From positions 248,001-312,000 of the forward strand of contig NZ_CP060412.1 of assembly GCF_014297575.1 (NCBI RefSeq): a DNA stretch of 64,000 bases, given 5' to 3'. Of this stretch, positions 1-64,000 are shown one piece after another; position 1 is the stretch's first letter, and each line of letters begins with the position of its first letter. The stretch comes from Dyella telluris. Its GTDB lineage: Bacteria; Pseudomonadota; Gammaproteobacteria; Xanthomonadales; Rhodanobacteraceae. Under the pieces are notes generated by a model. It did not search any database. It was not told where the DNA came from and was given only the letters and a program-made list of their open reading frames with translations. The translations under genes were made by a program, and so were the position numbers.

Positions 1-3000
1 ACGTCACGCAAGGCACGCTGGCATTGCAGAGCAGTGCGTCACTCGCGGCCAACAGCGCGGTGACCGTCACGGGCGGTACGCTGGCCGTGCTGAACGGCAG
101 CAACCTGGGCGCGGGCAGCACGGTCACCCTCAACGGCGGCACGCTGGAGGCAGTGAGCGGCGCCTACACCCAGAGCCAGGCAACGACGATCGGCGTCAAC
201 GGCGGCACGCTGGCGGTGGATGCCGGCGCCAATCTCACGCTGTCTGGAGCAGTCTTGGGCACGTCGGGCAACCTCACTGCCGTCGGCCCCGGCACGCTAA
301 CGCTGGCGGGGAATGTCAGTACGGGCAGCGGCAACCAGACCTACAGCGTCAACAACGTTGCCCTGGGCGGCGCTGCCACGCTCATCAGCGCCGGCACCAT
401 CACCTTCAACACCGCGATCGACTCGACGACGAGCGGCGCAAACAGCCTCGCGCTCAACGCACCCACCGTATGGCTAAGCAACGCGGTAGGCGCCACGACG
501 GCACTCGGCTCGCTGAATGTCACCGGTGGCCAGGTTTCGTTGGGCGGCAACGTCACGACGAGCGGCACGCAGAGCTACGATGCGGCGACGCTCAGCAACA
601 ACGTCACCTTGACCAGCACCGGCTCGGGGGCGATCACGCTTGCCTCGACCGTGGACGGCGCTCATGCCTTGATCGTGGATACCTCGGGCATCGCCAGCTT
701 CAATGGGGCTGTCGGCGGCACGACGGCGCTCACCAGCCTGGTCAGCAGCGGCTTCGGCACGACCAAGCTGTCAGGTAGCGTCAATACGACCGGGGCACAG
801 ACCTATACGGGTGAAGTGCAGCTCACCGGCAACGAAACGCTCGTGAGCAGCGGCGGTGGCAACATCACTTTTGGCCTCGGCACGACGGGCAACTATGCCC
901 TGTCCGTATCCACCGCGGGCAGCCTTTCTTTCGACAACTATGTGTCGGTGAACGGCCTCTCCACGAATAGCGGCAGCTTCTCCGCATCGGGTGCCGTGTC
1001 CAGCCTTGGTTCGCTGGCCATCACCACCAGCAATGGTGCCATCACTCAGGCGAGCAGCTTTTCGGCCACCGGAACCTCGACGTTCAATGCCGGCAACCAT
1101 GCGATCACGCTGACGAACCTGGGCAATGCGCTTGCCGGCACCGTGTCGTTGAGCAACAGCGGCGCCAACAACGTCGCCCTGACCAACAGCCAGGCGCTGT
1201 TGCTCGGCAATGTCGCCACTGGCAGTGGCAGCCTGTCACTGGCCAGCGCGGGCAGCATGACGCAATCGGGCGCCATTTCGCAGGCAGCGGGCGCCGGCGC
1301 CGTCTCGCTCAACGCGAACAGCAACGCCATCACGCTGACGAACTCGGGCAATCTTTTCACCGGTCTGGTCTCGGCCTCGGGCAGCAGCGTGGCCCTGAGC
1401 AACAGCACTGACCTGGGCATTGGCAACATCACAGGCACCAGCAGCGTGGCGCTGAGCAGCACGGGCGCCCTCACGGAAGCAGGCACAGGCAAGATTTCCA
1501 CCGCGACGCTCACCGGCAACGTGAGCGGCGCGGCCACGTTGACCAGCGCACTGAACAGCATCAGCGCATTGGGCAACTTCACGGCAGGCAGCCTGTCGCT
1601 GGTCAACAGCGGGGCGTTGAACGTGTCGGGCAACGTGAACGTGGGTACCGGCAACGTCGGCCTGAACGTGGGCAGCAACGCCTTGACGGTCTCCGGCAGC
1701 GTAACCGGCGGCAACGTCACGCTCGATGCAGCGGGCAACACGCTGCTCACGGGCACCCTGACTGCGAACAGCACCACGCTCAACACCGGCACCTTGCAAG
1801 TCGGCAACGGTGGCACCACAGGAACGCTCGCCAGCAACGTGGTCGACAATACCGGGCTGAGCTTCAACGGCAGCAACAGCCTGAGTTATGCCGGCATCGT
1901 CTCCGGCACCGGCACGCTGGCAAAGCTGGGCTCAGGCACGTTGACGCTGACTGGCAGCAGCACCTATGTCGGCGCTACCACCATCAGCGCCGGCACGCTG
2001 GCGCTGTCCGGTACTGGCAGCATCGCCAACTCATCGGACGTCAACGTGGCCATCGGTGCCAGTTTCGACATCTCCAATGCGTCGACAGGCGCGTCGATCA
2101 CGTCACTCGACGGCGTCGCTGGTAGCAGCGTCAGTCTCGGTGCCAATTTGCTCACGCTGACTGCCGCCCAGGGCAGCTTCGGCGGCACCATCGGCGGCAC
2201 GGGCGGCGTGACTGTACAGAACGGCAGCGAAACGTTCATCGGCGTCAACACCTATACGGGCACGACGACCATCAACTCCGGCGCCAGGCTGACCCTGGGC
2301 AACGGATCATCGAACGCCACGATTTCCGGCAACGTGGTGAACCAGGGCACCCTCGCCTTCAATCCCGCTGGCTCATCCACCTTTGGCGGCGTGGTATCCG
2401 GCAACGGTGCGCTGACGAAGGCCGGCAGCGGCACGCTCACCCTGACCGGCGTGAACACATACGCCGGTGCAACGTCGGTCAGCGGCGGCACGCTCGCCCT
2501 CTCGGGCACGGGCAATATTGCCCAGTCGTCCGACGTGAACGTCGTCAGCGGCGGGACGTTCGACATCTCTGGCACCGCGGGCGGTGCATCGATCGAGTCG
2601 CTCGACGGCGGTGGCATTATCAATCTCGGCTCGAAGGCGCTCACGTTGAGCAACGCCAGCGGCAATTTCGCCGGCGTGATTGCCGGCACCGGCAACCTGA
2701 TCCTGCAGGGCGGCACGGAAACCCTCACCGGCCCCAACATGTATGCCGGTGCCACGATCATCAACGGCGGCACGCTCGCCTTGGGCGTGGGTGGTTCGAT
2801 CGGCACATCTTCCGGCGTCAATGTCGCCAGCCTGGGCACCTTCGATATTTCCGGCGCGGGTACTGGCGTTGGCAGGTCCATCCTTTCGCTGGCCGGTGCT
2901 GGCCAGGTGCACCTGGGCACGAATGCGCTGGTGCTGACCCAGGCGGCCGGCAGCTTCAGCGGCGTGATCGATGGCAGCGCGGGCTTCACCGTGCAGCATG

Positions 3001-6000
3001 GCAGTGAAGTCCTCACTGGCGACAACACCTACACGGGCGCCACCACCATCGCCAGCGGCGCGACGCTGCAGATCGGCAACGGCGGCACCACCGGCGCAGT
3101 CGCCGGCGACATCGCGGACAACGGCGCGCTGACGGTGAACCGCAGCGATGCATATACCTACGCGGGAGCGATCTCCGGAACCGGCACGCTCACGCAGGCC
3201 GGCACCGGCACGCTGACGCTGGACGGCAACAGCAGCGGCTTTGCCGGCAGTACCGACGTGGCTTCGGGCACGCTGGTGGTGGGCAGCGTCGCCGGCAACG
3301 GTGCGGCACTGGGCGGCAATATCGCGGTTGATGCGGGCGCCACGTTGCGCGGCCACGGCACCATCGGCGGCAATGTCGACGTGGCCTCCGGCGCCGCGGT
3401 CGAACCTGGCGACTCCATCGGCACGCTCACGGTCAATGGCAACTTCACCGCAGCCCGGGGCAGCGTGCTGAACTACGCCTTCGGTGCGCCGGGTGCCAGC
3501 ATGCAGACCGCGGGCACCGGCGACAGCATCGTGGTGGGCGGCAACCTCACGTTGAATGGTGCGACGCTGAATATCTCCGATGCCGGCGGCATGGGTGCGG
3601 GCCTGTACAACCTCTTCAGCTACAGCGGCACGCTCTCGCTCACCGGCGGCGGGCTGGCCGTTGGCAGCACGCCGGCAGGCCAATCGCTCACGCTGCAGTT
3701 CCTTACGGGCCAGAAGCAGATCAACCTGATCGACACCACGGGGTTCACGCTCGACTTCTGGAATGCCAATGGCCAGGCCACGGCCACGCAGATGGGTGGC
3801 GGCAGCGGTGTGTGGTCCAACTCGTCGGCGAACTGGACCGACGCCACCGCCAGCATGCCGAACGCGGCCATGACGCCGCAGCCGGGCTTCGCCATCTTCG
3901 GCGGCACATCGGGCACGGTGACGGTGGACAGCGTCAACGGCGGCGTCAGCGCCACGGGCATGCAGTTCGCCGTGGACGGATACCATTTGAACGGCGACAC
4001 GCTGACGCTGGTGGGCAGCAACGGCAGCCCACCAGTGATCCGCGTGGGCGATGGCTCCAGCGCCGGCTCCGCGATGACAGCCACCATCGACAACGTGCTG
4101 GCTGGCAGTGACGGCCTCACCAAGAGCGACCTGGGCACGCTGGTGCTCAATGGCGTCAACACCTATACCGGCGGCACCACCATCACCGGCGGCACGCTGT
4201 CGGTATCCAGCGATGCCAATCTGGGCGACGCATCGGGTGGCCTCTCGCTGCAGGGTGGCACGCTGGAAAACACCGCCGCGTTTACCACGGCCCGCAGCAT
4301 CGACCTGAGCGGCAATGGCACGTTGCAGACCGATGCCGACCTGACCGCCAACGGCGTGATCAGCGGCAACGGCACCCTCAGCAAGAGCGGTACCGGCACG
4401 CTGCTGCTCACCAACACCAACATCTACACCGGCGCCACCACCATCGGTGCCGGCACGCTGGCCTTGTCCGGCAGCGGCAGCATCGCAACGTCGTCGGACG
4501 TGAGCATCGCCGGCGGCGGCAGCTTCGATATCGCCGGCACCAGCAGCGGTGCGTCCATCGTGTCGCTGGATGGCAACGGCAGCGTCAAGCTTGGCCAGCA
4601 TTCGCTCACGCTGAGTGCCGCCAACGGCAGCTTCGGTGGCGTGATCGGCGGCACCGGTGGCGTCGACCTTGCCGGCGGAACGGAGACACTCACCGGCACC
4701 AACGCCTATACCGGCGCCACCACGATCAGCGGCGGCACGCTGGCCCTTTCCGGCAGCGGCTCCATCGCTAGCTCGAGCGGCGTGAACGTGGCCAGCGGCG
4801 CGACGTTCGATATCTCGGGGACGTCCAGTGGCGCATCCGTCGCTTCGCTGGGTGGCAACGGCGCCGTCAACCTGGGCCAGCAGTCGCTCACGCTCACGCA
4901 GGCCAACGGCAGCTTCGGTGGCGTGGTCGGTGGTGCGGGCGGTCTGACGCTGCAAGGTGGCAACGAGATATTCAGCGGCACCAACACCTATGCCGGAAGC
5001 ACAGCGATCAACGCCGGCACGCTGGCGTTGTCGGGCACGGGCAGCATCGCCGATTCGTCCGGCGTGAACGTCGCAGGCGGCGCATTCTTCGATATCGCGG
5101 GCACGTCCAGCGGCACGTCCGTCACGTCGCTGACGGGCAACGGCAACGTGACGCTTGGCACGCAGCGGCTCACCATCACCCACGCCAGTGGCAGCTTCGA
5201 TGGTGTGATCACCGGCACGGGCGGCCTCTCGGTGCAGGACGGCAGCGCGGTCCTCACCGCCACCAACACGTATACCGGCAACACCATCGTTGGCAGCGGC
5301 GCAACGCTGACCCTGGGCAACGGCGGAGCGACGGGCTCCGTCGCAGGTGATGTCACCGACAACGGCGCGCTGGTCTTCAACCGCAGCAACGCAGCCTCCT
5401 TCGTTGGCGTGGTTTCCGGCGCCGGCTCGCTGACGCAGGCCGGCAGTGGCACGCTCACGCTCACCGGCATCAACACCTATACCGGCGCCACGGCGATCAA
5501 CGCCGGCACGCTGGCGCTGTCGGGCAACGGCAGCATCGCCGGTTCGTCCAGCGTGAACGTGGCGAACGGCGCGAGCTTCGATATCTCGGGCACCACACAA
5601 GGTGCATCGGTTGCCTCGCTGGATGGCAACGGTCATGTCGCGCTGGGCCAGCAGTCGCTCACGCTCACGCAGGCCAGCGGCAGCTTCGGCGGTGTGATCG
5701 CCGGCGCGGGTGAGCTGGTGCTCGCCGGCGGCACCGAGACGCTCACCGGCGCCAACGCCTATACCGGCGCCACCACGATCAACGGTGGCACGCTGGCGCT
5801 GTCGGGCAGCGGCAGTGTTGCCGGCTCGTCCGGTGTGAGCGTGGCCAGCGGCGCAACGCTCGACATCTCGGGCACGTCCAGTGGCGCGTCCATCACCTCG
5901 CTGGATGGCAACGGCAACGTCGCACTGGGCCAGCAGTCGCTCACGCTCACGCAGGCCGGGGGCAGCTTCAACGGCGTGATCGCCGGTGCGGGCGGCCTCA

Positions 6001-8003
6001 CCCTGCAGAGTGGCATCGAGGTACTTACCGGTGCGAATACCTATGCCGGCGCCACTACCATCGCCCACGGGGCCATACTGCAGATCGGTAACGGTGGCAC
6101 CACCGGTGCCATCGCCGGCAACGTGGCCGACAACGGTACGCTGATCTTCGCGCGCAGCGACGACACGACGTTCTCCGCTGTCATCGCCGGCAGCGGCTCG
6201 CTGGTGCAGAACGGCAGCGGCACCCTCACTCTGGCCGGCGCCAACAACTACAGCGGCGGCACGCTGATCAACGCCGGCATGCTGAAGGGCGATGCGAGCA
6301 GCCTGCAGGGCAACATCGTCGACAACGGCAACCTCCAGTTCGATCAGGAGAGCGACGGCATCTATGCCGGCGTGCTTTCCGGCCAGGGCGGCTTCACCAA
6401 GTCCGGCAGCGGCACGCTGATCATGAATGGCCAGAGCACGTTCAGCGGCATCACCCACGTTGCCGCCGGCACGCTGGAAATCGGTGACGCGGCCACGCCG
6501 GGCGCCACGCTGGGTGGACAGGTCGACGTGGACAGCGCCGGCACGCTGCGCGGACACGGCACCATCAACGGCAACGTGCTGAACGATGGCGTGGTGCGTC
6601 CGGGTGGTTCGGTGGGTACGCTGACCATCAATGGCAACTACACGCAGGGCAGCACCGGCCAGCTGATGATCGACACGTCTGCCGATGGCACGGGCAGCCG
6701 TCTGGTGGTGAACGGCTCGGTGGCGCTGGCAGGCAGCGCGCTGCTGATCCTGCCCTCCTCCGACTGGAAGGCCAACACCAACTACGAGCTGCTGACCTCC
6801 ACGGGTGGCATCAGCGGTCAGTTTGCATCGGTGACGTCGAACTTCGCCTTCGTCAATCCAACGTTGTCGTACGGCAGCAACCAGATTGGCCTGGTGCTGG
6901 CTCGCAACAACGTGGCCTTCCCCACCGTTGCCGGCACCGGCAACGCCAAGGCGGTGGCGGCAGCGGTCGAATCGCTGGGTGCGGGCCAGCCCGTGTATGA
7001 CGGGGTGGTCACGCTGGACAGTGCCACGGCAGCCAAGGCCTTCGAACAATTGCAGGGCGACATCCACGCCAGCACGCGCACCGCCATCCAGGAGAATGAT
7101 CGCTACGTGCGCGACGCCATCGGTGCGCATCTGTCCGGCGTCGCCAGCGGCGCAGACGGCCACAGCGCGAGCAACGAGGCCGGCGTGTCCGCATGGACGT
7201 CCGCATGGGGCCACTGGGGTTCGCACGACGGCAACGACACCGCCGCGCAGCTGGACAGCAACGGCAGCGGCCTCGTGGTGGGCGCGGACCTCGGCGTGGC
7301 CGGCGACAGTCGCGTCGGCACCCTGCTCGGTACGGGCCAGGGCACGGCACGCAGCGCCACGCCGTACACCTCCGCGCATCACCTGGATACCTACGCGGGT
7401 CTCTACGGCGACACGAAGCTCGGCGCCGTACGCCTGCAGGGCGGCGCGGTGTATGGCTGGCAGAAGGTCAACGCCTCGCGCACGCTGGACTTTGGCAACC
7501 TCAACGGCAGCGCCGACAGCCGCTACAACGCCAACACGGCGCAGGCCGTCGTCGATGCCAGCTACGAATTCGCCGTGGGTCGCTCCACCGTGGCGCCGTT
7601 CGTCAACGTGGCCTACGACCACCTCAGCACCGATGCCTTCCATGAAAACGGTTCGGCCGCCGCGCTGAATGTGGCCGGCGACGACAGTGCCGTCACCGTC
7701 AGCACGCTCGGTGTGCGCGGCAGCTTCCAGCTCGATGACCGCGGAGGCCTGCATGCCAACGTGAGCATGGGCTGGCAGCACGCCTCGGGCGACGTGACGC
7801 CGGTGGCCAACGAGCGCTTCGTGGCGGGCGGCAATGCGTTCTCCGTCTATGGCGTGCCGGCGGCGAAGAATGCGGCGGCGCTGAGCGGTGGCATCAGCTT
7901 CCAGGTCACGCCCAGCGTGACCGTGGATGCCACCTATAGCGGCCAGTTCGGCACCGGCGTGACGGACCAGGCAGCACGCATGAGCCTGACCTGGATGTTC
8001 TGA
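1..8003 (+). CDS. Autotransporter adhesin with beta-strand repeats (5' end missing)
   Basis: Type V secreted surface protein; the reading frame is open to the left window edge (codons begin at base 3), so signal peptide and true start lie upstream. At least 2,666 codons are present. The first 600 residues are Ser/Thr/Gly/Ala-rich beta-helix sequence. From about base 1900 to 6500 there are passenger-associated (PATR-type) repeats with cores such as GSGTLTLTG..NTYTGATTI and GTLALSGSGSIA. An alpha-helical linker lies near 7000-7140, and the last about 275 residues form an autotransporter beta-barrel ending in aromatic WMF, the usual outer-membrane signal. Only two or three Trp/Cys-type residues occur in the passenger, typical of secreted beta-helices. 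Likely role is adhesion or biofilm formation (inference). A strong terminator follows directly. Confidence 0.93.
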   Translation, partial: VTQGTLALQSSASLAANSAVTVTGGTLAVLNGSNLGAGSTVTLNGGTLEAVSGAYTQSQATTIGVNGGTLAVDAGANLTLSGAVLGTSGNLTAVGPGTLTLAGNVSTGSGNQTYSVNNVALGGAATLISAGTITFNTAIDSTTSGANSLALNAPTVWLSNAVGATTALGSLNVTGGQVSLGGNVTTSGTQSYDAATLSNNVTLTSTGSGAITLASTVDGAHALIVDTSGIASFNGAVGGTTALTSLVSSGFGTTKLSGSVNTTGAQTYTGEVQLTGNETLVSSGGGNITFGLGTTGNYALSVSTAGSLSFDNYVSVNGLSTNSGSFSASGAVSSLGSLAITTSNGAITQASSFSATGTSTFNAGNHAITLTNLGNALAGTVSLSNSGANNVALTNSQALLLGNVATGSGSLSLASAGSMTQSGAISQAAGAGAVSLNANSNAITLTNSGNLFTGLVSASGSSVALSNSTDLGIGNITGTSSVALSSTGALTEAGTGKISTATLTGNVSGAATLTSALNSISALGNFTAGSLSLVNSGALNVSGNVNVGTGNVGLNVGSNALTVSGSVTGGNVTLDAAGNTLLTGTLTANSTTLNTGTLQVGNGGTTGTLASNVVDNTGLSFNGSNSLSYAGIVSGTGTLAKLGSGTLTLTGSSTYVGATTISAGTLALSGTGSIANSSDVNVAIGASFDISNASTGASITSLDGVAGSSVSLGANLLTLTAAQGSFGGTIGGTGGVTVQNGSETFIGVNTYTGTTTINSGARLTLGNGSSNATISGNVVNQGTLAFNPAGSSTFGGVVSGNGALTKAGSGTLTLTGVNTYAGATSVSGGTLALSGTGNIAQSSDVNVVSGGTFDISGTAGGASIESLDGGGIINLGSKALTLSNASGNFAGVIAGTGNLILQGGTETLTGPNMYAGATIINGGTLALGVGGSIGTSSGVNVASLGTFDISGAGTGVGRSILSLAGAGQVHLGTNALVLTQAAGSFSGVIDGSAGFTVQHGSEVLTGDNTYTGATTIASGATLQIGNGGTTGAVAGDIADNGALTVNRSDAYTYAGAISGTGTLTQAGTGTLTLDGNSSGFAGSTDVASGTLVVGSVAGNGAALGGNIAVDAGATLRGHGTIGGNVDVASGAAVEPGDSIGTLTVNGNFTAARGSVLNYAFGAPGASMQTAGTGDSIVVGGNLTLNGATLNISDAGGMGAGLYNLFSYSGTLSLTGGGLAVGSTPAGQSLTLQFLTGQKQINLIDTTGFTLDFWNANGQATATQMGGGSGVWSNSSANWTDATASMPNAAMTPQPGFAIFGGTSGTVTVDSVNGGVSATGMQFAVDGYHLNGDTLTLVGSNGSPPVIRVGDGSSAGSAMTATIDNVLAGSDGLTKSDLGTLVLNGVNTYTGGTTITGGTLSVSSDANLGDASGGLSLQGGTLENTAAFTTARSIDLSGNGTLQTDADLTANGVISGNGTLSKSGTGTLLLTNTNIYTGATTIGAGTLALSGSGSIATSSDVSIAGGGSFDIAGTSSGASIVSLDGNGSVKLGQHSLTLSAANGSFGGVIGGTGGVDLAGGTETLTGTNAYTGATTISGGTLALSGSGSIASSSGVNVASGATFDISGTSSGASVASLGGNGAVNLGQQSLTLTQANGSFGGVVGGAGGLTLQGGNEIFSGTNTYAGSTAINAGTLALSGTGSIADSSGVNVAGGAFFDIAGTSSGTSVTSLTGNGNVTLGTQRLTITHASGSFDGVITGTGGLSVQDGSAVLTATNTYTGNTIVGSGATLTLGNGGATGSVAGDVTDNGALVFNRSNAASFVGVVSGAGSLTQAGSGTLTLTGINTYTGATAINAGTLALSGNGSIAGSSSVNVANGASFDISGTTQGASVASLDGNGHVALGQQSLTLTQASGSFGGVIAGAGELVLAGGTETLTGANAYTGATTINGGTLALSGSGSVAGSSGVSVASGATLDISGTSSGASITSLDGNGNVALGQQSLTLTQAGGSFNGVIAGAGGLTLQSGIEVLTGANTYAGATTIAHGAILQIGNGGTTGAIAGNVADNGTLIFARSDDTTFSAVIAGSGSLVQNGSGTLTLAGANNYSGGTLINAGMLKGDASSLQGNIVDNGNLQFDQESDGIYAGVLSGQGGFTKSGSGTLIMNGQSTFSGITHVAAGTLEIGDAATPGATLGGQVDVDSAGTLRGHGTINGNVLNDGVVRPGGSVGTLTINGNYTQGSTGQLMIDTSADGTGSRLVVNGSVALAGSALLILPSSDWKANTNYELLTSTGGISGQFASVTSNFAFVNPTLSYGSNQIGLVLARNNVAFPTVAGTGNAKAVAAAVESLGAGQPVYDGVVTLDSATAAKAFEQLQGDIHASTRTAIQENDRYVRDAIGAHLSGVASGADGHSASNEAGVSAWTSAWGHWGSHDGNDTAAQLDSNGSGLVVGADLGVAGDSRVGTLLGTGQGTARSATPYTSAHHLDTYAGLYGDTKLGAVRLQGGAVYGWQKVNASRTLDFGNLNGSADSRYNANTAQAVVDASYEFAVGRSTVAPFVNVAYDHLSTDAFHENGSAAALNVAGDDSAVTVSTLGVRGSFQLDDRGGLHANVSMGWQHASGDVTPVANERFVAGGNAFSVYGVPAAKNAAALSGGISFQVTPSVTVDATYSGQFGTGVTDQAARMSLTWMF
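4424..6041 (+). repeat. Tandem 282-bp repeats inside the autotransporter passenger
   Basis: Units of about 94 codons begin with GTLALSG and recur at roughly 4450, 4735, 5015, 5505 and 5785, with more diverged units at about 1990, 2485 and 2770. The DNA is nearly identical in places: the same stretch encoding GQQSLTLTQA occurs around 4875, 5648 and 5930. One insertion unit (5270-5475) of the different TLGNGG..GSVAGD type interrupts the array. Such arrays can change copy number by slippage or recombination. Confidence 0.85.
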
Positions 8004-8021
8004 GTCCCGTTGCAAGCCACA

Positions 8022-8060
8022 AGAAAGGCCGGTCGTGTGAACGACCGGCCTTTCTTTTTT
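8022..8060 (+). terminator. Rho-independent terminator of the autotransporter gene
   Basis: A 15-bp perfect stem (8022-8036 with 8041-8055), four-base loop GTGA and a downstream T-rich tail (CTTTTTT). It starts 19 bases after the stop codon. Confidence 0.93.
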
Positions 8061-8080
8061 GCAAGATCAGGCATGCATGG

Positions 8081-8386
8081 CTACATCGGAGCCCGCAGAC
8101 TTCCGCTCCGGAGCACCATCATCAAGGTGGCGCTCCCGATAGCCCCCGCGCGTCGCGCAGCCCATGCTTCAAACGACGACGCACAGTACGGCCCGCGACA
8201 GTGATCGACGATCTGGCCGTCTTTCGGCAACTCGTCCCGTCGACGCTCCACCGGGTTTGACGGCATGCTGATCGCGTCCGGCGCCTTTCCCGGCGCGAAT
8301 GCCTCACCGAGGCGCACGTCCGGCACCGTAACCATGTCATCCTTCAGGCGACTCAGCAGCGACCGGATCCAGCAAGGCGAGGCCAT
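8081..8386 (-). pseudogene. Remnant of a rhodanese domain, probably from an ArsR-rhodanese fusion
   Basis: The minus-strand frame carries recognisable rhodanese features in the right order: LKDDMVTVPDVRLGEAF resembles the domain's first strand (VTVLDVRP.EEF), ELPKDGQIV precedes the active-site strand, and HCRGPYC matches the cysteine loop typical of rhodanese domains fused to ArsR regulators (YCRGPYC). After this the sequence drifts (ARRAGAIGSATLMM) and stops before the usual GG-PEW end. Upstream, no intact ArsR winged helix can be read in frame. I infer a decayed gene; a short single-domain rhodanese is the alternative. It stands divergent to the MFS/desulfurase pair. The rest of the 8061-8500 gap shows no other gene. 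Confidence 0.5.
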
Positions 8387-8500
8387 GACATTTCGCCAGT
8401 TTCCGCATCAGCCCCCGCGTAACACCTGCGGCCTGACCACAGGCGCGGGCATCGTCGCCCGTGTGGCCCGCCCGAAAGGCAGCGCACGGATGACCGCGCC

Positions 8501-9751
8501 GTGACCGCCACCGTCAACCGTCGGACCATCGCCCTGGGCCTGCGTGAAAACTGGCGGCAGTTCGCACTGCTGGTGCTGATCAACGCCTTTGTCGGCGGCA
8601 TGGTGGGTATCGAGCGCACGGTGGTGCCGTTGATCGGCGCGGAAACTTTCCATCTGCAGTCGACCACGCTGATCACCTCGTTCATCGTCAGCTTCGGCGT
8701 GGTGAAGGCGCTGGCCAATCTGGTGTCGGGCCAGCTGGCGGATACCTGGGGACGCAAACGCGTGCTGGTGATCGGCTGGTTGCTGGGCCTGCCCGTGCCG
8801 TTCCTGATCATGGCCGCACCGGCCTGGGGATGGATCGTAGCCGCCAATGTGCTGCTGGGCCTGAGCCAGGGCTTCGCGTGGTCAATGACGGTCATCATGA
8901 AGATCGACCTGGCAGGCTCGCGCAGTCGCGGGCTCGCCGTTGGCCTCAACGAGTTCGCCGGCTATCTCGCCGTGGGCGCCACGGCGTTCTTCACCGGTTA
9001 TCTCGCCAGCCGCTATGGCCTGCGGCCGGTGCCGATGTACCTGGGCGTCGGTTACGCGGTGTTCGGCACCCTCCTTTCGATACTCGCGGTGCGCGACACG
9101 CGCGAGCACGTGCACGCCGAAACGCGCGATGCCGGACAGGCCACCGCCACGCTCGGCTTCCGCGAGGTGTTCGCCCTCACCTCCTTCCGCCAGCGCAACC
9201 TGTTCGCAGCTTCGCAGGCCGGCCTGGTGAACAACCTCAACGACGGCATGAGCTGGGGCATCTTCCCTTTGTTCTTCACGTCGCTGGGCTTGGGTGTCGA
9301 GCGCATCGGCATGCTCAAGGCGGTGTATCCGGTGGTGTGGGGCATGGGCCAGGTAGTGACGGGGCCGCTGAGCGACCGCTGGGGTCGCAAGGGCCTGATC
9401 GTCGCCGGCATGTGGGTACAGGCCGCCGGCCTTTTTCTCACGGCGGCCACCGGCCGTTTCGCGTGGTGGCTGGTGGCCAGCATCCTGCTGGGCGCAGGCA
9501 CGGCGATGGTCTACCCCAGCCTGATCGCCGCCGTGTCGGATGCCTCCGCACCTGCGTGGCGTGCACGCTCACTCAGCGTGTACCGCTTCTGGCGCGACCT
9601 GGGTTACGCGATAGGTGCACTTTCCGCGGGACTTATCGCAGATCGCTATGGCCTTGCTTCGGCGATCGTTGCCATCGGCGCGCTGACCTTCATCTCCGGT
9701 GTTGTCGTCGCCGTCGTCATGACCGAGCATCGACCCCACGTTGCGCCCTGA
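8501..9751 (+). CDS. MFS transporter
   Basis: Inner-membrane major facilitator of 416 residues with about 12 predicted membrane helices. The MFS motif A loop is visible twice, as GQLADTWGRKR after helix 2 and GPLSDRWGRKG in the second half, showing the two six-helix halves. The GTG start overlaps TGA of a short upstream frame; no strong ribosome site is seen, so the start is provisional. It ends 15 bases before the cysteine desulfurase start and is almost certainly co-transcribed with it. Substrate cannot be read from sequence. The desulfurase and the neighbouring rhodanese remnant suggest a sulfur-related solute (inference). Confidence 0.85.
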   Translation: MTATVNRRTIALGLRENWRQFALLVLINAFVGGMVGIERTVVPLIGAETFHLQSTTLITSFIVSFGVVKALANLVSGQLADTWGRKRVLVIGWLLGLPVPFLIMAAPAWGWIVAANVLLGLSQGFAWSMTVIMKIDLAGSRSRGLAVGLNEFAGYLAVGATAFFTGYLASRYGLRPVPMYLGVGYAVFGTLLSILAVRDTREHVHAETRDAGQATATLGFREVFALTSFRQRNLFAASQAGLVNNLNDGMSWGIFPLFFTSLGLGVERIGMLKAVYPVVWGMGQVVTGPLSDRWGRKGLIVAGMWVQAAGLFLTAATGRFAWWLVASILLGAGTAMVYPSLIAAVSDASAPAWRARSLSVYRFWRDLGYAIGALSAGLIADRYGLASAIVAIGALTFISGVVVAVVMTEHRPHVAP

Positions 9752-9766
9752 GGAGCAAAGCCGGCC

Positions 9767-10903
9767 ATGATGCCCATCTACCTCGACTACAACGCCAGCA
9801 CGCCCATCGACCCGGCCGTGCAGGCCGTCATGGAACCGCTGCTCCACCATGCATTCGGCAACCCGTCGAGCGGGCACTGGGCCAGCACGCCGGCCAGGGA
9901 CGCGCTTGAGCAGGCGCGCGCTCAGGTAGCGAACCTGCTCGGGGCTCAAGCAGACGAGATCGTGTTTACCAGCGGTGGCAGCGAGGCGAACAACTCGGCG
10001 CTGAAGGGCAGCTTCTTCGCACTGCGTGAACGTGGCGACCACATCATCACGCAGGCCACCGAACATCCATCCGTGCTGAAGCCGCTCGCCTTCCTGCAGC
10101 GGCTGGGTGCATCGGTCACCGTGCTTCCGGTGGATGGCACCGGCCGCGTTGATCCGGACGAGGTGCGCCGCGCCATCACTTCGCGCACCGTGCTGGTCAG
10201 CATCATGCATGCGAACAACGAGACCGGCACGCTGCAGCCCATCGATGCCATCGGCGCCATCGCCCGCGAACATGGCGTGCGCTTCCACACCGACGCGGCG
10301 CAGTCGATGGGCAAGGTAGCGGCACGCGTCGATGACCTCGGCGTGGACCTGCTCAGCATCGCCGGCCACAAGTTGTACGCGCCCAAAGGCATCGGCGCGC
10401 TGTATGTCCGCCGAGGCACGGCGCTGGAGCCGCTGATCCACGGCGCCGGACACGAACAAGGCCGCCGCGCCGGCACGGAAAGCGTGCTGCTCGCCGCAGC
10501 GCTGGGGGAAGCCTGCCGGCTCGCGGGTGACCCCGAACCCGTTGCACGCATCCGCGCGCTGCGCGACCACTGCTGGCAATCGCTGCAGGCACTTTATGGC
10601 AATCGCATCGTGCTCAACGGCCACCCCGAGCATCGGCTGCCCAACACGCTGAATGTCGCCTTCATCGACCAGATCGGCGCCGACGTGCTCGCCCGACTCG
10701 AAGGAGTCGCCGCGTCCACCGGTTCCGCCTGCCACGCCGGCCGGATCGAACTGTCGCCGGTGCTTGCCGCCATGGGCGTGAGTGAACGCGTTGGCATGGG
10801 TGCCGTGCGTTTCAGCCTGGGACGAGGCACGACGCAAGCGGACATCGATAGCGTCATGGCACAGTTCCATGCCATCGAAGCCGCTCGTCGGCACCACGCC
10901 TGA
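9767..10903 (+). CDS. Cysteine desulfurase family protein (NifS/IscS-like)
   Basis: PLP enzyme expected to take sulfur from L-cysteine, giving alanine and an enzyme persulfide. Visible marks in the 378 residues are the N-terminal YLDYNASTP motif, the PLP-binding lysine in AGHKLYAPKG (about K202), the HTDAAQ motif with the PLP-contacting Asp, and the catalytic-loop cysteine in STGSACHAG (about C322). A ribosome site GAGGA lies just before ATG; a second ATG follows immediately. There is no iscU, iscA or sufE nearby, so this is not the housekeeping Fe-S cluster operon. Its only partner is the MFS gene upstream. A kynureninase or selenocysteine lyase activity is less likely given the SACHAG loop. 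Confidence 0.9.
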   Translation: MMPIYLDYNASTPIDPAVQAVMEPLLHHAFGNPSSGHWASTPARDALEQARAQVANLLGAQADEIVFTSGGSEANNSALKGSFFALRERGDHIITQATEHPSVLKPLAFLQRLGASVTVLPVDGTGRVDPDEVRRAITSRTVLVSIMHANNETGTLQPIDAIGAIAREHGVRFHTDAAQSMGKVAARVDDLGVDLLSIAGHKLYAPKGIGALYVRRGTALEPLIHGAGHEQGRRAGTESVLLAAALGEACRLAGDPEPVARIRALRDHCWQSLQALYGNRIVLNGHPEHRLPNTLNVAFIDQIGADVLARLEGVAASTGSACHAGRIELSPVLAAMGVSERVGMGAVRFSLGRGTTQADIDSVMAQFHAIEAARRHHA

Positions 10904-11013
10904 GCAACATCGCCCGAGCCGCGTCCCGGGCGAACCCGGCAATGACTACCGGCATCTTGCGCGCCACGGCGCTCATCACCCAGCGTAGGCAAGGACACTG
11001 AAGGAGCGCCCTG

Positions 11014-12006
11014 ATGATCCTTGCATGGAGTTTGATCGCAGCCGCAGCCACGACCAGCGCGGCAAGCCACGCGCAGGTTGTTCCCACCGTTTTCGAGGCC
11101 GGGCATTTCTTCGCCACACCGGAAACGGTCACCGGAGAACGGCTCAAGCTGCTGGTGGACACGGGCGGCGGCGGCGCGGATGGCCTCTATGTGCTCGGCA
11201 CGCCGACGGCCCAGCGGCTGAAGCTGCCAGCCAGCCCCTGCAAGCTCGGCAACCCCAAATTGACTACGGCAGCCCTTCCCGCCTATCAACCCGGCCGTGG
11301 GATTCCAGCGCACGACGGGGCCTGCGACGCTGTGCTGACCATGGACGACCCGCACCCCATCAGCGCCGCGGACGGCATCCTCGGAGCGCCCTATCTCGAT
11401 GGACGCGTATGGACGTTTGACTATCCCGCAAGAAAACTGGTGCTGCAAGGCACGGCCTGGACACCGGCAAAGGACGACCACGCGGAAGCGCTGGGTTTCC
11501 AGAATAACGATCAGGGCAAACGCGTGCAGGCCTTTCCCCGCGTGCAGATCCGGGTCGATGGCGAGCCGATCGACATGCTGCTGGATACCGGCGCCACCGC
11601 CTTCCCTTCCGACACAGGCAGGCAGGTCACCGGCACGCCAACCGTCAACGGCTTTGGCGTCACCAGCTATATCACGCACAGCCAACTGGAAAGCTGGCAT
11701 GCAAGGCATCCCGAATGGCGCGTGCTGGAGAACGGCGACGTGTTGTTCGCCAAGTACTCGCCACGCATGATCGAAGTGCCGTCACTGGAAATCGCCGGCT
11801 GGTCACTTGGCCCGGTGTGGTTCACCGAGCGGCCCGACAGCGCCTTCCACGGCATGATGGCCGAACTCATGGACAAAACGCCTGAAGGCGCCATCGGCGG
11901 CAACGTACTGGGGCACTTCGTGCTGACCATCGACTACCCCAAGGGCATGGCCTATGTCGCGTGCCCGCAGGGTTGCCAGGCCAGCGCCGCTTCGTCGACA
12001 CGGTAG
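11014..12006 (+). CDS. Periplasmic retropepsin-like aspartyl protease
   Basis: Exported protein of 330 residues with a short signal peptide (MILAWSLIAAAATTSA, likely cut after SHA). Two catalytic-type motifs are present, VDTGGGG (about D49) and LDTGATAF (about D191), so one chain may hold both halves of a pepsin-like active site; only the second keeps the classical DTGA-hydrophobic context. Four cysteines (about 76, 104 and two near the C-terminus in CPQGC) could form disulfides. AAGGAG stands 8 bases before ATG. Substrate unknown. It follows the desulfurase by 110 bases and may be independent. Confidence 0.75.
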   Translation: MILAWSLIAAAATTSAASHAQVVPTVFEAGHFFATPETVTGERLKLLVDTGGGGADGLYVLGTPTAQRLKLPASPCKLGNPKLTTAALPAYQPGRGIPAHDGACDAVLTMDDPHPISAADGILGAPYLDGRVWTFDYPARKLVLQGTAWTPAKDDHAEALGFQNNDQGKRVQAFPRVQIRVDGEPIDMLLDTGATAFPSDTGRQVTGTPTVNGFGVTSYITHSQLESWHARHPEWRVLENGDVLFAKYSPRMIEVPSLEIAGWSLGPVWFTERPDSAFHGMMAELMDKTPEGAIGGNVLGHFVLTIDYPKGMAYVACPQGCQASAASSTR

Positions 12007-12153
12007 CGGCAAGCCACCGTTTCGGCGCTGGACCGCCTAGCCCGGTTCCATGAGGGTGCATGCGTGAATTCCGTTCACTTGCGCTATCGAGCGAGCCCCA
12101 TTCCTGCAGGCGCGCGAAGGCCCGCCACCGGTCGCCCCATCGCTTCACACAAC

Positions 12154-12171
12154 TTTACAAACCCTACAAAC
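12154..12171. promoter_or_regulatory. Candidate response-regulator direct repeat upstream of the Spy/regulator/kinase operon
   Basis: TACAAA occurs at 12156 and 12165 (period 9 bases). Read on the minus strand this is GTTTGTA twice in tandem, the kind of direct repeat bound by OmpR-family regulators. It lies about 70 bases before the start of the Spy-like gene. The spacing is tighter than the usual 10-11 base period, so this is tentative. Confidence 0.35.
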
Positions 12172-12238
12172 GGCAACAACACCGGGCCGGCACCATGCCT
12201 CTCGGGGAATCATCCCCGTAGCGACATAGGAATCAGAC

Positions 12239-12760
12239 ATGACCACTGCCTCGTCCTTTCGAAATCCCGGTCCTTCGGTGCGCTATCGGTTCACCTGGCG
12301 CATCGCCGCACTTTGCCTGACAGGCTGTCTTGCAGCTGTCGGCGGCGCCGGTGCATTTGCACAGCCCCCGCTGGATCCGGCGCGACACGGCGCTACCGCG
12401 GGCGCGGCCGGTGAATCCGTCGGCATCGTCGCCCACGTAAGCGATATGCTCCAGCATATGCCCGGCAACGCAGAGCCCTCGGCAGCGCAGAAGTCCAGCC
12501 TCTCGGCCATCATCCAGAAGGCCAATGCAGATCTCACTCCACTGCAGGAAAAGCTGAGCGACAGCCATGCGAAGATGTTTTCTCTTCTCACCCAGCCAAC
12601 GATCGATCGATCCGCCGTTGAGGTCATTCGCGCGGCGCAGATGGATGCCGCCGCCCAAGTGTCGAAGCGATCCACTCAGTTTGTCATCGACGTAGCGGAA
12701 GCACTCACGCCAGAGCAACGCAAGCTCATTGCGGAGCACATGGCACACCACCAAAGCTGA
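12239..12760 (+). CDS. Spy/CpxP-like periplasmic protein (LTxxQ family)
   Basis: Small exported, mostly helical protein of 173 residues. The N-terminus has a positively charged stretch and a hydrophobic signal segment (about residues 23-42, ending GAFA), with a rather long n-region. The mature part is rich in Gln, Lys and Glu and contains LTPLQEKL and, near the end, LTPEQRKLI, the LTxxQ signature of Spy/CpxP periplasmic chaperones and stress-sensor modulators. It precedes a response regulator by 33 bases and a histidine kinase, so it is probably the output and feedback inhibitor of that system, as CpxP is for CpxA (inference). The second LTxxQ motif fits best. Confidence 0.75.
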   Translation: MTTASSFRNPGPSVRYRFTWRIAALCLTGCLAAVGGAGAFAQPPLDPARHGATAGAAGESVGIVAHVSDMLQHMPGNAEPSAAQKSSLSAIIQKANADLTPLQEKLSDSHAKMFSLLTQPTIDRSAVEVIRAAQMDAAAQVSKRSTQFVIDVAEALTPEQRKLIAEHMAHHQS

Positions 12761-12793
12761 GCATCCTTTTGAGTCAACGGCTGATCAACATGC

Positions 12794-13483
12794 ATGGCTG
12801 AACGCATTCTCCTGGTAGAAGACGACCCCCGCCTCGCCGATATGCTTTCCCGGTATCTCGTCGAGGCGGGATTTCGCGTGGAAATCGCCCCGCAAGGCGC
12901 ACTCGCTCTCGAAAGGCTTTCTGCTGCGCCATACGACGCCATGGTCCTCGACCTGATGCTGCCGGATATGGATGGCCTGGACATCTGTCGCCAGGCACGC
13001 CCGAAGCACGACCTTCCCATCCTCATGCTCACGGCGCGTGGCGATGCCATGGATCGCATCATCGGGCTGGAACTAGGCGCCGACGACTATCTGCCCAAGC
13101 CCTTCGAGCCACGTGAACTACTGGCCCGGCTTCGGGCGATTCTTCGCCGGCGCAACCGGGTGGGCCCTGTCAGGCCTCCGATGTCGTTCGGTCGCCTGGA
13201 GATCGATCGCTCCGCACGCGTGGTGCTGATTGATGGCAAAGAGTGCGCCATAACCTCGTACCAGTTCGCGCTCCTTGCTGCGCTGGCGGAACATGCCGGG
13301 CGGGTATTGTCGCGCGAGGCGCTGCTCGACCTTGTCAAAGGGGAGCCACTGGAGGCTTTTGACCGGTCGATCGACGTGCACATTTCGCGCATCCGCGCCG
13401 CCATCGAGGACAACCCAAGAAGGCCGCGCCGTGTGATTACCGTGCGCGGTGCCGGCTATGTACTTGCCAAGGCCCAGGACTGA
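12794..13483 (+). CDS. OmpR-family response regulator
   Basis: DNA-binding response regulator of 229 residues. Receiver domain at about 1-120 has the acidic pair (ED-D near 9-11), the phospho-acceptor aspartate in VLDLMLPDMDG (about D53), Thr in LTARGD and the invariant Lys in LPKPFEP. A winged-helix OmpR/PhoB domain follows (about 130-228) with VLSREALLD and a C-terminal VRGAGY hairpin. It overlaps nothing but lies one base before the kinase start, which indicates a tightly coupled pair. Likely target is its own operon through the repeat at 12154-12171. Confidence 0.92.
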   Translation: MAERILLVEDDPRLADMLSRYLVEAGFRVEIAPQGALALERLSAAPYDAMVLDLMLPDMDGLDICRQARPKHDLPILMLTARGDAMDRIIGLELGADDYLPKPFEPRELLARLRAILRRRNRVGPVRPPMSFGRLEIDRSARVVLIDGKECAITSYQFALLAALAEHAGRVLSREALLDLVKGEPLEAFDRSIDVHISRIRAAIEDNPRRPRRVITVRGAGYVLAKAQD

Positions 13484-13484
13484 C

Positions 13485-14450
13485 ATGTCTCGCTTGTATC
13501 TGCGCTTTTATCTCACCGTACTGGCCAGCCTGCTCGCCTTTGCCTTGATTCTTCTCGTGCTATGGCATCTCGACGGGGGCGGCCCCGTCAGTCACCGCGT
13601 AAGCACACTTATGGCGCTGCCGTTGGTTGCCGTCATCGTCAGCATCACGGCTTACCCGATCACACGTCGGCTCACGAGGAGACTCGAACGCCTTCAGTCG
13701 GCAGTGGAGTTGCTTGGAGCCGGTAACCTTGCCAGCCGCGTCACCGTCGAAGGCAATGACGAGGTGGCGAGGCTGGCCATCAGCTTCAACCGTGCCGCCG
13801 GCCGTATCGAGGAGTTGATCGGCGCTCACAAGACACTGCTGGCCAATGCATCCCATGAACTTCGCACCCCGCTTACCCGCATCCGGCTTTCCGTCGATCT
13901 GATAGCGAATGTTGCCGAACAGGAATGCAAGCGCGGGCTGGAGCAGGACATTGCCGAGCTTGATCATCTTATTGACGAGATCCTTCTCGCCAGTCGACTT
14001 GACGCCATCGTCGAAGCAGACATCGATGAAGAAGTGGATCTTCTGGGATTGGCGGCGGAGGAATGCGCCCGATACGACGATGTGCAGGTCGAAGGAGTCC
14101 CCATCGTCGTACGCGGCGATGCGCGATTGCTTCGTCGACTGTTGCGCAATCTTCTGGATAACGCGATGCGCTACGGTGCGCCACCGGTTGCAGTGAACAT
14201 TTCCGAGAATGACGCCGTGGCGGAAATTGTGGTGCACGACCACGGGCGAATCATCCCACCGCACCTGTCTGGCCGATTGTTTGAACCTTTCTATCGTCGC
14301 CCTGATACCGTCCATCATTCCGGCGCAGGCCTTGGGCTTGCCTTGGTAAGCCAGATCGCAAAGCGCCACCGCGGTACGGCGCACTATCGAGAAGCACCAG
14401 ACAGTGGAAACTGCTTCTGCGTGACCCTACCGACCTCCCCGCATCAGTGA
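13485..14450 (+). CDS. Histidine kinase with almost no periplasmic domain
   Basis: Membrane sensor kinase of 321 residues. ATG at 13485, one base after the regulator stop, is preferred over an upstream GTG. Two membrane helices (about 7-28 and 39-57) are joined by a loop of only about ten residues (HLDGGGPVSH), so there is hardly any external sensor. HAMP follows (about 58-112), then the H-box NASHELRTPLTR (about H124), N-box LLDNAMRYG and G2 box GAGLGLAL. The G1 box reads DHGRIIP where DxGxGIP is usual, losing the second glycine. The family has other intramembrane-sensing kinases. The Spy-like protein or membrane state may supply the signal (inference). Confidence 0.88.
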   Translation: MSRLYLRFYLTVLASLLAFALILLVLWHLDGGGPVSHRVSTLMALPLVAVIVSITAYPITRRLTRRLERLQSAVELLGAGNLASRVTVEGNDEVARLAISFNRAAGRIEELIGAHKTLLANASHELRTPLTRIRLSVDLIANVAEQECKRGLEQDIAELDHLIDEILLASRLDAIVEADIDEEVDLLGLAAEECARYDDVQVEGVPIVVRGDARLLRRLLRNLLDNAMRYGAPPVAVNISENDAVAEIVVHDHGRIIPPHLSGRLFEPFYRRPDTVHHSGAGLGLALVSQIAKRHRGTAHYREAPDSGNCFCVTLPTSPHQ

Positions 14451-14465
14451 CCCGACAGGGAGTTC

Positions 14466-14490
14466 GTCGCGCACGCAGTGCGCTCCCACA
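14466..14490. repeat. Dispersed repeat copy (GTCGCGCAC..GTGCGCTCC type)
   Basis: Short element containing the inverted pair GCGCAC and GTGCGC around GCA, followed by TCCCACA. It matches the half-element at 35065-35088 and a diverged one at 62188-62198. Confidence 0.6.
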
Positions 14491-14544
14491 GCGATATCGT
14501 CCGCAGGGAGAAACGCATTCCGTTCGTGACACGCCGCGGCATCA

Positions 14545-14563
14545 CTATTCGAATTTCGAATAG
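14545..14563. promoter_or_regulatory. 19-bp palindrome, probable operator of the downstream amidohydrolase
   Basis: Perfect inverted repeat CTATTCGAA-T-TTCGAATAG in an unusually AT-rich patch (14540-14600) of otherwise GC-rich DNA, 134 bases before the amidohydrolase start. A symmetric dimeric repressor site is the simplest reading; the regulator is not identified. Confidence 0.5.
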
Positions 14564-14696
14564 ATTTGATCATGTCATTTCATTGGTAAATAACTGAATC
14601 CAGCACTAGGGTAAGCAGCCTCCCTCACGCCCCGCCACGCCAACATCCCCAAGGCTTCGTCCTTCGCGTGGTTCGCGCCCCACTCCGGACCATGCC

Positions 14697-15905
14697 ATGT
14701 TTGATCGTCTGTTCGACAACGCCGTGGATAGGCACGGCCAGCGCATTTCACTTGCCGTTCGCAATGGACATTTCGTCGAGGTGGCGCCGTCCTGTCATGC
14801 GTCGCTGGCACGCGAACGGATTGATCTGGAAGGCCGGCTTGTGCTGCCCGGCTTTGTCGACGGCCATATCCATCTCGACAAGAGCTTCGTCGGCGACCAG
14901 TGGAAGCCGCACGTACCCGTGACGTCGCTGCGCGAACGGCTGGCCATCGAGAAGACCCAGCTTGCCTCGGCACGCCCGATGACGGAACGCGCGGATGCGC
15001 TAATTGCCCAGGCGGCCGCGTTCGGTACCACGGCGATGCGCTGCCATGTCGATGTCGATGCCACCACGGGCCTCTCGCACCTGCATGCGGTACTGGAAGC
15101 GCGCAAGCGCTGGCAAGGCATCGTCGATATCGAACTGGTGGCGTTCCCGCAGGCCGGCATCATCACCTGCCCCGGCACGGCGGACGTGCTGAACGAGGCC
15201 ATGTCCGCCGGTGCGCAGGTGATCGGCGGCATTGACCCGACCACGCTGGATGGCGATGCGAAGGCGCACCTTGACGTGGTGTTCGGCATCGCCGAGCGCC
15301 ATGGCGCGAAGGTCGACATTCATCTGCATGAGCCCGGCGAACAAGGCATCGCCCAACTGATGGCCATTGCTGAGCGCACGCGTGCGCTGGATCTGGGCGG
15401 TCGCGTGGCCGTGAGTCATGCCTATGCACTGGGCGAAGTGCCGCTTGCAATGGTGGATCGTGCCGCTGCCACGCTGGCCGAGGCAGGCGTGGCCATCATG
15501 ACCAACGCGCCCGGCGACCACCCCTTCCCGCCGGTCATGCGGCTTCGCGCTGCGGGTGTCCATGTCTTCGCGGGCAACGACAACATCCGCGACGCGTGGT
15601 GGCCTTACGGCAACGGCGACCTGCTGCAGCGGGCCATGCTGATCGGCTACCGCTCGGGCTTCTATACCGACGACGCACTGCGCGTGGCACTCGACATGGT
15701 GACGCACGCGAGCGCACAGGTGATCGGCAAACAGGACTACGGCCTGGCGCCCGGCAGCGAGGCCACGTTCGTGGTGCTGGACGAACCCAACGGCGCGGCG
15801 GCGGTTGCCGGCGTGCCGGGTGAACGTATCGTGGTGCGTCGAGGTGAGTGGCCTAGCCGCGATAGCGTTCCAGCATCCGCCCGAGTTCGCCCGCCAGCTC
15901 TTTGA
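14697..15905 (+). CDS. Amidohydrolase of the cytosine deaminase-like group
   Basis: Cytosolic metal-dependent hydrolase of 402 residues with no signal peptide. The metal-site residues of the cytosine deaminase (CodA) branch can be followed in order: GHIHLDKS (first HxH), DIHLHE (third His and general Glu), VSHAYAL (His) and GNDNIRDAWWPYG, whose first Asp matches the FGHDD..DPW metal Asp. The HVDVD and AFPQAGI segments are also typical. Substrate may be a pyrimidine, a triazine-type or another cyclic amide; this cannot be read. The last 18 codons overlap the 3' end of the convergent LysR gene by 53 bases. Confidence 0.8.
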   Translation: MFDRLFDNAVDRHGQRISLAVRNGHFVEVAPSCHASLARERIDLEGRLVLPGFVDGHIHLDKSFVGDQWKPHVPVTSLRERLAIEKTQLASARPMTERADALIAQAAAFGTTAMRCHVDVDATTGLSHLHAVLEARKRWQGIVDIELVAFPQAGIITCPGTADVLNEAMSAGAQVIGGIDPTTLDGDAKAHLDVVFGIAERHGAKVDIHLHEPGEQGIAQLMAIAERTRALDLGGRVAVSHAYALGEVPLAMVDRAAATLAEAGVAIMTNAPGDHPFPPVMRLRAAGVHVFAGNDNIRDAWWPYGNGDLLQRAMLIGYRSGFYTDDALRVALDMVTHASAQVIGKQDYGLAPGSEATFVVLDEPNGAAAVAGVPGERIVVRRGEWPSRDSVPASARVRPPAL

Positions 15906-16734
15906 CCACCGGATCGGCCGTGGGTCGATGCAGCAGGGCGATGTCCATCGTTTCGATGGCCGGAAGCCCCTGCCTGCGCGTCAGCACGACATGCTCGCTG
16001 GTGACGGCGCGCGCAGGAATCAGGCTCACGCCGAGGCCACCGGCCACGGCGGACTGCACCCCGAACAGGCTTGAACTGGTGAAACTGATGCGCCAGCTTC
16101 TGCCCTGCCCCTCCACCGCCTTGACCATCTCCTCGCGATAGAGGCCGCGCGGCGGGAAGGCCACCAGCGGCAGCGGATCCTGGCTCACGGCCGGGTTCTT
16201 CGCGCTGTCGATCCACACCAGCTTCTCGCGCCAGCGCGCCACCGCTTCGCGTGCATGTCGACGCTGCTTGACGATGACCAGGTCGAGCTCGCCGTGATCG
16301 TAGCCGTGGGCGAGATCCCGGCTCAGCCCGGTGGTCACTTCCAGCTTTACGTCCGGATGCTTGCGGTTGAACGCGGCGAGCAGCTGCGGCGTCCGCCCGA
16401 CCACGAAATCCTCCGGCACGCCCAGACGCACAGTCACAGCCACGGCCGTGCCGGCCAGTGCGTCGAGCATCCCGTCGTTGAGCGACAGCATGCGTCGCGC
16501 ATAGGCCAGCAGTTTCTCGCCCTGGTCGGTGGGGCGCACGTCGCGATTGCCGCGCACCAGCAGCTGATGACCAGCCTTCTCTTCCAGGCGACGGATCTTC
16601 TGGCTCACCGTCGACTGAGTGGAATGAAGGCGTGCGGACGCGGTGGTGAAGCTGCCGCAGTCGGCCACCGTAACGATGGCGCGCAACAGGTCCAGGTCAA
16701 ACAGCGCCCTATTTGGGTTTGCACTGGTAGCCAT
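15853..16734 (-). CDS. LysR-family transcriptional regulator
   Basis: Regulator of 293 residues. The N-terminal helix-turn-helix (about 10-70) shows LDLLRAIVTVADCGSFT, then TQSTVSQKIRRLEE and a GDxLF-like end; an effector-binding domain follows (about 95-290). It lies between two amidohydrolases: convergent to 14697-15905 and divergent from 16828-18279, with 93 bases between the two starts. By LysR custom it probably controls the divergent amidohydrolase and itself. A near-palindrome at its start codon is a candidate site. Confidence 0.9.
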   Translation of the reverse strand: MATSANPNRALFDLDLLRAIVTVADCGSFTTASARLHSTQSTVSQKIRRLEEKAGHQLLVRGNRDVRPTDQGEKLLAYARRMLSLNDGMLDALAGTAVAVTVRLGVPEDFVVGRTPQLLAAFNRKHPDVKLEVTTGLSRDLAHGYDHGELDLVIVKQRRHAREAVARWREKLVWIDSAKNPAVSQDPLPLVAFPPRGLYREEMVKAVEGQGRSWRISFTSSSLFGVQSAVAGGLGVSLIPARAVTSEHVVLTRRQGLPAIETMDIALLHRPTADPVVKELAGELGRMLERYRG

Positions 16735-16756
16735 TTGAATATTTGGCTTCTAAATG
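16732..16756. promoter_or_regulatory. Candidate LysR operator overlapping the regulator's start codon
   Basis: CATTTGAA and TTCTAAATG form an imperfect inverted repeat (one extra base) around an AT-rich centre between divergent genes. The repeat contains T-N11-A-like spacing usual for LysR sites and covers the regulator's ATG, which fits autorepression. Confidence 0.4.
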
Positions 16757-16827
16757 ACAAAGCCGACTTCTAACATCGATCGACGCACCGGGCAACGCCC
16801 GCTTTCCCGCCACGAGGAACACCACGC

Positions 16828-18279
16828 GTGAAGAAGCTTCTTTCGGTCGCCATCGCTTCGGCGGTGGCCCTGGCCTCCCCGGCCTTTGCGGCGTCGTCAG
16901 TCGGCGACGTGATCATCCGCCATGCCAACGTGGTTGACGTAGAACACGCGACCGCCATCCAGGACCAGGCCGTGGTGCTGCGCGGCAACGACATCGTCGC
17001 CGTCGGCCCCGACAAGGACATCGCCAAAGCGTGGAAGGCAACCCAGACCGTGGATGGCGATCATCGCTACCTGATTCCCGGCCTGTGGGACATGCATGTG
17101 CACTTCGGCGGCGGCCCCGAGCTGATCGACGAGAACAAGGCTCTACTGCCGCTGTATATCGCGCACGGCATTACCACCATCCGCGATTGCTCGGGCGACC
17201 TGCCCGACCAGGTGCTGGCGTGGCGCGGGGAGATTGCCGACGGCACGTTGTTCGGGCCGCAGCTCTTCACCTCGGGCGCGAAGATCGAAGGCATTCATCC
17301 GGTGTGGAAAGGCACCATCGAAGTCGGCAGCAAGGCCGATGTCGATGCCGCGTTCGTGAAGCTGAAGAAGGACAAGGTCGACTTCGTCAAGATCACCGAC
17401 AGCACGCTGGATCCGCAGTTGTTCCTTTATGCGGTGTCTGAAGCGCACAGCTTCGGTATCCGCTCCTCGGGCCACATCCCAATGGCGTTGACGGTGGAAC
17501 AGGCGGTCGATGCCGGCATCAGCTCGATCGAACACATCGACTACGCCTACAAGGCCGGCGTGAAGGACGAAGCCGCCATCACCGCGGATTACGCCGCCGG
17601 ACGCATCACGCGCGCCGAAGCCAACAAGCGCCTGGACGCCGGCTTCGACAAGGCGACGGCGATGAAGGCCTACCAGCTGTTCAAGGACAAAAACGTATTC
17701 GTCACGCCGACGCTCAACGGCGGCCGCGTACTGGATTTCCTGGACGTGGACAACCACGCCAACGATCCCTACCTCGCCTATATCGGCCCGAAGCTGCGCA
17801 AGACCTACGACTGGCGCATCGAGCGCGCCGCCAAGGCCACGCCGGAACAGATCGCCGCGCGCCACGCGCACTACGAAAAGCTGGCTGCGGTGCTGCCGAT
17901 GCTGCAGCAGGCGGGCGTCACCATCATGGCGGGCACGGATGCCGGCTTCCTCAACTCCTTCGACTACCCGGGCATCGGCCTGCATGAAGAACTGGGCCTG
18001 TTCGTGAAGAACGGCCTGACTCCGGCACAGGCCTTGTCGTCGGCCACCCGTGCGGGCCCGGCGTGGTTCGGCAAGCTGGATCGCTACGGCGCCATCACCA
18101 CCGGCCACGCCGCCGACCTGGTGCTGCTCAAGCGCGATCCGCTGAAGGACATCGACGCCACGCGCGACATCGACACCGTGATCCTGCGCGGCCACGTATA
18201 CGACCGCCACGCGCTGGACGGCATGCTCGAACAGACCCGCGCCCAGGTATCGGCCTGGAACCGGCAGGCGGCGAAATAA
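16828..18279 (+). CDS. Exported amidohydrolase (imidazolonepropionase/prolidase-like)
   Basis: Amidohydrolase-superfamily enzyme of 483 residues with a clear signal peptide (MKKLLSVAIASAVALASPAFA). The GTG start is supported by CGAGGA 10 bases upstream. Metal residues in order are DMHVHFGG (HxH), the carboxylated-lysine candidate in FVKITDS, His in SSGHIP, His in IEHIDYA and Asp in AGTDAGF, giving a complete binuclear site. Relatives include Xaa-Pro or Xaa-Lys/Arg dipeptidases and various secreted amidases, so substrate stays open. It probably works in the periplasm. The divergent LysR regulator and the second amidohydrolase nearby suggest a shared catabolic theme. Confidence 0.85.
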   Translation: MKKLLSVAIASAVALASPAFAASSVGDVIIRHANVVDVEHATAIQDQAVVLRGNDIVAVGPDKDIAKAWKATQTVDGDHRYLIPGLWDMHVHFGGGPELIDENKALLPLYIAHGITTIRDCSGDLPDQVLAWRGEIADGTLFGPQLFTSGAKIEGIHPVWKGTIEVGSKADVDAAFVKLKKDKVDFVKITDSTLDPQLFLYAVSEAHSFGIRSSGHIPMALTVEQAVDAGISSIEHIDYAYKAGVKDEAAITADYAAGRITRAEANKRLDAGFDKATAMKAYQLFKDKNVFVTPTLNGGRVLDFLDVDNHANDPYLAYIGPKLRKTYDWRIERAAKATPEQIAARHAHYEKLAAVLPMLQQAGVTIMAGTDAGFLNSFDYPGIGLHEELGLFVKNGLTPAQALSSATRAGPAWFGKLDRYGAITTGHAADLVLLKRDPLKDIDATRDIDTVILRGHVYDRHALDGMLEQTRAQVSAWNRQAAK

Positions 18280-18329
18280 GCCACTGCCGTGCGGGCAGGC
18301 CTGCCCGGCAGCACCCCAACGTTGATTCG

Positions 18330-18356
18330 AAGGCCGGCGCCATGCCGGCCTTTCTT
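18330..18356 (+). terminator. Probable rho-independent terminator
   Basis: AAGGCCGGC and GCCGGCCTT form a 9-bp stem around GCCAT, followed by TCTTC, 50 bases after the amidohydrolase stop. The T tract is short. Confidence 0.6.
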
Positions 18357-18512
18357 CACGCGGCGCAGCATGACGCCCGACACAATAGCCGCCAGGAACG
18401 CCAGACACCGGGACTCCACGCCCGGCGCTGCACACGGTTTGCGGCCTTGGGGTAACCATCGGCCGCCATCCGGCGAAGTCAGGACATCCACCTGTCATTC
18501 CAGGAGTGCCGC

Positions 18513-19595
18513 ATGACCGATCCGTCTCCACCGCCGCCGTCACGCCAACCCTGGAGGTGGGCCGTGATTGGCCTTGCCGTCGCGGGGCTCGCCTTTGCAT
18601 TCGCCTGGGTGGCGGGATGGATCACGCCGCAGCGCCTGACCTCGCACCGCATCGTGGATGCGCTGCAGGGCAACACCGTCCACCCGGGTTTTCGACGCAA
18701 CCACGCCAAGGGCGTCTGCGTCGCCGGTTACTTTGAAAGCAATGGCGCCGGAGCCGCCTATTCCACGGCGAGCATCTTCGCGGCGGGACGCACGCCGTTC
18801 GTCGGTCGCTTCGCCCTGCCCGGCGGCAACCCCTATGCGCCGGACAGCAGTGTTCCCATCCGCAGCTTTGCCTTGCGCTTTTCGCTGCCGAATGGCGAAC
18901 AGTGGCGTACTGGCATGAACAGCATGCCGGTGTTTCCGGTGGGCACACCCCAGGCGTTCTACGATCAGGTGGTGGCGACCAGCCCCGACCCGGCCACCGG
19001 CAAACCCGATCCGAAACGCGTCGGCGCGTTTTTCGCCGCCCACCCCGAAGCAGGCCCTTTCCTCGCGTGGGTAAAGACGGCCAAACCGTCGGCGAGCTAC
19101 GTCACCGAAACCTATGAATCGATCAACGCGTTCTACTTCATCGACCCTACCGGCAAGCGCCACCCGGTCCGTTGGAAGGTGACACCGGAAGCGACTGACG
19201 ATGCAGGCACCAGCCCGCAGGCCGGCGATCCGGATTACCTCGCGCGCGACCTGCAGCAACGGCTGGCACAGGGGCCGCAGCGCTGGCACCTGCGCGTGAC
19301 GCTGGCGTCGCCCGGCGACCCCACCAATGACGCCACCAAGATGTGGCCGGCGGAGCGGCACGTCATCGACGTGGGCACGCTGGTGGTGGAAAGCGAACAA
19401 CCGCAGGACAGCGGCCCGTGCCGCGACGTGAACTACGACCCGACCATCCTGCCCGCGGGCATCCAGATCTCCGACGATCCATTGCTGCCGGCAAGATCCT
19501 CCGCGTATGCGGATTCGTATCTGCGCCGCACCAGCGAGGAGGCGCACATTCCCGGCGCTGCGCACGTCAAGACGCCTTCGGAGCAGCCGCAATGA
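18513..19595 (+). CDS. Membrane-anchored catalase-related peroxidase (SrpA-like)
   Basis: Haem protein of 360 residues with an N-terminal membrane anchor (about residues 14-35), so the catalase-fold part faces the periplasm. It is a short catalase core without the usual tetramerisation arms. Visible marks: distal-His region FRRNHAKGVC, the heme-pocket stretch IRSFALRFSLPNG, NSMPVFPV, and near the end RSSAYADSY, whose Tyr fits the proximal haem ligand (Rx3Y). Such minimal catalases act as organic-hydroperoxide peroxidases rather than catalases. The stop overlaps the cytochrome b561 start (ATGA), so the b561 is probably the electron donor for the peroxidase (inference). Confidence 0.88.
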   Translation: MTDPSPPPPSRQPWRWAVIGLAVAGLAFAFAWVAGWITPQRLTSHRIVDALQGNTVHPGFRRNHAKGVCVAGYFESNGAGAAYSTASIFAAGRTPFVGRFALPGGNPYAPDSSVPIRSFALRFSLPNGEQWRTGMNSMPVFPVGTPQAFYDQVVATSPDPATGKPDPKRVGAFFAAHPEAGPFLAWVKTAKPSASYVTETYESINAFYFIDPTGKRHPVRWKVTPEATDDAGTSPQAGDPDYLARDLQQRLAQGPQRWHLRVTLASPGDPTNDATKMWPAERHVIDVGTLVVESEQPQDSGPCRDVNYDPTILPAGIQISDDPLLPARSSAYADSYLRRTSEEAHIPGAAHVKTPSEQPQ

Positions 19596-20185
19596 GCACA
19601 CCCCATGCATTCCATCCACTGGCGCGCCTGCTGCACTGGCTGATGGCCGTGCTCATCCTCGCCATGCTATTCATCGGCGTGGGCATGGTCTCAACCGTGT
19701 CCGGCAAACATACGTGGCTGCTGGCCATCCACAAGCCGCTGGGCGCGACCATCTTCATCCTCGCGCTGATCCGCCTTGGCGTGCGCCTGCGGTTTCCCCC
19801 GCCGCCGCTGCCCGCCGACATGCCCCTGCTGATGCAGTTCGTGGCGAAGGCCTCACATTGGGTGCTTTACGGCTTGATGCTCTCCCTGCCGCTGGTTGGC
19901 TGGGCGATGTTGTCGGCTGGCGGTTATCCGATCTCGCTGGGCGGTTCCCTGCACCTCCCGCCGTTGCTGGCAGCAAATGGCGAGACGTTCGCCTGGCTGC
20001 GTGAAGCACACCGCTATCTGGCCTATCTGCTGTTCGTCACCGTGCTGGGCCACATGGGCGCTGCGCTTTTCCATGGCCTTATCCGCCGCGACGATGTGCT
20101 GCCCAGCATGACGTTTCCGTCGATGGCCCACCATGAAGCGGTGACTGTCGAGGCACCCGCAACGCAAGCGCCCCCACAGGCATAG
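19592..20185 (+). CDS. Cytochrome b561
   Basis: Di-haem membrane protein of 197 residues with four predicted helices. Candidate haem-ligand histidines are seen in each helix region: FHPLARLLHW, LAIHKPLG, KASHWVLYG and LGHMGAALFH. The start is fixed by the ATGA overlap with the peroxidase; an upstream in-frame start would run through that gene. It probably passes electrons from quinol to the periplasmic peroxidase domain of its partner. The Pro-rich tail has no obvious role. Confidence 0.9.
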   Translation: MSTPHAFHPLARLLHWLMAVLILAMLFIGVGMVSTVSGKHTWLLAIHKPLGATIFILALIRLGVRLRFPPPPLPADMPLLMQFVAKASHWVLYGLMLSLPLVGWAMLSAGGYPISLGGSLHLPPLLAANGETFAWLREAHRYLAYLLFVTVLGHMGAALFHGLIRRDDVLPSMTFPSMAHHEAVTVEAPATQAPPQA

Positions 20186-20198
20186 CCACCGGCCACAC

Positions 20199-20235
20199 GC
20201 CGGCATCGCGGTGCCATGGCACTTGCGATGCCGGC
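20199..20235. terminator. Stem-loop between cytochrome b561 and TetR genes
   Basis: An 11-bp perfect stem (GCCGGCATCGC with its complement) encloses a nested GTGCC-AT-GGCAC hairpin. No T tract follows, so it may end transcription weakly or be an RNA-processing structure. Confidence 0.4.
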
Positions 20236-20243
20236 TGTCAATA

Positions 20244-20261
20244 GTATGATTGGCGTCATAC
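20244..20261. promoter_or_regulatory. Inverted repeat, probable TetR operator
   Basis: GTATGA-N6-TCATAC lies 18 bases before the tetR ATG, within the expected promoter. Symmetry and position fit autorepression by the TetR-family protein. Confidence 0.6.
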
Positions 20262-20279
20262 CAGTTGAGCGGAGCCGCC

Positions 20280-20873
20280 ATGCGGTACGACGCCGAACAC
20301 AAACAGAAAACCCGCAGCAAGGTGCTGGAAGTGGCCGCCAAGGCCATTCGCCAGGACGGCCCCGACCGCATCGGCGTGGCCAGCGTGATGGCCGAGGCCG
20401 GTCTTACCCACGGCGGTTTCTACGCCCACTTCAAGTCCAAGGACGAACTGGTGGCCGCCGCGATCGGACAGTTGTTCGAGGAGTCGCGCGCACGGCTGCA
20501 GCGTGAAACCGAAGGCCGCGAGCCTGCGCAGGGTTTGGCCGCCTATATCGATTTCTATCTTTCGACGACACATCGCGACACCCGTGGCGCCGGCTGCCCG
20601 ATGGCGGCGCTGGCTTCCGACCTGCCGCGGCTGCCCGAGGCCACGCGCCTGCTTTTCGCCGAAGGCGCGCGCCGGCTCACCGAGGCACTGGCGGAAAAGA
20701 TGACGGCCATGGGCTATCCCGATCCGCAGTCACTGGCACGCTCTACGGTGTCGGAGCTGGTTGGCGCCCTTTCGCTGGCTCGCGTGGAAACCGACCCGCA
20801 GCGATCCGACGCCATCCTCGCTGACTCCCGCCATCGGCTCAAACAGCGACTGGGGCTGGAAGCGGCGGCGTAG
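20280..20873 (+). CDS. TetR/AcrR-family regulator
   Basis: Regulator of 197 residues. ATG at 20280 with GAGCGGAG before it is preferred over an upstream TTG. The N-terminal helix-turn-helix (about 10-55) contains VASVMAEAGLTHGGFYAHFKSK, split here around LTHGGFYAHF, the recognition helix common in TetR proteins of this subgroup; the rest is a helical ligand domain with GCPMAALASDL, typical of TetR regulators of redox or quinone-responsive exporters. No exporter is divergent; the target may be its own gene or the peroxidase/b561 pair upstream. Confidence 0.9.
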   Translation: MRYDAEHKQKTRSKVLEVAAKAIRQDGPDRIGVASVMAEAGLTHGGFYAHFKSKDELVAAAIGQLFEESRARLQRETEGREPAQGLAAYIDFYLSTTHRDTRGAGCPMAALASDLPRLPEATRLLFAEGARRLTEALAEKMTAMGYPDPQSLARSTVSELVGALSLARVETDPQRSDAILADSRHRLKQRLGLEAAA

Positions 20874-21197
20874 GCATGATCTTCACGATCGGCCAGGGCG
20901 CAATCCGAAAACAACGGCATGAAACGTTGGACCTGTCAGCTCCCCTCGGCGCACCAAGCGTTGCCCATGGGCCGCAGGTTCGCTTTCGACCCATGGCTGA
21001 CATGGGAAGTACGGCACGCCATCCGTAGCCCGGATGAAGCGCAGCGGGAATCCGGGATCGCCGCGCCCACGCAGACATGACATGCACCGGATGGGTGGAT
21101 CCCGGATTCCGCCGCTGGCTCCATCCGGGCTACATTCGACTCAAGGCGAACCTTTCAGAATCAGGTCGGGGCTGCAAGTCCACATCAGGGAGAAGAA
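20874..21197. other. Intergenic region with a REP-like element, no gene
   Basis: No credible coding frame. It carries the inverted repeat at 21025-21133. A minus-strand peptide MSAMGRKRTCG can be translated, but similar spurious peptides are common in dispersed proteobacterial repeats. Confidence 0.6.
21025..21133. repeat. REP-like inverted repeat (GTAGCCCGGAT type)
   Basis: Arms of about 35 bases at 21025-21059 and 21099-21133 differ by one indel and few mismatches; both begin GTAGCCCGGATG and end GAATCCGGGATC when read in the same direction. The spacer is about 39 bases. Such elements are dispersed in many gammaproteobacterial genomes and can be mobilised in trans by RAYT-type transposases, none of which is in this window. 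Confidence 0.75.
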
Positions 21198-22667
21198 GTG
21201 GTAGGACTAACCGTCAGTCGCCGCTATGCCCGCATGATCGCGCTTGCATCTGTTGCAGCATTCGGCTCGTTTCACTCACTGCCCATGCGCGCTCACTCGC
21301 CGGACCTGATTCTTCGAACGATTTCGGAGAACCGCGTGACCCCGCCCGCCCGGGGATACTGGGACCTGCCAAGTTATGGCATGGCTTTTGATGTCAAGCC
21401 GTCATCCGTGGATGTCTATGATCACGCGGGTGGTCTGTGCTGGCGCGACACCGAGTATTCCGGGATGCAAGCGGCTACTGAACTTATTCCCTTCTTCACG
21501 ACGAGCGCATCCGGTTCGCTGACATCCTTTGCTTCGTCCCCGGACGGAACGCGATATCAGCCCCATCGGATGGCCGGGATGCCCATCGCGTGCACCGGGA
21601 CAATGGATCGAACGAATCCCGAGTACATCTTTGACGCGGTATCCGCGTCACTCACCGAGTTCTACCCGTTTGCGCGGGAACACCATGTCAACTGGTCAGA
21701 GCGCGCGACCCGCCTAAGGCCTCGCATCCTCCAGGCCAGAACCGAGCAAGACCTGCTCGCCGTTCTTTCTGCGCTGTTCCAGAACGTGGAAGATCCTCAT
21801 ACCAGCATTTCGGGACAGATCAACGGAAAACCCTTCCGGCTGCGCAGCTTTCGCGGTGACGACTTTCGAGCGCTCAACCAGAAGTTCTCCCTCCAACGTC
21901 AATACAACAATTTCCTGAGTTGGGTGATCGACAGCTGGATGCCTGGCGAACGAAGGCAGGCGGCCGCAACGCTCCTGCCAGGCACGCATCGCCAGGCACT
22001 TGGAAGCGCGCTCGTATGGGGAAAGTTGACGGGAAACGTCGGGTACCTGGCCATCAACGAGATGACAGGTCTCGGTGCCGATACGGATATCGAGGGCGAA
22101 CGTACTCGCCTGCGCCCGGCGCTGGATCTTGCCCTGACCGACCTGAAAGACACGAGCGCACTGGTTCTCGACATCTCGCACAACCTGGGCGGCGATGACG
22201 AGGTGTCGGCGGACATTGCCGCCCGTTTTGCCGACAAGGTTCGGCCGGCCTATAGCAAGCAAGCCTTCCATGGCGGCCAGGTGCAGCGATTCGACATCGT
22301 TCCCCATGACGGCGTTTGTTATCGAAAGCCGGTCTACATGCTCACCAGCGAACTCACCGCCAGCGCAGCCGAAGTCTTCGCCTTGAGGATGCGCCAGCTC
22401 CCGAATGTGATTCAGGTCGGCGAGCCCACTCAGGGGATCTTCTCCGATGCCACTGAAAAGGGCCTCCCCAACGGTTGGATCCTGTCCATGTCCACGGAGA
22501 TCTACCGTGGGCCCGGGGGGCAAACCTATGAAGGGCTCGGGCTTCCCCCTCGGATCCACTTTCAGGTCATTGGCTTGAAGCCCTCGACAGGCGATTATGG
22601 AGATGCCATCCGCAAGGCCGGTGCTCTTGCAGCAGGTGAGTACGGGGCGGGCCCTGCAGGCAGGTAA
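21198..22667 (+). CDS. S41-family peptidase
   Basis: Probably exported serine peptidase of 489 residues; residues about 8-31 form a hydrophobic signal-like segment. The C-terminal half (about 270-480) is a tail-specific/C-terminal processing peptidase fold: GNVGYLAINEM, ALVLDISHNLGGDDE, then TSELTASAAEVFAL with the nucleophile Ser in TASAAE, and GEPTQGIFSD. No PDZ domain is obvious, as in tricorn-core-like S41 members. The GTG start has GGGAGAAG upstream. Codon use looks less GC-rich than the neighbours, together with the following channel gene, suggesting separate acquisition (inference). Confidence 0.75.
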   Translation: MVGLTVSRRYARMIALASVAAFGSFHSLPMRAHSPDLILRTISENRVTPPARGYWDLPSYGMAFDVKPSSVDVYDHAGGLCWRDTEYSGMQAATELIPFFTTSASGSLTSFASSPDGTRYQPHRMAGMPIACTGTMDRTNPEYIFDAVSASLTEFYPFAREHHVNWSERATRLRPRILQARTEQDLLAVLSALFQNVEDPHTSISGQINGKPFRLRSFRGDDFRALNQKFSLQRQYNNFLSWVIDSWMPGERRQAAATLLPGTHRQALGSALVWGKLTGNVGYLAINEMTGLGADTDIEGERTRLRPALDLALTDLKDTSALVLDISHNLGGDDEVSADIAARFADKVRPAYSKQAFHGGQVQRFDIVPHDGVCYRKPVYMLTSELTASAAEVFALRMRQLPNVIQVGEPTQGIFSDATEKGLPNGWILSMSTEIYRGPGGQTYEGLGLPPRIHFQVIGLKPSTGDYGDAIRKAGALAAGEYGAGPAGR

Positions 22668-22858
22668 GGGATTTGTCCGCGCAGGCGCGGTACGGGATGT
22701 CCGCCTTCGGCCCAGGCTGGACGCATGGCAGAAGGGTGGTGTCCGGCCGCACGAGGTCCAAGGCAATCCTGTACCACGAGCCGTTATTCGGCCAGCAAGA
22801 GCGTCAAGAGAAATTCCAGGTTCTCTGAGGAAATCCTTCCACCGTACTGGAGTGCCCA

Positions 22859-23188
22859 ATGCGATCTTCGACTTCTATCAGGCGTGATTTCGCCCTGGAG
22901 CTATGGGTCGGATTGAAGATTATTTGGCCTGTCCTGTCAGCACTGCTGCTGTTCGTCGCCATCGTTGGGCTTGTCATCGCACACCTGGAGGGGTGGTCCG
23001 CCGGCGATGGCCTCTACTTCTCTTTTGTTACGGGGTTGACCATCGGATATGGCGACATGGTGCCCAAGCGCGCTTTGTCCCGGCTGCTTGCGATCGCCAT
23101 CGGATCCGTTGGCGTCGTGCTGACCGGGTTGATCGTTTCAGTTGGCGTGGCGGCGTTCCAAAGGGCAAGGAACAAAGATGACCCCTGA
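22859..23188 (+). CDS. Small two-helix potassium channel
   Basis: Integral inner-membrane protein of 109 residues. Two hydrophobic helices (about 20-43 and 76-100) flank a pore loop with the selectivity filter TIGYGD, the hallmark of K+ channels of the Ion_trans_2 type. There is no RCK or other regulatory domain, so it would work as a plain tetrameric pore. It lies 190 bases after the S41 peptidase, in the same less GC-rich patch. Confidence 0.85.
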   Translation: MRSSTSIRRDFALELWVGLKIIWPVLSALLLFVAIVGLVIAHLEGWSAGDGLYFSFVTGLTIGYGDMVPKRALSRLLAIAIGSVGVVLTGLIVSVGVAAFQRARNKDDP

Positions 23189-23621
23189 TAGGGGCATTGA
23201 ATGGCTGGCGCATGATGGGCATGTCTCCGGTCGACTTTCCCAGGGCGACTGAGGGCGTGCCGCAGGAGAAAGTCGGCTTCAACCGCTGCCACCCCGCCTG
23301 CTGTTTTGCCCGCGCCAGACATGTTCACCGCCTGTGCGCCCTCCAATAGCTGGCGACGAGGATGTCCTTCATGCCCTGCGGCCAACGGAATCAGTGATAA
23401 GTAAATCTACTTATTGCAGGTGATGCACAGCGCAGAGTTCGCGCCTGGACGAATGCGTGCCGCAAGGAAGGCGCCAAACACGCCGTTCCTTTCTCGCAGA
23501 AAACACATGGGCTGGCTGAACATCACGACGCCGCGTCGTCCGGGGAGCGTCGGCAGGGGCCACCAGACACACAGGCTTGTCGCTCGCGCATCTCTCACTG
23601 CCATCAGCAAGGAGATCATCG
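23189..23621. other. Intergenic region, no gene seen
   Basis: About 430 bases without a convincing coding frame. It holds an 18-bp AT-rich palindrome at 23397-23414 and the ribosome site of the next gene (AAGGAG, 23609-23614). Confidence 0.5.
23397..23414. promoter_or_regulatory. AT-rich palindrome ATAAGTA-N4-TACTTAT
   Basis: Seven-base perfect arms around AATC, about 210 bases before the AI-2E permease start. It stands out from GC-rich surroundings and could be an operator; the regulator is unknown. Confidence 0.35.
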
Positions 23622-24728
23622 ATGCTGTCTACGCCGATTTCCGAGAAAGCCCTGTCCCGCGGCATGCTCGACGTCCTGATACGGGCTGGCCTTATCGCGA
23701 TTCTCACGCTGTTCTGCTTTCGCATTTTCTATCCATTCGGAAGCTTGATGGTGTGGTCGCTGATACTCGCGATCACGCTTTATCCGTTGCACCTCCGGCT
23801 GCGAAAAAAACTTGGCAACAAGGATGGACTGACGGCCACGGTCATCGTGCTTATCGCGCTGATCATCATCGCCGTGCCCACCTACCTGCTGGGCCTGGCG
23901 CTGGTGGAATCGGTGGAGCATGGCGTTGACATGGTGCACAGCGGCAGCATGCACATTCCGCCGCCGTCCGATTCGGTAGCCAACTGGCCACTGGTGGGCG
24001 GCAAGGTCTATGCGTTCTGGTCGCAGGCCTCCACCGATCTGACCGGCCTGCTGCAGAAGTTCACGCCGCAATTGAAGGGTTTGGGTGCAGACCTGCTTGG
24101 CGTCGCCACCGGCGTGGGCATGGGGCTGATGATCTTCATCTTTGCCCTGATCATTTCCGGAATCTTCATGGCCTACGGCGAAGAATCCAAGCAAAGCGCC
24201 ATCCAGATTGCCTCGCGCATCTTTGGCCAGGAAACGGCTCCGAAAATCACCGACCTGTGCTCCGCGACGATACGCGCGGTGGCGCAGGGCGTCGTCGGCA
24301 TCGCCTTCATCCAGATGCTGCTGGTCGGCGTCGCCTTCGTGCTCAAGGGCGTTCCCGGTGCAGGCCTGCTGGCACTGGCGGTGCTGCTGCTGGGCATCAT
24401 GCAGCTGCCGGCCACGTTGATCACCGTGCCGGTGATCATCTTCGTGTTCGCCAAGGAGGGCTTCACCGCAGGCACGATCGTGTTCGCCGTCTACGTGTTC
24501 ATCGCGGGCCTTGCAGACAACGTACTCAAGCCCTTGCTGCTGGGACGCGGAGTCGATGTGCCGATGCCGGTGGTGTTGATTGGCGCGCTCGGCGGCATGG
24601 TGACGGGAGGCGTCATCGGCCTGTTCATCGGTCCGGTGGTGCTCGCCGTGGGCTATCAACTGTTCTGGCGCTGGGTGGAGGACCAACCACAGGCCGTCGA
24701 ACCACCTGCCCCGCTTGAGAAGCCCTGA
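23622..24728 (+). CDS. AI-2E family transporter
   Basis: Inner-membrane permease of 368 residues. ATG at 23622 with AAGGAG eight bases upstream is preferred over an upstream TTG. About seven to eight membrane segments: two near the N-terminus, a soluble stretch (about 90-150), then a hydrophobic C-terminal half with the family's conserved VPAGLLALAV-like and DNVLKPLLLG stretches followed by PMPVVLIGALGGM. The family includes AI-2 exporters and Na+/H+ antiporters, so the substrate is uncertain. A stem-loop (24741-24764) without T tract follows. Confidence 0.88.
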   Translation: MLSTPISEKALSRGMLDVLIRAGLIAILTLFCFRIFYPFGSLMVWSLILAITLYPLHLRLRKKLGNKDGLTATVIVLIALIIIAVPTYLLGLALVESVEHGVDMVHSGSMHIPPPSDSVANWPLVGGKVYAFWSQASTDLTGLLQKFTPQLKGLGADLLGVATGVGMGLMIFIFALIISGIFMAYGEESKQSAIQIASRIFGQETAPKITDLCSATIRAVAQGVVGIAFIQMLLVGVAFVLKGVPGAGLLALAVLLLGIMQLPATLITVPVIIFVFAKEGFTAGTIVFAVYVFIAGLADNVLKPLLLGRGVDVPMPVVLIGALGGMVTGGVIGLFIGPVVLAVGYQLFWRWVEDQPQAVEPPAPLEKP

Positions 24729-24740
24729 CCTTGGCGGATG

Positions 24741-24764
24741 ACCCGCGAGTCGAACCTCGCGGGT
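24741..24764. terminator. Stem-loop after the AI-2E gene
   Basis: ACCCGCGAG and CTCGCGGGT form a 9-bp stem with a six-base loop. No T tract follows, and the next gene is convergent, so it may act as a weak barrier. Confidence 0.4.
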
Positions 24765-24832
24765 TCAGGCCTTCTGCTGCCCTGAGGCACCCGTGCAGGC
24801 CTGCCCTGAACTTGCACTACCTCGCCCGCCGT

Positions 24833-25369
24833 TCAACGCGTTCGGGCACGCATGGCACGGGTACGTGCCGCGCGCGTCGCACCGGCCACCCGTGACGATG
24901 CGCGCGTCCTTGCCGCCTTCTTCGCCGCCGCCTTGCGCTCGGCCGGCCCTTTCGTGCGGGCAGCCTTGCGGGCAGATTCCGAGCGTTCGGCCGGCGTGCG
25001 TTCCGCGGCACTCACTTTTGCGTGGCGAGACAGCGCTGACGACGATGCCGCAGCAGTGCCTTCGCGCTTCAGTGCCGCCGTGGTGGCGCGACTGCGCTTG
25101 GCCGTCGTGGCCTTGCTCGCCGAGGTTTTCTTCGCCACCGGCTTCTTGCGGATGCTTTTGCCGCTCTGCGCCTTGGCCGGCACGTCGATGCCGGCACGCC
25201 GGGCTTCGGAAAGCCCGATGGCGATGGCCTGCCTGGTCGAGCGCGCGCCGTGCTTGCCTTCCCGGATGTGCTCGATTTCCTCGCGCACGAACTCGCCGGC
25301 CTGCGTACTGGCCGACTTGCCTTCGCGTTTGTCCTTGCGGGCGCGTGCCACGGCTCGTTCTGTAGGCAT
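24833..25369 (-). CDS. Basic histone-like protein (DUF6496-type N-terminus)
   Basis: Protein of 178 residues in two parts. Residues 1-62 (KREGKSASTQAGEF, EEIEHIREGKHGARS, AIAIGLSEARRAG) match a conserved small domain found in many proteobacteria (DUF6496 as I recall it). The remainder is a low-complexity Lys/Arg/Ala tail resembling histone H1-like proteins and probably binds DNA or RNA. ATG at 25369 starts the conserved domain with GGAG before it; an upstream start would add 29 unrelated residues. Function is unknown; nucleoid binding in stationary phase is a guess. Confidence 0.75.
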   Translation of the reverse strand: MPTERAVARARKDKREGKSASTQAGEFVREEIEHIREGKHGARSTRQAIAIGLSEARRAGIDVPAKAQSGKSIRKKPVAKKTSASKATTAKRSRATTAALKREGTAAASSSALSRHAKVSAAERTPAERSESARKAARTKGPAERKAAAKKAARTRASSRVAGATRAARTRAMRARTR

Positions 25370-25517
25370 CTCGCTGCTCCGTTGGAGTGAAGGGTCATGC
25401 TGCCGTGACCGGCGTGAACGCGGCCACAAATAAACCTCAAGCCTTCGGGTGGGCATTCATGCTCGTGGCACGGCGTGTGCGACACCCCACCTTGCCTCGC
25501 CCGCCTTTACCGGCGCG

Positions 25518-27377
25518 TTAGGCCAGCGCGCTGTCCTCGGCGGCATCTTCCGCCGCCACGAATCCGCCGGTCTGGCGCTTCCACAACCGGGCGTACAAGC
25601 CGTCCCGCGCAATCAGCTCCGCATGCGTGCCGGTTTCCACGATCTGTCCCTTGTCCATCACCACCAGGCGGTCCATGCGCGCAATGGTGGAAAGGCGATG
25701 CGCAATGGCAATCACCGTTTTGCCGCGCATCAGCACTTCCAGGCTGTCCTGGATGGCCGCCTCGGCGTCCGAGTCCAGCGCGGAGGTGGCTTCGTCCAGG
25801 ATCAGGATAGGCGCGTCCTTCAGCAGCACGCGTGCAATGGCAATGCGCTGCCGCTGGCCGCCGCTGAGCTTCACGCCGCGCTCGCCGACGTGGGCGTCAT
25901 AACCCACGCGCCCTTCCCCATCCACCAGCTGCGGGATGAATTCTTCGGCGCGCGCCTTGCGCACGGCCTCGATCACCTGCGCCTCGCTGGCGTCCGGGCG
26001 GCCATACAGCAGGTTGTCCCGGATGGAGCGGTGCAGCAGCGAGGTATCCTGAGTCACCACGCCAATCTGCGCGCGCAGGCTTTCCTGCGCCACCGACGCA
26101 ATGTCCTGGCCGTCGATGGCAATGCGCCCGCCTTCCAGGTCGTACAGCCGCAGCAGCACGTTCACCAGCGTCGACTTGCCTGCGCCGGAGGGGCCGACCA
26201 GGCCGATCTTCTCGCCGCCACGCACGTCCAGGTCGAGGCCGGAGATGACCCCGCCCTGCTTGCCGTAATGGAAGTGGATGTCCTCGAAGCGCACGCCACC
26301 CTCGGTGACTTCCAGCGGCATGGCGCCTTCGCGGTCCTGTACGGTACGCGGCCTGGCGATGGTCTCGATGCCGTCCTGCACGGTACCGACGTTTTCGAAG
26401 ATGCCGTTGATCACCCACATGATCCAGCCCGACATATTGTTGATTCTGATCACGAGACCCGTGCTCAGCGCGATGGCGCCCACCGTGACCTTGCCCTGGC
26501 TCCACAGCCACAGCGCCAGCGCCGAGGTGCCGACAATCAGGAAACCGTTGAGCGTGGTGATGGTGGCGTCCATCGCCGTGGTCAGGCGCGTCATGGCACG
26601 CATGCGCTTGATCTGCTCGCCCATGGCATCGGCCACGTAGGCCTCTTCGCGCTGCGTATGCGCGAACAGCTTGAGCGTGAGGATGTTGCTGTAGCCATCC
26701 ACGATGCGGCCCATCAGGCGCGAGCGTGCCTCGGACTGGCGCCACGAACGCTCCTTGGTGCGCGGCACGAAGTAACGCAGGGTGGCCACGTAAGCCACCA
26801 GCCACACGATCAGCGGCACGGCCAGCCAGTAGTCCGCCCGGGCGAACATCACGATGGCGCTGCCGGTGTAGATCGCCACGTACCAGATGGCATCCACGAT
26901 CTGCACCGCCGATTCGCGCAGCGCGCCGGAGGTCTGCATGATGCGGTTGGCGATGCGGCCGGCGTAATCGTTCTGGAAGAAACCCAGGCTCTGGCGGATC
27001 ACATAGCGATGGTTCTGCCAGCGGATACGGTTGGTGAGATTGGGCACGATGGCCTGGTTCACCAACAGATCGTGCAGGCCGATCAGCACCGGGCGGGCGA
27101 TCAGCGCCACAAAGCCCATCCACAGCAGTTCGTTGCCGTGCAGGCGGAAGAAATCCGCCACGGGCGCGCCTTTGGCCAGATCCACGATGCGCCCGATGAA
27201 GCCGAACAGCGACACCTCCACCAGCGCCACGCCAAAGCCCACCACCAGCGCAGCGGCGAACACCGGCCACACCTGGCGCAGGTAGAACACATAGAACCGC
27301 CACACCGTGGACGGCGGCATGCCGTCGACGGGCTCCTTGAACGCGTCGATCAGCGATTCGAACCAGCGGAACAGCAT
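25518..27377 (-). CDS. ABC exporter, fused permease and ATPase
   Basis: Half-transporter of 619 residues, active as a dimer in the inner membrane. Six predicted helices span about 30-330, followed by the ATPase (about 355-600) with Walker A GPSGAGKST, Q-loop, signature LSGGQRQR, Walker B ILILDEATSALD and switch His in AHRLST; all motifs are intact. The length and architecture match multidrug/lipid exporters of the MsbA type, with an unusually long N-terminal region before helix 1. Substrate cannot be inferred. It is divergent from the PadR regulator across a 398-base repeat-bearing gap. Confidence 0.9.
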   Translation of the reverse strand: MLFRWFESLIDAFKEPVDGMPPSTVWRFYVFYLRQVWPVFAAALVVGFGVALVEVSLFGFIGRIVDLAKGAPVADFFRLHGNELLWMGFVALIARPVLIGLHDLLVNQAIVPNLTNRIRWQNHRYVIRQSLGFFQNDYAGRIANRIMQTSGALRESAVQIVDAIWYVAIYTGSAIVMFARADYWLAVPLIVWLVAYVATLRYFVPRTKERSWRQSEARSRLMGRIVDGYSNILTLKLFAHTQREEAYVADAMGEQIKRMRAMTRLTTAMDATITTLNGFLIVGTSALALWLWSQGKVTVGAIALSTGLVIRINNMSGWIMWVINGIFENVGTVQDGIETIARPRTVQDREGAMPLEVTEGGVRFEDIHFHYGKQGGVISGLDLDVRGGEKIGLVGPSGAGKSTLVNVLLRLYDLEGGRIAIDGQDIASVAQESLRAQIGVVTQDTSLLHRSIRDNLLYGRPDASEAQVIEAVRKARAEEFIPQLVDGEGRVGYDAHVGERGVKLSGGQRQRIAIARVLLKDAPILILDEATSALDSDAEAAIQDSLEVLMRGKTVIAIAHRLSTIARMDRLVVMDKGQIVETGTHAELIARDGLYARLWKRQTGGFVAAEDAAEDSALA

Positions 27378-27509
27378 GGGGTCGTCCTTGGGGAGAAACC
27401 GGCGGGGAACGTTTTCTGGGTGAAGGCTAGTCGAAGGTGTTTCAAGGTTCTGTGGCGGAGAGATCGCAGCCTGGGCGAGTGATGGCGTCGCGCTGACCAG
27501 GCTGAAGGG

Positions 27510-27673
27510 GCTGGATTCCGGCCTGCGCCGGCATGACGGACAAACGGTGGCGAGGTACCTGCGAAAGGCGTCATTCGCCGCTTATCGCCCGCTCTTGCGC
27601 CCCCGCGGAGCCGGGATCTACAGGTCCCGCGGGCCCCTGATGGCCGTCATTCCGGCGCAGGCCGGAATCCAGC
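27510..27673. repeat. Inverted repeat of the GGATTCCGGCCTGCGCCGG type
   Basis: Thirty-base arms at 27510-27539 and 27644-27673 are reverse complements with one mismatch. Between them lies a further hairpin (CCCGCGG at 27602 with CCGCGGG at 27627). This looks like a dispersed REP-type element of Lysobacterales genomes; the copies face each other across about 100 bases. Confidence 0.7.
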
Positions 27674-27730
27674 GCCTTGAGGTCGCCCGAACCTCACGTT
27701 TCCCAATGGCCCTTGCAATCCGCAAAACTC

Positions 27731-27765
27731 ACGATATATCTTAAGACTGTTACTTACGATATATC
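27731..27765. promoter_or_regulatory. Twin ACGATATATC boxes before the PadR gene
   Basis: The ten-base word ACGATATATC occurs at 27731 and again at 27756, centre spacing 25 bases, directly in front of the ribosome site (CGGAG) of the PadR gene. Each box contains the palindrome GATATATC. Position and duplication point to autorepression by the PadR protein, as described for E. coli YqjI. Confidence 0.65.
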
Positions 27766-27775
27766 GGAGTCAGTC

Positions 27776-28411
27776 ATGGGTTTTCATCATCTGTTTGGTC
27801 ACCGCCACCATCACCACCACTGCCACGAAGGCCGCGAGGGCTGGGCCCGCGAGGCCATGGGCATCGGCCGAGGGCGCGGACGGCGCGGTTTCGGTGACGA
27901 CGAGGGCGAAGGCGGCTTTGGCGGCATGGGCGGTCGTTTCCGCGGCGGGCGCGTGTTCGGTCACGGCGACCTCAAGCTCATCCTGCTCGCCCTGATCGCG
28001 GAACAGCCGCGCCACGGCTACGAGCTGATCCGCACCATCGAGGAAATGTTCGACGGTGCCTACGCACCCAGTCCCGGCGCGGTTTACCCCACCCTCACCC
28101 TGCTCGAGGAAATGGGCCACGCCAGCGTGCAGAGCGACGAGGGCAAGAAGCTCTATTCGATCACCGAAGATGGCAAGACGTTCCTGGCGGATAACAAGGA
28201 AACCGTCGACGCCGTGATGGCGCGCATGCAGCAGACCGCGAAGATGTTCGCCCGCGCCGCCGCCCCCATGGCGTTGCGCGAAGCCATGCACAACCTCAAG
28301 CGCGCCCTGTTCATGCACGGCGGCCCGTGGAACACGGAGGAAGTGAAGCGCGTGGTCGACATCATCAAGCGCGCCGCGGACGACATCGCCAAGGGCGGCA
28401 AGGATGCCTGA
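27776..28411 (+). CDS. PadR-family regulator with His-rich N-terminus (YqjI-like)
   Basis: Regulator of 211 residues. The first 20 residues hold a cluster of His with one Cys (GHRHHHHHCHEG), followed by a Gly/Arg-rich linker and the PadR winged helix (about 65-145) with HGDLKLILLALIAEQ, RHGYELI and SPGAVYPTL. This layout (metal-binding leader, glycine-rich linker, PadR domain) is that of E. coli YqjI, a nickel-sensing repressor of iron-metabolism genes. ATG at 27776 is chosen for CGGAG eight bases before it and the position after the twin boxes. The stop overlaps the next gene by eight bases. Unlike E. coli, no ferric reductase gene is adjacent. Confidence 0.85.
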   Translation: MGFHHLFGHRHHHHHCHEGREGWAREAMGIGRGRGRRGFGDDEGEGGFGGMGGRFRGGRVFGHGDLKLILLALIAEQPRHGYELIRTIEEMFDGAYAPSPGAVYPTLTLLEEMGHASVQSDEGKKLYSITEDGKTFLADNKETVDAVMARMQQTAKMFARAAAPMALREAMHNLKRALFMHGGPWNTEEVKRVVDIIKRAADDIAKGGKDA

Positions 28412-28769
28412 GGCCCTGCCCGCCGCGCCGGCCGACCTCCCGCAGTGGCTGGCGCGCGTGGGCATGCGCGCCACGCCGCCGCGCCTGGCGATCTGGCAGG
28501 CCCTGCATGATGCGAAGGACGAACCGGACGCCGTGGAACTGATGGTCCTCGCCCAGCAGGTCGAACCCCGCACCAGCCTGGGCACGGTTTACCGCTTCCT
28601 GCGCGAACTGGAACAGCACGGCCTGGCCAGCTCGCGCCCGGTGGCGCACCAGCGCTCGCGCTGGCGGCTGGGCGCGTCGACGGAATCCAGTGCACGCAAC
28701 GAGGCGGCCTTGGCCGCCGTCGCCCGCCTTGCCGCTGCCTTCGGTTACCGCCTGGTGCCTGCAGCCTGA
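28404..28769 (+). CDS. Fur-like DNA-binding protein lacking the metal domain
   Basis: Protein of 121 residues. Residues 15-80 match the Fur winged helix (VGMRATPPRLAIWQAL, then TSLGTVYRFLRELEQHGLA). The usual C-terminal dimerisation and metal domain is replaced by about 35 Ala/Arg-rich residues; there are no Cys residues and none of the HHxH or CxxC ligands of Fur, Zur or PerR. It starts inside the PadR gene's last codons, so it is made with the PadR regulator. It could tune Fur-type promoters without sensing metal, or dimerise with another Fur protein (inference). Confidence 0.75.
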   Translation: MPEALPAAPADLPQWLARVGMRATPPRLAIWQALHDAKDEPDAVELMVLAQQVEPRTSLGTVYRFLRELEQHGLASSRPVAHQRSRWRLGASTESSARNEAALAAVARLAAAFGYRLVPAA

Positions 28770-28778
28770 GCGACCGTG

Positions 28779-29471
28779 TCAGCGCCGCACGCCGCCGCGT
28801 CGCGAGGCCAGTCGATCGGCCAGGCGCGTAGGCTCGGGCAGGCGGTATGTGCTGCCGAAGGCCAGCACCAGTTCCGGCGCGGTCGCCAGGCTCACGCGAT
28901 GCCCCGGCGACACGATCAGCGGGCGGATGCGATCCTTGCTGCGCAACACGCAGCCAATCACCTCGCCCTTGTAGGTCAACGGCTGACGATCGCCGCGCCG
29001 GGGGCCAACCTCCTCGTGCGTACCGACCAGAATCGACTTGGCCACGCCAATGCACGGCAGGCCGGTCACCACGCCCAGATGCGCGGCAATACCCAGGCGC
29101 CGCGGGTGGGCTATGCCCTGGCCATCGACGAAGACCAGATCCGGCGTTTCCGGCAGTTCCGCCAGCGCCTGCAGTACGGCGGGCAGCTCGCGAAACGACA
29201 GCAGGCCCGGGATATACGGCATGCGCGTTGGCTGCCGCGCCACCACTTCAGCCAGCGGCGCGTGTGTCCGTGCATCCAGCAGCACTGCAGCGGCACGCGT
29301 CACCGCACCACCTTCCTCGAAGCCCACGTCCACGCCGGCCACGCGTCGCAGCGGCGGAAAGTCATCCTCCAGCCGCACCCGCGCGGCCAGTTCGGTCTGC
29401 AGCTGGCGCGCCTTCGGCACGTCGCCATCCCAGACGGGTATCGCTTGCGTCATGTCGATCGAAATCATCAC
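28779..29471 (-). CDS. nfi: Endonuclease V
   Basis: DNA repair nuclease of 230 residues that nicks next to deaminated bases such as hypoxanthine. Family marks seen: [12 protein letters not shown] (metal Asp), the [12 protein letters not shown] motif whose Tyr wedges the [25 protein letters not shown] split around [12 protein letters not shown] (second Asp), and IGVAKSIL. Length is as usual. It is convergent with the Fur-like gene (gap nine bases) and divergent from the MscS gene. Confidence 0.95.
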
Positions 29472-29560
29472 GCCAGCGTGAATGCCCGGGAATCAACGAA
29501 CCGTCAAGACTTACGCTTCAGGACATTTATTCATTGACCGGTTCAGGACGGGTCCGGATC

Positions 29561-32005
29561 ATGCGCCGCATGCCTATCCTGTATCGCCTGCTGCTGATTC
29601 TCGTCATCGCCCTCGGTGGCGCATTCCCGCTCTACGCGCAGGATGCCCAAAGCAACGCGCAGATCCAGCAGACCGCGCTGGCCACGCCCGACCAGCTGAG
29701 CGCGCAGTTGGACAAGGTCAAGCAGAGCCTGATCGACAAGACCAAGCTCACCGACGAGATGCTGACGGCGGCCCGCTCTTCCACGCAGAGCGTGCAGCAG
29801 CAGGCCGACCTGCTCACCGCCAGCCTCGCGCCGCAGGCCGATTCCCTCAAGGCCAAGCTCGATGTGCTGGGCCCGGCGCCGGAAAAAGGTGCCCCGGCGG
29901 AAGCGCCGGAGGTGGCCAGCCAGCGCAAGCAGCTGCTGAAAGACCAGGCCGACCTCAACGGCCAACTCAAGCAAGCCAAGCTGCTGAGCCGCGACAGCCA
30001 GCAGATGCTCACCGAGATCAGCGCGCTGCGCCGCGACCTGTTCAATGCGCAGATCAGCCAGCGCACCGCTTCGCCCGTGAGCGTCGCGTTCTGGAGCCGG
30101 CTGCGCCAGAGCTTCCCCGATGACCGCGCCAACTTCAGCCAGCTGTGGCAGTCGCTGAAAGGCGCCCTTGGCCAGGCCTGGCAGCCGGATAACCGCGCGC
30201 CGTTCATCCTGTGCCTGATCGCCGCCATCGCCCTGATGGCCGGCGGCCGTCGCCTGCTGGAACACCAGTTGCTGGAGATCGCCGCACGCTACCTGCCTTC
30301 CGGCCACCTGCGGCGCAGCGCCATGGCCCTGCTGGTGACCGTGGCGACCATGCTGGTCTATGGCACGGCCGCCTGGCTGATCTACCTTGCCGTGAACTGG
30401 AACGGCGTGTTCGATCAGGACCTGGACAACCTGGTGCGCCCGCTGGTGCGCCTGATGTTCTTCACAGCAACCATGGCTGGCCTGGGTCGTGCCCTGCTGA
30501 TGGTCAAGCATCCGTCATGGCGCCTGCCGCCCATTTCGGATGACCTGGCCACGCGGCTGTGGCCGTTCCCCACGCTGATGGCTCTCTGCGCGCTGCTGAT
30601 GGCCATCATCGAGCGCATCACCAACGACATCGGTGCAAGCCTGGCCACCGCCATGGCAGCCAATGCCCTGGTGGCCACCCTGATCGGCGGCCTGGTGGCC
30701 TACGCGCTGGTATTGATGAGCCGCGCGCGGCGCGCCCTGCTCGCCACCGGCGAAACGCCGGCCAAGCGCCCGCTGTGGGTCGGCCTGCTGGTGCTGTGCG
30801 CCTTCATCGGCATGGTCATCTCGTTGCTGTCGGTGTTGACCGGCTACATCGCGCTCGGCTTCTACGTGGCCCAGCAGATGATCCGCGCCGGCTTCCTCAT
30901 CGCCGCGCTTTACGTGTTCATGCACATCATCAACGACCTGTGCGAGTCGCTGCTTTCGCCCGACTCCCGCACGGGCCAGCGCATGCAGGACAACTTTGGC
31001 ATCGCGCCGGCGCGCCTGGAGCAGACGGCCACCGTCCTGTCCGGCGTGGGACGCGCTTTCCTGCTGCTGTTCGCCATTCCGCTGATCCTTGCACCCTACG
31101 GCGCGGGCCCCACCGAACTGGTGGATCGCGGCACCCGCTTCTTCAACGGGCTATCGGTAGGCACGCTGACCATCGAGCCCACCAGCATCTTCAATGCCGC
31201 GCTGATGCTGCTGGTGGGCAGCGTCATCGTGCGCCTGGGCAAACGCTGGCTCAGCCAGCAGTTCCTTCCCAAGACCTCGCTGGACGTGGGCATGCAGATG
31301 TCCATCGTGACCCTGCTGGGTTACGTCGGCGGCATCCTGGTGTTCGTGCTGGTGCTCGGCGCGATGAAGGTGAACGTACAGAGCATCGCCTGGGTGGCCA
31401 GTGCGTTGTCAGTGGGTATCGGTTTCGGCCTGCAGGCGGTCGTGCAGAACTTCATCTCCGGCCTGATCCTGCTGGCCGAGCGTCCGGTGAAAGTGGGCGA
31501 CTGGGTGAGCATCAGCGGCGTAGAAGGCGACATCAAGCGCATCAACGTGCGCGCCACCGAAATCCAGCAAGGGGACCGCTCCGTGGTGATCGTGCCCAAC
31601 TCCCAGCTGATCACCCAGAACGTGCGCAACGTGACCCTGGCCAACGCCCAGGGCCGCGTGCAGATCCGCCTGCCGATGCCGCTGAGCTCGGATGCCTCCA
31701 AGGTTCGGCAGATCATCTTCGACATCCTGCGCAATCACACGGTGACGCTGAATACGCCCTCGCCTTCCGTCACGCTGGACAGCATCGATGCGGGCTCGAT
31801 GATGTTCGTGTGCACCGCCTATGTGAGCAATCCGCGTGAGGTGAGCACGGTGAAGAGCGACCTGCTGTTCGAGATCGTGGACCGCCTGCGCAAGGCCAAC
31901 CTGCCGCTCACCACGCCGCAGGACATGGTGGTACGCACCATGCAGCACGATGCCGCCACGGCACCGCAGCCATCCACCACCGTGATTCCGGGACAGTCGA
32001 CCTGA
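29561..32005 (+). CDS. MscS-family mechanosensitive channel with DUF3772 domain
   Basis: Large channel of 814 residues. Signal peptide (about 1-27, ending YAQ), then a periplasmic coiled-coil-rich region (about 30-190) of the DUF3772 type, about ten membrane helices (about 210-590), and the MscS core with the pore helix AVVQNFISGLILL, then ERPVKVGDWVSI and the cytoplasmic vestibule (IVPNSQLITQNVRN). ATG at 29561 starts the signal peptide; a far upstream in-frame start would read through noncoding DNA. It releases solutes on hypo-osmotic shock. Confidence 0.9.
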   Translation: MRRMPILYRLLLILVIALGGAFPLYAQDAQSNAQIQQTALATPDQLSAQLDKVKQSLIDKTKLTDEMLTAARSSTQSVQQQADLLTASLAPQADSLKAKLDVLGPAPEKGAPAEAPEVASQRKQLLKDQADLNGQLKQAKLLSRDSQQMLTEISALRRDLFNAQISQRTASPVSVAFWSRLRQSFPDDRANFSQLWQSLKGALGQAWQPDNRAPFILCLIAAIALMAGGRRLLEHQLLEIAARYLPSGHLRRSAMALLVTVATMLVYGTAAWLIYLAVNWNGVFDQDLDNLVRPLVRLMFFTATMAGLGRALLMVKHPSWRLPPISDDLATRLWPFPTLMALCALLMAIIERITNDIGASLATAMAANALVATLIGGLVAYALVLMSRARRALLATGETPAKRPLWVGLLVLCAFIGMVISLLSVLTGYIALGFYVAQQMIRAGFLIAALYVFMHIINDLCESLLSPDSRTGQRMQDNFGIAPARLEQTATVLSGVGRAFLLLFAIPLILAPYGAGPTELVDRGTRFFNGLSVGTLTIEPTSIFNAALMLLVGSVIVRLGKRWLSQQFLPKTSLDVGMQMSIVTLLGYVGGILVFVLVLGAMKVNVQSIAWVASALSVGIGFGLQAVVQNFISGLILLAERPVKVGDWVSISGVEGDIKRINVRATEIQQGDRSVVIVPNSQLITQNVRNVTLANAQGRVQIRLPMPLSSDASKVRQIIFDILRNHTVTLNTPSPSVTLDSIDAGSMMFVCTAYVSNPREVSTVKSDLLFEIVDRLRKANLPLTTPQDMVVRTMQHDAATAPQPSTTVIPGQST

Positions 32006-32053
32006 CACGCGCGCCCCATCGGCCTAGACTCGGGTAACGACCGGAGCCAGCCG

Positions 32054-32869
32054 ATGGGACACCTTGTCGTTGCACCCGCGCCACCACTCGATGCGCTGAT
32101 CTCCCGCCTGTGGGACTGGGACATGCCCCCGGCAGCCCATCACCTGGAGCGGGTGCTGCCTGTGCCGGGCGCGTCGCTGATCATCAACCTCCACGAGAAC
32201 GAAACCCGGGTCTACCAGGATGACGCCGGGAAGCGATGCGTGCGGTCGGCAGCATCAGTCATCGGCGGGCCCTGCCTGCGCAGCCAGATCATCGACACTG
32301 CCGAACAGGTGCGCGTGATGGGCGCGGTATTCCGGCCCGGCGGCGCGCATGCACTCACTGGTGAAGATCACGAGACACTGGTGGATCGCGACATCGGGCT
32401 GGAGGACATCTTCGGCAGCAGCGCGCACGGTCTGCGCGAGCGCTTGCTGGATACTCCGTGCGCCCACGCGCGACTGGCCCTGCTGGAACAATGGCTGCTG
32501 GCGCACATGCGCATGCCACGGCTGGCGCCCGAAGTGCTTTACGCCCTGGGCGAAATCGGCGCGCGACCGCAGGTGGCGCGCATCGGCCCGTTGGTACGCG
32601 ACACCGGGCTGTCCGAGTACCGCTTCGGTCGCCTGTTCCGCCGCCAGGTGGGCATGGGACCGAAGCACTACGCGCGACTCATGCGTTTTCGCCACGTGGT
32701 GGATGCGGTGTACGCCTCGACCGGGGTGGACTGGAGTGGCGTGGCGATCGACGGCGGCTACGGCGACCAGGCGCATCTCGTGCACGAGTTCCGCGCCTTC
32801 GCCGGCATGACACCCACCGCCTTCATGGCAGCGCGCGGGCCTTATCCGAATCATCTTCCACTCGGCTGA
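32054..32869 (+). CDS. AraC-family regulator
   Basis: Regulator of 271 residues. The N-terminal half (about 15-130) is of the type with LERVLPVPGASLIINL and VMGAVFRPGGAHAL, a cupin-like sensor common in AraC proteins near oxidoreductases. The C-terminal AraC double helix-turn-helix (about 165-265) has VRDTGLSEYRFGRLFRRQVG, split here as GLSEYRFGRLF and IDGGYGDQAHLVHEF. ATG lies in a nine-base inverted repeat (32015-32023 with 32050-32058), possibly chance. Confidence 0.88.
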   Translation: MGHLVVAPAPPLDALISRLWDWDMPPAAHHLERVLPVPGASLIINLHENETRVYQDDAGKRCVRSAASVIGGPCLRSQIIDTAEQVRVMGAVFRPGGAHALTGEDHETLVDRDIGLEDIFGSSAHGLRERLLDTPCAHARLALLEQWLLAHMRMPRLAPEVLYALGEIGARPQVARIGPLVRDTGLSEYRFGRLFRRQVGMGPKHYARLMRFRHVVDAVYASTGVDWSGVAIDGGYGDQAHLVHEFRAFAGMTPTAFMAARGPYPNHLPLG

Positions 32870-32953
32870 GGCCGGCGGGTCGCGCGCGAGCAGTCACGCG
32901 TCCCTTCACCCTGGCCATGGCATCATGCGCCTCCCTTGCGAGCCCGCCCCGCC

Positions 32954-33796
32954 ATGCCCAGCGACCTGTTTTCTCCCGCGCCCACCGAGGGCCCTGCCTC
33001 GCGTATCCGCACCGGCATCGGCGGCTGGAATTTCGCGCCCTGGCGCAACAACTTCTACCCTGCGGGCCTGGTGCAGCGACGCGAGCTCGAATACGCCAGC
33101 CGGCACCTGCGCGCCATTGAGATCAACGGCACCTACTACGGCGCGCAGAAGCCGGCGACATACGCGAAATGGGCGTCCGAAACGCCGGATGGTTTCGTTT
33201 TCTCGCTGAAGGCACCGCGTTATGTCACCGAAGGCAAGCGCCTGGCCGACGCCGGCCGCGGCATCGACGGTTTCGTGTTCGGCGGCCTGGCCGAATTCGG
33301 CGACCGCCTGGGCCCGGTACTGTGGCAGCTCACGCCGTCGCGGGCGTTCGACGCCGGCGACCTGGCCGCCTTTCTCGACCTGTTGCCACGCGAACTCAAT
33401 GGCCGGCCCATGCGGCACGTGCTGGAAGTGCGCCACACCAGCTTCCTGGACGAGCGCTACGTGGAACTCGCGCGCTCGTATCGCATCCCCACCGTGTTCA
33501 CCGACTCGCCGCAATATCCGTCGCTGGCCGACCTTACGGGCGATTTCGCCTATGCGCGGCTGATGCGCAGCGAATCGCATGTGGAGACAGGTTACGCACC
33601 GGCCGATCTCGATGCCTGGAGCCGGCGCGCGCATGCCTGGGCCAAGGGCCATGACCTCCCTGAGCTCCCGCACTCGTCGGCGGCGCTGTCGCAGCAAACC
33701 CCGCGCGACGTGTTCATCTACTTCATCAGCAGCGCCAAAGAACGCAATCCGGCCGCCGCCATGGCTCTGCAGCAACGCGTCGACGACGCCGGCTGA
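32954..33796 (+). CDS. DUF72 family protein (YecE-like)
   Basis: Cytosolic TIM-barrel-like protein of 280 residues. Family marks: RIRTGIGGWNFAPWRNNFYP at the start, EINGTYYGAQKP, and FSLKAPRYVTEGKRL, then LEVRHTSFLDER and the C-terminal DVFIYFISSAKERNP. ATG at 32954 is preferred over an upstream TTG. The molecular function of DUF72 proteins is not established. It may be co-transcribed with the preceding AraC gene (gap 84 bases). Confidence 0.85.
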   Translation: MPSDLFSPAPTEGPASRIRTGIGGWNFAPWRNNFYPAGLVQRRELEYASRHLRAIEINGTYYGAQKPATYAKWASETPDGFVFSLKAPRYVTEGKRLADAGRGIDGFVFGGLAEFGDRLGPVLWQLTPSRAFDAGDLAAFLDLLPRELNGRPMRHVLEVRHTSFLDERYVELARSYRIPTVFTDSPQYPSLADLTGDFAYARLMRSESHVETGYAPADLDAWSRRAHAWAKGHDLPELPHSSAALSQQTPRDVFIYFISSAKERNPAAAMALQQRVDDAG

Positions 33797-33892
33797 AACC
33801 GGCATGCCGACTCGCATTCCAGAGGCCACGCTGGCCGTGATACTTGTCCGGCGTTGCCCTAAAATCGCGCCACCTTGCCCAGGCCACTCATC

Positions 33893-34318
33893 ATGCGCGC
33901 ATTGAAGCCCCTGCTCCTGCTGGCCGTGCTGGCCATTGCGGCGCTGCTGTGGGGCCGGCACACGCCCGAATCCTCACCGCACGGCAGCTTCGCCCCGCCG
34001 GCCACCACGGCCACGCCCGCCGCCACGGCTGGCCAGGGTTCGCTGCCATCGTTCCTTCCTCCGGAGGCCGCCGATGAGCTGCGGCGCATCGCCACTGGCG
34101 GCCCGTTCGAGCATCGCCAGGATGGCGTGGTATTCCAGAACCGCGAACATCGTCTGCCGGCGCAGCCCGAGGGCTACTACCACGAGTACACCGTGGATAC
34201 GCCCGGGCTCGATTACCGCGGGGCCCGGCGCATCATCACCGGTGGCACGCCACCGCAGGTCTACTACTACACCGACGACCACTACCGCACGTTTCGACAG
34301 TTCGAGGTATCCCGATGA
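33893..34318 (+). CDS. Barnase-like secreted ribonuclease
   Basis: Exported or membrane-tethered guanyl-type ribonuclease of 141 residues. A hydrophobic leader (about 4-20) and Pro/Thr/Ala linker precede the RNase N1/T1 fold. Catalytic residues correspond to barnase: Glu in YHEYTVD (about E98), Arg in GARRII (about R112/113) and His in DDHYRTF (about H130). ATG at 33893 gives the leader; an earlier TTG is less likely. The stop overlaps the barstar start (ATGA), the standard toxin-inhibitor arrangement. It could be used for RNA scavenging or against competitors. Confidence 0.9.
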   Translation: MRALKPLLLLAVLAIAALLWGRHTPESSPHGSFAPPATTATPAATAGQGSLPSFLPPEAADELRRIATGGPFEHRQDGVVFQNREHRLPAQPEGYYHEYTVDTPGLDYRGARRIITGGTPPQVYYYTDDHYRTFRQFEVSR

Positions 34319-34749
34319 GCGCGCAATTTGATCTCGACTTCGGCGACGCCGAACACGGCGGCATCTTCTTTGTCACCAGCGAAGACCTGGAACCGCTGGC
34401 CGAAGCCGCCGGCATGCAGGGCCTGCGCGTATGCCGCGTGAACCTGGCCGAGTACACCGACCACGATGCCCTGTTCGACCGCCTTACCCAGGCACTGCAG
34501 CTGCCGACCGATTTCGGCCGCAACTGGGATGCACTGGCCGACAGCATGCGCGACCTTTCGTGGCTGAAGGCCAGCGGTTACATCCTGCTGTTCGACCACG
34601 CGCAGGACATGCGTGACCGCAATGAAGACGACTTCGACATGCTGCTGGACATCCTCGAGGAAGCTGTCGATTACTGGCAGGAAGCCAACGCCCCCTTCTT
34701 TGTATTTTTCGCGCTGCCTGAAAGCGCCTTTGACGAAGCCGACGCCTGA
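34315..34749 (+). CDS. Barstar-family ribonuclease inhibitor
   Basis: Cytosolic inhibitor of 144 residues, longer than Bacillus barstar (about 90). The barstar core is seen in residues about 55-125: VNLAEYTDHDALFDRL, then FGRNWDALADSMRDL with the conserved Asn-Trp-Asp-Ala-Leu, and a C-terminal acidic helix. The many Asp/Glu would mimic RNA and block the basic RNase site. It is translated with the RNase gene by a four-base overlap, protecting the producer before export. Confidence 0.9.
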   Translation: MSAQFDLDFGDAEHGGIFFVTSEDLEPLAEAAGMQGLRVCRVNLAEYTDHDALFDRLTQALQLPTDFGRNWDALADSMRDLSWLKASGYILLFDHAQDMRDRNEDDFDMLLDILEEAVDYWQEANAPFFVFFALPESAFDEADA

Positions 34750-34751
34750 CC

Positions 34752-34973
34752 ATGCAAGAACTCGAATTTGAACTGGACCGCGACTACGTCGAACTCAACC
34801 AGCTGCTGAAGCTGGTGGGCCTGTGTGACAGCGGCGGCGCCGGCAAGGCCATCGTGGCCAGCGGAGCGGTCTATGTGGACGGCGCGCAGGAGCTGCGCAA
34901 GACCTGCAAGATCCACGTAGGCCAGGTGGTGCAGGTGGAGGATTTCGTCATCCACGTGCATGGGCTGGACTGA
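34752..34973 (+). CDS. S4 RNA-binding protein (YbcJ-like)
   Basis: Small protein of 73 residues consisting of one S4 domain (LNQLLKLVGLCDSGGAGKAI, split as LNQLLKLVGL and SGGAGKAIVASGAVYVDG). Same size as E. coli YbcJ. It starts two bases after barstar and is likely in the barnase/barstar operon. RNA binding is expected; target unknown. Confidence 0.88.
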   Translation: MQELEFELDRDYVELNQLLKLVGLCDSGGAGKAIVASGAVYVDGAQELRKTCKIHVGQVVQVEDFVIHVHGLD

Positions 34974-35010
34974 GTAGTAGCGAGGCGCCAGCACCGCCTT
35001 GCTGTTGCAG

Positions 35011-35088
35011 GAGCGCACCCTGTGCGCGACCGCAACCTCACACGCTTCGACGTGCCTGGGGACCTGCGGTCGCGCACAGGGTGCGCTC
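35011..35088. repeat. Perfect 24-bp inverted repeat (GAGCGCACCCTGTGCGCGACC type)
   Basis: Arms 35011-35034 and 35065-35088 are perfect reverse complements with a 30-base spacer. The element sits between the tandem end of the S4 operon and the convergent acetyltransferase, so it may also act as a bidirectional transcription barrier. Related fragments are at 14466-14490 and 62147-62197. Confidence 0.8.
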
Positions 35089-35119
35089 GTGCATGAAACA
35101 TTCCGTCTGAGCGTTGCCC

Positions 35120-35947
35120 TCAGACCGCTGCCGGCATCGGCAACGCATCGAGCTTTGCATCAAGCAACGGCGACGCAGGCAGGCGGAGGCCAAACTGTTC
35201 CTCCAGCACGCGCCGGATCTCCGCCGTGCCCTGCAGGGTGCGACGCACCGACTCCTGCCCCAGCGCATGCACCACGAACTCGCGATCACGCAGGCCCAGA
35301 CGACGGTCGTGCAGCGTGCGCGCGACAATCAACGAGTGCAGGAAGTGCGATGTGGGATGGGTCGAGGTGAAATGGTTGGCCACGACATAGTCGATGGCTT
35401 CGGCAGGCTGCAGGCGAAAGCGATAGAGCGTGCGCCATTCGTCGCGCACCAGCGCCTGCGTGCGCCAGTGGACGCCGTCCGTGACCAGCCGGAACGGTTC
35501 CAGCGACGTAGGCTGTGCTTCATCCACCACCAGGCGCAGTGCGCCACCCAGTGCCATGCTGCCGAAGCCCACGTCGGCCAGCCAGCTTTCGCCCTCCACC
35601 TCCACCCGCAGCAGCATGTGCGTCTGCGGCACCTCGGCATCCTCGGGCTTGTTCCACAGCACGCGGGCAATCAGGCCCGACACGTCGAAGCCGATGGCGC
35701 GCAGTGCGGCGATGAATAGCCCGTTCTGTTCGAAGCAGTAGCCACCGCGCCCGCTCTCCACCAGCTTGTGCTCGATGGCGGCCAGGTCCAGCGATACCGG
35801 CGTGCCCAGCAAGGGGTCGAGGTTCTCGAACGGAATGGCGGCGATGTGCGCGGTAGCCAGCGCGCGCAGGGTGGCGACATCCACCCGCGGCTCGCCCACG
35901 TAATCGATGCGCTGCAGATAACGGTCCAGATCGAGCCGGTGCGACAT
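35120..35947 (-). CDS. Arylamine N-acetyltransferase
   Basis: Cytosolic enzyme of 275 residues that moves acetyl from acetyl-CoA to arylamines or hydrazines. The Cys-His-Asp triad is visible: Cys in GRGGYCFEQN (about C71), His in QTHMLL (about H110), Asp in WLADVGFGS (about D125). Length and the IPFENLDPLLG motif match the family. Start at 35947 (MSHRLDL) fits other members; an upstream in-frame start would add 28 unlikely residues. Confidence 0.93.
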   Translation of the reverse strand: MSHRLDLDRYLQRIDYVGEPRVDVATLRALATAHIAAIPFENLDPLLGTPVSLDLAAIEHKLVESGRGGYCFEQNGLFIAALRAIGFDVSGLIARVLWNKPEDAEVPQTHMLLRVEVEGESWLADVGFGSMALGGALRLVVDEAQPTSLEPFRLVTDGVHWRTQALVRDEWRTLYRFRLQPAEAIDYVVANHFTSTHPTSHFLHSLIVARTLHDRRLGLRDREFVVHALGQESVRRTLQGTAEIRRVLEEQFGLRLPASPLLDAKLDALPMPAAV

Positions 35948-36129
35948 GGGGACGTCCACGGGGAGGGAATCCCCACCATAACACCGCCTTGGCGCGGCCT
36001 TCGCACGCCACCGGCCGGGCCGTGCCAGCATGCAGGTAACCGCAGGCGATCCCGTGGCGAATAAGGAAGCAGAGCCCGTGCCGGTGGCGACGGGCCTTGA
36101 CGTCCCTCCCCTCGATGGAGCGTTCCTTC

Positions 36130-36837
36130 ATGAGCATCCGCCGATTCAAGTGGTTCCCTCCCGTTGCCGGCCTGTTGCTGATGGCCGGCGTCACGGCATG
36201 CACGCTGGCCACGGCCGGCAACGACCATGCGCCCCTGCCCGACCCTGCCGTCAACGCCACGCCCGCCCAGGGCGACCAGGTCGCCGTGCTTGCCGGCGGC
36301 TGCTTCTGGGGCCTGCAATCGGTGTTCGAGCACGTCAAGGGCGTGAAGAAGGTATCGGCGGGCTACTCCGGCGGCGCGGCCAACACGGCCGACTACGACC
36401 GGGTCAGCGACGGTGACACCGGCCACGCCGAGTCGGTGAAGATCGTCTACGACCCCGCCAAGGTCAGCTACGGCCAGCTACTGAAGGTGTATTTCTCGGT
36501 GGCCACGGACCCCACTGAACTCAATCGCCAGGGCCCTGACGTGGGCACGCAGTACCGCTCGGTCATCTTCTACGGCAATGACGAGCAGAAGCGCATCGCC
36601 ACGGCCTATATCGCCCAGCTTTCGGCAGCCCATGCGTTTCCCGATGCCATCGTGACCCAGGTAGTGCCGCTCAAGGGCTTCTATGCCGCGGAGTCCTACC
36701 ATCAGGATTATGCAAAGCGGCATCCGGATGACCCGTACATCGTGTTCAACGACGCGCCCAAGGTGTCACACCTCAAGCAGCAGTTTCCCGACCTGTACGT
36801 GCCTGACCACGAAGTGGTCAGCGTGCTGCTGCACTGA
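36130..36837 (+). CDS. msrA: Exported methionine sulfoxide reductase A
   Basis: Repairs oxidised methionine. Of 235 residues, about 1-25 form a signal with possible lipobox (VTAC, Cys24), so the enzyme is periplasmic or a lipoprotein. The MsrA core begins near residue 50 with catalytic GGCFWG (about C58), followed by GYSGG, GHAESV and the conserved YHQDY. No further cysteine occurs, so the usual C-terminal resolving Cys is missing and reduction must come from outside, perhaps from a thioredoxin-like partner. The ATG with ATGGAG before it is chosen over an earlier one. Confidence 0.92.
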   Translation: MSIRRFKWFPPVAGLLLMAGVTACTLATAGNDHAPLPDPAVNATPAQGDQVAVLAGGCFWGLQSVFEHVKGVKKVSAGYSGGAANTADYDRVSDGDTGHAESVKIVYDPAKVSYGQLLKVYFSVATDPTELNRQGPDVGTQYRSVIFYGNDEQKRIATAYIAQLSAAHAFPDAIVTQVVPLKGFYAAESYHQDYAKRHPDDPYIVFNDAPKVSHLKQQFPDLYVPDHEVVSVLLH

Positions 36838-36846
36838 GCCGGGCGC

Positions 36847-39597
36847 TCAGCTCGCCTCGGGTGGCACCAGACGCAGGTGCGAGTTGCCCTGGCGTCGCCC
36901 GGGGGTGAGCAGTTGCGCGATGACGGCCGGCTCCACCGGGCGCGAGTACAGGAAGCCCTGGCCTTCGACGCAACCTGCACGCAGCAGGAAGCGGTGCTGT
37001 TCTTCGGTTTCGATGCCTTCGGCGATCGGGCTGATATCCAGCCGCCGGCACAGCGTGAGCATGGCTTCGATGATGGCGCCGTCGCTGCCATCGTCCGGCA
37101 GGCCAGCGACGAAGCTCTGGTCGATCTTCAGGTAATCGATGGCGCGCATCTTCAGGTAGCTCATCGACGAATAGCCGGTACCGAAATCGTCAATGGCCAC
37201 GCTCACGCCCAGTGCGTGGAGCGCGTGCAGCGTGCGCTCCATTTCCTCGCCGAGGCGCAGGATCGCGCCCTCGGTGATTTCCAGCATCAGCCGCGCCGGC
37301 GACAAACGGCGCGCCTCCAGCAGCATGCGGATTTCGTCGACGAAATTGGCCTGACCGAACCAGTTCGCGGACACGTTCACCGCCATGCGCAGCGGCGGCA
37401 GGCCGGTCGAATCCCATTCGTACATCTGCTCGCAGGCCGCCTGCAGCACCCACTGGTCGATGCGGCGGATCAGGCCGAGCTTCTCCGCCATGGGGATGAA
37501 TTCACCCGGTGAGATCAGCCCGCGCTGTGGGTGGAACCAGCGCAGCAAGGCTTCGACGGCCACGATGCGGCCGGTGCGCATTTCCACGGTGGGCTGATAC
37601 ATCAGCCGGAACTCATTGTCAGCCAGCGCCTTGCGCAGTTCCGACGCCAGCGCAATGCGGCGCCGCGCATCCGCCTGCATGCGCGGCGAATAGAAGCGGA
37701 ACGCGTTGCGCTCTTCTGTCTTGGCCGCGTACATCGCCGCGTCCGCGTTGGTGATCAGCGTGGGCACATCGGTGCCATCCAGCGGAAAGCAGGCAATGCC
37801 GATGCTGGCGCTGAGTGCCAGTTCATAATCACCCACCGCGAACGGCGCCGACAGCACGGTCAGCAGGCGCCCCGCCAGGGCGCTGGCCTGCTCGCGCGAA
37901 TGCATGGCGGGAATCAGTACGGTGAATTCGTCACCGCCGATGCGCCCCGCCACGCCCTTGTCGCCCAGTTCATAGGCAATGCGTTCGGCCACCTTCACCA
38001 GCAGGTGGTCGCCAATGGCGTGCGTGTAGCTGTCGTTCACGGCCTTGAAGGCATCGAGGTCGATGAATACCACCGCTGCCATGCCGCGGTCGCGCTCGGC
38101 GGCGGTGACCGCCTGTACGCAGCGCCGCTCGAACTCGGCTCGGTTGGCCAGGCCGGTGAGCGTATCGTGCGCGGCCATGTACTGCAGGCGCTGCTCGTTC
38201 GCCTTCGCCGCGCTGATGTTGTTGATCACGGCTACGTAATGCTGCACTTCGCCTTCCGCGTTGCGGATGGCGCTGATGCTGAGCAGTTCCGGGTAGCTGG
38301 TGCCGTCCATGCGCCGGCTGCGCACTTCGCCGACCCAGTTGCCTTCAGACTCGATGGTGTCCCACACCGATTCGGGCAGCAGCGAGCCGTCGGCCAGGCA
38401 GCGCAGGTCGTCGAAACGCAGGCCCTGAAGGGCCTGCACGGTAAATCCGGTCATGCGGATGTGCGCGGCATTCACGCGGGCCACGCGGCGGTCGGCGTCG
38501 GCGATGATCACGCCCTCGGCAATGCTGGCCAGGGCCTCCGAAGCAATGCGTCGCTGCTGCTCCAGATTCACGCGCTCGGTGATGTCGCGCATGATGGACT
38601 GGCGCACGCTCTTGGTGCCCCAGTGCGTCACGCTGCTGCGCATTTCCACCGGCCGCAGTTCCTCATCAGGGCCCTTCAGTTCGCCGGTCACTGCGCCATC
38701 GGCCCGGTGCAGCAGCGGATTGAAGAACGAGGACAACTGCTCGCCCGCCAGATGATCCACGTCGCGCCCGGTCCACTGCAGCGCCGTGCGGTTCGCGTCG
38801 AGGATGCGCCCGCTGTCCTCGTCGACCATCAGGATGGCGTCGGCGGCGCTGTTGAACAGCACGCTGTAGCGCTCCTCCGTGCCGCGGATGCGGATCAGGA
38901 TGCGTCGCGCCGTGCGCATCCAGATCAGCGAGGCGGCGCAGGCGGTAAGGAACACCCCGATGAACAGCACCCGTCCCAGCCAGATGGCGCCCTGCGCCAC
39001 CTCCAGCGAGAAGTCGTTGGTGAGCGGCTCCAGCTCGCGGTTCAACCCATTGATGCGGTCCATCTGCCACTGCAGCCAGGCGTGCTCGGGCCGGCCGCCT
39101 GCATAGGCGTCCTGCAGCTCCCCGGCCACGTCGTTCAGGCGCGACAGCGGACGATCCGCCTCACGCCAGAGGGACACGGCCTCGCGCATGTGCGGCGCGC
39201 CGGTGCAGTAGCGCAGCATGAAGATCATGCCGGGTTCGGACTGGGCCAGGATCTTGCCGCGCTGGAAGGCCTCGTGGACCTGCGTCCGGTCGTAATGGCC
39301 CGAGGCAATGGCGTCGCGTGCCCAGCCGTCGGAGCGGAGCAGCTGGTAGCTTTCGTGGAAAGCGGCGAGACGCGTGGCCTCGCCGTTTTCCGCATAGCCG
39401 AGCAGGTCAACCACCGCCTGCTTCTGCGCCTTGCTCCAGACACTCTCGCCGTTGAGGAAACCGGCGAGAGTGACCTGAACCTGGAGGGCTCCCCAGGTAA
39501 GCGCGAGAATCAGGCCGATAACGGCCACCAGCCCATAGGCCAGTGGCCTCAGGCGCTGGGACAGCGGTCTTGGAGAGGTGCTACGGATCAAATCCAT
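36847..39597 (-). CDS. Membrane GGDEF-EAL protein with two PAS domains
   Basis: c-di-GMP enzyme of 916 residues. Layout: membrane helix about 20-45, periplasmic sensor about 46-215, second helix about 216-238, PAS domains at about 245-365 and 370-485 (the first followed by QSIMRDITERV, the second by VAVINNISAAK), GGDEF about 490-650, EAL about 665-905. The cyclase motif is intact (RIGGDEF), and the phosphodiesterase side keeps EALLRW, the DDFGTGYSS loop, EITEG and PIAEGIETEEQ. Both activities are therefore possible; which prevails cannot be told. It is nine bases from the convergent msrA. Confidence 0.93.
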   Translation of the reverse strand: MDLIRSTSPRPLSQRLRPLAYGLVAVIGLILALTWGALQVQVTLAGFLNGESVWSKAQKQAVVDLLGYAENGEATRLAAFHESYQLLRSDGWARDAIASGHYDRTQVHEAFQRGKILAQSEPGMIFMLRYCTGAPHMREAVSLWREADRPLSRLNDVAGELQDAYAGGRPEHAWLQWQMDRINGLNRELEPLTNDFSLEVAQGAIWLGRVLFIGVFLTACAASLIWMRTARRILIRIRGTEERYSVLFNSAADAILMVDEDSGRILDANRTALQWTGRDVDHLAGEQLSSFFNPLLHRADGAVTGELKGPDEELRPVEMRSSVTHWGTKSVRQSIMRDITERVNLEQQRRIASEALASIAEGVIIADADRRVARVNAAHIRMTGFTVQALQGLRFDDLRCLADGSLLPESVWDTIESEGNWVGEVRSRRMDGTSYPELLSISAIRNAEGEVQHYVAVINNISAAKANEQRLQYMAAHDTLTGLANRAEFERRCVQAVTAAERDRGMAAVVFIDLDAFKAVNDSYTHAIGDHLLVKVAERIAYELGDKGVAGRIGGDEFTVLIPAMHSREQASALAGRLLTVLSAPFAVGDYELALSASIGIACFPLDGTDVPTLITNADAAMYAAKTEERNAFRFYSPRMQADARRRIALASELRKALADNEFRLMYQPTVEMRTGRIVAVEALLRWFHPQRGLISPGEFIPMAEKLGLIRRIDQWVLQAACEQMYEWDSTGLPPLRMAVNVSANWFGQANFVDEIRMLLEARRLSPARLMLEITEGAILRLGEEMERTLHALHALGVSVAIDDFGTGYSSMSYLKMRAIDYLKIDQSFVAGLPDDGSDGAIIEAMLTLCRRLDISPIAEGIETEEQHRFLLRAGCVEGQGFLYSRPVEPAVIAQLLTPGRRQGNSHLRLVPPEAS

Positions 39598-39668
39598 GGC
39601 GTCCTTTTACACGACCGTTCCATAAAGCTGCATCTCGTCCCGTTACGCCATCGACCACGGGATCCCCG

Positions 39669-40442
39669 TTACGCCGCCTGCTCTTCGACCCCGCCAACCT
39701 CGTGCTGCAGGAGGCAGCGCTCAAGGCCGTAATGCAGGCTTACATAACTGCGTTCAATACATTCACGCACGTGCTCCACTTCCTCCGCGGCGGGCTGGCT
39801 GCCCATCAGGGTGCAGACGATCTCCAGCGCCTCCCAGGGATGAGTATCGTCATATGCCGCGTGTAGCTGAAGCCAACGCAGGGTGGCCTTGCGACCGGCC
39901 TCCGGCAGGCTGTTGGCATACGCCACACTGTCGAAGACCTTCTGGGACCACTCGCCCGTGACACCCTCGATAGCGTAGTTGGTCGCCGCGATGCCTGCAG
40001 CCAGGCTGTCCCGGCCGCTGACGTCGTGGCACCAGTCCGCCGCCGTCTGGGTGCCGCGGGGCGGCATGCCATCCAGCACCTCCTCCCGCGATACGCCGGC
40101 ACCTTCGGCCCAGTCCAGCCAGTACTCGGCATGGTTCTGCTCCACGCGGATATTACGTACCAGCCAACGTCGTGCCATGTTGTCGCCGGCACTCCTGCCA
40201 TAACGTGTCTTCAGCAGGTTTAGTGCCATGAAGGACGGGAAGCGTTCGATCAGCGACCAGGTGCCGACCATGAAGTTGCGCATCGTTGCCAGGTCAATGC
40301 TGCCTTCGCTCATCATGTCCCACATCACATGGTCGCGAACGCTCCGGCGGGCGGGTTCGCAGGCCTCGATCATCTCGCGCGCCCACTTCGGGTAGCTGGA
40401 AATTTCGGTCAGCGAGCCGGTGCGTACAGTGTTGGTGTTCAT
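39669..40442 (-). CDS. UndA-like haem-oxygenase-fold iron oxidase
   Basis: All-helical protein of 257 residues, about the length of Pseudomonas UndA, which turns medium-chain fatty acids into 1-alkenes (lauric acid to 1-undecene). Sequence databases often label such genes TenA-like or iron-containing redox enzyme. Putative iron ligands of this diiron-type family are in place: ExxH in NIRVEQNHAEYW (E101, H104), E159 in AIEGVTGEW and H194/D198/H201 in LHAAYDDTHPW. I recognise the motifs NIRVE.NHA.YW and DDAHPWEALEI from memory of UndA; no alignment was run. ATG at 40442 has GGAG before it. It stands alone, convergent to nothing and next to a MAPEG gene. Confidence 0.7.
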   Translation of the reverse strand: MNTNTVRTGSLTEISSYPKWAREMIEACEPARRSVRDHVMWDMMSEGSIDLATMRNFMVGTWSLIERFPSFMALNLLKTRYGRSAGDNMARRWLVRNIRVEQNHAEYWLDWAEGAGVSREEVLDGMPPRGTQTAADWCHDVSGRDSLAAGIAATNYAIEGVTGEWSQKVFDSVAYANSLPEAGRKATLRWLQLHAAYDDTHPWEALEIVCTLMGSQPAAEEVEHVRECIERSYVSLHYGLERCLLQHEVGGVEEQAA

Positions 40443-40806
40443 TAGCAAGTTCTCCAGATCAATCAGGGAATACCGCCAGACCCTGCCGGCGGCCCAACGC
40501 TCAATGCGTCGGACCTTCAGTGTGGTCACGGATGGAGAGCTTGCGAACGCCCGCTTATGAGACGGGCGGCATTATGCGCGCAACTATTTGATAAATATCA
40601 CTAACATCGCGAAGCGCGGAGCCCCGCAAAAGGCGTGGGCGACAAGAAAATGGCGCCGGAATCGTGACGAACGTCAATCTTTTGACGTCGACTGCGACAC
40701 AGAAAGGCGCCCCTGGCGCCCCGGAATCGCACGAAGCGCGGTGGCAACATCCGCGTGACGCGACCTGCCCCGCGAGACTGCCGCCGCACACGTCGCGGCG
40801 ACGGCG
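40443..40806. other. Intergenic region, no gene seen
   Basis: About 360 bases between two minus-strand genes. It holds an ACGTCAA-TCTT-TTGACGT inverted repeat at 40671-40688 and a GGCGCC hairpin near 40705-40722 followed (minus strand) by TTTCT, which may end the MAPEG transcript. The promoter of the UndA-like gene is expected here (AT-rich patch near 40590). Confidence 0.5.
40671..40688. promoter_or_regulatory. Inverted repeat ACGTCAA-N4-TTGACGT
   Basis: Perfect seven-base arms around TCTT, about 230 bases upstream of the UndA-like gene start and downstream of the MAPEG stop. Candidate operator; regulator unknown. Confidence 0.35.
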
Positions 40807-41202
40807 TCACAGGGTGCCGAGCAGCCCGGACAGCACCATGACGATGCCCACCACGGAGACGGCCCACACCAGGGTGCGCAGGTAAGGAATGCCGATGGCG
40901 TACACCGGCAGGTAGACCACACGGGCCCAGAGGTAAAGCTCGGCGCCAAGCGCGGTCTTGGCGCTGGTGCACTGCCCCACCACCACCGCCAGCACCGCGG
41001 CAGCGAAGAACACAAACGTTTCCATGAAATTGCGGCTGGACCTGTCGACGCGCGCGGCCAGTCCGGTCAGCTCCACAAGCTGTTCGCGGTTGCCGGCGTT
41101 CCACCTCATGCCGCGCTGCATCAACGACAGCAGCGTGGCGAACACCAGATAGACCAGCCCCAGCAGGATCGACCACCCCAGCATCTTCAGCTCGACCGGC
41201 AT
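40807..41202 (-). CDS. MAPEG-family membrane protein
   Basis: Inner-membrane protein of 131 residues with four predicted helices. The MAPEG pattern is seen in residues about 30-80: R.NAGNREQLVEL and RVDRSSRNFMETFVFFAAA, with the basic-acidic pairs that bind glutathione in family members. Bacterial members are usually of unknown substrate. The start is fixed by an excellent ribosome site (GAGGAGG, seven bases before ATG). Confidence 0.85.
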   Translation of the reverse strand: MPVELKMLGWSILLGLVYLVFATLLSLMQRGMRWNAGNREQLVELTGLAARVDRSSRNFMETFVFFAAAVLAVVVGQCTSAKTALGAELYLWARVVYLPVYAIGIPYLRTLVWAVSVVGIVMVLSGLLGTL

Positions 41203-41313
41203 GTCGCACCTCCTCGTTGGATGGGCGACATCATGCGCCGGGCCACCGTCCGGCACCACTGGCGGAAGTCCGGCCGGCGGGTGTCGGGCCTGCAGGCATG
41301 AGGCCTGCAGCAA

Positions 41314-42333
41314 TCAGGGATGTGCAGCCGTCACCGTGCGTGCGATGTCGGCGAACAGCTGGTCGCGCTCCCTGGCGGTCGTCGCCGAATCCATCAGGAA
41401 CGCGGTGATGAGCAGCTTGCGGCCGTCTGGCCAGGTGACGATGCCCATGTCGTTGTAGGCCGCCGTGCGGCTGCCCAACGATCCGCTGGTGCCCGTCTTG
41501 TCTGCAAAGCGCAGGCCTGGCGGCAGGCCGGCGCGCAGACGGTTGGGGATGGTCTGCGCCTCCATCAAGGCCAGCAGGCGCTGCGTGGACGCGGGCGACA
41601 GCAGCTCCCCGCCCTGCAGCTTCTGCAGGAACACGATGGCGGCATCCGGCGTGGTGCGATTGCGCGGGTCCTTCAGGAAGGCCTGGTAGCCCCGGTTGTA
41701 CCGCTGCTTCGCCGCCTCGTCGGTTTCATGCTCGGGCACCTGTCCGCCCGGTGGCAGGCCGCCGAAGATGCGTCCGATGCCAGCCTCGTCCAGATCCACC
41801 CGCATGCCGTCGATGCCATGCGCCCGGAAGTACGCCATCACCACATCCGGGCCACCCACCGTGCGGATCAGCGCGTTCACCGCAGTGTTGTCGCTCTCGC
41901 TGACGGCAGCCTTCAAGAGCTGCTCGATGGTGAAGTCCATGCGCTCGCCATGGAAATGCGCGCCCACCGAAGGGATCGCGGAGCCGCCCTGCACCTGCTC
42001 ACGCGTGATCGACACCAGCTGCTGCAACGAAAGCGTGCCCTCATCCACGCGCGACAACACGGCGGCGGCCACCGGCGCCTTGAACACGCTCATCATCGGG
42101 AAGGCGACTTCGGCGTTGACGCGTGCCGACGCACCGCTCGACAGATCCAGTACGGCGATGCCCAGCGTGGCCGGCAGCGCGCGTTGCGCAAGCGCGTCCA
42201 GCGAGTGCTGGAGCGCCGCGTCGGCATGGACGGCTTTTGCCGGCTCCGTCGCAATCGACACAGGCGACATGCTGGCGCATGCCAGCGCGAAGATGGCGGC
42301 CGCCAGCGAACGGCATGCATAGGGGAAGGTCAT
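41314..42333 (-). CDS. Class A beta-lactamase
   Basis: Exported serine beta-lactamase of 339 residues with signal peptide (about 1-30). Catalytic elements: SVFK (S82, K85), SDN (147-149) and KTG (279-281). The general-base Glu seems to be in VDLDEAGIGR (E183), where the usual ExxxN has Gly instead of the last Asn, as in some class A2 enzymes that carry His there. Next to it an insertion of about 35 residues (GGLPPGGQVPEHETDE) enlarges the omega-loop region, which could widen the active site. The chain is about 50 residues longer than TEM. No AmpR-type regulator is adjacent. Confidence 0.85.
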   Translation of the reverse strand: MTFPYACRSLAAAIFALACASMSPVSIATEPAKAVHADAALQHSLDALAQRALPATLGIAVLDLSSGASARVNAEVAFPMMSVFKAPVAAAVLSRVDEGTLSLQQLVSITREQVQGGSAIPSVGAHFHGERMDFTIEQLLKAAVSESDNTAVNALIRTVGGPDVVMAYFRAHGIDGMRVDLDEAGIGRIFGGLPPGGQVPEHETDEAAKQRYNRGYQAFLKDPRNRTTPDAAIVFLQKLQGGELLSPASTQRLLALMEAQTIPNRLRAGLPPGLRFADKTGTSGSLGSRTAAYNDMGIVTWPDGRKLLITAFLMDSATTARERDQLFADIARTVTAAHP

Positions 42334-42462
42334 GCGGATTCCTTGCCGATGGGTTTGCGGCCGACACTGTTGCAGCCGGTCATGGCAAAGCCGGGGCAGC
42401 GGCCTGTCCATCGTCGGACGGGCCACTGTGGAGCCCTGCGCCATGCGCAGGGCTCCAACACC

Positions 42463-44133
42463 TCACAGCATGGGCAGCTTGAGCCCCTGCTCTTTCGCGC
42501 ACTCGATGGCGATGTCGTAACCGGCGTCGGCATGACGCATCACGCCCGTGCCCGGGTCGTTCCACAGCACGCGCGCAATGCGCTGGTCGGCCGCTTCGCT
42601 GCCGTCGCAAACGATCACCACGCCCGAATGCTGTGAGTAGCCCATGCCCACGCCGCCACCATGATGCAGCGACACCCACGTGGCGCCACCGGCCACGTTG
42701 AGCATGGCGTTCAGCAGCGGCCAGTCGCTCACGGCATCGGAGCCGTCACGCATGGCTTCGGTTTCGCGGTTGGGGCTGGCCACGGAACCCGAATCGAGAT
42801 GATCGCGACCGATCACCACCGGCGCCTTCAGCTCGCCGTTGCGCACCATTTCGTTGAACGCCAGGCCCAGCTTGTGGCGCAAGCCCAGGCCCACCCAGCA
42901 GATGCGCGCCGGCAGCCCCTGGAAGCTGATGCGCTCGCGCGCCATGTCCAGCCAGCGATGCAGGTGCGGATCATCCGGGATCAGCTCCTTCACCTTCTGG
43001 TCGGTCTTGTAAATGTCTTCCGGATCGCCCGACAACGCCACCCAGCGGAACGGGCCCACGCCACGGCAGAACAGCGGGCGCACGAAGGCCGGCACGAAGC
43101 CCGGAAAGGCAAACGCGTTCGCGCAGCCTTCGTCCTTCGCCATCTGGCGGATGTTGTTGCCGTAATCAAAGGTGGGAATGCCCTGTTCGTGGAACGCCAG
43201 CATGGCTTCCACGTGCTTCTTCATCGACTGCTTGGCGGCCTTGGCCGTACCGGCCGGATCGCTCTTGCGACGCTCGAACCATTCCTCCACGGTCCAGCCT
43301 TGCGGCAGGTAGCCGTTGACCGGATCGTGCGCGCTGGTCTGGTCGGTGACCGCATCGGGGCGCACCCCACGACGCACGAGTTCGGGCAGCACGTCGGCGG
43401 CATTGCCCAGCAACGCAATCGACTTCGCTTCGCCCGCAGCGGTGTACTTGGCGATGCGCGCGAGGGCGTCGTCGAGATCCGTCGCCTGCTCGTCGACATA
43501 ACGCGTCTTCAGGCGGAAATCGATGCTCTTCTGCTGGCATTCGATGTTGAGCGAGCACGCGCCTGCCAGCGTGGCCGCCAGCGGCTGCGCGCCACCCATG
43601 CCACCGAGGCCGGCGGTGAGGATCCACTTGCCCTTGAGGTTGCCGCCGTAGTGCTGGCGACCCATTTCCACGAACGTCTCGTAGGTACCCTGCACAATGC
43701 CCTGCGAACCGATGTAGATCCACGACCCCGCCGTCATCTGGCCGTACATCATCAAGCCCTTCTTATCGAGCTCGTTGAAATGCTCCCAGTTCGCCCAGGC
43801 CGGCACCAGGTTGGAATTAGCCAGCAGCACGCGCGGTGCGTCCGGATGCGTCGGGAACACGCCCACCGGCTTGCCGGACTGGATCAGCAACGTCTCGTTG
43901 TCGTTGAGTTCGCGCAGCGAACGCAGGATGGCGTCGAAACACTCCCAGTTGCGCGCCGCCCGGCCGATGCCGCCGTAGACCACCAGCTCGGCCGGATTCT
44001 CGGCCACTTCCGGGTCCAGGTTGTTCTGCAGCATGCGGAACGGAGCCTCAGTGAGCCAGCTCTTGCAGCTCAGTTCGGTGCCGCGCGGCGCGCGGATGGT
44101 GCGGGTGGTATCGATACGGGTGGGGGCGTTCAT
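42463..44133 (-). CDS. hutU: Urocanate hydratase
   Basis: Second enzyme of histidine breakdown, converting urocanate to imidazolonepropionate with tightly bound NAD+. The 556 residues are full length. The NAD-binding glycine motif ([14 protein letters not shown]) and the C-terminal [13 protein letters not shown], with the long conserved middle, fit the family. ATG at 44133 has CGGAGC upstream. The rest of the hut pathway (hutH, hutI, hutG) is not nearby; the neighbours are a beta-lactamase (130 bases downstream) and a DUF4034 gene, so the pathway must be completed elsewhere in the genome or the gene may be a relic. Confidence 0.97.
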
Positions 44134-44212
44134 GGATGAGTGCTCCGGTAAATCGAACGCCGAGTATAGGCTAGCTCCCCCCGCCCCTACGCCTTGCACT
44201 GCGGCAAACGAC

Positions 44213-45856
44213 TTACTTGCCAGCTGCCTTGGCCGATGTCCGGGCCTTGCCTTCCTGCAGCGCCTGTGCCGCACGCATCTTCAGCAATTGCTGGTGCAGT
44301 TCGGGTGACTTGTCAAAATGCGCTTCGAAATAATCCGCGGTTTCCTTCAGCCCAGCGCGCGGCTGGTATTGCTGCACCGTCGCCCGCAACAGCCACACGT
44401 AAGGCTCCTGCGGAAACAGCTCGACCATGCGCTCGTCGAGCTTCCACAGCTTCTCCCAGTCGTGCGTGCCTTCCAGATAGAGCTTGGCCAGCTGGCCGTA
44501 GATCTCCTGATTTCCCGGATCGAGCGCCAGTGCCGCCAGGTAATCCTTTTCAGCGGCCTCGTAGTTGTTCAGGTTTTCGTTCGCGTAGCCACGTGAGAAC
44601 ACGAAGCGCCAGGCGTGCGGGTTCTGCCGCACGACGCCATCCACCTCCTTCAGTGCCCAGGCCGATTCATCGAAATCGTTCAACTCGTTCGCGCGACTGA
44701 TGCGAGTGTCGTTATCGTCTGGATTGAAGCGCAGCGATTCGGAGTAGTACACGACGGAAAGCTCGATACGATTGCATTGGGCCGCCTGGGTGCCCGCCTT
44801 GAGCAACTGACTGGCCACGGCCGGCTGGTCGAAGATGACGCTGTAGTGCTCGAACTGTCCCGGTGTGGTGCAGCTGTCACCATCCAGGTCGGCCGCGTAG
44901 CCAAGTTCCTTTTCCGGCAGCAACAACAACACGGGGTTCTGCCCCGCGTGTTTCACCGCAAGCTTGCCGAGGGCCCTCATCTGTTCCAGTGAACCACCCC
45001 ACTTCGGCTGCACCGCCCACATCAACGTGTCATAGAACGCGAAGTTCGCCGGATCGGCGCGCAAGGCCGCCTGTGTCGTCTGTTGCAGATAGACGTCGCC
45101 CATGCCGTAGCGAGCCGCCCTGACCATCGCGCTGTAGGACGGCGTCACCCTCGCATCCAGCTCGATCGCACGGCGAAGATCGGCATCGGCCAGCCGTATC
45201 AGGCGATCCATCGACTCAAGATTGCTCGCAGGTGTGTCCTCGATGTAACCCGCGCCACGCGCATGTGCTGCCATGGCAACGTAGGAGACGCCACTGGCTG
45301 CGTACGCGAATGCGCTCTTGGGCACGGCCTGCTTCCAGTTTTCCAGCAGGGGGCGCAGCTCCAGGTCCGGGCGGTTGAACCAGTTGTCAAAGGTGTGATC
45401 CATGACGTTGCGCAGCTCGGGCTTGGTCAGCTTGTCCTGCAGCAGCGCGGCCAGGCGACGTTCGACCTCGGCGAATTCGCCCCGCTGCAGCAGGGTGCGC
45501 ACCTCGTCATAAGGTGCCAACGGCTGCGTGCGGTAACGGCAATAGGCTTCCACGGCCGCAACAGGCCAGTGGCTTCCCGGCGGATCGGGATACTTCAGGC
45601 ATCGCTGCAAGGGATCGGCCATGGCTTCGGCCTGCTTCACGGCAGCAAGAAACGCATAGGTGCGCTCACGCTCGGCCGAGTGTGCCTTGCTGCCGTCCAA
45701 CGCGCCGGCATCCGTTGACGCCGCCATGGCGGCACCGGCGGCAGCGGCGTGCGTGTCAGTCGCTTCGGCAGCAAACGGAAACGCAGCGACGACAACGGCA
45801 GCACGCAGAGCAACCACGGCGGCCAGGCGTGGCCACTCATGCTTCATGACATTCAT
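44213..45856 (-). CDS. DUF4034/TPR-like exported protein
   Basis: Exported protein of 547 residues with signal peptide (about 5-30, ending AEA). The middle resembles DUF4034 ([18 protein letters not shown], split as [12 protein letters not shown] and [17 protein letters not shown]). The C-terminal third has TPR-like helical pairs ([18 protein letters not shown], cut to [15 protein letters not shown]). Start MNVMKH has GGAG seven bases before. No enzymatic motif is seen; a protein-binding role in the periplasm is likely. Confidence 0.75.
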
Positions 45857-46076
45857 TCCCTGGCTCCCCCCAGTGATTGCGCAGAACCGTATCATCGACG
45901 CCCGAACCCGCCAACCGTCGTCCTGCCGGGCAGCCGCCCCCGGTACAAGGTGCCCTGACCGCTTCGCCTGGCCGACGCGCTTAAGCCTTCTGGTCGATTG
46001 AAGGCAACCTGGGGCACGCCCAGACTGCGAAAGGGAACCCAGGCTGGACCGTCGCGCAAGCTAGTGAGGAATTCCC

Positions 46077-46634
46077 ATGAACGCGACCTGCTCCGCCGCG
46101 TTGCTCACGCTGGCCATGCTCACCGTTGCCGACGCCTACGGCGCCGAAAAAAGCGCTCCATCCGACCAGGAACTGATCGCCAGCGCGATGCGCGCCGCGC
46201 CTCCCGGCGTGGCGAAGGACGCAACCATCGTCGCCATGGATGCCCAGGGCAAGATGCGCACGCTGCGCGAGGGCAAGAACGGATTCACCTGCATGCCCGA
46301 CAACCCGGCCACACCCGGGCCGGACCCGATGTGCATGGACCGCAACGCGTGGGAGTGGATCTCCGCGTACATGGCCCACAAGCCACCGCCGGCAGGAAAA
46401 GTCGGCTTGATGTACATGCTTGAGGGCGGCACCGATGCAAGCAACACCGATCCGTATGCCACCGGTCCTGCCGCGGGCAATCACTGGATCAAGACGGGGG
46501 CACACGTGATGGTGGTGGGCGCCGACTCCGGTTTCTACGACGCCTATCCGAAGAGTGCGGATCCCGACACCAGCGCGCCCTATGTGATGTGGGCGGGGAC
46601 GCCGTATCAGCACCTGATGGCACCGGTGAAATGA
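46077..46634 (+). CDS. Exported conserved hypothetical protein
   Basis: Protein of 185 residues with a signal peptide (about 1-22, ending AYGA). Residues 60-90 contain two Cys pairs in FTCMPDN and DPMCMDRNAWEW, likely a disulfide, and a Gly-rich middle (MYMLEGGTDASNTDPY). I recognise it as a conserved proteobacterial family without a known function. The terminal half has HVMVVGADSGFYDAYP. Possible ribosome site GTGAGGAAT before ATG. Confidence 0.7.
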   Translation: MNATCSAALLTLAMLTVADAYGAEKSAPSDQELIASAMRAAPPGVAKDATIVAMDAQGKMRTLREGKNGFTCMPDNPATPGPDPMCMDRNAWEWISAYMAHKPPPAGKVGLMYMLEGGTDASNTDPYATGPAAGNHWIKTGAHVMVVGADSGFYDAYPKSADPDTSAPYVMWAGTPYQHLMAPVK

Positions 46635-46709
46635 ACAGGCCTGGGTACGCGGGCCATTGATGTCCGAAAACGGCGAGTCAGGCGCCCGGGCCGGTGCTAG
46701 CCTGCACCC

Positions 46710-48200
46710 ATGACCGAACGACCTGACCCGCTACCCGACGACCGCACCTGCGAGCAGGCGCGACTGAGCCGCGATGCGCGCTTCGATGGGCTGTTCTTCA
46801 CCGCCGTCACCAGCACGCGCATCTATTGCCGCCCGGTATGCCCTGCGCCGCCACCGAAACCACAGAACGTGCGCTACTACGGCAGCGCGGCGGCGGCGGA
46901 AGCGGCCGGCTTCCGGCCCTGCCTGCGCTGTCGCCCGGAACTGTCGCCGGGCAACGATGCCTGGCAGCGCGGCGACCATGTGATTGCGCGCACGCTGAAA
47001 CTGATGGACAGCGGCGTGTTCGACGAACTGTCCGTGGACGACATGGCCGAACGCGTGGGCCTGGGCGCTCGCCAGTTGCGCCGCCTGTTCGTGGAACGCC
47101 TGGGTGCGCCGCCGGTCAGCGTGCACACCACGCGCCGGCTGCTGTTCGCCAAGCAACTGCTCACCGAAACCACCATGCCGGTGACCGAGGTGGCACTGGC
47201 CTCCGGCTTCCGCAGCCTGCGCCGGTTCAACGCGGCATTCCTGCAGGCGAACCGCATGGCGCCACGCGATCTTCGCCGCCATCCCAGCGCGGCGACAGGC
47301 GATGCGATCACGCTGCGACTCGGCTACCGGCCGCCTTACGACTTCGAAGCCATCCTGACCTTTCTCCGCGGGCGTGCACTGCCCGGCGTGGAGGCCGTCG
47401 ATGACCACAGCTATGCGCGTGTGTTCGGCACACCCGACGCGCCGGGATGGCTGCGACTGAGTGCGTGGCCAGGTCGCGAGCATGCGCTGAAACTGGAACT
47501 GCATTGCCCGCAGCCGGCGCAGATGCTGGGCGTGGTGAACAAGTTGCGGCGCATGTTCGATCTCGATGCCAGCCCGCAATCGATCAGCGAGGCGCTGAAG
47601 GAAAGTGCCGTGCTTCGCCCGCTGCTGCGCAAACGCCCGGGCCTTCGCCTGCCCGGCGGCTGGGACGGATTCGAAATCGCGGTGCGTGCCATTCTCGGCC
47701 AGCAGGTCAGCGTGGCGGCGGCACGCACACTGGCGACGCGCATCGTGCAGCGCTTCGGCACCGAAGTCGCCTCGCCGGTGACAGGGCTGCAACGCCTGTT
47801 TCCCGGGCCCGAGTTGCTGGTGGAAGCGGACCTGCGTTCGCTTGGCCTGACCACCGCGCGCGCCGCGACCGTGCGCGGCGTTGCGCAGGCCCTGCTGGAT
47901 GGCCGCATCGATTTCCGTAGCGAACAACCGCTGGACGAGTTTGTCGAAAGCTGGGTGGCCCTGCCCGGCATCGGCGAATGGACGGCGCACTACATGGCCA
48001 TGCGTGCGCTCAGCCATCCGGATGCGTTCCCGGCGGCAGACCTCATCCTTCGACGCGCGGCGGCCGGCACCGGACCGGAGCTGTCGACCAAGGCGCTGAC
48101 CTCGCTCGCCGAAGCATGGCGCCCCTGGCGCGCCTACTCCGTCATGCATTTGTGGCGCAGCGCCAGCGATGCCGCCGCAACGAACAAGAAGGTGGCGTGA
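46710..48200 (+). CDS. Ada-type Zn domain/AraC/AlkA fusion: alkylation sensor and DNA glycosylase
   Basis: Protein of 496 residues that joins three modules. The Ada-like zinc site is built of four Cys (YCRPVC, C40 and C44; PCLRC, C71 and C74), whose first Cys is methylated by phosphotriesters in Ada. An AraC-type DNA-binding part spans about 88-195. From about 200 to 490 an AlkA-type 3-methyladenine glycosylase follows, with HhH LPGIGEWTAHYMAM and catalytic Asp in FPAADL. It thus senses methylation damage, activates genes and removes damaged bases. Its stop shares one base with ogt (TGATG), so the pair is translated together. Confidence 0.93.
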   Translation: MTERPDPLPDDRTCEQARLSRDARFDGLFFTAVTSTRIYCRPVCPAPPPKPQNVRYYGSAAAAEAAGFRPCLRCRPELSPGNDAWQRGDHVIARTLKLMDSGVFDELSVDDMAERVGLGARQLRRLFVERLGAPPVSVHTTRRLLFAKQLLTETTMPVTEVALASGFRSLRRFNAAFLQANRMAPRDLRRHPSAATGDAITLRLGYRPPYDFEAILTFLRGRALPGVEAVDDHSYARVFGTPDAPGWLRLSAWPGREHALKLELHCPQPAQMLGVVNKLRRMFDLDASPQSISEALKESAVLRPLLRKRPGLRLPGGWDGFEIAVRAILGQQVSVAAARTLATRIVQRFGTEVASPVTGLQRLFPGPELLVEADLRSLGLTTARAATVRGVAQALLDGRIDFRSEQPLDEFVESWVALPGIGEWTAHYMAMRALSHPDAFPAADLILRRAAAGTGPELSTKALTSLAEAWRPWRAYSVMHLWRSASDAAATNKKVA

Positions 48201-48730
48201 TGTCCAGCGAGACGATCTGGTACGACGAGATGCGCACGCCCATCGGCGTGCTGCGCCTGGTCAGCGACGAGGTGGGCCTGCGCGAAGTGTGGTTCTCCAC
48301 CGGACGTCACCAGCGCACGCCGCGCCCGGAGTGGATTCGCGCCAGCGAGCCGCTGGCGGAAGCCAGGCGTCAACTCGACGAATACTTCGCCGGTGAACGC
48401 CAGCACTTTGATCTCACCCTGCATCCGCTGGGCACGCCGTTCCAGACCCAGGTGTGGCGGGAACTCGCACGCATCCCCTACGGCACCACCATCAGCTACG
48501 GCGAACTCGCGCGCCGCATCGAGCAGCCGCTCGCGGTGCGTGCGGTGGGCGCCGCCAATGGCAGGAATCCGCTGCCCATCGTGCTGCCGTGCCATCGCGT
48601 GATCGGCGCAAACGGAAGCCTGACGGGTTTTGGCGGCGGCCTGCCGACCAAGCGATTCCTGTTGTCGATGGAAAGCCGCGTTGCCGAAGGCGATCTGTTC
48701 GGCGTGCCGTCGCAGGTTACTGCGCACTGA
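48200..48730 (+). CDS. ogt: O6-methylguanine-DNA methyltransferase (Ogt-like)
   Basis: Suicide repair enzyme of 176 residues that takes methyl groups from O6-methylguanine. The acceptor is Cys131 in VLPCHRVIG, and the DNA-binding helix contains the Arg-finger region RAVGAANGRNP. The N-terminal domain is shortened, as in Ogt. It starts within the stop of the Ada-AlkA fusion gene, which it complements: together they repair N- and O-alkylation. Start fixed by TGATG overlap. Confidence 0.95.
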   Translation: MSSETIWYDEMRTPIGVLRLVSDEVGLREVWFSTGRHQRTPRPEWIRASEPLAEARRQLDEYFAGERQHFDLTLHPLGTPFQTQVWRELARIPYGTTISYGELARRIEQPLAVRAVGAANGRNPLPIVLPCHRVIGANGSLTGFGGGLPTKRFLLSMESRVAEGDLFGVPSQVTAH

Positions 48731-48769
48731 GGCAACACCCGCCCCGGCCGCGACAGCAGAACGCAGCGA

Positions 48770-49096
48770 TCAGCGATCCGTGGTTACCGGCGGCGTAACC
48801 GCGTTCCGGTACGAATCAAGTTGATTCGACTGATGCGAAAGACGATAGGCATCGTGCGCTGACGCCTGCGGCTTCGAAGCGGCCTTGGCCGGGTGTTTGG
48901 TGGCGGGCGCATGCGCAACGCCGGCACCAGGCGCGCGCGAACCTGCCGCCGCAGGCGGGTGCAAGGCCAAGGCCGGTTTGCCCGTGGTGGCAGCGACAGC
49001 AGGTGTCTCTTCTGCCGTGGCATGCGCGGAAGCCACACCTGCTTGCAACATGCAAGTGGCGAACGTCGCGTAAAAGAAAAGACGTGTAATGGTCAT
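48770..49096 (-). CDS. Small exported Ala/Pro-rich protein
   Basis: Of 108 residues, the first 26 are a good signal peptide (cut after ASAHA). The rest is low-complexity Ala, Pro, His, Lys (KHPAKAASKPQASAHDAYRL) with no recognisable domain. Only a weak ribosome site is visible, and the gene is divergent from the NPP gene at 49145. It may be genuine because of the signal peptide; otherwise unknown. Confidence 0.45.
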   Translation of the reverse strand: MTITRLFFYATFATCMLQAGVASAHATAEETPAVAATTGKPALALHPPAAAGSRAPGAGVAHAPATKHPAKAASKPQASAHDAYRLSHQSNQLDSYRNAVTPPVTTDR

Positions 49097-49144
49097 ACGC
49101 CTAGGGGATGATACGTCCTTTGTGTTGATAGTACGGCATTACTC

Positions 49145-50425
49145 ATGAAGATCCTGTTTCGCCCGCTGCTGTGTTCGTTGATGGCGTTGGCCGCGGGTTG
49201 CGCTACCACGCATGACCACCCTGCCGCTGTTGCGCCTGCGCCCCAGGCCGCCATCAAGCAGGCACCCGCGCCGGTGCTGCTGATCTCCATCGATGGTTAT
49301 CGCGCCGATTATCTTTCACGCGGACTCAGCCCCACGCTGCAGACGCTGGCCAACACCGGCGTGCATGCTGCGAGCGGCATGCAGCCATCGTTCCCGTCGC
49401 TGACGTTCCCGAATCACTACACCATCGTCACCGGACTGCGCCCGGATCACCACGGCATCGTCAACAACACGATGACCGATCCCGTGCTCGGCAAGTTCTC
49501 GCTGGGCAACCGCGACGCGGTCAGCAACGGACGCTGGTGGGACCAGGGCACGCCGCTGTGGGAAACCGTGCAGACGCAGGGCATGAAGAGCGCCACCATG
49601 TTCTGGCCCGGCTCCGAAGCCGATATCCACGGCAAGCACCCGAATTACTGGAAGCCGTACGACGGCAACGTCACCGCCGACCAGCGCGTTGACCAGGTGC
49701 TGGCATGGCTTGACCTGCCCGCCGACCAGCGCCCGACGTTCATCACCCTCTACTTCGACGAGGTGGATCATGCCGGCCATAGTTTCGGACCTGATTCGCC
49801 GCAGGTGAACGATGCCATCCGCCATACCGATGAAGCGCTTTCCCGCCTCGTCGACGGCCTGAAGCAACGCGGCCAGCTCGATCGCATCAACCTGATCGTG
49901 GTGGCCGACCATGGCATGGCGCACACGCCCACGCGCAACACGGTGCTGGTGGACAGGCTCATCCCCCTCAAGCACGTGGACGTGGTGAGCATGGGCGTGC
50001 TCGCGGGCTTCAACCCCAAGCCGGGTTTTGATTTCGCAAAAATCGAAGCCACGCTGGAGAAGCCGCAGAAACACATGACGTGCTGGGACAAGACGCGCGT
50101 GCCGGCGCGACTCGCCTATGGCAGCAACCCGCGCGTGCCGCAGCTACTGTGCCTGGCCGACGTGGGCTGGCGCATCTCCAGCAGCGATTACGTGGCGAAA
50201 AAGAAGAGCACCACGCAGGGCGAGCACGGCTACGACAACGAGGCACCGGAAATGCAGGCGCTGTTCATCGCGCACGGCCCGGCGTTCCGCCAGGGCGCGC
50301 AGGTACCGTCGTTCCCCAACGTGGACGTCTACCCGCTGATGACCCACCTGCTCGACGTCCCCGCCGCTGCCAACGATGGCGACTACAACGCCGTGAAGGG
50401 CATGCTGAAGCCGGAAGCGCAGTAA
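49145..50425 (+). CDS. NPP-type nucleotide pyrophosphatase/phosphodiesterase lipoprotein
   Basis: Alkaline-phosphatase-superfamily enzyme of 426 residues with lipobox LAAGC (Cys19), so probably anchored to the outer membrane. Catalytic and zinc residues follow the NPP pattern: SIDGYRADYL (Asp), nucleophile Thr in FPSLTFPNHYT, YFDEVDHAGHSFG (Asp, His), VVADHGM (Asp, His) and GEHGYDNE (His). Xanthomonas NPP hydrolyses nucleoside triphosphates and phosphodiesters; the same is expected here, probably for phosphate scavenging. Confidence 0.95.
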   Translation: MKILFRPLLCSLMALAAGCATTHDHPAAVAPAPQAAIKQAPAPVLLISIDGYRADYLSRGLSPTLQTLANTGVHAASGMQPSFPSLTFPNHYTIVTGLRPDHHGIVNNTMTDPVLGKFSLGNRDAVSNGRWWDQGTPLWETVQTQGMKSATMFWPGSEADIHGKHPNYWKPYDGNVTADQRVDQVLAWLDLPADQRPTFITLYFDEVDHAGHSFGPDSPQVNDAIRHTDEALSRLVDGLKQRGQLDRINLIVVADHGMAHTPTRNTVLVDRLIPLKHVDVVSMGVLAGFNPKPGFDFAKIEATLEKPQKHMTCWDKTRVPARLAYGSNPRVPQLLCLADVGWRISSSDYVAKKKSTTQGEHGYDNEAPEMQALFIAHGPAFRQGAQVPSFPNVDVYPLMTHLLDVPAAANDGDYNAVKGMLKPEAQ

Positions 50426-50435
50426 GGCAGGTTTA

Positions 50436-50464
50436 CCGCGGAAGCGCGCAACGCGCTTCCGCGG
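50436..50464. terminator. Stem-loop between convergent NPP and VOC genes
   Basis: CCGCGGAAGCGCG and its complement form a 13-bp perfect stem with a three-base loop. There is no T tract, but the place between convergent stops suits a bidirectional barrier. Confidence 0.5.
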
Positions 50465-50470
50465 CCTGGC

Positions 50471-50854
50471 TCAGTCGATGTAACGACTCACTTCGATCAG
50501 GTTGCCATCCGGGTCGCGGAAGTACACCGACTCGATGGGACCACGCGCGCCCGTGCGCTGCACCGGCCCTTCTTCAATGGTCACGCCATGGCGGCGAAGA
50601 TGATCGACCACGTCGCCTGACACGGATGATGTCAGCAGGCACAGATCCGCCGAACCGGGCGTGGGTCGCAGCGCCTTGGGTTCGAACTCCCTGCCGTGCG
50701 CGTGCAGGTTGATCTTCTGCACGCCAAACACCAGCGCCTTGCGCCCTTCCCCGAACGTCACCTCCTGCATGCCCAGCACGCGGGTATAGAACGCACAGCT
50801 GGCGGCTACATCGGCAACCGTCAGCACGAGATGGTCGAGCGCTTCGATTTTCAT
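50471..50854 (-). CDS. VOC-family protein (glyoxalase/bleomycin resistance fold)
   Basis: Metal-dependent vicinal-oxygen-chelate protein of 127 residues with DHLVLTVADVAASCAFYTRVLG at the start and YFRDPDGNLIEVSRYI at the end. Metal residues His8-like, and the terminal Glu, are present. Function may be a dioxygenase, epoxide or drug-binding protein. It starts eight bases after the MFS stop, so it is made with the MFS transporter; a detoxification pair is likely. Confidence 0.88.
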   Translation of the reverse strand: MKIEALDHLVLTVADVAASCAFYTRVLGMQEVTFGEGRKALVFGVQKINLHAHGREFEPKALRPTPGSADLCLLTSSVSGDVVDHLRRHGVTIEEGPVQRTGARGPIESVYFRDPDGNLIEVSRYID

Positions 50855-50862
50855 GGCAGGCC

Positions 50863-52161
50863 TTACTGGGGAATCGGCGGTTCGGTTTCCGGCTTGGTCG
50901 GGCTCACCAAGGGCGGCAAGCGATACAAGCGCAGGGAAATCAGCAGGCCGGCAACCATCAGCGCGCCAACGAACACGGCCACGCCATTCCAGCCATGCGC
51001 CCCGTAGAACAGGCCACCGCAGGCACCGGCAATGCTGGAGCCCATGTAATAGGAGAACAGATAGAGCGATGAAGCCTGCGCCTTGTTGCTGCCCGCGCGG
51101 CGTCCCACCCAGCTGCTCGCAATGGAATGCCCGCCGAAGAAGCCGAACGTCACGGCGACGATGCCGAGCACGACCAGCGCCAGCGGCCGGGTGGCGGTAA
51201 GCGCCAGGCCAGCCAGCATCAGCGCGAACGCCGTCCACAACACCTTGCGTCGGCCCAGTTTGCCGGCCAGGTGGCCCATCCAGGCGGAACTGAACGTGCC
51301 GATCAGATACACGCTGAAAATGGCGCCGACCACCGCCTGGTTCAGCCCATACGGCGGGGCGAGCAGGCGGTAGCCGATGTAGTTGTAAACGGTGACGAAC
51401 GCACCCAGTAGCAGGAAACCTTCGACGAACAGCCACGGCAGGCCCGCATCCCGGAAAGTCGCCGCAAAACGCCCCATCAGGGCCTTCAGCCGCAACGGCT
51501 GGCGCACGTGATGTCGAGACGGCGGCAGGATGCGCCAGAACACCAGGCCGGACAGCAGGCCAATGACGCCCACCGCGGCAACGCCGATACGCCAGCCGAC
51601 GAACTCGGCCAGCACGCCGGCCACCAGCCGCCCGCCCATGCCGCCAATGGCGTTGCCGCTGATGTACAGGCCCATCCCCAACCCAATGGATTCGGGGTGC
51701 ATCTCTTCACCGAGATAAGTCATCGCCACCGCGGGCAACCCGCTCAGGGTCAACCCCAGCAAGGCGCGCAGGATCAGCAGCATGTGCCAGTCCGGCACCA
51801 GCGCGGTCAGCAGCACGAGCAAGGCCGAGGACAGCAAGGATGCCGTCATGACCGACTTGCGCCCCCACGCGTCGGACACGCCACCGGCAAACAGCATGGC
51901 AACGGCCAGCACGCCGGTAGTGAGCGACAGCGACAGTGCGGCGGTGGCGGCGCTGACCCCATAGTCCTTGCTGAACTCGGGCATCAACGGCTGCGTGCAG
52001 TACAGCAGGCCGAACGTGGCCAGGCCGGCGGCAAACAGGGCCAGGTTGGTGCGTCGGAAAGCGGGCGTGCCGTGGCGGATAGTGGGCGCAGGCTCAAGTT
52101 CGTCCGCCGTTGGCCGATGTTCTGGCCGAGACACCGGTTCCACGCTTTCCCGCCTTGCCAT
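50863..52161 (-). CDS. MFS transporter (YnfM-like)
   Basis: Inner-membrane major facilitator of 432 residues, 12 helices, with LFAGGVSDAWGRK as motif A and a half-way cytosolic loop (SRHHVRQPLR). The extended N-terminus of about 40 residues is Pro/Glu-rich. It resembles YnfM-type efflux permeases of unknown substrate. ATG at 52161 has GAGGCG before it; an upstream TTG is less likely. It precedes the VOC gene. Confidence 0.88.
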   Translation of the reverse strand: MARRESVEPVSRPEHRPTADELEPAPTIRHGTPAFRRTNLALFAAGLATFGLLYCTQPLMPEFSKDYGVSAATAALSLSLTTGVLAVAMLFAGGVSDAWGRKSVMTASLLSSALLVLLTALVPDWHMLLILRALLGLTLSGLPAVAMTYLGEEMHPESIGLGMGLYISGNAIGGMGGRLVAGVLAEFVGWRIGVAAVGVIGLLSGLVFWRILPPSRHHVRQPLRLKALMGRFAATFRDAGLPWLFVEGFLLLGAFVTVYNYIGYRLLAPPYGLNQAVVGAIFSVYLIGTFSSAWMGHLAGKLGRRKVLWTAFALMLAGLALTATRPLALVVLGIVAVTFGFFGGHSIASSWVGRRAGSNKAQASSLYLFSYYMGSSIAGACGGLFYGAHGWNGVAVFVGALMVAGLLISLRLYRLPPLVSPTKPETEPPIPQ

Positions 52162-52391
52162 GTTGCTGACGCCTCGATACTGCAGAGGCTGCAAGCATAA
52201 GACTTGCCGCGATCGTGTACGACCCGCGGCTCAGTGCAGGACGGGCTCGCGGGCCGGCATCGCCCCCCCGGGACTGACAAGAAAGCCATATCACAGGGTG
52301 AACGTGATACATAAGGACTCAGCGGGAGACGCCTCGGGAGAGGGCGGCCCCGCCAGCCGGTGTGGGAGCCGGTGACCTGAGGGGGGAACAT

Positions 52392-54104
52392 ATGCGGTTA
52401 CGCGGACCTGCGGTGGTGTTCGTCGCATGGCTGTGCGCCATGGCTTTTGTGCTGTCCGCCGACGCCGAGCCGGCACCGCCGCGACTGCCGGCGCTGCACG
52501 TCGCGGCGCTGAAGCCACTCCCGCAGACGCCTACGCCCGATCAGGTCATCCATGGCGACGTGGACGCCGGCTTCGCGCCGCTCCCCACCACGCACACACC
52601 GAACGCAGTGGAAAAGCAGCGCTGGTATCGCCTCACCCTCGATCGCGACTGGCATGAAGAAAGCGCGCCCCTGCTGAATTTCACCGGCGCCATGTACGTG
52701 CACATCACGGTGTACCCGCCGCCGGACTACCGTCCGCATGAGCTGTGGTTCGCCCAGACGGATTTGCCCGCGCGTTTCTCGCGCCACCACCTGGCGCTGG
52801 AACTGCCGCACGACCTGCGCGCCGGCCAGCCCATCTACGTGCAGATCGCGGCGGACAGCTTCACCCGGCAGATTCGCGCGGAGATCGTCGACATGGCCAC
52901 GTATCAGGCGCAGGACCTGAATCACGTGCGCCTGACCACGCTGTTCTCCAGCGTGCAGTTCACCATGATCCTGGCGGCACTATGCCTTTGGCTGGTGCTG
53001 CGCGACCGCGTCCTGGTCTACTTCATCGGCTACACCGGTTGCCAGCTGATGAACCAGCTGCTGACCAGCGGCGAGCTGTACGAACTGCCCGGTGGCCGGT
53101 TGCTGATACCGCTGGGCACGCATGCACCGTGGCTGTTCACGGCGCTCAGCGCACCGCTGCTGCTGTCCTTCATCGTCGAGTTCTGCGAACTGCGCGTGAT
53201 CACCCCGCGCGGGGCACGCCTGCTGGGCGCCATGCGCTGGCCGTATCTGGTGATCGCCGCCCTGCTCTGTTTTCCGTTCGCCGAGCGCATGCACCTGCTG
53301 GCCAGCGCCTACAACTTCTGGTTCATCGTCTCGTTGCTGTGTGCGCTGGCCGCGGTGATACTGGCGACCTTGCGCCACGGGAGGCAGGCACGCTTTTTCC
53401 TGGTGGCGTGGCTGCCGCAGGTGTTGCTGACGGTGGTACGGGTGAGCCAGGTGCTGCTGTCGCTGGACCTGCCCCGCTGGCTGGAATACAGCATGCCCGC
53501 GGCCATGGCGTTCTGCAGCGTGGTGGTCACCATCGGCCTGGCCGATCTCTCGCTGCGCGCGCGGCGCGAGCGCGACATGGCGCACCATCTTGCCGATCAC
53601 GATGCACTCACCGGCGTGCTCAATCGCCGCGCACTGGTCCGCCGCCTGCATGACGCCATGGCGCAGGCGCGGCCGTTGCACCAGCCGCTGGCGCTGATTT
53701 TCCTGGACATGGATCACTTCAAGTCCGTCAACGACCGTCACGGGCACCAGACGGGCGATGCCTGCCTGCGCGCCGTGGCCGAAGCCATTGCCGACGAGTT
53801 GCGACCTTCGGACAGCCTGGGGCGCTACGGCGGCGAGGAATTCGTGGCGATGCTGCCGGGCACCACGCAGGACAATGCGATGGCGGTGGCCGAGCGCATC
53901 CGTCACAGCATCGAGGTGCTGCAGGTGCACGCACGCGGCAATACCTTGCAGACCACGGTGAGCATGGGCGTGTCCAGCCTGCTTGGCCCGCTGGACACGG
54001 TCGACGATCTGATCGCCCGCGCGGATGCCGCGCTTTATCGGGCCAAGACGCAGGGACGCAACTGCGTGGTGGCCCACGCCTCGCTTACGGCGGTGACGAG
54101 CTGA
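52392..54104 (+). CDS. 7TMR-DISM diguanylate cyclase
   Basis: Protein of 570 residues. Signal peptide about 1-24, periplasmic 7TMR-DISM2 ligand domain about 60-185, seven membrane helices about 190-400, then GGDEF about 425-560 with RYGGEEF (variant GGEEF, which is active in other cyclases) and FKSVNDRHGH. The inhibitory I-site RxxD is not obvious. An envelope carbohydrate or similar ligand may signal to c-di-GMP synthesis. The start has GGGGGA upstream. It overlaps the convergent esterase by 20 bases. Confidence 0.92.
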   Translation: MRLRGPAVVFVAWLCAMAFVLSADAEPAPPRLPALHVAALKPLPQTPTPDQVIHGDVDAGFAPLPTTHTPNAVEKQRWYRLTLDRDWHEESAPLLNFTGAMYVHITVYPPPDYRPHELWFAQTDLPARFSRHHLALELPHDLRAGQPIYVQIAADSFTRQIRAEIVDMATYQAQDLNHVRLTTLFSSVQFTMILAALCLWLVLRDRVLVYFIGYTGCQLMNQLLTSGELYELPGGRLLIPLGTHAPWLFTALSAPLLLSFIVEFCELRVITPRGARLLGAMRWPYLVIAALLCFPFAERMHLLASAYNFWFIVSLLCALAAVILATLRHGRQARFFLVAWLPQVLLTVVRVSQVLLSLDLPRWLEYSMPAAMAFCSVVVTIGLADLSLRARRERDMAHHLADHDALTGVLNRRALVRRLHDAMAQARPLHQPLALIFLDMDHFKSVNDRHGHQTGDACLRAVAEAIADELRPSDSLGRYGGEEFVAMLPGTTQDNAMAVAERIRHSIEVLQVHARGNTLQTTVSMGVSSLLGPLDTVDDLIARADAALYRAKTQGRNCVVAHASLTAVTS

Positions 54105-55092
54105 GCGGCATGTCTGGCGCCACCCCGTAAGCCCACACCAGAAACACCGGCAGCATGCGTTTCCAGGTGGCCTGGTTGTGTTCGCCATCGGGCACCGGGT
54201 CGTAGACAACCTCGCTGGTCTGGACCGGATGCGCGGCATCGACCACGCCGACGTCGTAACCCAGGTCGCGCAGACCGCGCCGGTGGGTGCCATCGGGAGC
54301 GGTGAATCCGCTGATCAGGTCCTGCAGGTCTTCCACGGCATCGATGGTGCCGTTGTGATTGCGGTCGTTGGTTTCCTCATGACCACCCACCGCGAACCAG
54401 AAGCGGACCGGCCGGCGTTGCCTGGCCCGGTCCACCATGGCCTGCGCCAACCGCGTGCCTTCCACCGCGTTTGCATCGCTGCGGTCGCCCGCCAGCCAGA
54501 ACGACGGCGAGAACGCCCCGACCTGGCCGAACACCTCGGGATACTCCCAGCCCAGGCAGAACGCGTTGAGCGCACCGAGTGACCAGCCCAGCATGGTGCG
54601 CCCCTGCGCGGTGGCCTGCGTGCGGTAGTGCGCATCGATGTAGGGCACGAGCTGTTCCGCCACCCACGCGGAATAATCATAGGCGCGCGCACCGATGGGC
54701 CCGATGCGCGAGCCGCCGACCACGCTGCGGCGCCTTGCGCGATCAAACAAGCCGTAGCCGGAAGCACGATCCTTCAGCATGTCCACCGCCACCACGATCA
54801 CCGGGCGGATCGCGTGCTGCGCGTAAAGCGACGCCAGCGCGTCCTGCAGCGCCACGGCATCCATGTCCTGACCGTCGTTGGCGTAAAGCACCGGATATTG
54901 CACAGCGGAGTCCGCATAACCCGGCGGCAGATACACCGTGACCTTGATCTGCTCGGGTGCGAAGGCTGGGGCATCCAGCGCCAGTTTCACCGGTGCCGGC
55001 GCCGCTTCGGTGGCGTGTGCCACCGGCATCGTCCATACGGAGCCCAGCAGCAGGCACGCCATGATGTGTTTCCAGCTCGCGCGCATCGTCAT
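54085..55092 (-). CDS. Exported alpha/beta-hydrolase esterase (esterase D-like)
   Basis: Exported serine esterase of 335 residues, signal peptide about 1-26 (ending HATE). The nucleophile elbow GWSLGA (Ser) and late acid/His region (HEETND, PDGEHNQATW) fit the putative-esterase family of Fes/feruloyl esterase type. Its start overlaps the stop of the glycoside hydrolase gene (TGATG), so both are made together, suggesting that it removes acyl groups from the hydrolase's substrate. Confidence 0.88.
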   Translation of the reverse strand: MTMRASWKHIMACLLLGSVWTMPVAHATEAAPAPVKLALDAPAFAPEQIKVTVYLPPGYADSAVQYPVLYANDGQDMDAVALQDALASLYAQHAIRPVIVVAVDMLKDRASGYGLFDRARRRSVVGGSRIGPIGARAYDYSAWVAEQLVPYIDAHYRTQATAQGRTMLGWSLGALNAFCLGWEYPEVFGQVGAFSPSFWLAGDRSDANAVEGTRLAQAMVDRARQRRPVRFWFAVGGHEETNDRNHNGTIDAVEDLQDLISGFTAPDGTHRRGLRDLGYDVGVVDAAHPVQTSEVVYDPVPDGEHNQATWKRMLPVFLVWAYGVAPDMPLSSSPP

Positions 55093-58000
55093 CACTCCAC
55101 CACGATCAGCCAGCCCTTGCCGGGCTCCACGGGAATGGCATCGCCCGCCTTGAAGCTGGCCTGCGGCTGGAAGCCGTTCACTGCCTGGGCGGTGAGGGTC
55201 GCCCTGGCCGGCGACAGGCCCAGCGCCTTCCAGTCCACGACAAGCGTGACGTCCACTTTCTGCGGTGCCCACGAGGCAATCGCGATCAGCGTCTTGCTGC
55301 CCTTGCGCACATAGCTGGTGACCAGCACGTCGTCACGGTTGGTCTTCACCGGCGTGTCGTGCACCCACCAGCCGATCATCTCGGCCTGTTCGATGCCGAA
55401 GGCATCCCACAGCTTCCACAGGCCGCGCGGATCGCTGCCGGCCGACCAGCCGAGGCGATTGGTCATGCCGAACAGCATGCCACGCCAGGGGTTGCCGTCG
55501 TTCTGCAGCATCTCGCCCATCAGGCCATACGGAATGCCGGAGATCTCGGTGAGCCAGTACGTGGGCGAGGTCTTCTCGTAATCGAACTCTTCGCCGAACC
55601 ATAGGCGGTCGATGTACGGAAACAGCTCCATGTAAAGCAGTGCACTGTTGATGTAGCCGTCGCGCGGGTTGTACTGGCTGGCCGAATGCAGGTCGATCAA
55701 GGGATCGGGACGATGCGCCTGCAGCACCTTGCGCACGCGCTTCATGGTCGTGCGGTCATAGGCCACGTCGTCGAGGTACAGGCCGTCGAAGCCCACGTTG
55801 CGGGCAAGCCAGTCCAGTCCTTCGATGTAGTAGTTGTGCCAGCGACTCTGGCCGGCATTGATGATCGCCGCATCGCGGTTTTCCGGTACATGCCACGCGG
55901 CGATGTAGTCGCCATCCAGATGCTCCTGCAGCCAGGAGAACCCACCACCCTTGCCGGCGCTGATCACCTCGTGCCCCAGGCTTTCCAGCATGGGCAGCTC
56001 GGGCGCACGGTCAGATACCTCGCGCACCGTGTCGTAGATCTTCACCCGCATGCCGCGCTGGTGGGCCGCATCGATATACGCGCGCATGGCCGCCGGCTCG
56101 AGGAACGGATAGTTGATCCACGGATTGATCGGCGTGGCGTGGTGGATGTTCACCACGTTGGCGCCATCGGCCTTGATGGCATCCAGGTCGCCGTATTTGT
56201 GGAAGAACCGCTCGGAAAAGTGTTTCGCCGGATCGATGGTCTTGAACGGCGTGACGCGCATGACCAGGTCGTAATGCAGCGTGTCGCCGGCCTTCATCTG
56301 GCGCGGACCGCTATAGGCCTCGGCCAGATAGTCCTTGTCTTCGTTGCGCAGGTGGATGCCACCCTGCCCGCCGTTGTCCCACGACACCGGCATGCGCAGC
56401 GGTTGTTGCTGGTAGAAATTGGTGTTGAGCGGGCGACGGTAGTTCTCGTCGCGCAGATGGAACTCGAGGCCGGCATTCACCGAGCCGATCCACGCACCGT
56501 CCTGGTTGTTCTTGACCTGCCACTTCCAGTTGAAATCGTCGGGGGCGCGATCGCCCTGCCGGCCAAGTCCAAGCTGGTAACGGGCGGCGTCCTGCTGCAT
56601 CGGAATGGACAGGCGAATATCCCGCAGCGCCACGTCCTTCGTTGCAGTCAGGGCAATGCCGTAGACCATCGTGCCATCTGCTTCCAGGCTGGCATTCACC
56701 TTGCCCTGCAACGCTCCCGCGGCGGCCGCGACCTGCCAGTGCACCTTGCCGGGGCCATCCACCTGGATCTGCGGCATGCGTGCCGTGCCCAGCACATGCT
56801 TGCCGGCGTCGTCCTCCACGATCAGTTGCATGGGCGCGACCAGCAAGGCCTTGCCCTGCTTGCTGATCCCGGTCATGCGCTCATCGAAATGACTGGTGAT
56901 CTGGGCCGGCAGGCCACTGGCGTCGAGCTTGATCTCGCGCCCGAGGATGCCCAGCGTCTGGCCGTTCACCGCAATCGGCAGCAAGGGCTTTACCACGGAA
57001 TCGTCCTGGGCCAGCGTGGAGTTGAGCCAACGCAGGCGGGTCAGCCTGGAAGGGTCGTCATCGCCGTGGGCGACTGCCACGCCCTCGCCCACGGTGATCG
57101 CCAGGGGAATCGACTGCGACGCCACGCCATCGGCAGACACCGTGACCGTTCCGCGGTACACGCCGGGTGTTGCCGAGGCAGGCACATCCAGCCCTATCCA
57201 CAAGGCCTGGATGCGTCCTGCGGCCACGTCCACGCGGGCGGTGAACGGTTTCCCGTCATAACCGGTGCCCCCCAGGTTGAAGCAGGTCAGGGCGTTCGAA
57301 GGAATCGTCGAGCCGTCATCCGCACGCAGGTCGCCAAAACTCACACGCACGTTGCCGACGGCTGCGCGAGGCGCCCAAGCGCCGAGCTGGAAACTCAGGT
57401 ATTCGCCGCGCTGCGCCGATTCGCTGAAGGTGCCGCCGGGGCCGCGCTTCGCCCAGCTTTCCGGCAACGCATCGAACATGCGGATGGGGTTGGCACGTGT
57501 CTCGGGAAACAGCAGCAAGGCATCGGCGGCATGCTTCGCCAGCACGGCCTGCACCTCGGCCGGTGTCGCCGTGCGCTCCATGGGCGTGTAAGCATCAAAA
57601 TCATCCACGGCCTCGTAGCCCAGCACCCTGGCCTGCGGCAGGCGGGACCAGTGACTGGCATCGCCCACCGTCCCTGCCCACGCGGCATCGGCGGTGTCTT
57701 TGGGCTCCGCATAGGTCACCGTGGGGTAGTTGCTGCGCCCCTTGTTCACGTACGGCTGGTAGTACACCGCATACGTGCCGGCCTGCGCCGCCTTGAACAC
57801 CAGCTCGCCACTGGCCTGATCGATGGTGCCGCGTCTTACGTTCGATACCACGGAGCCATCGGGCGCAGTAATGATGATGGCGACGTTCTCCGGGTGTGCA
57901 TCGCGGCGACGCCAGGGGATCACCACGCGCACCGCCGTTGCCGGCGCATCGACCCGGACCAGGTAGCGGTGATTGCCCAGCGCGTCCGCGTTCCAGCGCA

Positions 58001-58094
58001 GCGGTTGCTGCGTCACCAACGCCTGCGCGTGACCCGTGCATGCCGCGCCCAGCAGCATGCCCGCCACGATCCACGCCTTGCTTCGATGCACCAT
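55092..58094 (-). CDS. Large exported glycoside hydrolase-like protein (DUF6067 type)
   Basis: Protein of 1,000 residues with signal peptide (about 1-24). An N-terminal carbohydrate-binding-like beta region (about 30-150), an immunoglobulin-like part near 270-340, and a TIM-barrel in the last 450 residues: KADGANVVNIHHATP, RGMRVKIYDTVREV, NVGFDGLYLDDVAYDR (candidate catalytic Asp pair), and FPYIDRLWFGEEFDY. I place it with DUF6067/GH123-like putative glycosidases; the substrate is unknown. The ATG is chosen over GTG six bases before it. It is overlapped by the esterase gene downstream. Confidence 0.8.
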   Translation of the reverse strand: MVHRSKAWIVAGMLLGAACTGHAQALVTQQPLRWNADALGNHRYLVRVDAPATAVRVVIPWRRRDAHPENVAIIITAPDGSVVSNVRRGTIDQASGELVFKAAQAGTYAVYYQPYVNKGRSNYPTVTYAEPKDTADAAWAGTVGDASHWSRLPQARVLGYEAVDDFDAYTPMERTATPAEVQAVLAKHAADALLLFPETRANPIRMFDALPESWAKRGPGGTFSESAQRGEYLSFQLGAWAPRAAVGNVRVSFGDLRADDGSTIPSNALTCFNLGGTGYDGKPFTARVDVAAGRIQALWIGLDVPASATPGVYRGTVTVSADGVASQSIPLAITVGEGVAVAHGDDDPSRLTRLRWLNSTLAQDDSVVKPLLPIAVNGQTLGILGREIKLDASGLPAQITSHFDERMTGISKQGKALLVAPMQLIVEDDAGKHVLGTARMPQIQVDGPGKVHWQVAAAAGALQGKVNASLEADGTMVYGIALTATKDVALRDIRLSIPMQQDAARYQLGLGRQGDRAPDDFNWKWQVKNNQDGAWIGSVNAGLEFHLRDENYRRPLNTNFYQQQPLRMPVSWDNGGQGGIHLRNEDKDYLAEAYSGPRQMKAGDTLHYDLVMRVTPFKTIDPAKHFSERFFHKYGDLDAIKADGANVVNIHHATPINPWINYPFLEPAAMRAYIDAAHQRGMRVKIYDTVREVSDRAPELPMLESLGHEVISAGKGGGFSWLQEHLDGDYIAAWHVPENRDAAIINAGQSRWHNYYIEGLDWLARNVGFDGLYLDDVAYDRTTMKRVRKVLQAHRPDPLIDLHSASQYNPRDGYINSALLYMELFPYIDRLWFGEEFDYEKTSPTYWLTEISGIPYGLMGEMLQNDGNPWRGMLFGMTNRLGWSAGSDPRGLWKLWDAFGIEQAEMIGWWVHDTPVKTNRDDVLVTSYVRKGSKTLIAIASWAPQKVDVTLVVDWKALGLSPARATLTAQAVNGFQPQASFKAGDAIPVEPGKGWLIVVE

Positions 58095-58263
58095 GTCCAC
58101 CCCAGATAGCCGAAAAGCCGTGCGCCGATTTGCGCACCGGAACAGGGGTGTTTAACCCGATGGGGTGCGAGGGGGCAAGTTCCGGAAGACGTGGCGAGGT
58201 GTTAGTGGTGGAAATAGCGCGAGCGTTCTCTCGCTACTCACTGCTCATCACTCACTCCTGCTT

Positions 58264-59268
58264 TCAAGCCCCACGGTCGGTCTTCAGTGCACGCACTTCG
58301 TCATCATGCCCGGCGGCGGAGCGCCCGCTCACCCAGCCGAACAATGCAATGCCCACCATGATCATCACGGCGCCGAATGCCGAGTAGCCGTGCGGCCATG
58401 ATTCGCCGAGGAAGGTGGCACCGATCACCGTGGCAAACAGCAGCTCGGCGGCCTGCATGGCCTCCACGGCAGCGAGCGCGGTCGGCTCGGTACGCACCAT
58501 GTCGGTGGCGCGGAAGAACAGCACGGTGGCGATCACCCCCGAGGACAGGGCCACGCCGCCGGCGAGCAGGATTTCCCGCCAACCCGGCGGCCCGACGACT
58601 AACCATGCCATCGCCGCCAGAACCAGCCAGAACGGCCAGCTGCACAGCGTCATGCCGAACACGCGCTGCGTGGCGCCGATGTGCGAGCCGCTCTTCTCCA
58701 GATGCAACAGCACCATGCGATTGCCCAGCGGGTACATGAAGGCCGCGAACACCACCGCCGCCATCTCCAGCCAGTCGATGACACGCAGCTGGCCGTGCGC
58801 ATGGCCCCATTGCAGCGCAAACACGCCGGCAACGATCAACGCGCCGATCGCCACGCTGCGCCAGGCCAGGCGGCGTCGCTCGTCGCGATAGATCAGTGGC
58901 GCCAGCAGCGGCCCCGCCAGCACCGTGGTCTGGAAGCTGCCAGCCACCAGCCACGAAGGCCCGCTGTTGGCCGCCCACGTGAGCGGCAAACCGAACAGCA
59001 CGAAGCCCACGGCACTCCACAACAGCCAGGTACGCGGATAGCGCCTCAGCTCGGCCGGCAATTCGCCCAGCCCGCCCTGCCACGGCAGCGCAACGGCCAG
59101 CAGCGGCAAGGTGATGAGATAGCGCAGGATCACGGCCCACGCCCAGTGGCCCCCGCCAGCAACAAGGCTACGGTTGAGCACATAAGTCATGGTGAAGAAC
59201 AACGCCGCGCACAGCGCCAGTCCCACCGCGGCGACAGCGTTCGAGCGCATGCACGGACCGTGGTTCAT
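58264..59268 (-). CDS. DMT-superfamily exporter (EmrE-like)
   Basis: Inner-membrane protein of 334 residues with about ten helices in two homologous halves (EamA/EmrE-type; YVLNRSLVAGGGHWAW, FFRATDMVRTEPTALA, EAMQAAELLFA). Substrate unknown. Start not certain: ATG at 59268 or 59250; neither has a good ribosome site. Upstream genes are the divergent two-component system. Confidence 0.8.
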   Translation of the reverse strand: MNHGPCMRSNAVAAVGLALCAALFFTMTYVLNRSLVAGGGHWAWAVILRYLITLPLLAVALPWQGGLGELPAELRRYPRTWLLWSAVGFVLFGLPLTWAANSGPSWLVAGSFQTTVLAGPLLAPLIYRDERRRLAWRSVAIGALIVAGVFALQWGHAHGQLRVIDWLEMAAVVFAAFMYPLGNRMVLLHLEKSGSHIGATQRVFGMTLCSWPFWLVLAAMAWLVVGPPGWREILLAGGVALSSGVIATVLFFRATDMVRTEPTALAAVEAMQAAELLFATVIGATFLGESWPHGYSAFGAVMIMVGIALFGWVSGRSAAGHDDEVRALKTDRGA

Positions 59269-59323
59269 CAAAACAGCGAGTGTCGCAGACACCCGGGTGT
59301 TTTCGAAGCCCGCGTGCGGCCAA

Positions 59324-60691
59324 TCAACCCATGCCAGAGGGTGCCAGCGGAAGCTGCAGATGAACCATCAACCCGCCCTGCTCGCGATTCTCCGCATGAA
59401 TATCGCCGCCGTGTGCCTTCACCACCCGCTGCACGATGGCCAGGCCCAGGCCATGGCCGTGCGCGCGCGAGGCATTGCTCCCGCGAAACAGCGGGCGGAA
59501 CAACGAGCCGATTTCCGACTCGGGCACGCCGGGCCCGTTGTCGCGGATCGACACGTCGACCGTGCCGGTCGTCGCCTGTGCTGCCAGCTCGACCTTGCCA
59601 CCCTCGGGGCTGAACTTGATGGCATTGCCAATCAAGTTGTCGAACGCGCGCTCCAGCAGAAGTCCGTTGCCGGAAACCACCGCCGGCGCATCGCCGTCCA
59701 GGTGCAGCGTGATGCCACGCGCCTGCGCCTCCACGCCAGCGCGACGAACGCATTCGCGCAACAGCGCCAACACATCCACCGGCTCGCGGTTCACACCGGG
59801 AATACCGCCTTCCAGCCGCGACAGCGCGAGCATCTCGCCGGTCATGCTGTCCAGGCGACTGATCTCCTGTTCGGCCTGCAGGAAATAATGCGCGGCTTCC
59901 TCCGGCGTGGCGCTGCGCTGGGCCAGATCCAGGATCAGATGCAGACGCGCCAGCGGCGAGCGCAGTTCGTGGGAGAGATCCTGCAGCACGCTGCGATCGT
60001 GCGCGACCAGTGCCTCGATGCGCTCGGCCATGGCGTCGAAATCGCTGGCAAGCTGGTTCAGTTCTTCCGGCGCGCGACGTCCCGGCGGCCCCACGCGTGC
60101 GGACAACTCGCCCGATGCCATGCGCCGCGTGGCATGACTGATCGCCTCCACCGGCTTCGCCACGCTGCGCGCCACCCACCAGCCCACCAGGCCGATGAAC
60201 AGCAGCGAGAGCCCACCCTGGATGGCAAGGAAGATCGTCTGGCGCGTGCCTTGCCGCAGACGCGAATGCGTGCGGCTGAGCGCCACCAGTTGCCGGACAT
60301 GGCCATCACCGCCCTGCACCTGCTGCACTGCCAGGTAGAGATTCGGCCAGGGCTGCAGCACCACGTCACGCTTCTCGTCCAGCCCGCTCTGCAGCGACGA
60401 CTCCACCGACGCCGGCATGCGGATGGGCGTCAGCGCCTGACCGTCCTCGTAAAGCGTCGCTTCGATGCCTTCGTGTCGCTGTTGCAGCGACCATTCGGCC
60501 AGTGCTGTCTGGCCGCCACTTTCGTAGGCCTGGTCCGCGCCCTGCGCGAGGGTCGACCAGTTGATCTCCACCGCCGTGGTGAATTCGATGAAGCTCTGCG
60601 TGAGGAAGATCCCCAGCCCCAGCGCCAGCAGGTTGGCGCCGCAGAAGCTGATCAACACGCGCCAGTAAAGCGAGCTCTTGAAAGGACTCAC
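59324..60691 (-). CDS. CpxA-like histidine kinase
   Basis: Membrane sensor kinase of 455 residues, the length of E. coli CpxA. Helices about 10-30 and 155-177 flank a periplasmic sensor of about 120 residues; HAMP about 178-230, H-box DLSHELRSPLARL (about H241), N-box DNLIGNAIKF, G1 DNGPGVP and G2 HGLGLAIV are intact. The GTG start overlaps the regulator stop (GTGA). Together with the regulator and a Spy-like gene it forms an envelope-stress system. Confidence 0.9.
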   Translation of the reverse strand: MSPFKSSLYWRVLISFCGANLLALGLGIFLTQSFIEFTTAVEINWSTLAQGADQAYESGGQTALAEWSLQQRHEGIEATLYEDGQALTPIRMPASVESSLQSGLDEKRDVVLQPWPNLYLAVQQVQGGDGHVRQLVALSRTHSRLRQGTRQTIFLAIQGGLSLLFIGLVGWWVARSVAKPVEAISHATRRMASGELSARVGPPGRRAPEELNQLASDFDAMAERIEALVAHDRSVLQDLSHELRSPLARLHLILDLAQRSATPEEAAHYFLQAEQEISRLDSMTGEMLALSRLEGGIPGVNREPVDVLALLRECVRRAGVEAQARGITLHLDGDAPAVVSGNGLLLERAFDNLIGNAIKFSPEGGKVELAAQATTGTVDVSIRDNGPGVPESEIGSLFRPLFRGSNASRAHGHGLGLAIVQRVVKAHGGDIHAENREQGGLMVHLQLPLAPSGMG

Positions 60692-61374
60692 GCCGCGCCC
60701 GCCACCAGGCTGTAGCCCGCACCGCGAACCGACTCGATGCGAGGCGCCTGCGCCGATGCTTCCGTCAACTTGTGACGCAGGCGGCTGACGTGCACGTCGA
60801 TGCTGCGGTCGAAGCGCTCCAGCTCGCGCCCCAGCGCCATGCGCGTCAGCGTGGCCTTGTCCACCAGTTCGCCGGTGCGTTGCGCCAGCGTCAGCAGCAA
60901 CTGGAATTCCGCACCGGTGAGCGACAACTCCTGCTCGCCCACATAGGCACGGCGTTCGGCCGGTTCCAGCCGCAGCACGCCCACTTGCAGGCTGCCGGCG
61001 CTGACCGGCGCGTTGCGGCGCAGCTGTGCCCGCACGCGGGCCAGCAGTTCGCGCGGCAGGCATGGCTTGGTGAGGTAGTCGTCCGCGCCCAGCTCCAGGC
61101 CGATCACACGATCCACCGGCTCGCCCCGGGCCGACAGCATGATCACTGGCAGGCGGTGCTTGAGGCGTACCTCACGCAGCGTTTCCAGGCCGTCGCGCCC
61201 CGGCATCATCACGTCCAGGATCAATAGATCCGGCCGCGTGGACGGGTTGTGCAACTGGGCCAGGCCGGCATCGCCGTCATGGGCAACGTCCACCACGAAA
61301 CCTTCGCGCTGCAGGTATTCCGCCAGCAGGGCGGCCAGGGCGCGGTCGTCGTCAACGATGAGGATCTTGGGCAT
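60688..61374 (-). CDS. CpxR-like response regulator
   Basis: OmpR-family regulator of 228 residues. Receiver: IVDDDR, phospho-acceptor in LLILDVMMPGRDG (about D54), LSARGEP and LTKPCLP with Lys. The C-terminal winged helix has LSLTGAEFQLLLTLAQ and VRGAGY. It is divergent from the second Spy-like gene with a perfect GTAAA-N5-GTAAA box between them; its stop overlaps the kinase's start. The Cpx name is by arrangement and box, not by alignment. Confidence 0.9.
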   Translation of the reverse strand: MPKILIVDDDRALAALLAEYLQREGFVVDVAHDGDAGLAQLHNPSTRPDLLILDVMMPGRDGLETLREVRLKHRLPVIMLSARGEPVDRVIGLELGADDYLTKPCLPRELLARVRAQLRRNAPVSAGSLQVGVLRLEPAERRAYVGEQELSLTGAEFQLLLTLAQRTGELVDKATLTRMALGRELERFDRSIDVHVSRLRHKLTEASAQAPRIESVRGAGYSLVAGAA

Positions 61375-61440
61375 GTTCTGAGGAAAAACCTTGTCCGTCT
61401 CGCCGACATTCAAACCGGGCGAAGGATCTTGCTCCACCGG

Positions 61441-61457
61441 CTTTACCGTTCTTTACC
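61441..61457 (-). promoter_or_regulatory. CpxR-type box (GTAAA-N5-GTAAA)
   Basis: On the minus strand: GGTAAAGAACGGTAAAG, i.e. two GTAAA words separated by five bases, exactly the E. coli CpxR consensus. It lies 67 bases before the regulator gene and 81 before the divergent spy-like gene, so one site can serve both. Confidence 0.7.
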
Positions 61458-61537
61458 TTCCCGCAAAGAACATACACATAGCGCTGTCGTCAAATAGGCA
61501 TCACGCAAGACCAACCCCAACGACACAGGTAATCCCC

Positions 61538-62035
61538 ATGCGCAAGAACATCTCTCTCGCTCTGGTGCTCGCTTCGGCTGTTGCCCTCGCTCCGTTCGCC
61601 ATCGCTTCCGCACAGGACGGTGGCCCGCAGGGCGGCTTCCATGGCCACGACCACGGCCACGGCGCGTTTGAGGCGTACAGCAAGCTGAACCTGACCGACG
61701 CCCAGAAGGCCAGCATCAAGCAGATCATGCAGACGGCCCGCTCGCAGGGTAAGACCCAGCGCGATGCACTGCGCCAGCAGCGTGAAGCCTTCGAGCAGAT
61801 GGCCCCGAACGCCTCGGGCTACCAGGCCGCCGCCACCGCGCTGGCCCAGGCTGAAGGCGCCGCCACCACGGCCCGCGTACAGCAGCGCGCCGCCATCCGC
61901 GCCCAGGTCTACGCCATCCTGACCCCGGCCCAGCAGTCGCAGCTGGCCACCCTCAAGGCCCAGCGCGTTGCCCGCCACCAGCAGTGGGAGCAGTTCAAGG
62001 CCCAGCATCCGGCGTCGGGCTCCACGGCCCAGTAA
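61538..62035 (+). CDS. Second Spy/CpxP-like periplasmic protein
   Basis: Exported helical protein of 165 residues. Signal peptide about 1-25 (ends IASAQ), then a His-rich stretch (FHGHDHGHG) that may bind metal, followed by LNLTDAQKAS and ILTPAQQSQL, the two LTxxQ motifs of Spy and CpxP. It is divergent from the CpxRA-like pair and shares its box, so it is probably the regulon's chaperone or feedback inhibitor. A strong terminator follows. Confidence 0.88.
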   Translation: MRKNISLALVLASAVALAPFAIASAQDGGPQGGFHGHDHGHGAFEAYSKLNLTDAQKASIKQIMQTARSQGKTQRDALRQQREAFEQMAPNASGYQAAATALAQAEGAATTARVQQRAAIRAQVYAILTPAQQSQLATLKAQRVARHQQWEQFKAQHPASGSTAQ

Positions 62036-62092
62036 CGGTTCGGACGACGTCATAGAAGAACCACGGCGCTGCCTCGGCGCCCGCAAGAAGAT

Positions 62093-62125
62093 CGGCGCCA
62101 GCCTGCATGCTGGCGCCGCTTTTTT
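62093..62125 (+). terminator. Rho-independent terminator after the Spy-like gene
   Basis: CGGCGCCAGC with its perfect complement (10-bp stem, six-base loop CTGCAT), followed by CTTTTTT. Confidence 0.9.
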
Positions 62126-62146
62126 CCGAAAACGGTTTTAAAGCAA

Positions 62147-62197
62147 ACCCTGTGCGTCCCGGCGGGCCTCCCCGCCCTTGCCCATGGCGCACAGGGT
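62147..62197. repeat. Degenerate copy of the GCGCACAGGGTGCGC repeat
   Basis: ACCCTGTGCG (62147-62156) and CGCACAGGGT (62188-62197) form an inverted repeat with an inner GGCGGG/CCCGCC hairpin. It shares the CGCACAGGGTGCGCT core with the element at 35011-35088. Confidence 0.6.
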
Positions 62198-62220
62198 GCG
62201 CTTCGCGTTGGTCGCAGCGA

Positions 62221-63336
62221 TCAGTCCGCCTTGAACCCCGCCTGCTGCAGCGACGGCACGAACACCGGCGGCGCGTAACCGGCCGGCTTGCTGCCCACCG
62301 CCACGCCGCCATGAATGCGCGACTGCTGCACGTCGCCAAAGAACCAGTATGGGAAGGTCGGCTCCAGCGCGCTGGCTTCATTCAGTCGGGCACGCAGGTC
62401 GGCAGGTATCTCGAACGACAGCGCAGACAGGTTGTCGTCCAGCTGCGCCAGCTTGGTCGCGCCGATGATCACCGATGCAATACCCGGCTGCGTGGCGACC
62501 CAGTTGAGCGCCACCTGTGCCATCGGCCTGCCCATGGTGCCGGCCAGTTCTTCCAGGGCGGCGACGATCGCCCAGTTGCGCTCGGTGAACCGGTCGAAAC
62601 CCGGTGCGCCGGAGATCTTGGCCAGACGCCCCTCGCCAGCGCCGCCCGCTTCGCTCGGCTTGTACTTGCCCGACAACAGGCCCATGCCCATCGGGCTCCA
62701 GGCCGTGATGCCCATGCCCAGCTCGGTGGCCATCGGCACGAACTCGTGTTCGATATGGCGTTCGATCAGCGAGTACTCGAGCTGCAGGTTCACCAGCGGC
62801 GTCAACGCGTGCGCCTCGGCATAGGTCTGTGCCCGCGAGGCATACCAGGCCGGCACGTCGGACAGGCCGGCATAGCGGATCTTGCCGGCACGTACGAGGT
62901 CGTCCAGCGTGCGCACCACTTCCTCGGCGGGCGTCAAACGATCCCAGGTGTGCAGGATGTACAGGTCGATGTAATCGGTGCGCAGGCGACGCAGCGAGCC
63001 TTCCACCGCGCGCAGGATGTTCTTGCGGCCGTTGCCGCCCGCGTTCGGATTGCCGGGCTGGGCGTTGTAGGTGAACTTGGTGGACAGCACCACGCGATCA
63101 CGCGTGCCGCTGTCGGCGACGAATTTGCCGAGCAGCTCCTCGCTGGCACCTTCGGTGTACAGATCGGCGGTGTCGAAGAAATTGCCGCCGGCATCCAGGT
63201 AACGATCGAACATGGCGCGTGCGGTGTCTTCCGCCGCGCCCCAGCCCCAGTTGTCACCGAAGGTCATGGTGCCCAGGGCAAGGCGGCTCACGCGCAGGCC
63301 GGAGCGGCCGAGGGTGTAGTAGGCATCGAGTGACAT
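62221..63336 (-). CDS. Aldo/keto reductase
   Basis: NADPH-dependent oxidoreductase of 371 residues. (beta/alpha)8 marks: LGRSGLRVSRLALGTMTFG, DTADLYTEGASEELLG (catalytic Asp-Tyr), STKFTYNAQPG (Lys) and IIGATKLAQLDDN (cofactor). The catalytic His seems to be in LYILHTWDR. ATG at 63336 with AGGAG upstream. Homologues of this length include NADPH-dependent aldo/keto reductases of the YajO type. It is divergent from a LysR gene that may regulate it. Confidence 0.93.
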   Translation of the reverse strand: MSLDAYYTLGRSGLRVSRLALGTMTFGDNWGWGAAEDTARAMFDRYLDAGGNFFDTADLYTEGASEELLGKFVADSGTRDRVVLSTKFTYNAQPGNPNAGGNGRKNILRAVEGSLRRLRTDYIDLYILHTWDRLTPAEEVVRTLDDLVRAGKIRYAGLSDVPAWYASRAQTYAEAHALTPLVNLQLEYSLIERHIEHEFVPMATELGMGITAWSPMGMGLLSGKYKPSEAGGAGEGRLAKISGAPGFDRFTERNWAIVAALEELAGTMGRPMAQVALNWVATQPGIASVIIGATKLAQLDDNLSALSFEIPADLRARLNEASALEPTFPYWFFGDVQQSRIHGGVAVGSKPAGYAPPVFVPSLQQAGFKAD

Positions 63337-63420
63337 GGCGGACTCCTGGTGGGATGGGGGTGGAGCAGATGGGTGAAGTCTGCGCCTTGCCATTACGGGG
63401 AAAAATCCGCATCTTGTGCA

Positions 63421-63434
63421 TGCTTTATTAAGCA
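63421..63434. promoter_or_regulatory. Palindrome TGCTT-TATT-AAGCA, possible LysR site
   Basis: Perfect five-base arms 10 bases before the LysR start codon, in the AT-rich gap between divergent aldo/keto reductase and regulator. Fits an autoregulatory operator. Confidence 0.45.
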
Positions 63435-63444
63435 AGACTAATCA

Positions 63445-64000
63445 ATGGCTCTCGATCACGCCTCTGCCCTGCGCGCTTTCCGCCTGATCGCCCGCCACGG
63501 GAGCTTTACCCGCGCCGCCGCCGAACTGGAGGTCACTGCCTCGGCCCTCAGCCAGACGCTGCGCCAGCTGGAAGACCACGTGGGCGTGCGCCTGCTGCAT
63601 CGCACCACGCGTCGCGTCGGCCTCACCGAGGCCGGTCACGCCTTCCTGGAACGTATTTCCCCTGCCCTGAACGAGATCGACCAGGCCATCGACGCACTGC
63701 GCCAGCACGGCGACCGCCCTGCCGGCACCCTGCGCATTGCCGTGCCACAGATGGTGCTCGACCACCTGGTGGCGCCTTGTGTCGCCAGCTTCATGCGGGC
63801 CTGGCCGGAGGTGAAGCTGGATATCCAGGTCGAGAACCGGCTCACTGACCTGATCGCCGAGGGTTTCGATGCCGGCATCCGCCTAGGTGAACGGCTGGCG
63901 CGCGACATGGTGGCCATGCCATTGGGAGGGCCACAGCGCGCCGTGGTGGTGGGCTCTCCCGGTTACTTTGCCGCCCACGGCCGCCCTGCCCATCCGCGCG
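63445..64000 (+). CDS. LysR-family regulator (3' end beyond window)
   Basis: The frame is open from ATG at 63445 to the window edge (185 codons seen). The helix-turn-helix reads DHASALRAFRLIARHGSF, then TASALSQTLRQLEDHVGVRLLHR, split here as SALSQTLRQLE; the effector domain begins with GTLRIAVPQMVLDHLVAP. It is divergent from the aldo/keto reductase by 108 bases, the common LysR-target layout. The last residues seen are HGRPAHPR. Confidence 0.92.
   Translation, partial: MALDHASALRAFRLIARHGSFTRAAAELEVTASALSQTLRQLEDHVGVRLLHRTTRRVGLTEAGHAFLERISPALNEIDQAIDALRQHGDRPAGTLRIAVPQMVLDHLVAPCVASFMRAWPEVKLDIQVENRLTDLIAEGFDAGIRLGERLARDMVAMPLGGPQRAVVVGSPGYFAAHGRPAHPR

Follow-up and report, generated by a model that had tools for sequence, protein, structure and literature searches.

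An UndA-family diiron oxidase gene in Dyella telluris with a sensor-GGDEF-EAL neighbour: a candidate source of branched 1-alkenes

Genes and iron ligands at the locus

The stretch of DNA analysed here (the window) comprises 64,000 nucleotides of the Dyella telluris genome. On its minus strand, at 39669..40442, lies a gene for a haem-oxygenase-like diiron oxidase of 257 residues plus stop codon. An earlier sequence-only reading, which gave no strand for these positions, had described a 257-residue protein with the motifs NIRVEQNHAEYW and HPWEALEI. Both occur exactly in the minus-strand frame, which is open across 39669-40442; the plus-strand reading is interrupted by stops. Directly downstream and in the same direction follows a gene absent from that reading (36847..39597, minus strand), here called the partner. 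It encodes 916 residues with the Pfam-based architecture membrane sensor-PAS-PAS-GGDEF-EAL and carries RIGGDEF and EALLRW motifs. Its N-terminal sensor domain (residues 1-240; 38878..39597, minus strand), with a periplasmic part at about residues 43-205, is all-helical in the model, has a homologous domain in Pseudomonas RbdA and matches no Pfam family above cut-off. The gap from the undA stop to the partner start, 39598..39668 on the minus strand, measures 71 bp, and a search of this gap for a terminator-like site found none. The second gene upstream of undA, at 41314-42444 on the minus strand, is a frame resembling a class A beta-lactamase, as judged by eye from SVFK, SDN and KTG.

The three-His/three-carboxylate diiron ligand set of UndA, a motif class of the haem-oxygenase-like diiron oxidases (HDOs; PMC13108848), is present in the window protein. 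Counted from the start codon at 40442, the minus-strand codons of residues 101-104 with the ligands E101 and H104 lie at 40131..40142, that of E159 at 39966..39968, and those of residues 194-201 with H194, D198 and H201 at 39840..39863. All six residues stand at the numbers given to them in the sequence-only reading, and none of them varies among the 66 aligned homologs. The same holds for W190, the proposed radical origin in UndA (PMC13108848). The five alignment rows from the window's genus have seven substitutions in common, including S63, F71 and V161, at positions where the other rows agree. In P0188, a cluster representative named for P. aeruginosa with 504 members, the sequence ELNQADYW has Q at the position of the ligand H104. 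H stands there in the remaining 14 rows of its alignment, and the Q could reflect a single variant or an error.

In sequence comparison with phmmer, the window protein matched the P. syringae 'TenA homolog' 3oql (E 1.7e-75) and the two UndA sequences 4wwj and 6p5q (8.3e-73 and 1.4e-72). The next match was CADD with an E-value of 0.03. The predicted structure, which has the haem-oxygenase fold proposed earlier, is much closer to UndA than to CADD, TenA, PqqC or BesC. In a tree without BesC, SznF or CADD rows, for which a single distant UndA-like sequence on a very long branch served as root, the window protein stands next to Pseudomonas UndA. The UndA-like identity suggested by the sequence-only reading is thus borne out by sequence scores, ligands, predicted fold and tree. 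That reading had named a CADD-type relationship and missing ligands as findings that would speak against it; the NCBIfam model TIGR04305 reached 41.5 bits against a cut-off of 200, and no ligand is missing. Its proposal of a Rhodanobacteraceae origin also holds, since the closest named homologs among the matches listed are from Dyella.

It could be argued that the gene is a mislabelled CADD-type self-sacrificing p-aminobenzoate (pABA) synthase, TenA thiaminase or PqqC. Pfam TENA_THI-4 gives a weak match slightly above its cut-off (24.5 versus 22), and homologs bear the names 'TenA family transcriptional regulator', 'PQQ biosynthesis protein C' and 'iron-containing redox enzyme', as anticipated by the remark that such genes are often labelled TenA-like. 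CADD (p-aminobenzoate synthase; PDB 1rcw, 8va9) moreover has the haem-oxygenase fold and the three-His/three-carboxylate motif in common with UndA (PMC13108848). However, CADD was ruled out by the TIGR04305 score far under cut-off, the phmmer value and a predicted fold nearer to UndA, and PqqC by sequence scores and predicted fold; judged from the models, a TenA identity is unlikely. Taken together, we regard mislabelling of this kind as extremely improbable. In the own genome (G000, 4.99 Mb in one contig), the window gene is the sole match above the Pfam cut-offs of Haem_oxygenas_2 and TENA_THI-4; one more match to each lies under cut-off.

By its sequence the window gene encodes a further UndA-family enzyme of an already known kind. 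It resembles Pseudomonas UndA (PDB 4wwj, 4wx0, 6p5q) in predicted fold, the six ligands, W190, length and conserved motifs. It differs in that the aligned sequences are only 42-47% identical, that it belongs to a different bacterial family, that iso-branched medium-chain acids are likely available to it, and that it has a different gene partner on the opposite side. UndB and OleT yield the same product class, 1-alkenes (PMC6410514), but unlike UndA the former is a membrane desaturase-like protein (PMC6410514) and the latter a P450.

Distribution of undA and its linkage to the partner

A strong undA match was found in 131 of 197 Rhodanobacteraceae genomes (132 at E <=1e-3; G088 with 8.4e-4 was dropped as too weak). 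All 20 genomes of the window's genus have it, as do all 23 of the Luteibacter-type genus to which G089 belongs. In a sample of the order, 29 of 200 genomes gave matches, every one in the window's family. In an even sample of the class, in which Pseudomonas, where UndA is common, carries little weight, the count at E <=1e-30 was 3 of 369 including the own genome. Homologs named among the best 120 matches of each listing belong to Dyella, Rhodanobacter, Luteibacter, Frateuria, Dokdonella, Oleiagrimonas, Pinirhizobacter and Fulvimonas. Within the window's genus, the genome G013 has two undA copies (L060 and L061, 81% and 73% identical to the window's), each followed by a partner gene.

Gene neighbourhoods were read at 143 loci, 133 of them with distinct UndA; the Rhodanobacteraceae-type ones are a selection from the 131 positive genomes. 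The partner lies directly downstream of undA and in the same orientation in 57 of 59 distinct Rhodanobacteraceae-type loci, in 54 at a distance of <=120 bp when the longest frames are taken. In the remaining two (L169, L180), contig ends cut the partner, whose beginning is visible. Counted among the 57 is L051 (G124), where the partner is split into two frames: the N-terminal part is a 315-codon frame beside undA and the rest lies 917 bases away. The GGDEF motif is kept in 56 of the 57 partners, and by a simple pattern so is E-[AT]-L-x-R-W; to judge from these motifs, activity both as cyclase and as phosphodiesterase is possible.

The linkage is also apparent at the level of whole genomes. The first 240 residues of the partner have a strong match (E <=1e-28) in 135 of the 197 Rhodanobacteraceae genomes, of which 130 have undA and five do not; 61 of the 197 have neither. 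These co-occurrence counts ignore relatedness. The single undA genome lacking a strong partner match is G166, whose undA is in two frames at a contig end, where the locus is cut; an undA without partner was thus not seen among the 197 genomes. Conversely, 5 of 66 undA-lacking genomes retain a partner match. No undA remnant was found beside the fetched orphan partner copies (in G138 the contig does not reach the upstream side). A second sensor-domain copy in an undA genome (L198, G104:C43), 40% identical to the window's partner, has different neighbours.

Outside this group the picture is more varied. In two metagenome assemblies (L122 and L128; UndA 43% and 49%), the partner was not found in the fetched flanks. 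The genome of L128 (G736) has one sensor-domain gene away from undA (L205), and the sensor-domain search of the genome of L122 gave no match. At a distant UndA-like locus (L168, 37%), the GGDEF-EAL gene lies upstream, has an SSDEF motif and lacks the sensor domain of the partner.

In Pseudomonas, all 71 distinct loci have a GGDEF-EAL gene upstream of undA, in 69 of them within 120 bp. In 45 of the 71 (e.g. L090, L110), the region downstream of undA holds an extra GGDEF match, encoded on the opposite strand, so that undA is flanked there by c-di-GMP genes on both sides.

The partner and Pseudomonas RbdA

The linkage of undA with rbdA as such is already known in Pseudomonas: PMC10614000 cites Rui 2014 for undA being always associated with rbdA. 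When ten Pseudomonas genomes were searched with the partner sensor domain, each gave a single match (E 3.3e-10 to 8.7e-19), and by coordinates all ten lie inside the fetched undA loci. One could suppose that the partner is simply the Dyella RbdA and the locus the known Pseudomonas arrangement, all the more as the general architecture is alike: RbdA (PA0861) and the Dyella partner have the N-terminal sensor-domain family, PAS, GGDEF and EAL in common.

The comparison with paralogs speaks against this. Nine Rhodanobacteraceae loci with a sensor-domain paralog that is not linked to undA were included. The N-terminus of every one of the 71 Pseudomonas partners scores higher against an unlinked paralog than against any undA partner of Rhodanobacteraceae. 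The closest paralog group (five loci, including G000:C1:1081546) reaches median identities to RbdA of 37% in the N-terminus and 55% in GGDEF-EAL, versus 28% and 35% for the undA partners. Likewise, the GGDEF-EAL part of RbdA gives a median of 468 bits against the unlinked paralog and 202 against the undA partner. The Dyella partner itself scores 409 bits with 5m3c, 340 with the 'Motility regulator' 4rnh and 219 with RbdA 5xgb. In a tree of 74 sensor domains, the partner clade (100/100), into which the orphan partners and the unlinked copy L198 also fall, is apart from RbdA (99/98). A single clade of partners, orphan partners and RbdA without the paralogs was rejected with p-AU 0.00075, a value in which long branches are in play. 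Finally, RbdA lies upstream of undA, whereas the Dyella partner lies downstream.

On the basis of paralog scores, median identities and the tree test, orthology of the partner with RbdA was ruled out, and that the locus merely repeats the Pseudomonas arrangement is in our view very unlikely. Hence the gene linked to undA in Pseudomonas and the one linked to it in Rhodanobacteraceae are distinct members of the same sensor family, placed on opposite sides. Two separate captures would account for this, and an ancestral three-gene array followed by differential loss would explain it equally well.

In the class sample 13 of 369 Gammaproteobacteria genomes have the sensor domain and 11 of these 13 are without an UndA match; with the own genome excluded, the p value for the co-occurrence of UndA and sensor in that sample is 0.064. 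In the family there are five orphan-partner genomes. The 11 UndA-free genomes and the orphan partners weaken the idea of an alkene-specific sensor. Around the sensor copies lacking UndA, no common neighbour was seen by eye. In the own genome, 2 of 22 GGDEF places have the sensor domain, so that undA would meet a partner of this sensor family by chance in about 1 of 11 cases. Manganese is another possible signal, given the description of RbdA as a manganese-inducible phosphodiesterase (PMC10294637).

Proposed function and branched alkenes

Pseudomonas UndA acts on free C10-C14 acids, whose carboxylate binds to Fe1. With O2 a peroxodiferric species is formed, and CO2 and the 1-alkene are released (PMC13108848, PMC6410514). 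While ligand set, predicted fold and the place next to Pseudomonas UndA come from the present analysis, chemistry and chain-length range are carried over from the Pseudomonas enzyme. By this analogy we infer that the product of the window gene would make alkenes: a free medium-chain fatty acid would bind to Fe1 of the haem-oxygenase-fold diiron enzyme, which would activate O2 and then set free CO2 and a terminal alkene.

Which alkenes these might be is suggested by the fatty acids of the genus. Six Dyella species contain iso-C11:0 (3.2-6.1%), iso-C11:0 3-OH (4.3-6.4%) and iso-C13:0 3-OH (2.3-4.1%; PMC12789092, Table 4). Straight C12 is absent from the acids listed there, with entries under 1% not shown, and iso-C13:0 appears in that table in its 3-OH form only. 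Because the medium-chain acids of Dyella are iso-branched, branched 1-alkenes are predicted as the natural products. If UndA chemistry applies, iso-C11:0 would yield 8-methyl-1-nonene and iso-C13:0 10-methyl-1-undecene (our derivation). The natural products are thus probably iso-branched 1-alkenes such as these, perhaps with some 1-undecene.

One of the two compounds has been reported. In PMC9330711, 10-methyl-1-undecene was specific to D. yeojuensis, now named Luteibacter yeojuensis at NCBI, among the strains tested, D. japonica included, with no enzyme named. The SPME GC-MS identifications of that work rest on a match to the NIST library, with an area threshold of 2%, and its main text has no plain 1-undecene despite three P. 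aeruginosa strains tested, so that the alkenes it reports should be taken with caution. Other listings of 10-methyl-1-undecene concern P. aeruginosa (marked '#') and Pseudomonas PICF6 in culture with a fungus (PMC3444334, PMC8840531); the compound may therefore stem from a library artefact or from another enzyme such as UndB. Its occurrence is consistent with the UndA lineages, its identity being tentative. In open papers on bacteria, names of such branched alkenes occur in two primary Pseudomonas reports, a P. aeruginosa volatile review and PMC9330711; 8-methyl-1-nonene was not found in the open literature naming such alkenes. A search of the open literature gave no activity data for a Rhodanobacteraceae UndA and no co-mention of Rhodanobacter with 1-undecene or UndA. 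Dyella was co-mentioned with 1-undecene only through 10-methyl-1-undecene or a reference list, and Luteibacter only in an isolate list.

Alternatively, the protein could be an HDO of the UndA clade with altered chemistry or substrate (e.g. one that oxidises a 3-hydroxy or a non-fatty acid in another way) that forms no 1-alkene. Only about a dozen HDOs have been functionally validated, and enzymes with nearly identical ligand sets perform different reactions (PMC13108848). The moderate identity to Pseudomonas UndA, the genus-specific substitutions and the 3-hydroxy iso-acids of Dyella (PMC12789092) point in the same direction. Yet the ligands, W190 and the surrounding blocks are unchanged, and PMC9330711 lists one family member with an alkene of the kind predicted here. 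We consider altered chemistry unlikely, albeit the most serious of the alternatives, and with good confidence favour an UndA-family fatty-acid decarboxylase that forms terminal alkenes, with iso-branched products and co-transcription with the GGDEF-EAL gene as probable features.

Such a common transcript of undA and the downstream sensor-GGDEF-EAL gene would likely couple alkene emission to c-di-GMP control and thereby to the choice between biofilm and motility. A more far-reaching and rather doubtful scheme is that UndA of Rhodanobacteraceae converts iso-C11/C13 acids to branched alkenes, that the neighbouring sensor-GGDEF-EAL protein reads the alkene or the acid and sets c-di-GMP, and that in Pseudomonas the coupling runs via a non-orthologous protein of the same sensor family. 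This would be a signalling module from volatile hydrocarbon to c-di-GMP, which in Pseudomonas would have arisen or been kept with the partner gene placed opposite, upstream of undA.

1-Undecene is spoken of as a signature of Pseudomonas species (PMC8246062). If active, an UndA present in all 43 genomes searched from two genera, and in two thirds of those sampled from a common soil family, would break this rule. The interest of the locus lies in this distribution, in the conserved c-di-GMP partner, non-orthologous and on the swapped side, and in a possible connection with a branched volatile for which no enzyme has been named and to which an active UndA could assign one. It also provides another lineage, besides Pseudomonas, for studying why an enzyme of alkene formation adjoins c-di-GMP control. 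The undA genes of Rhodanobacteraceae are a candidate and directly testable source of bacterial scent compounds.
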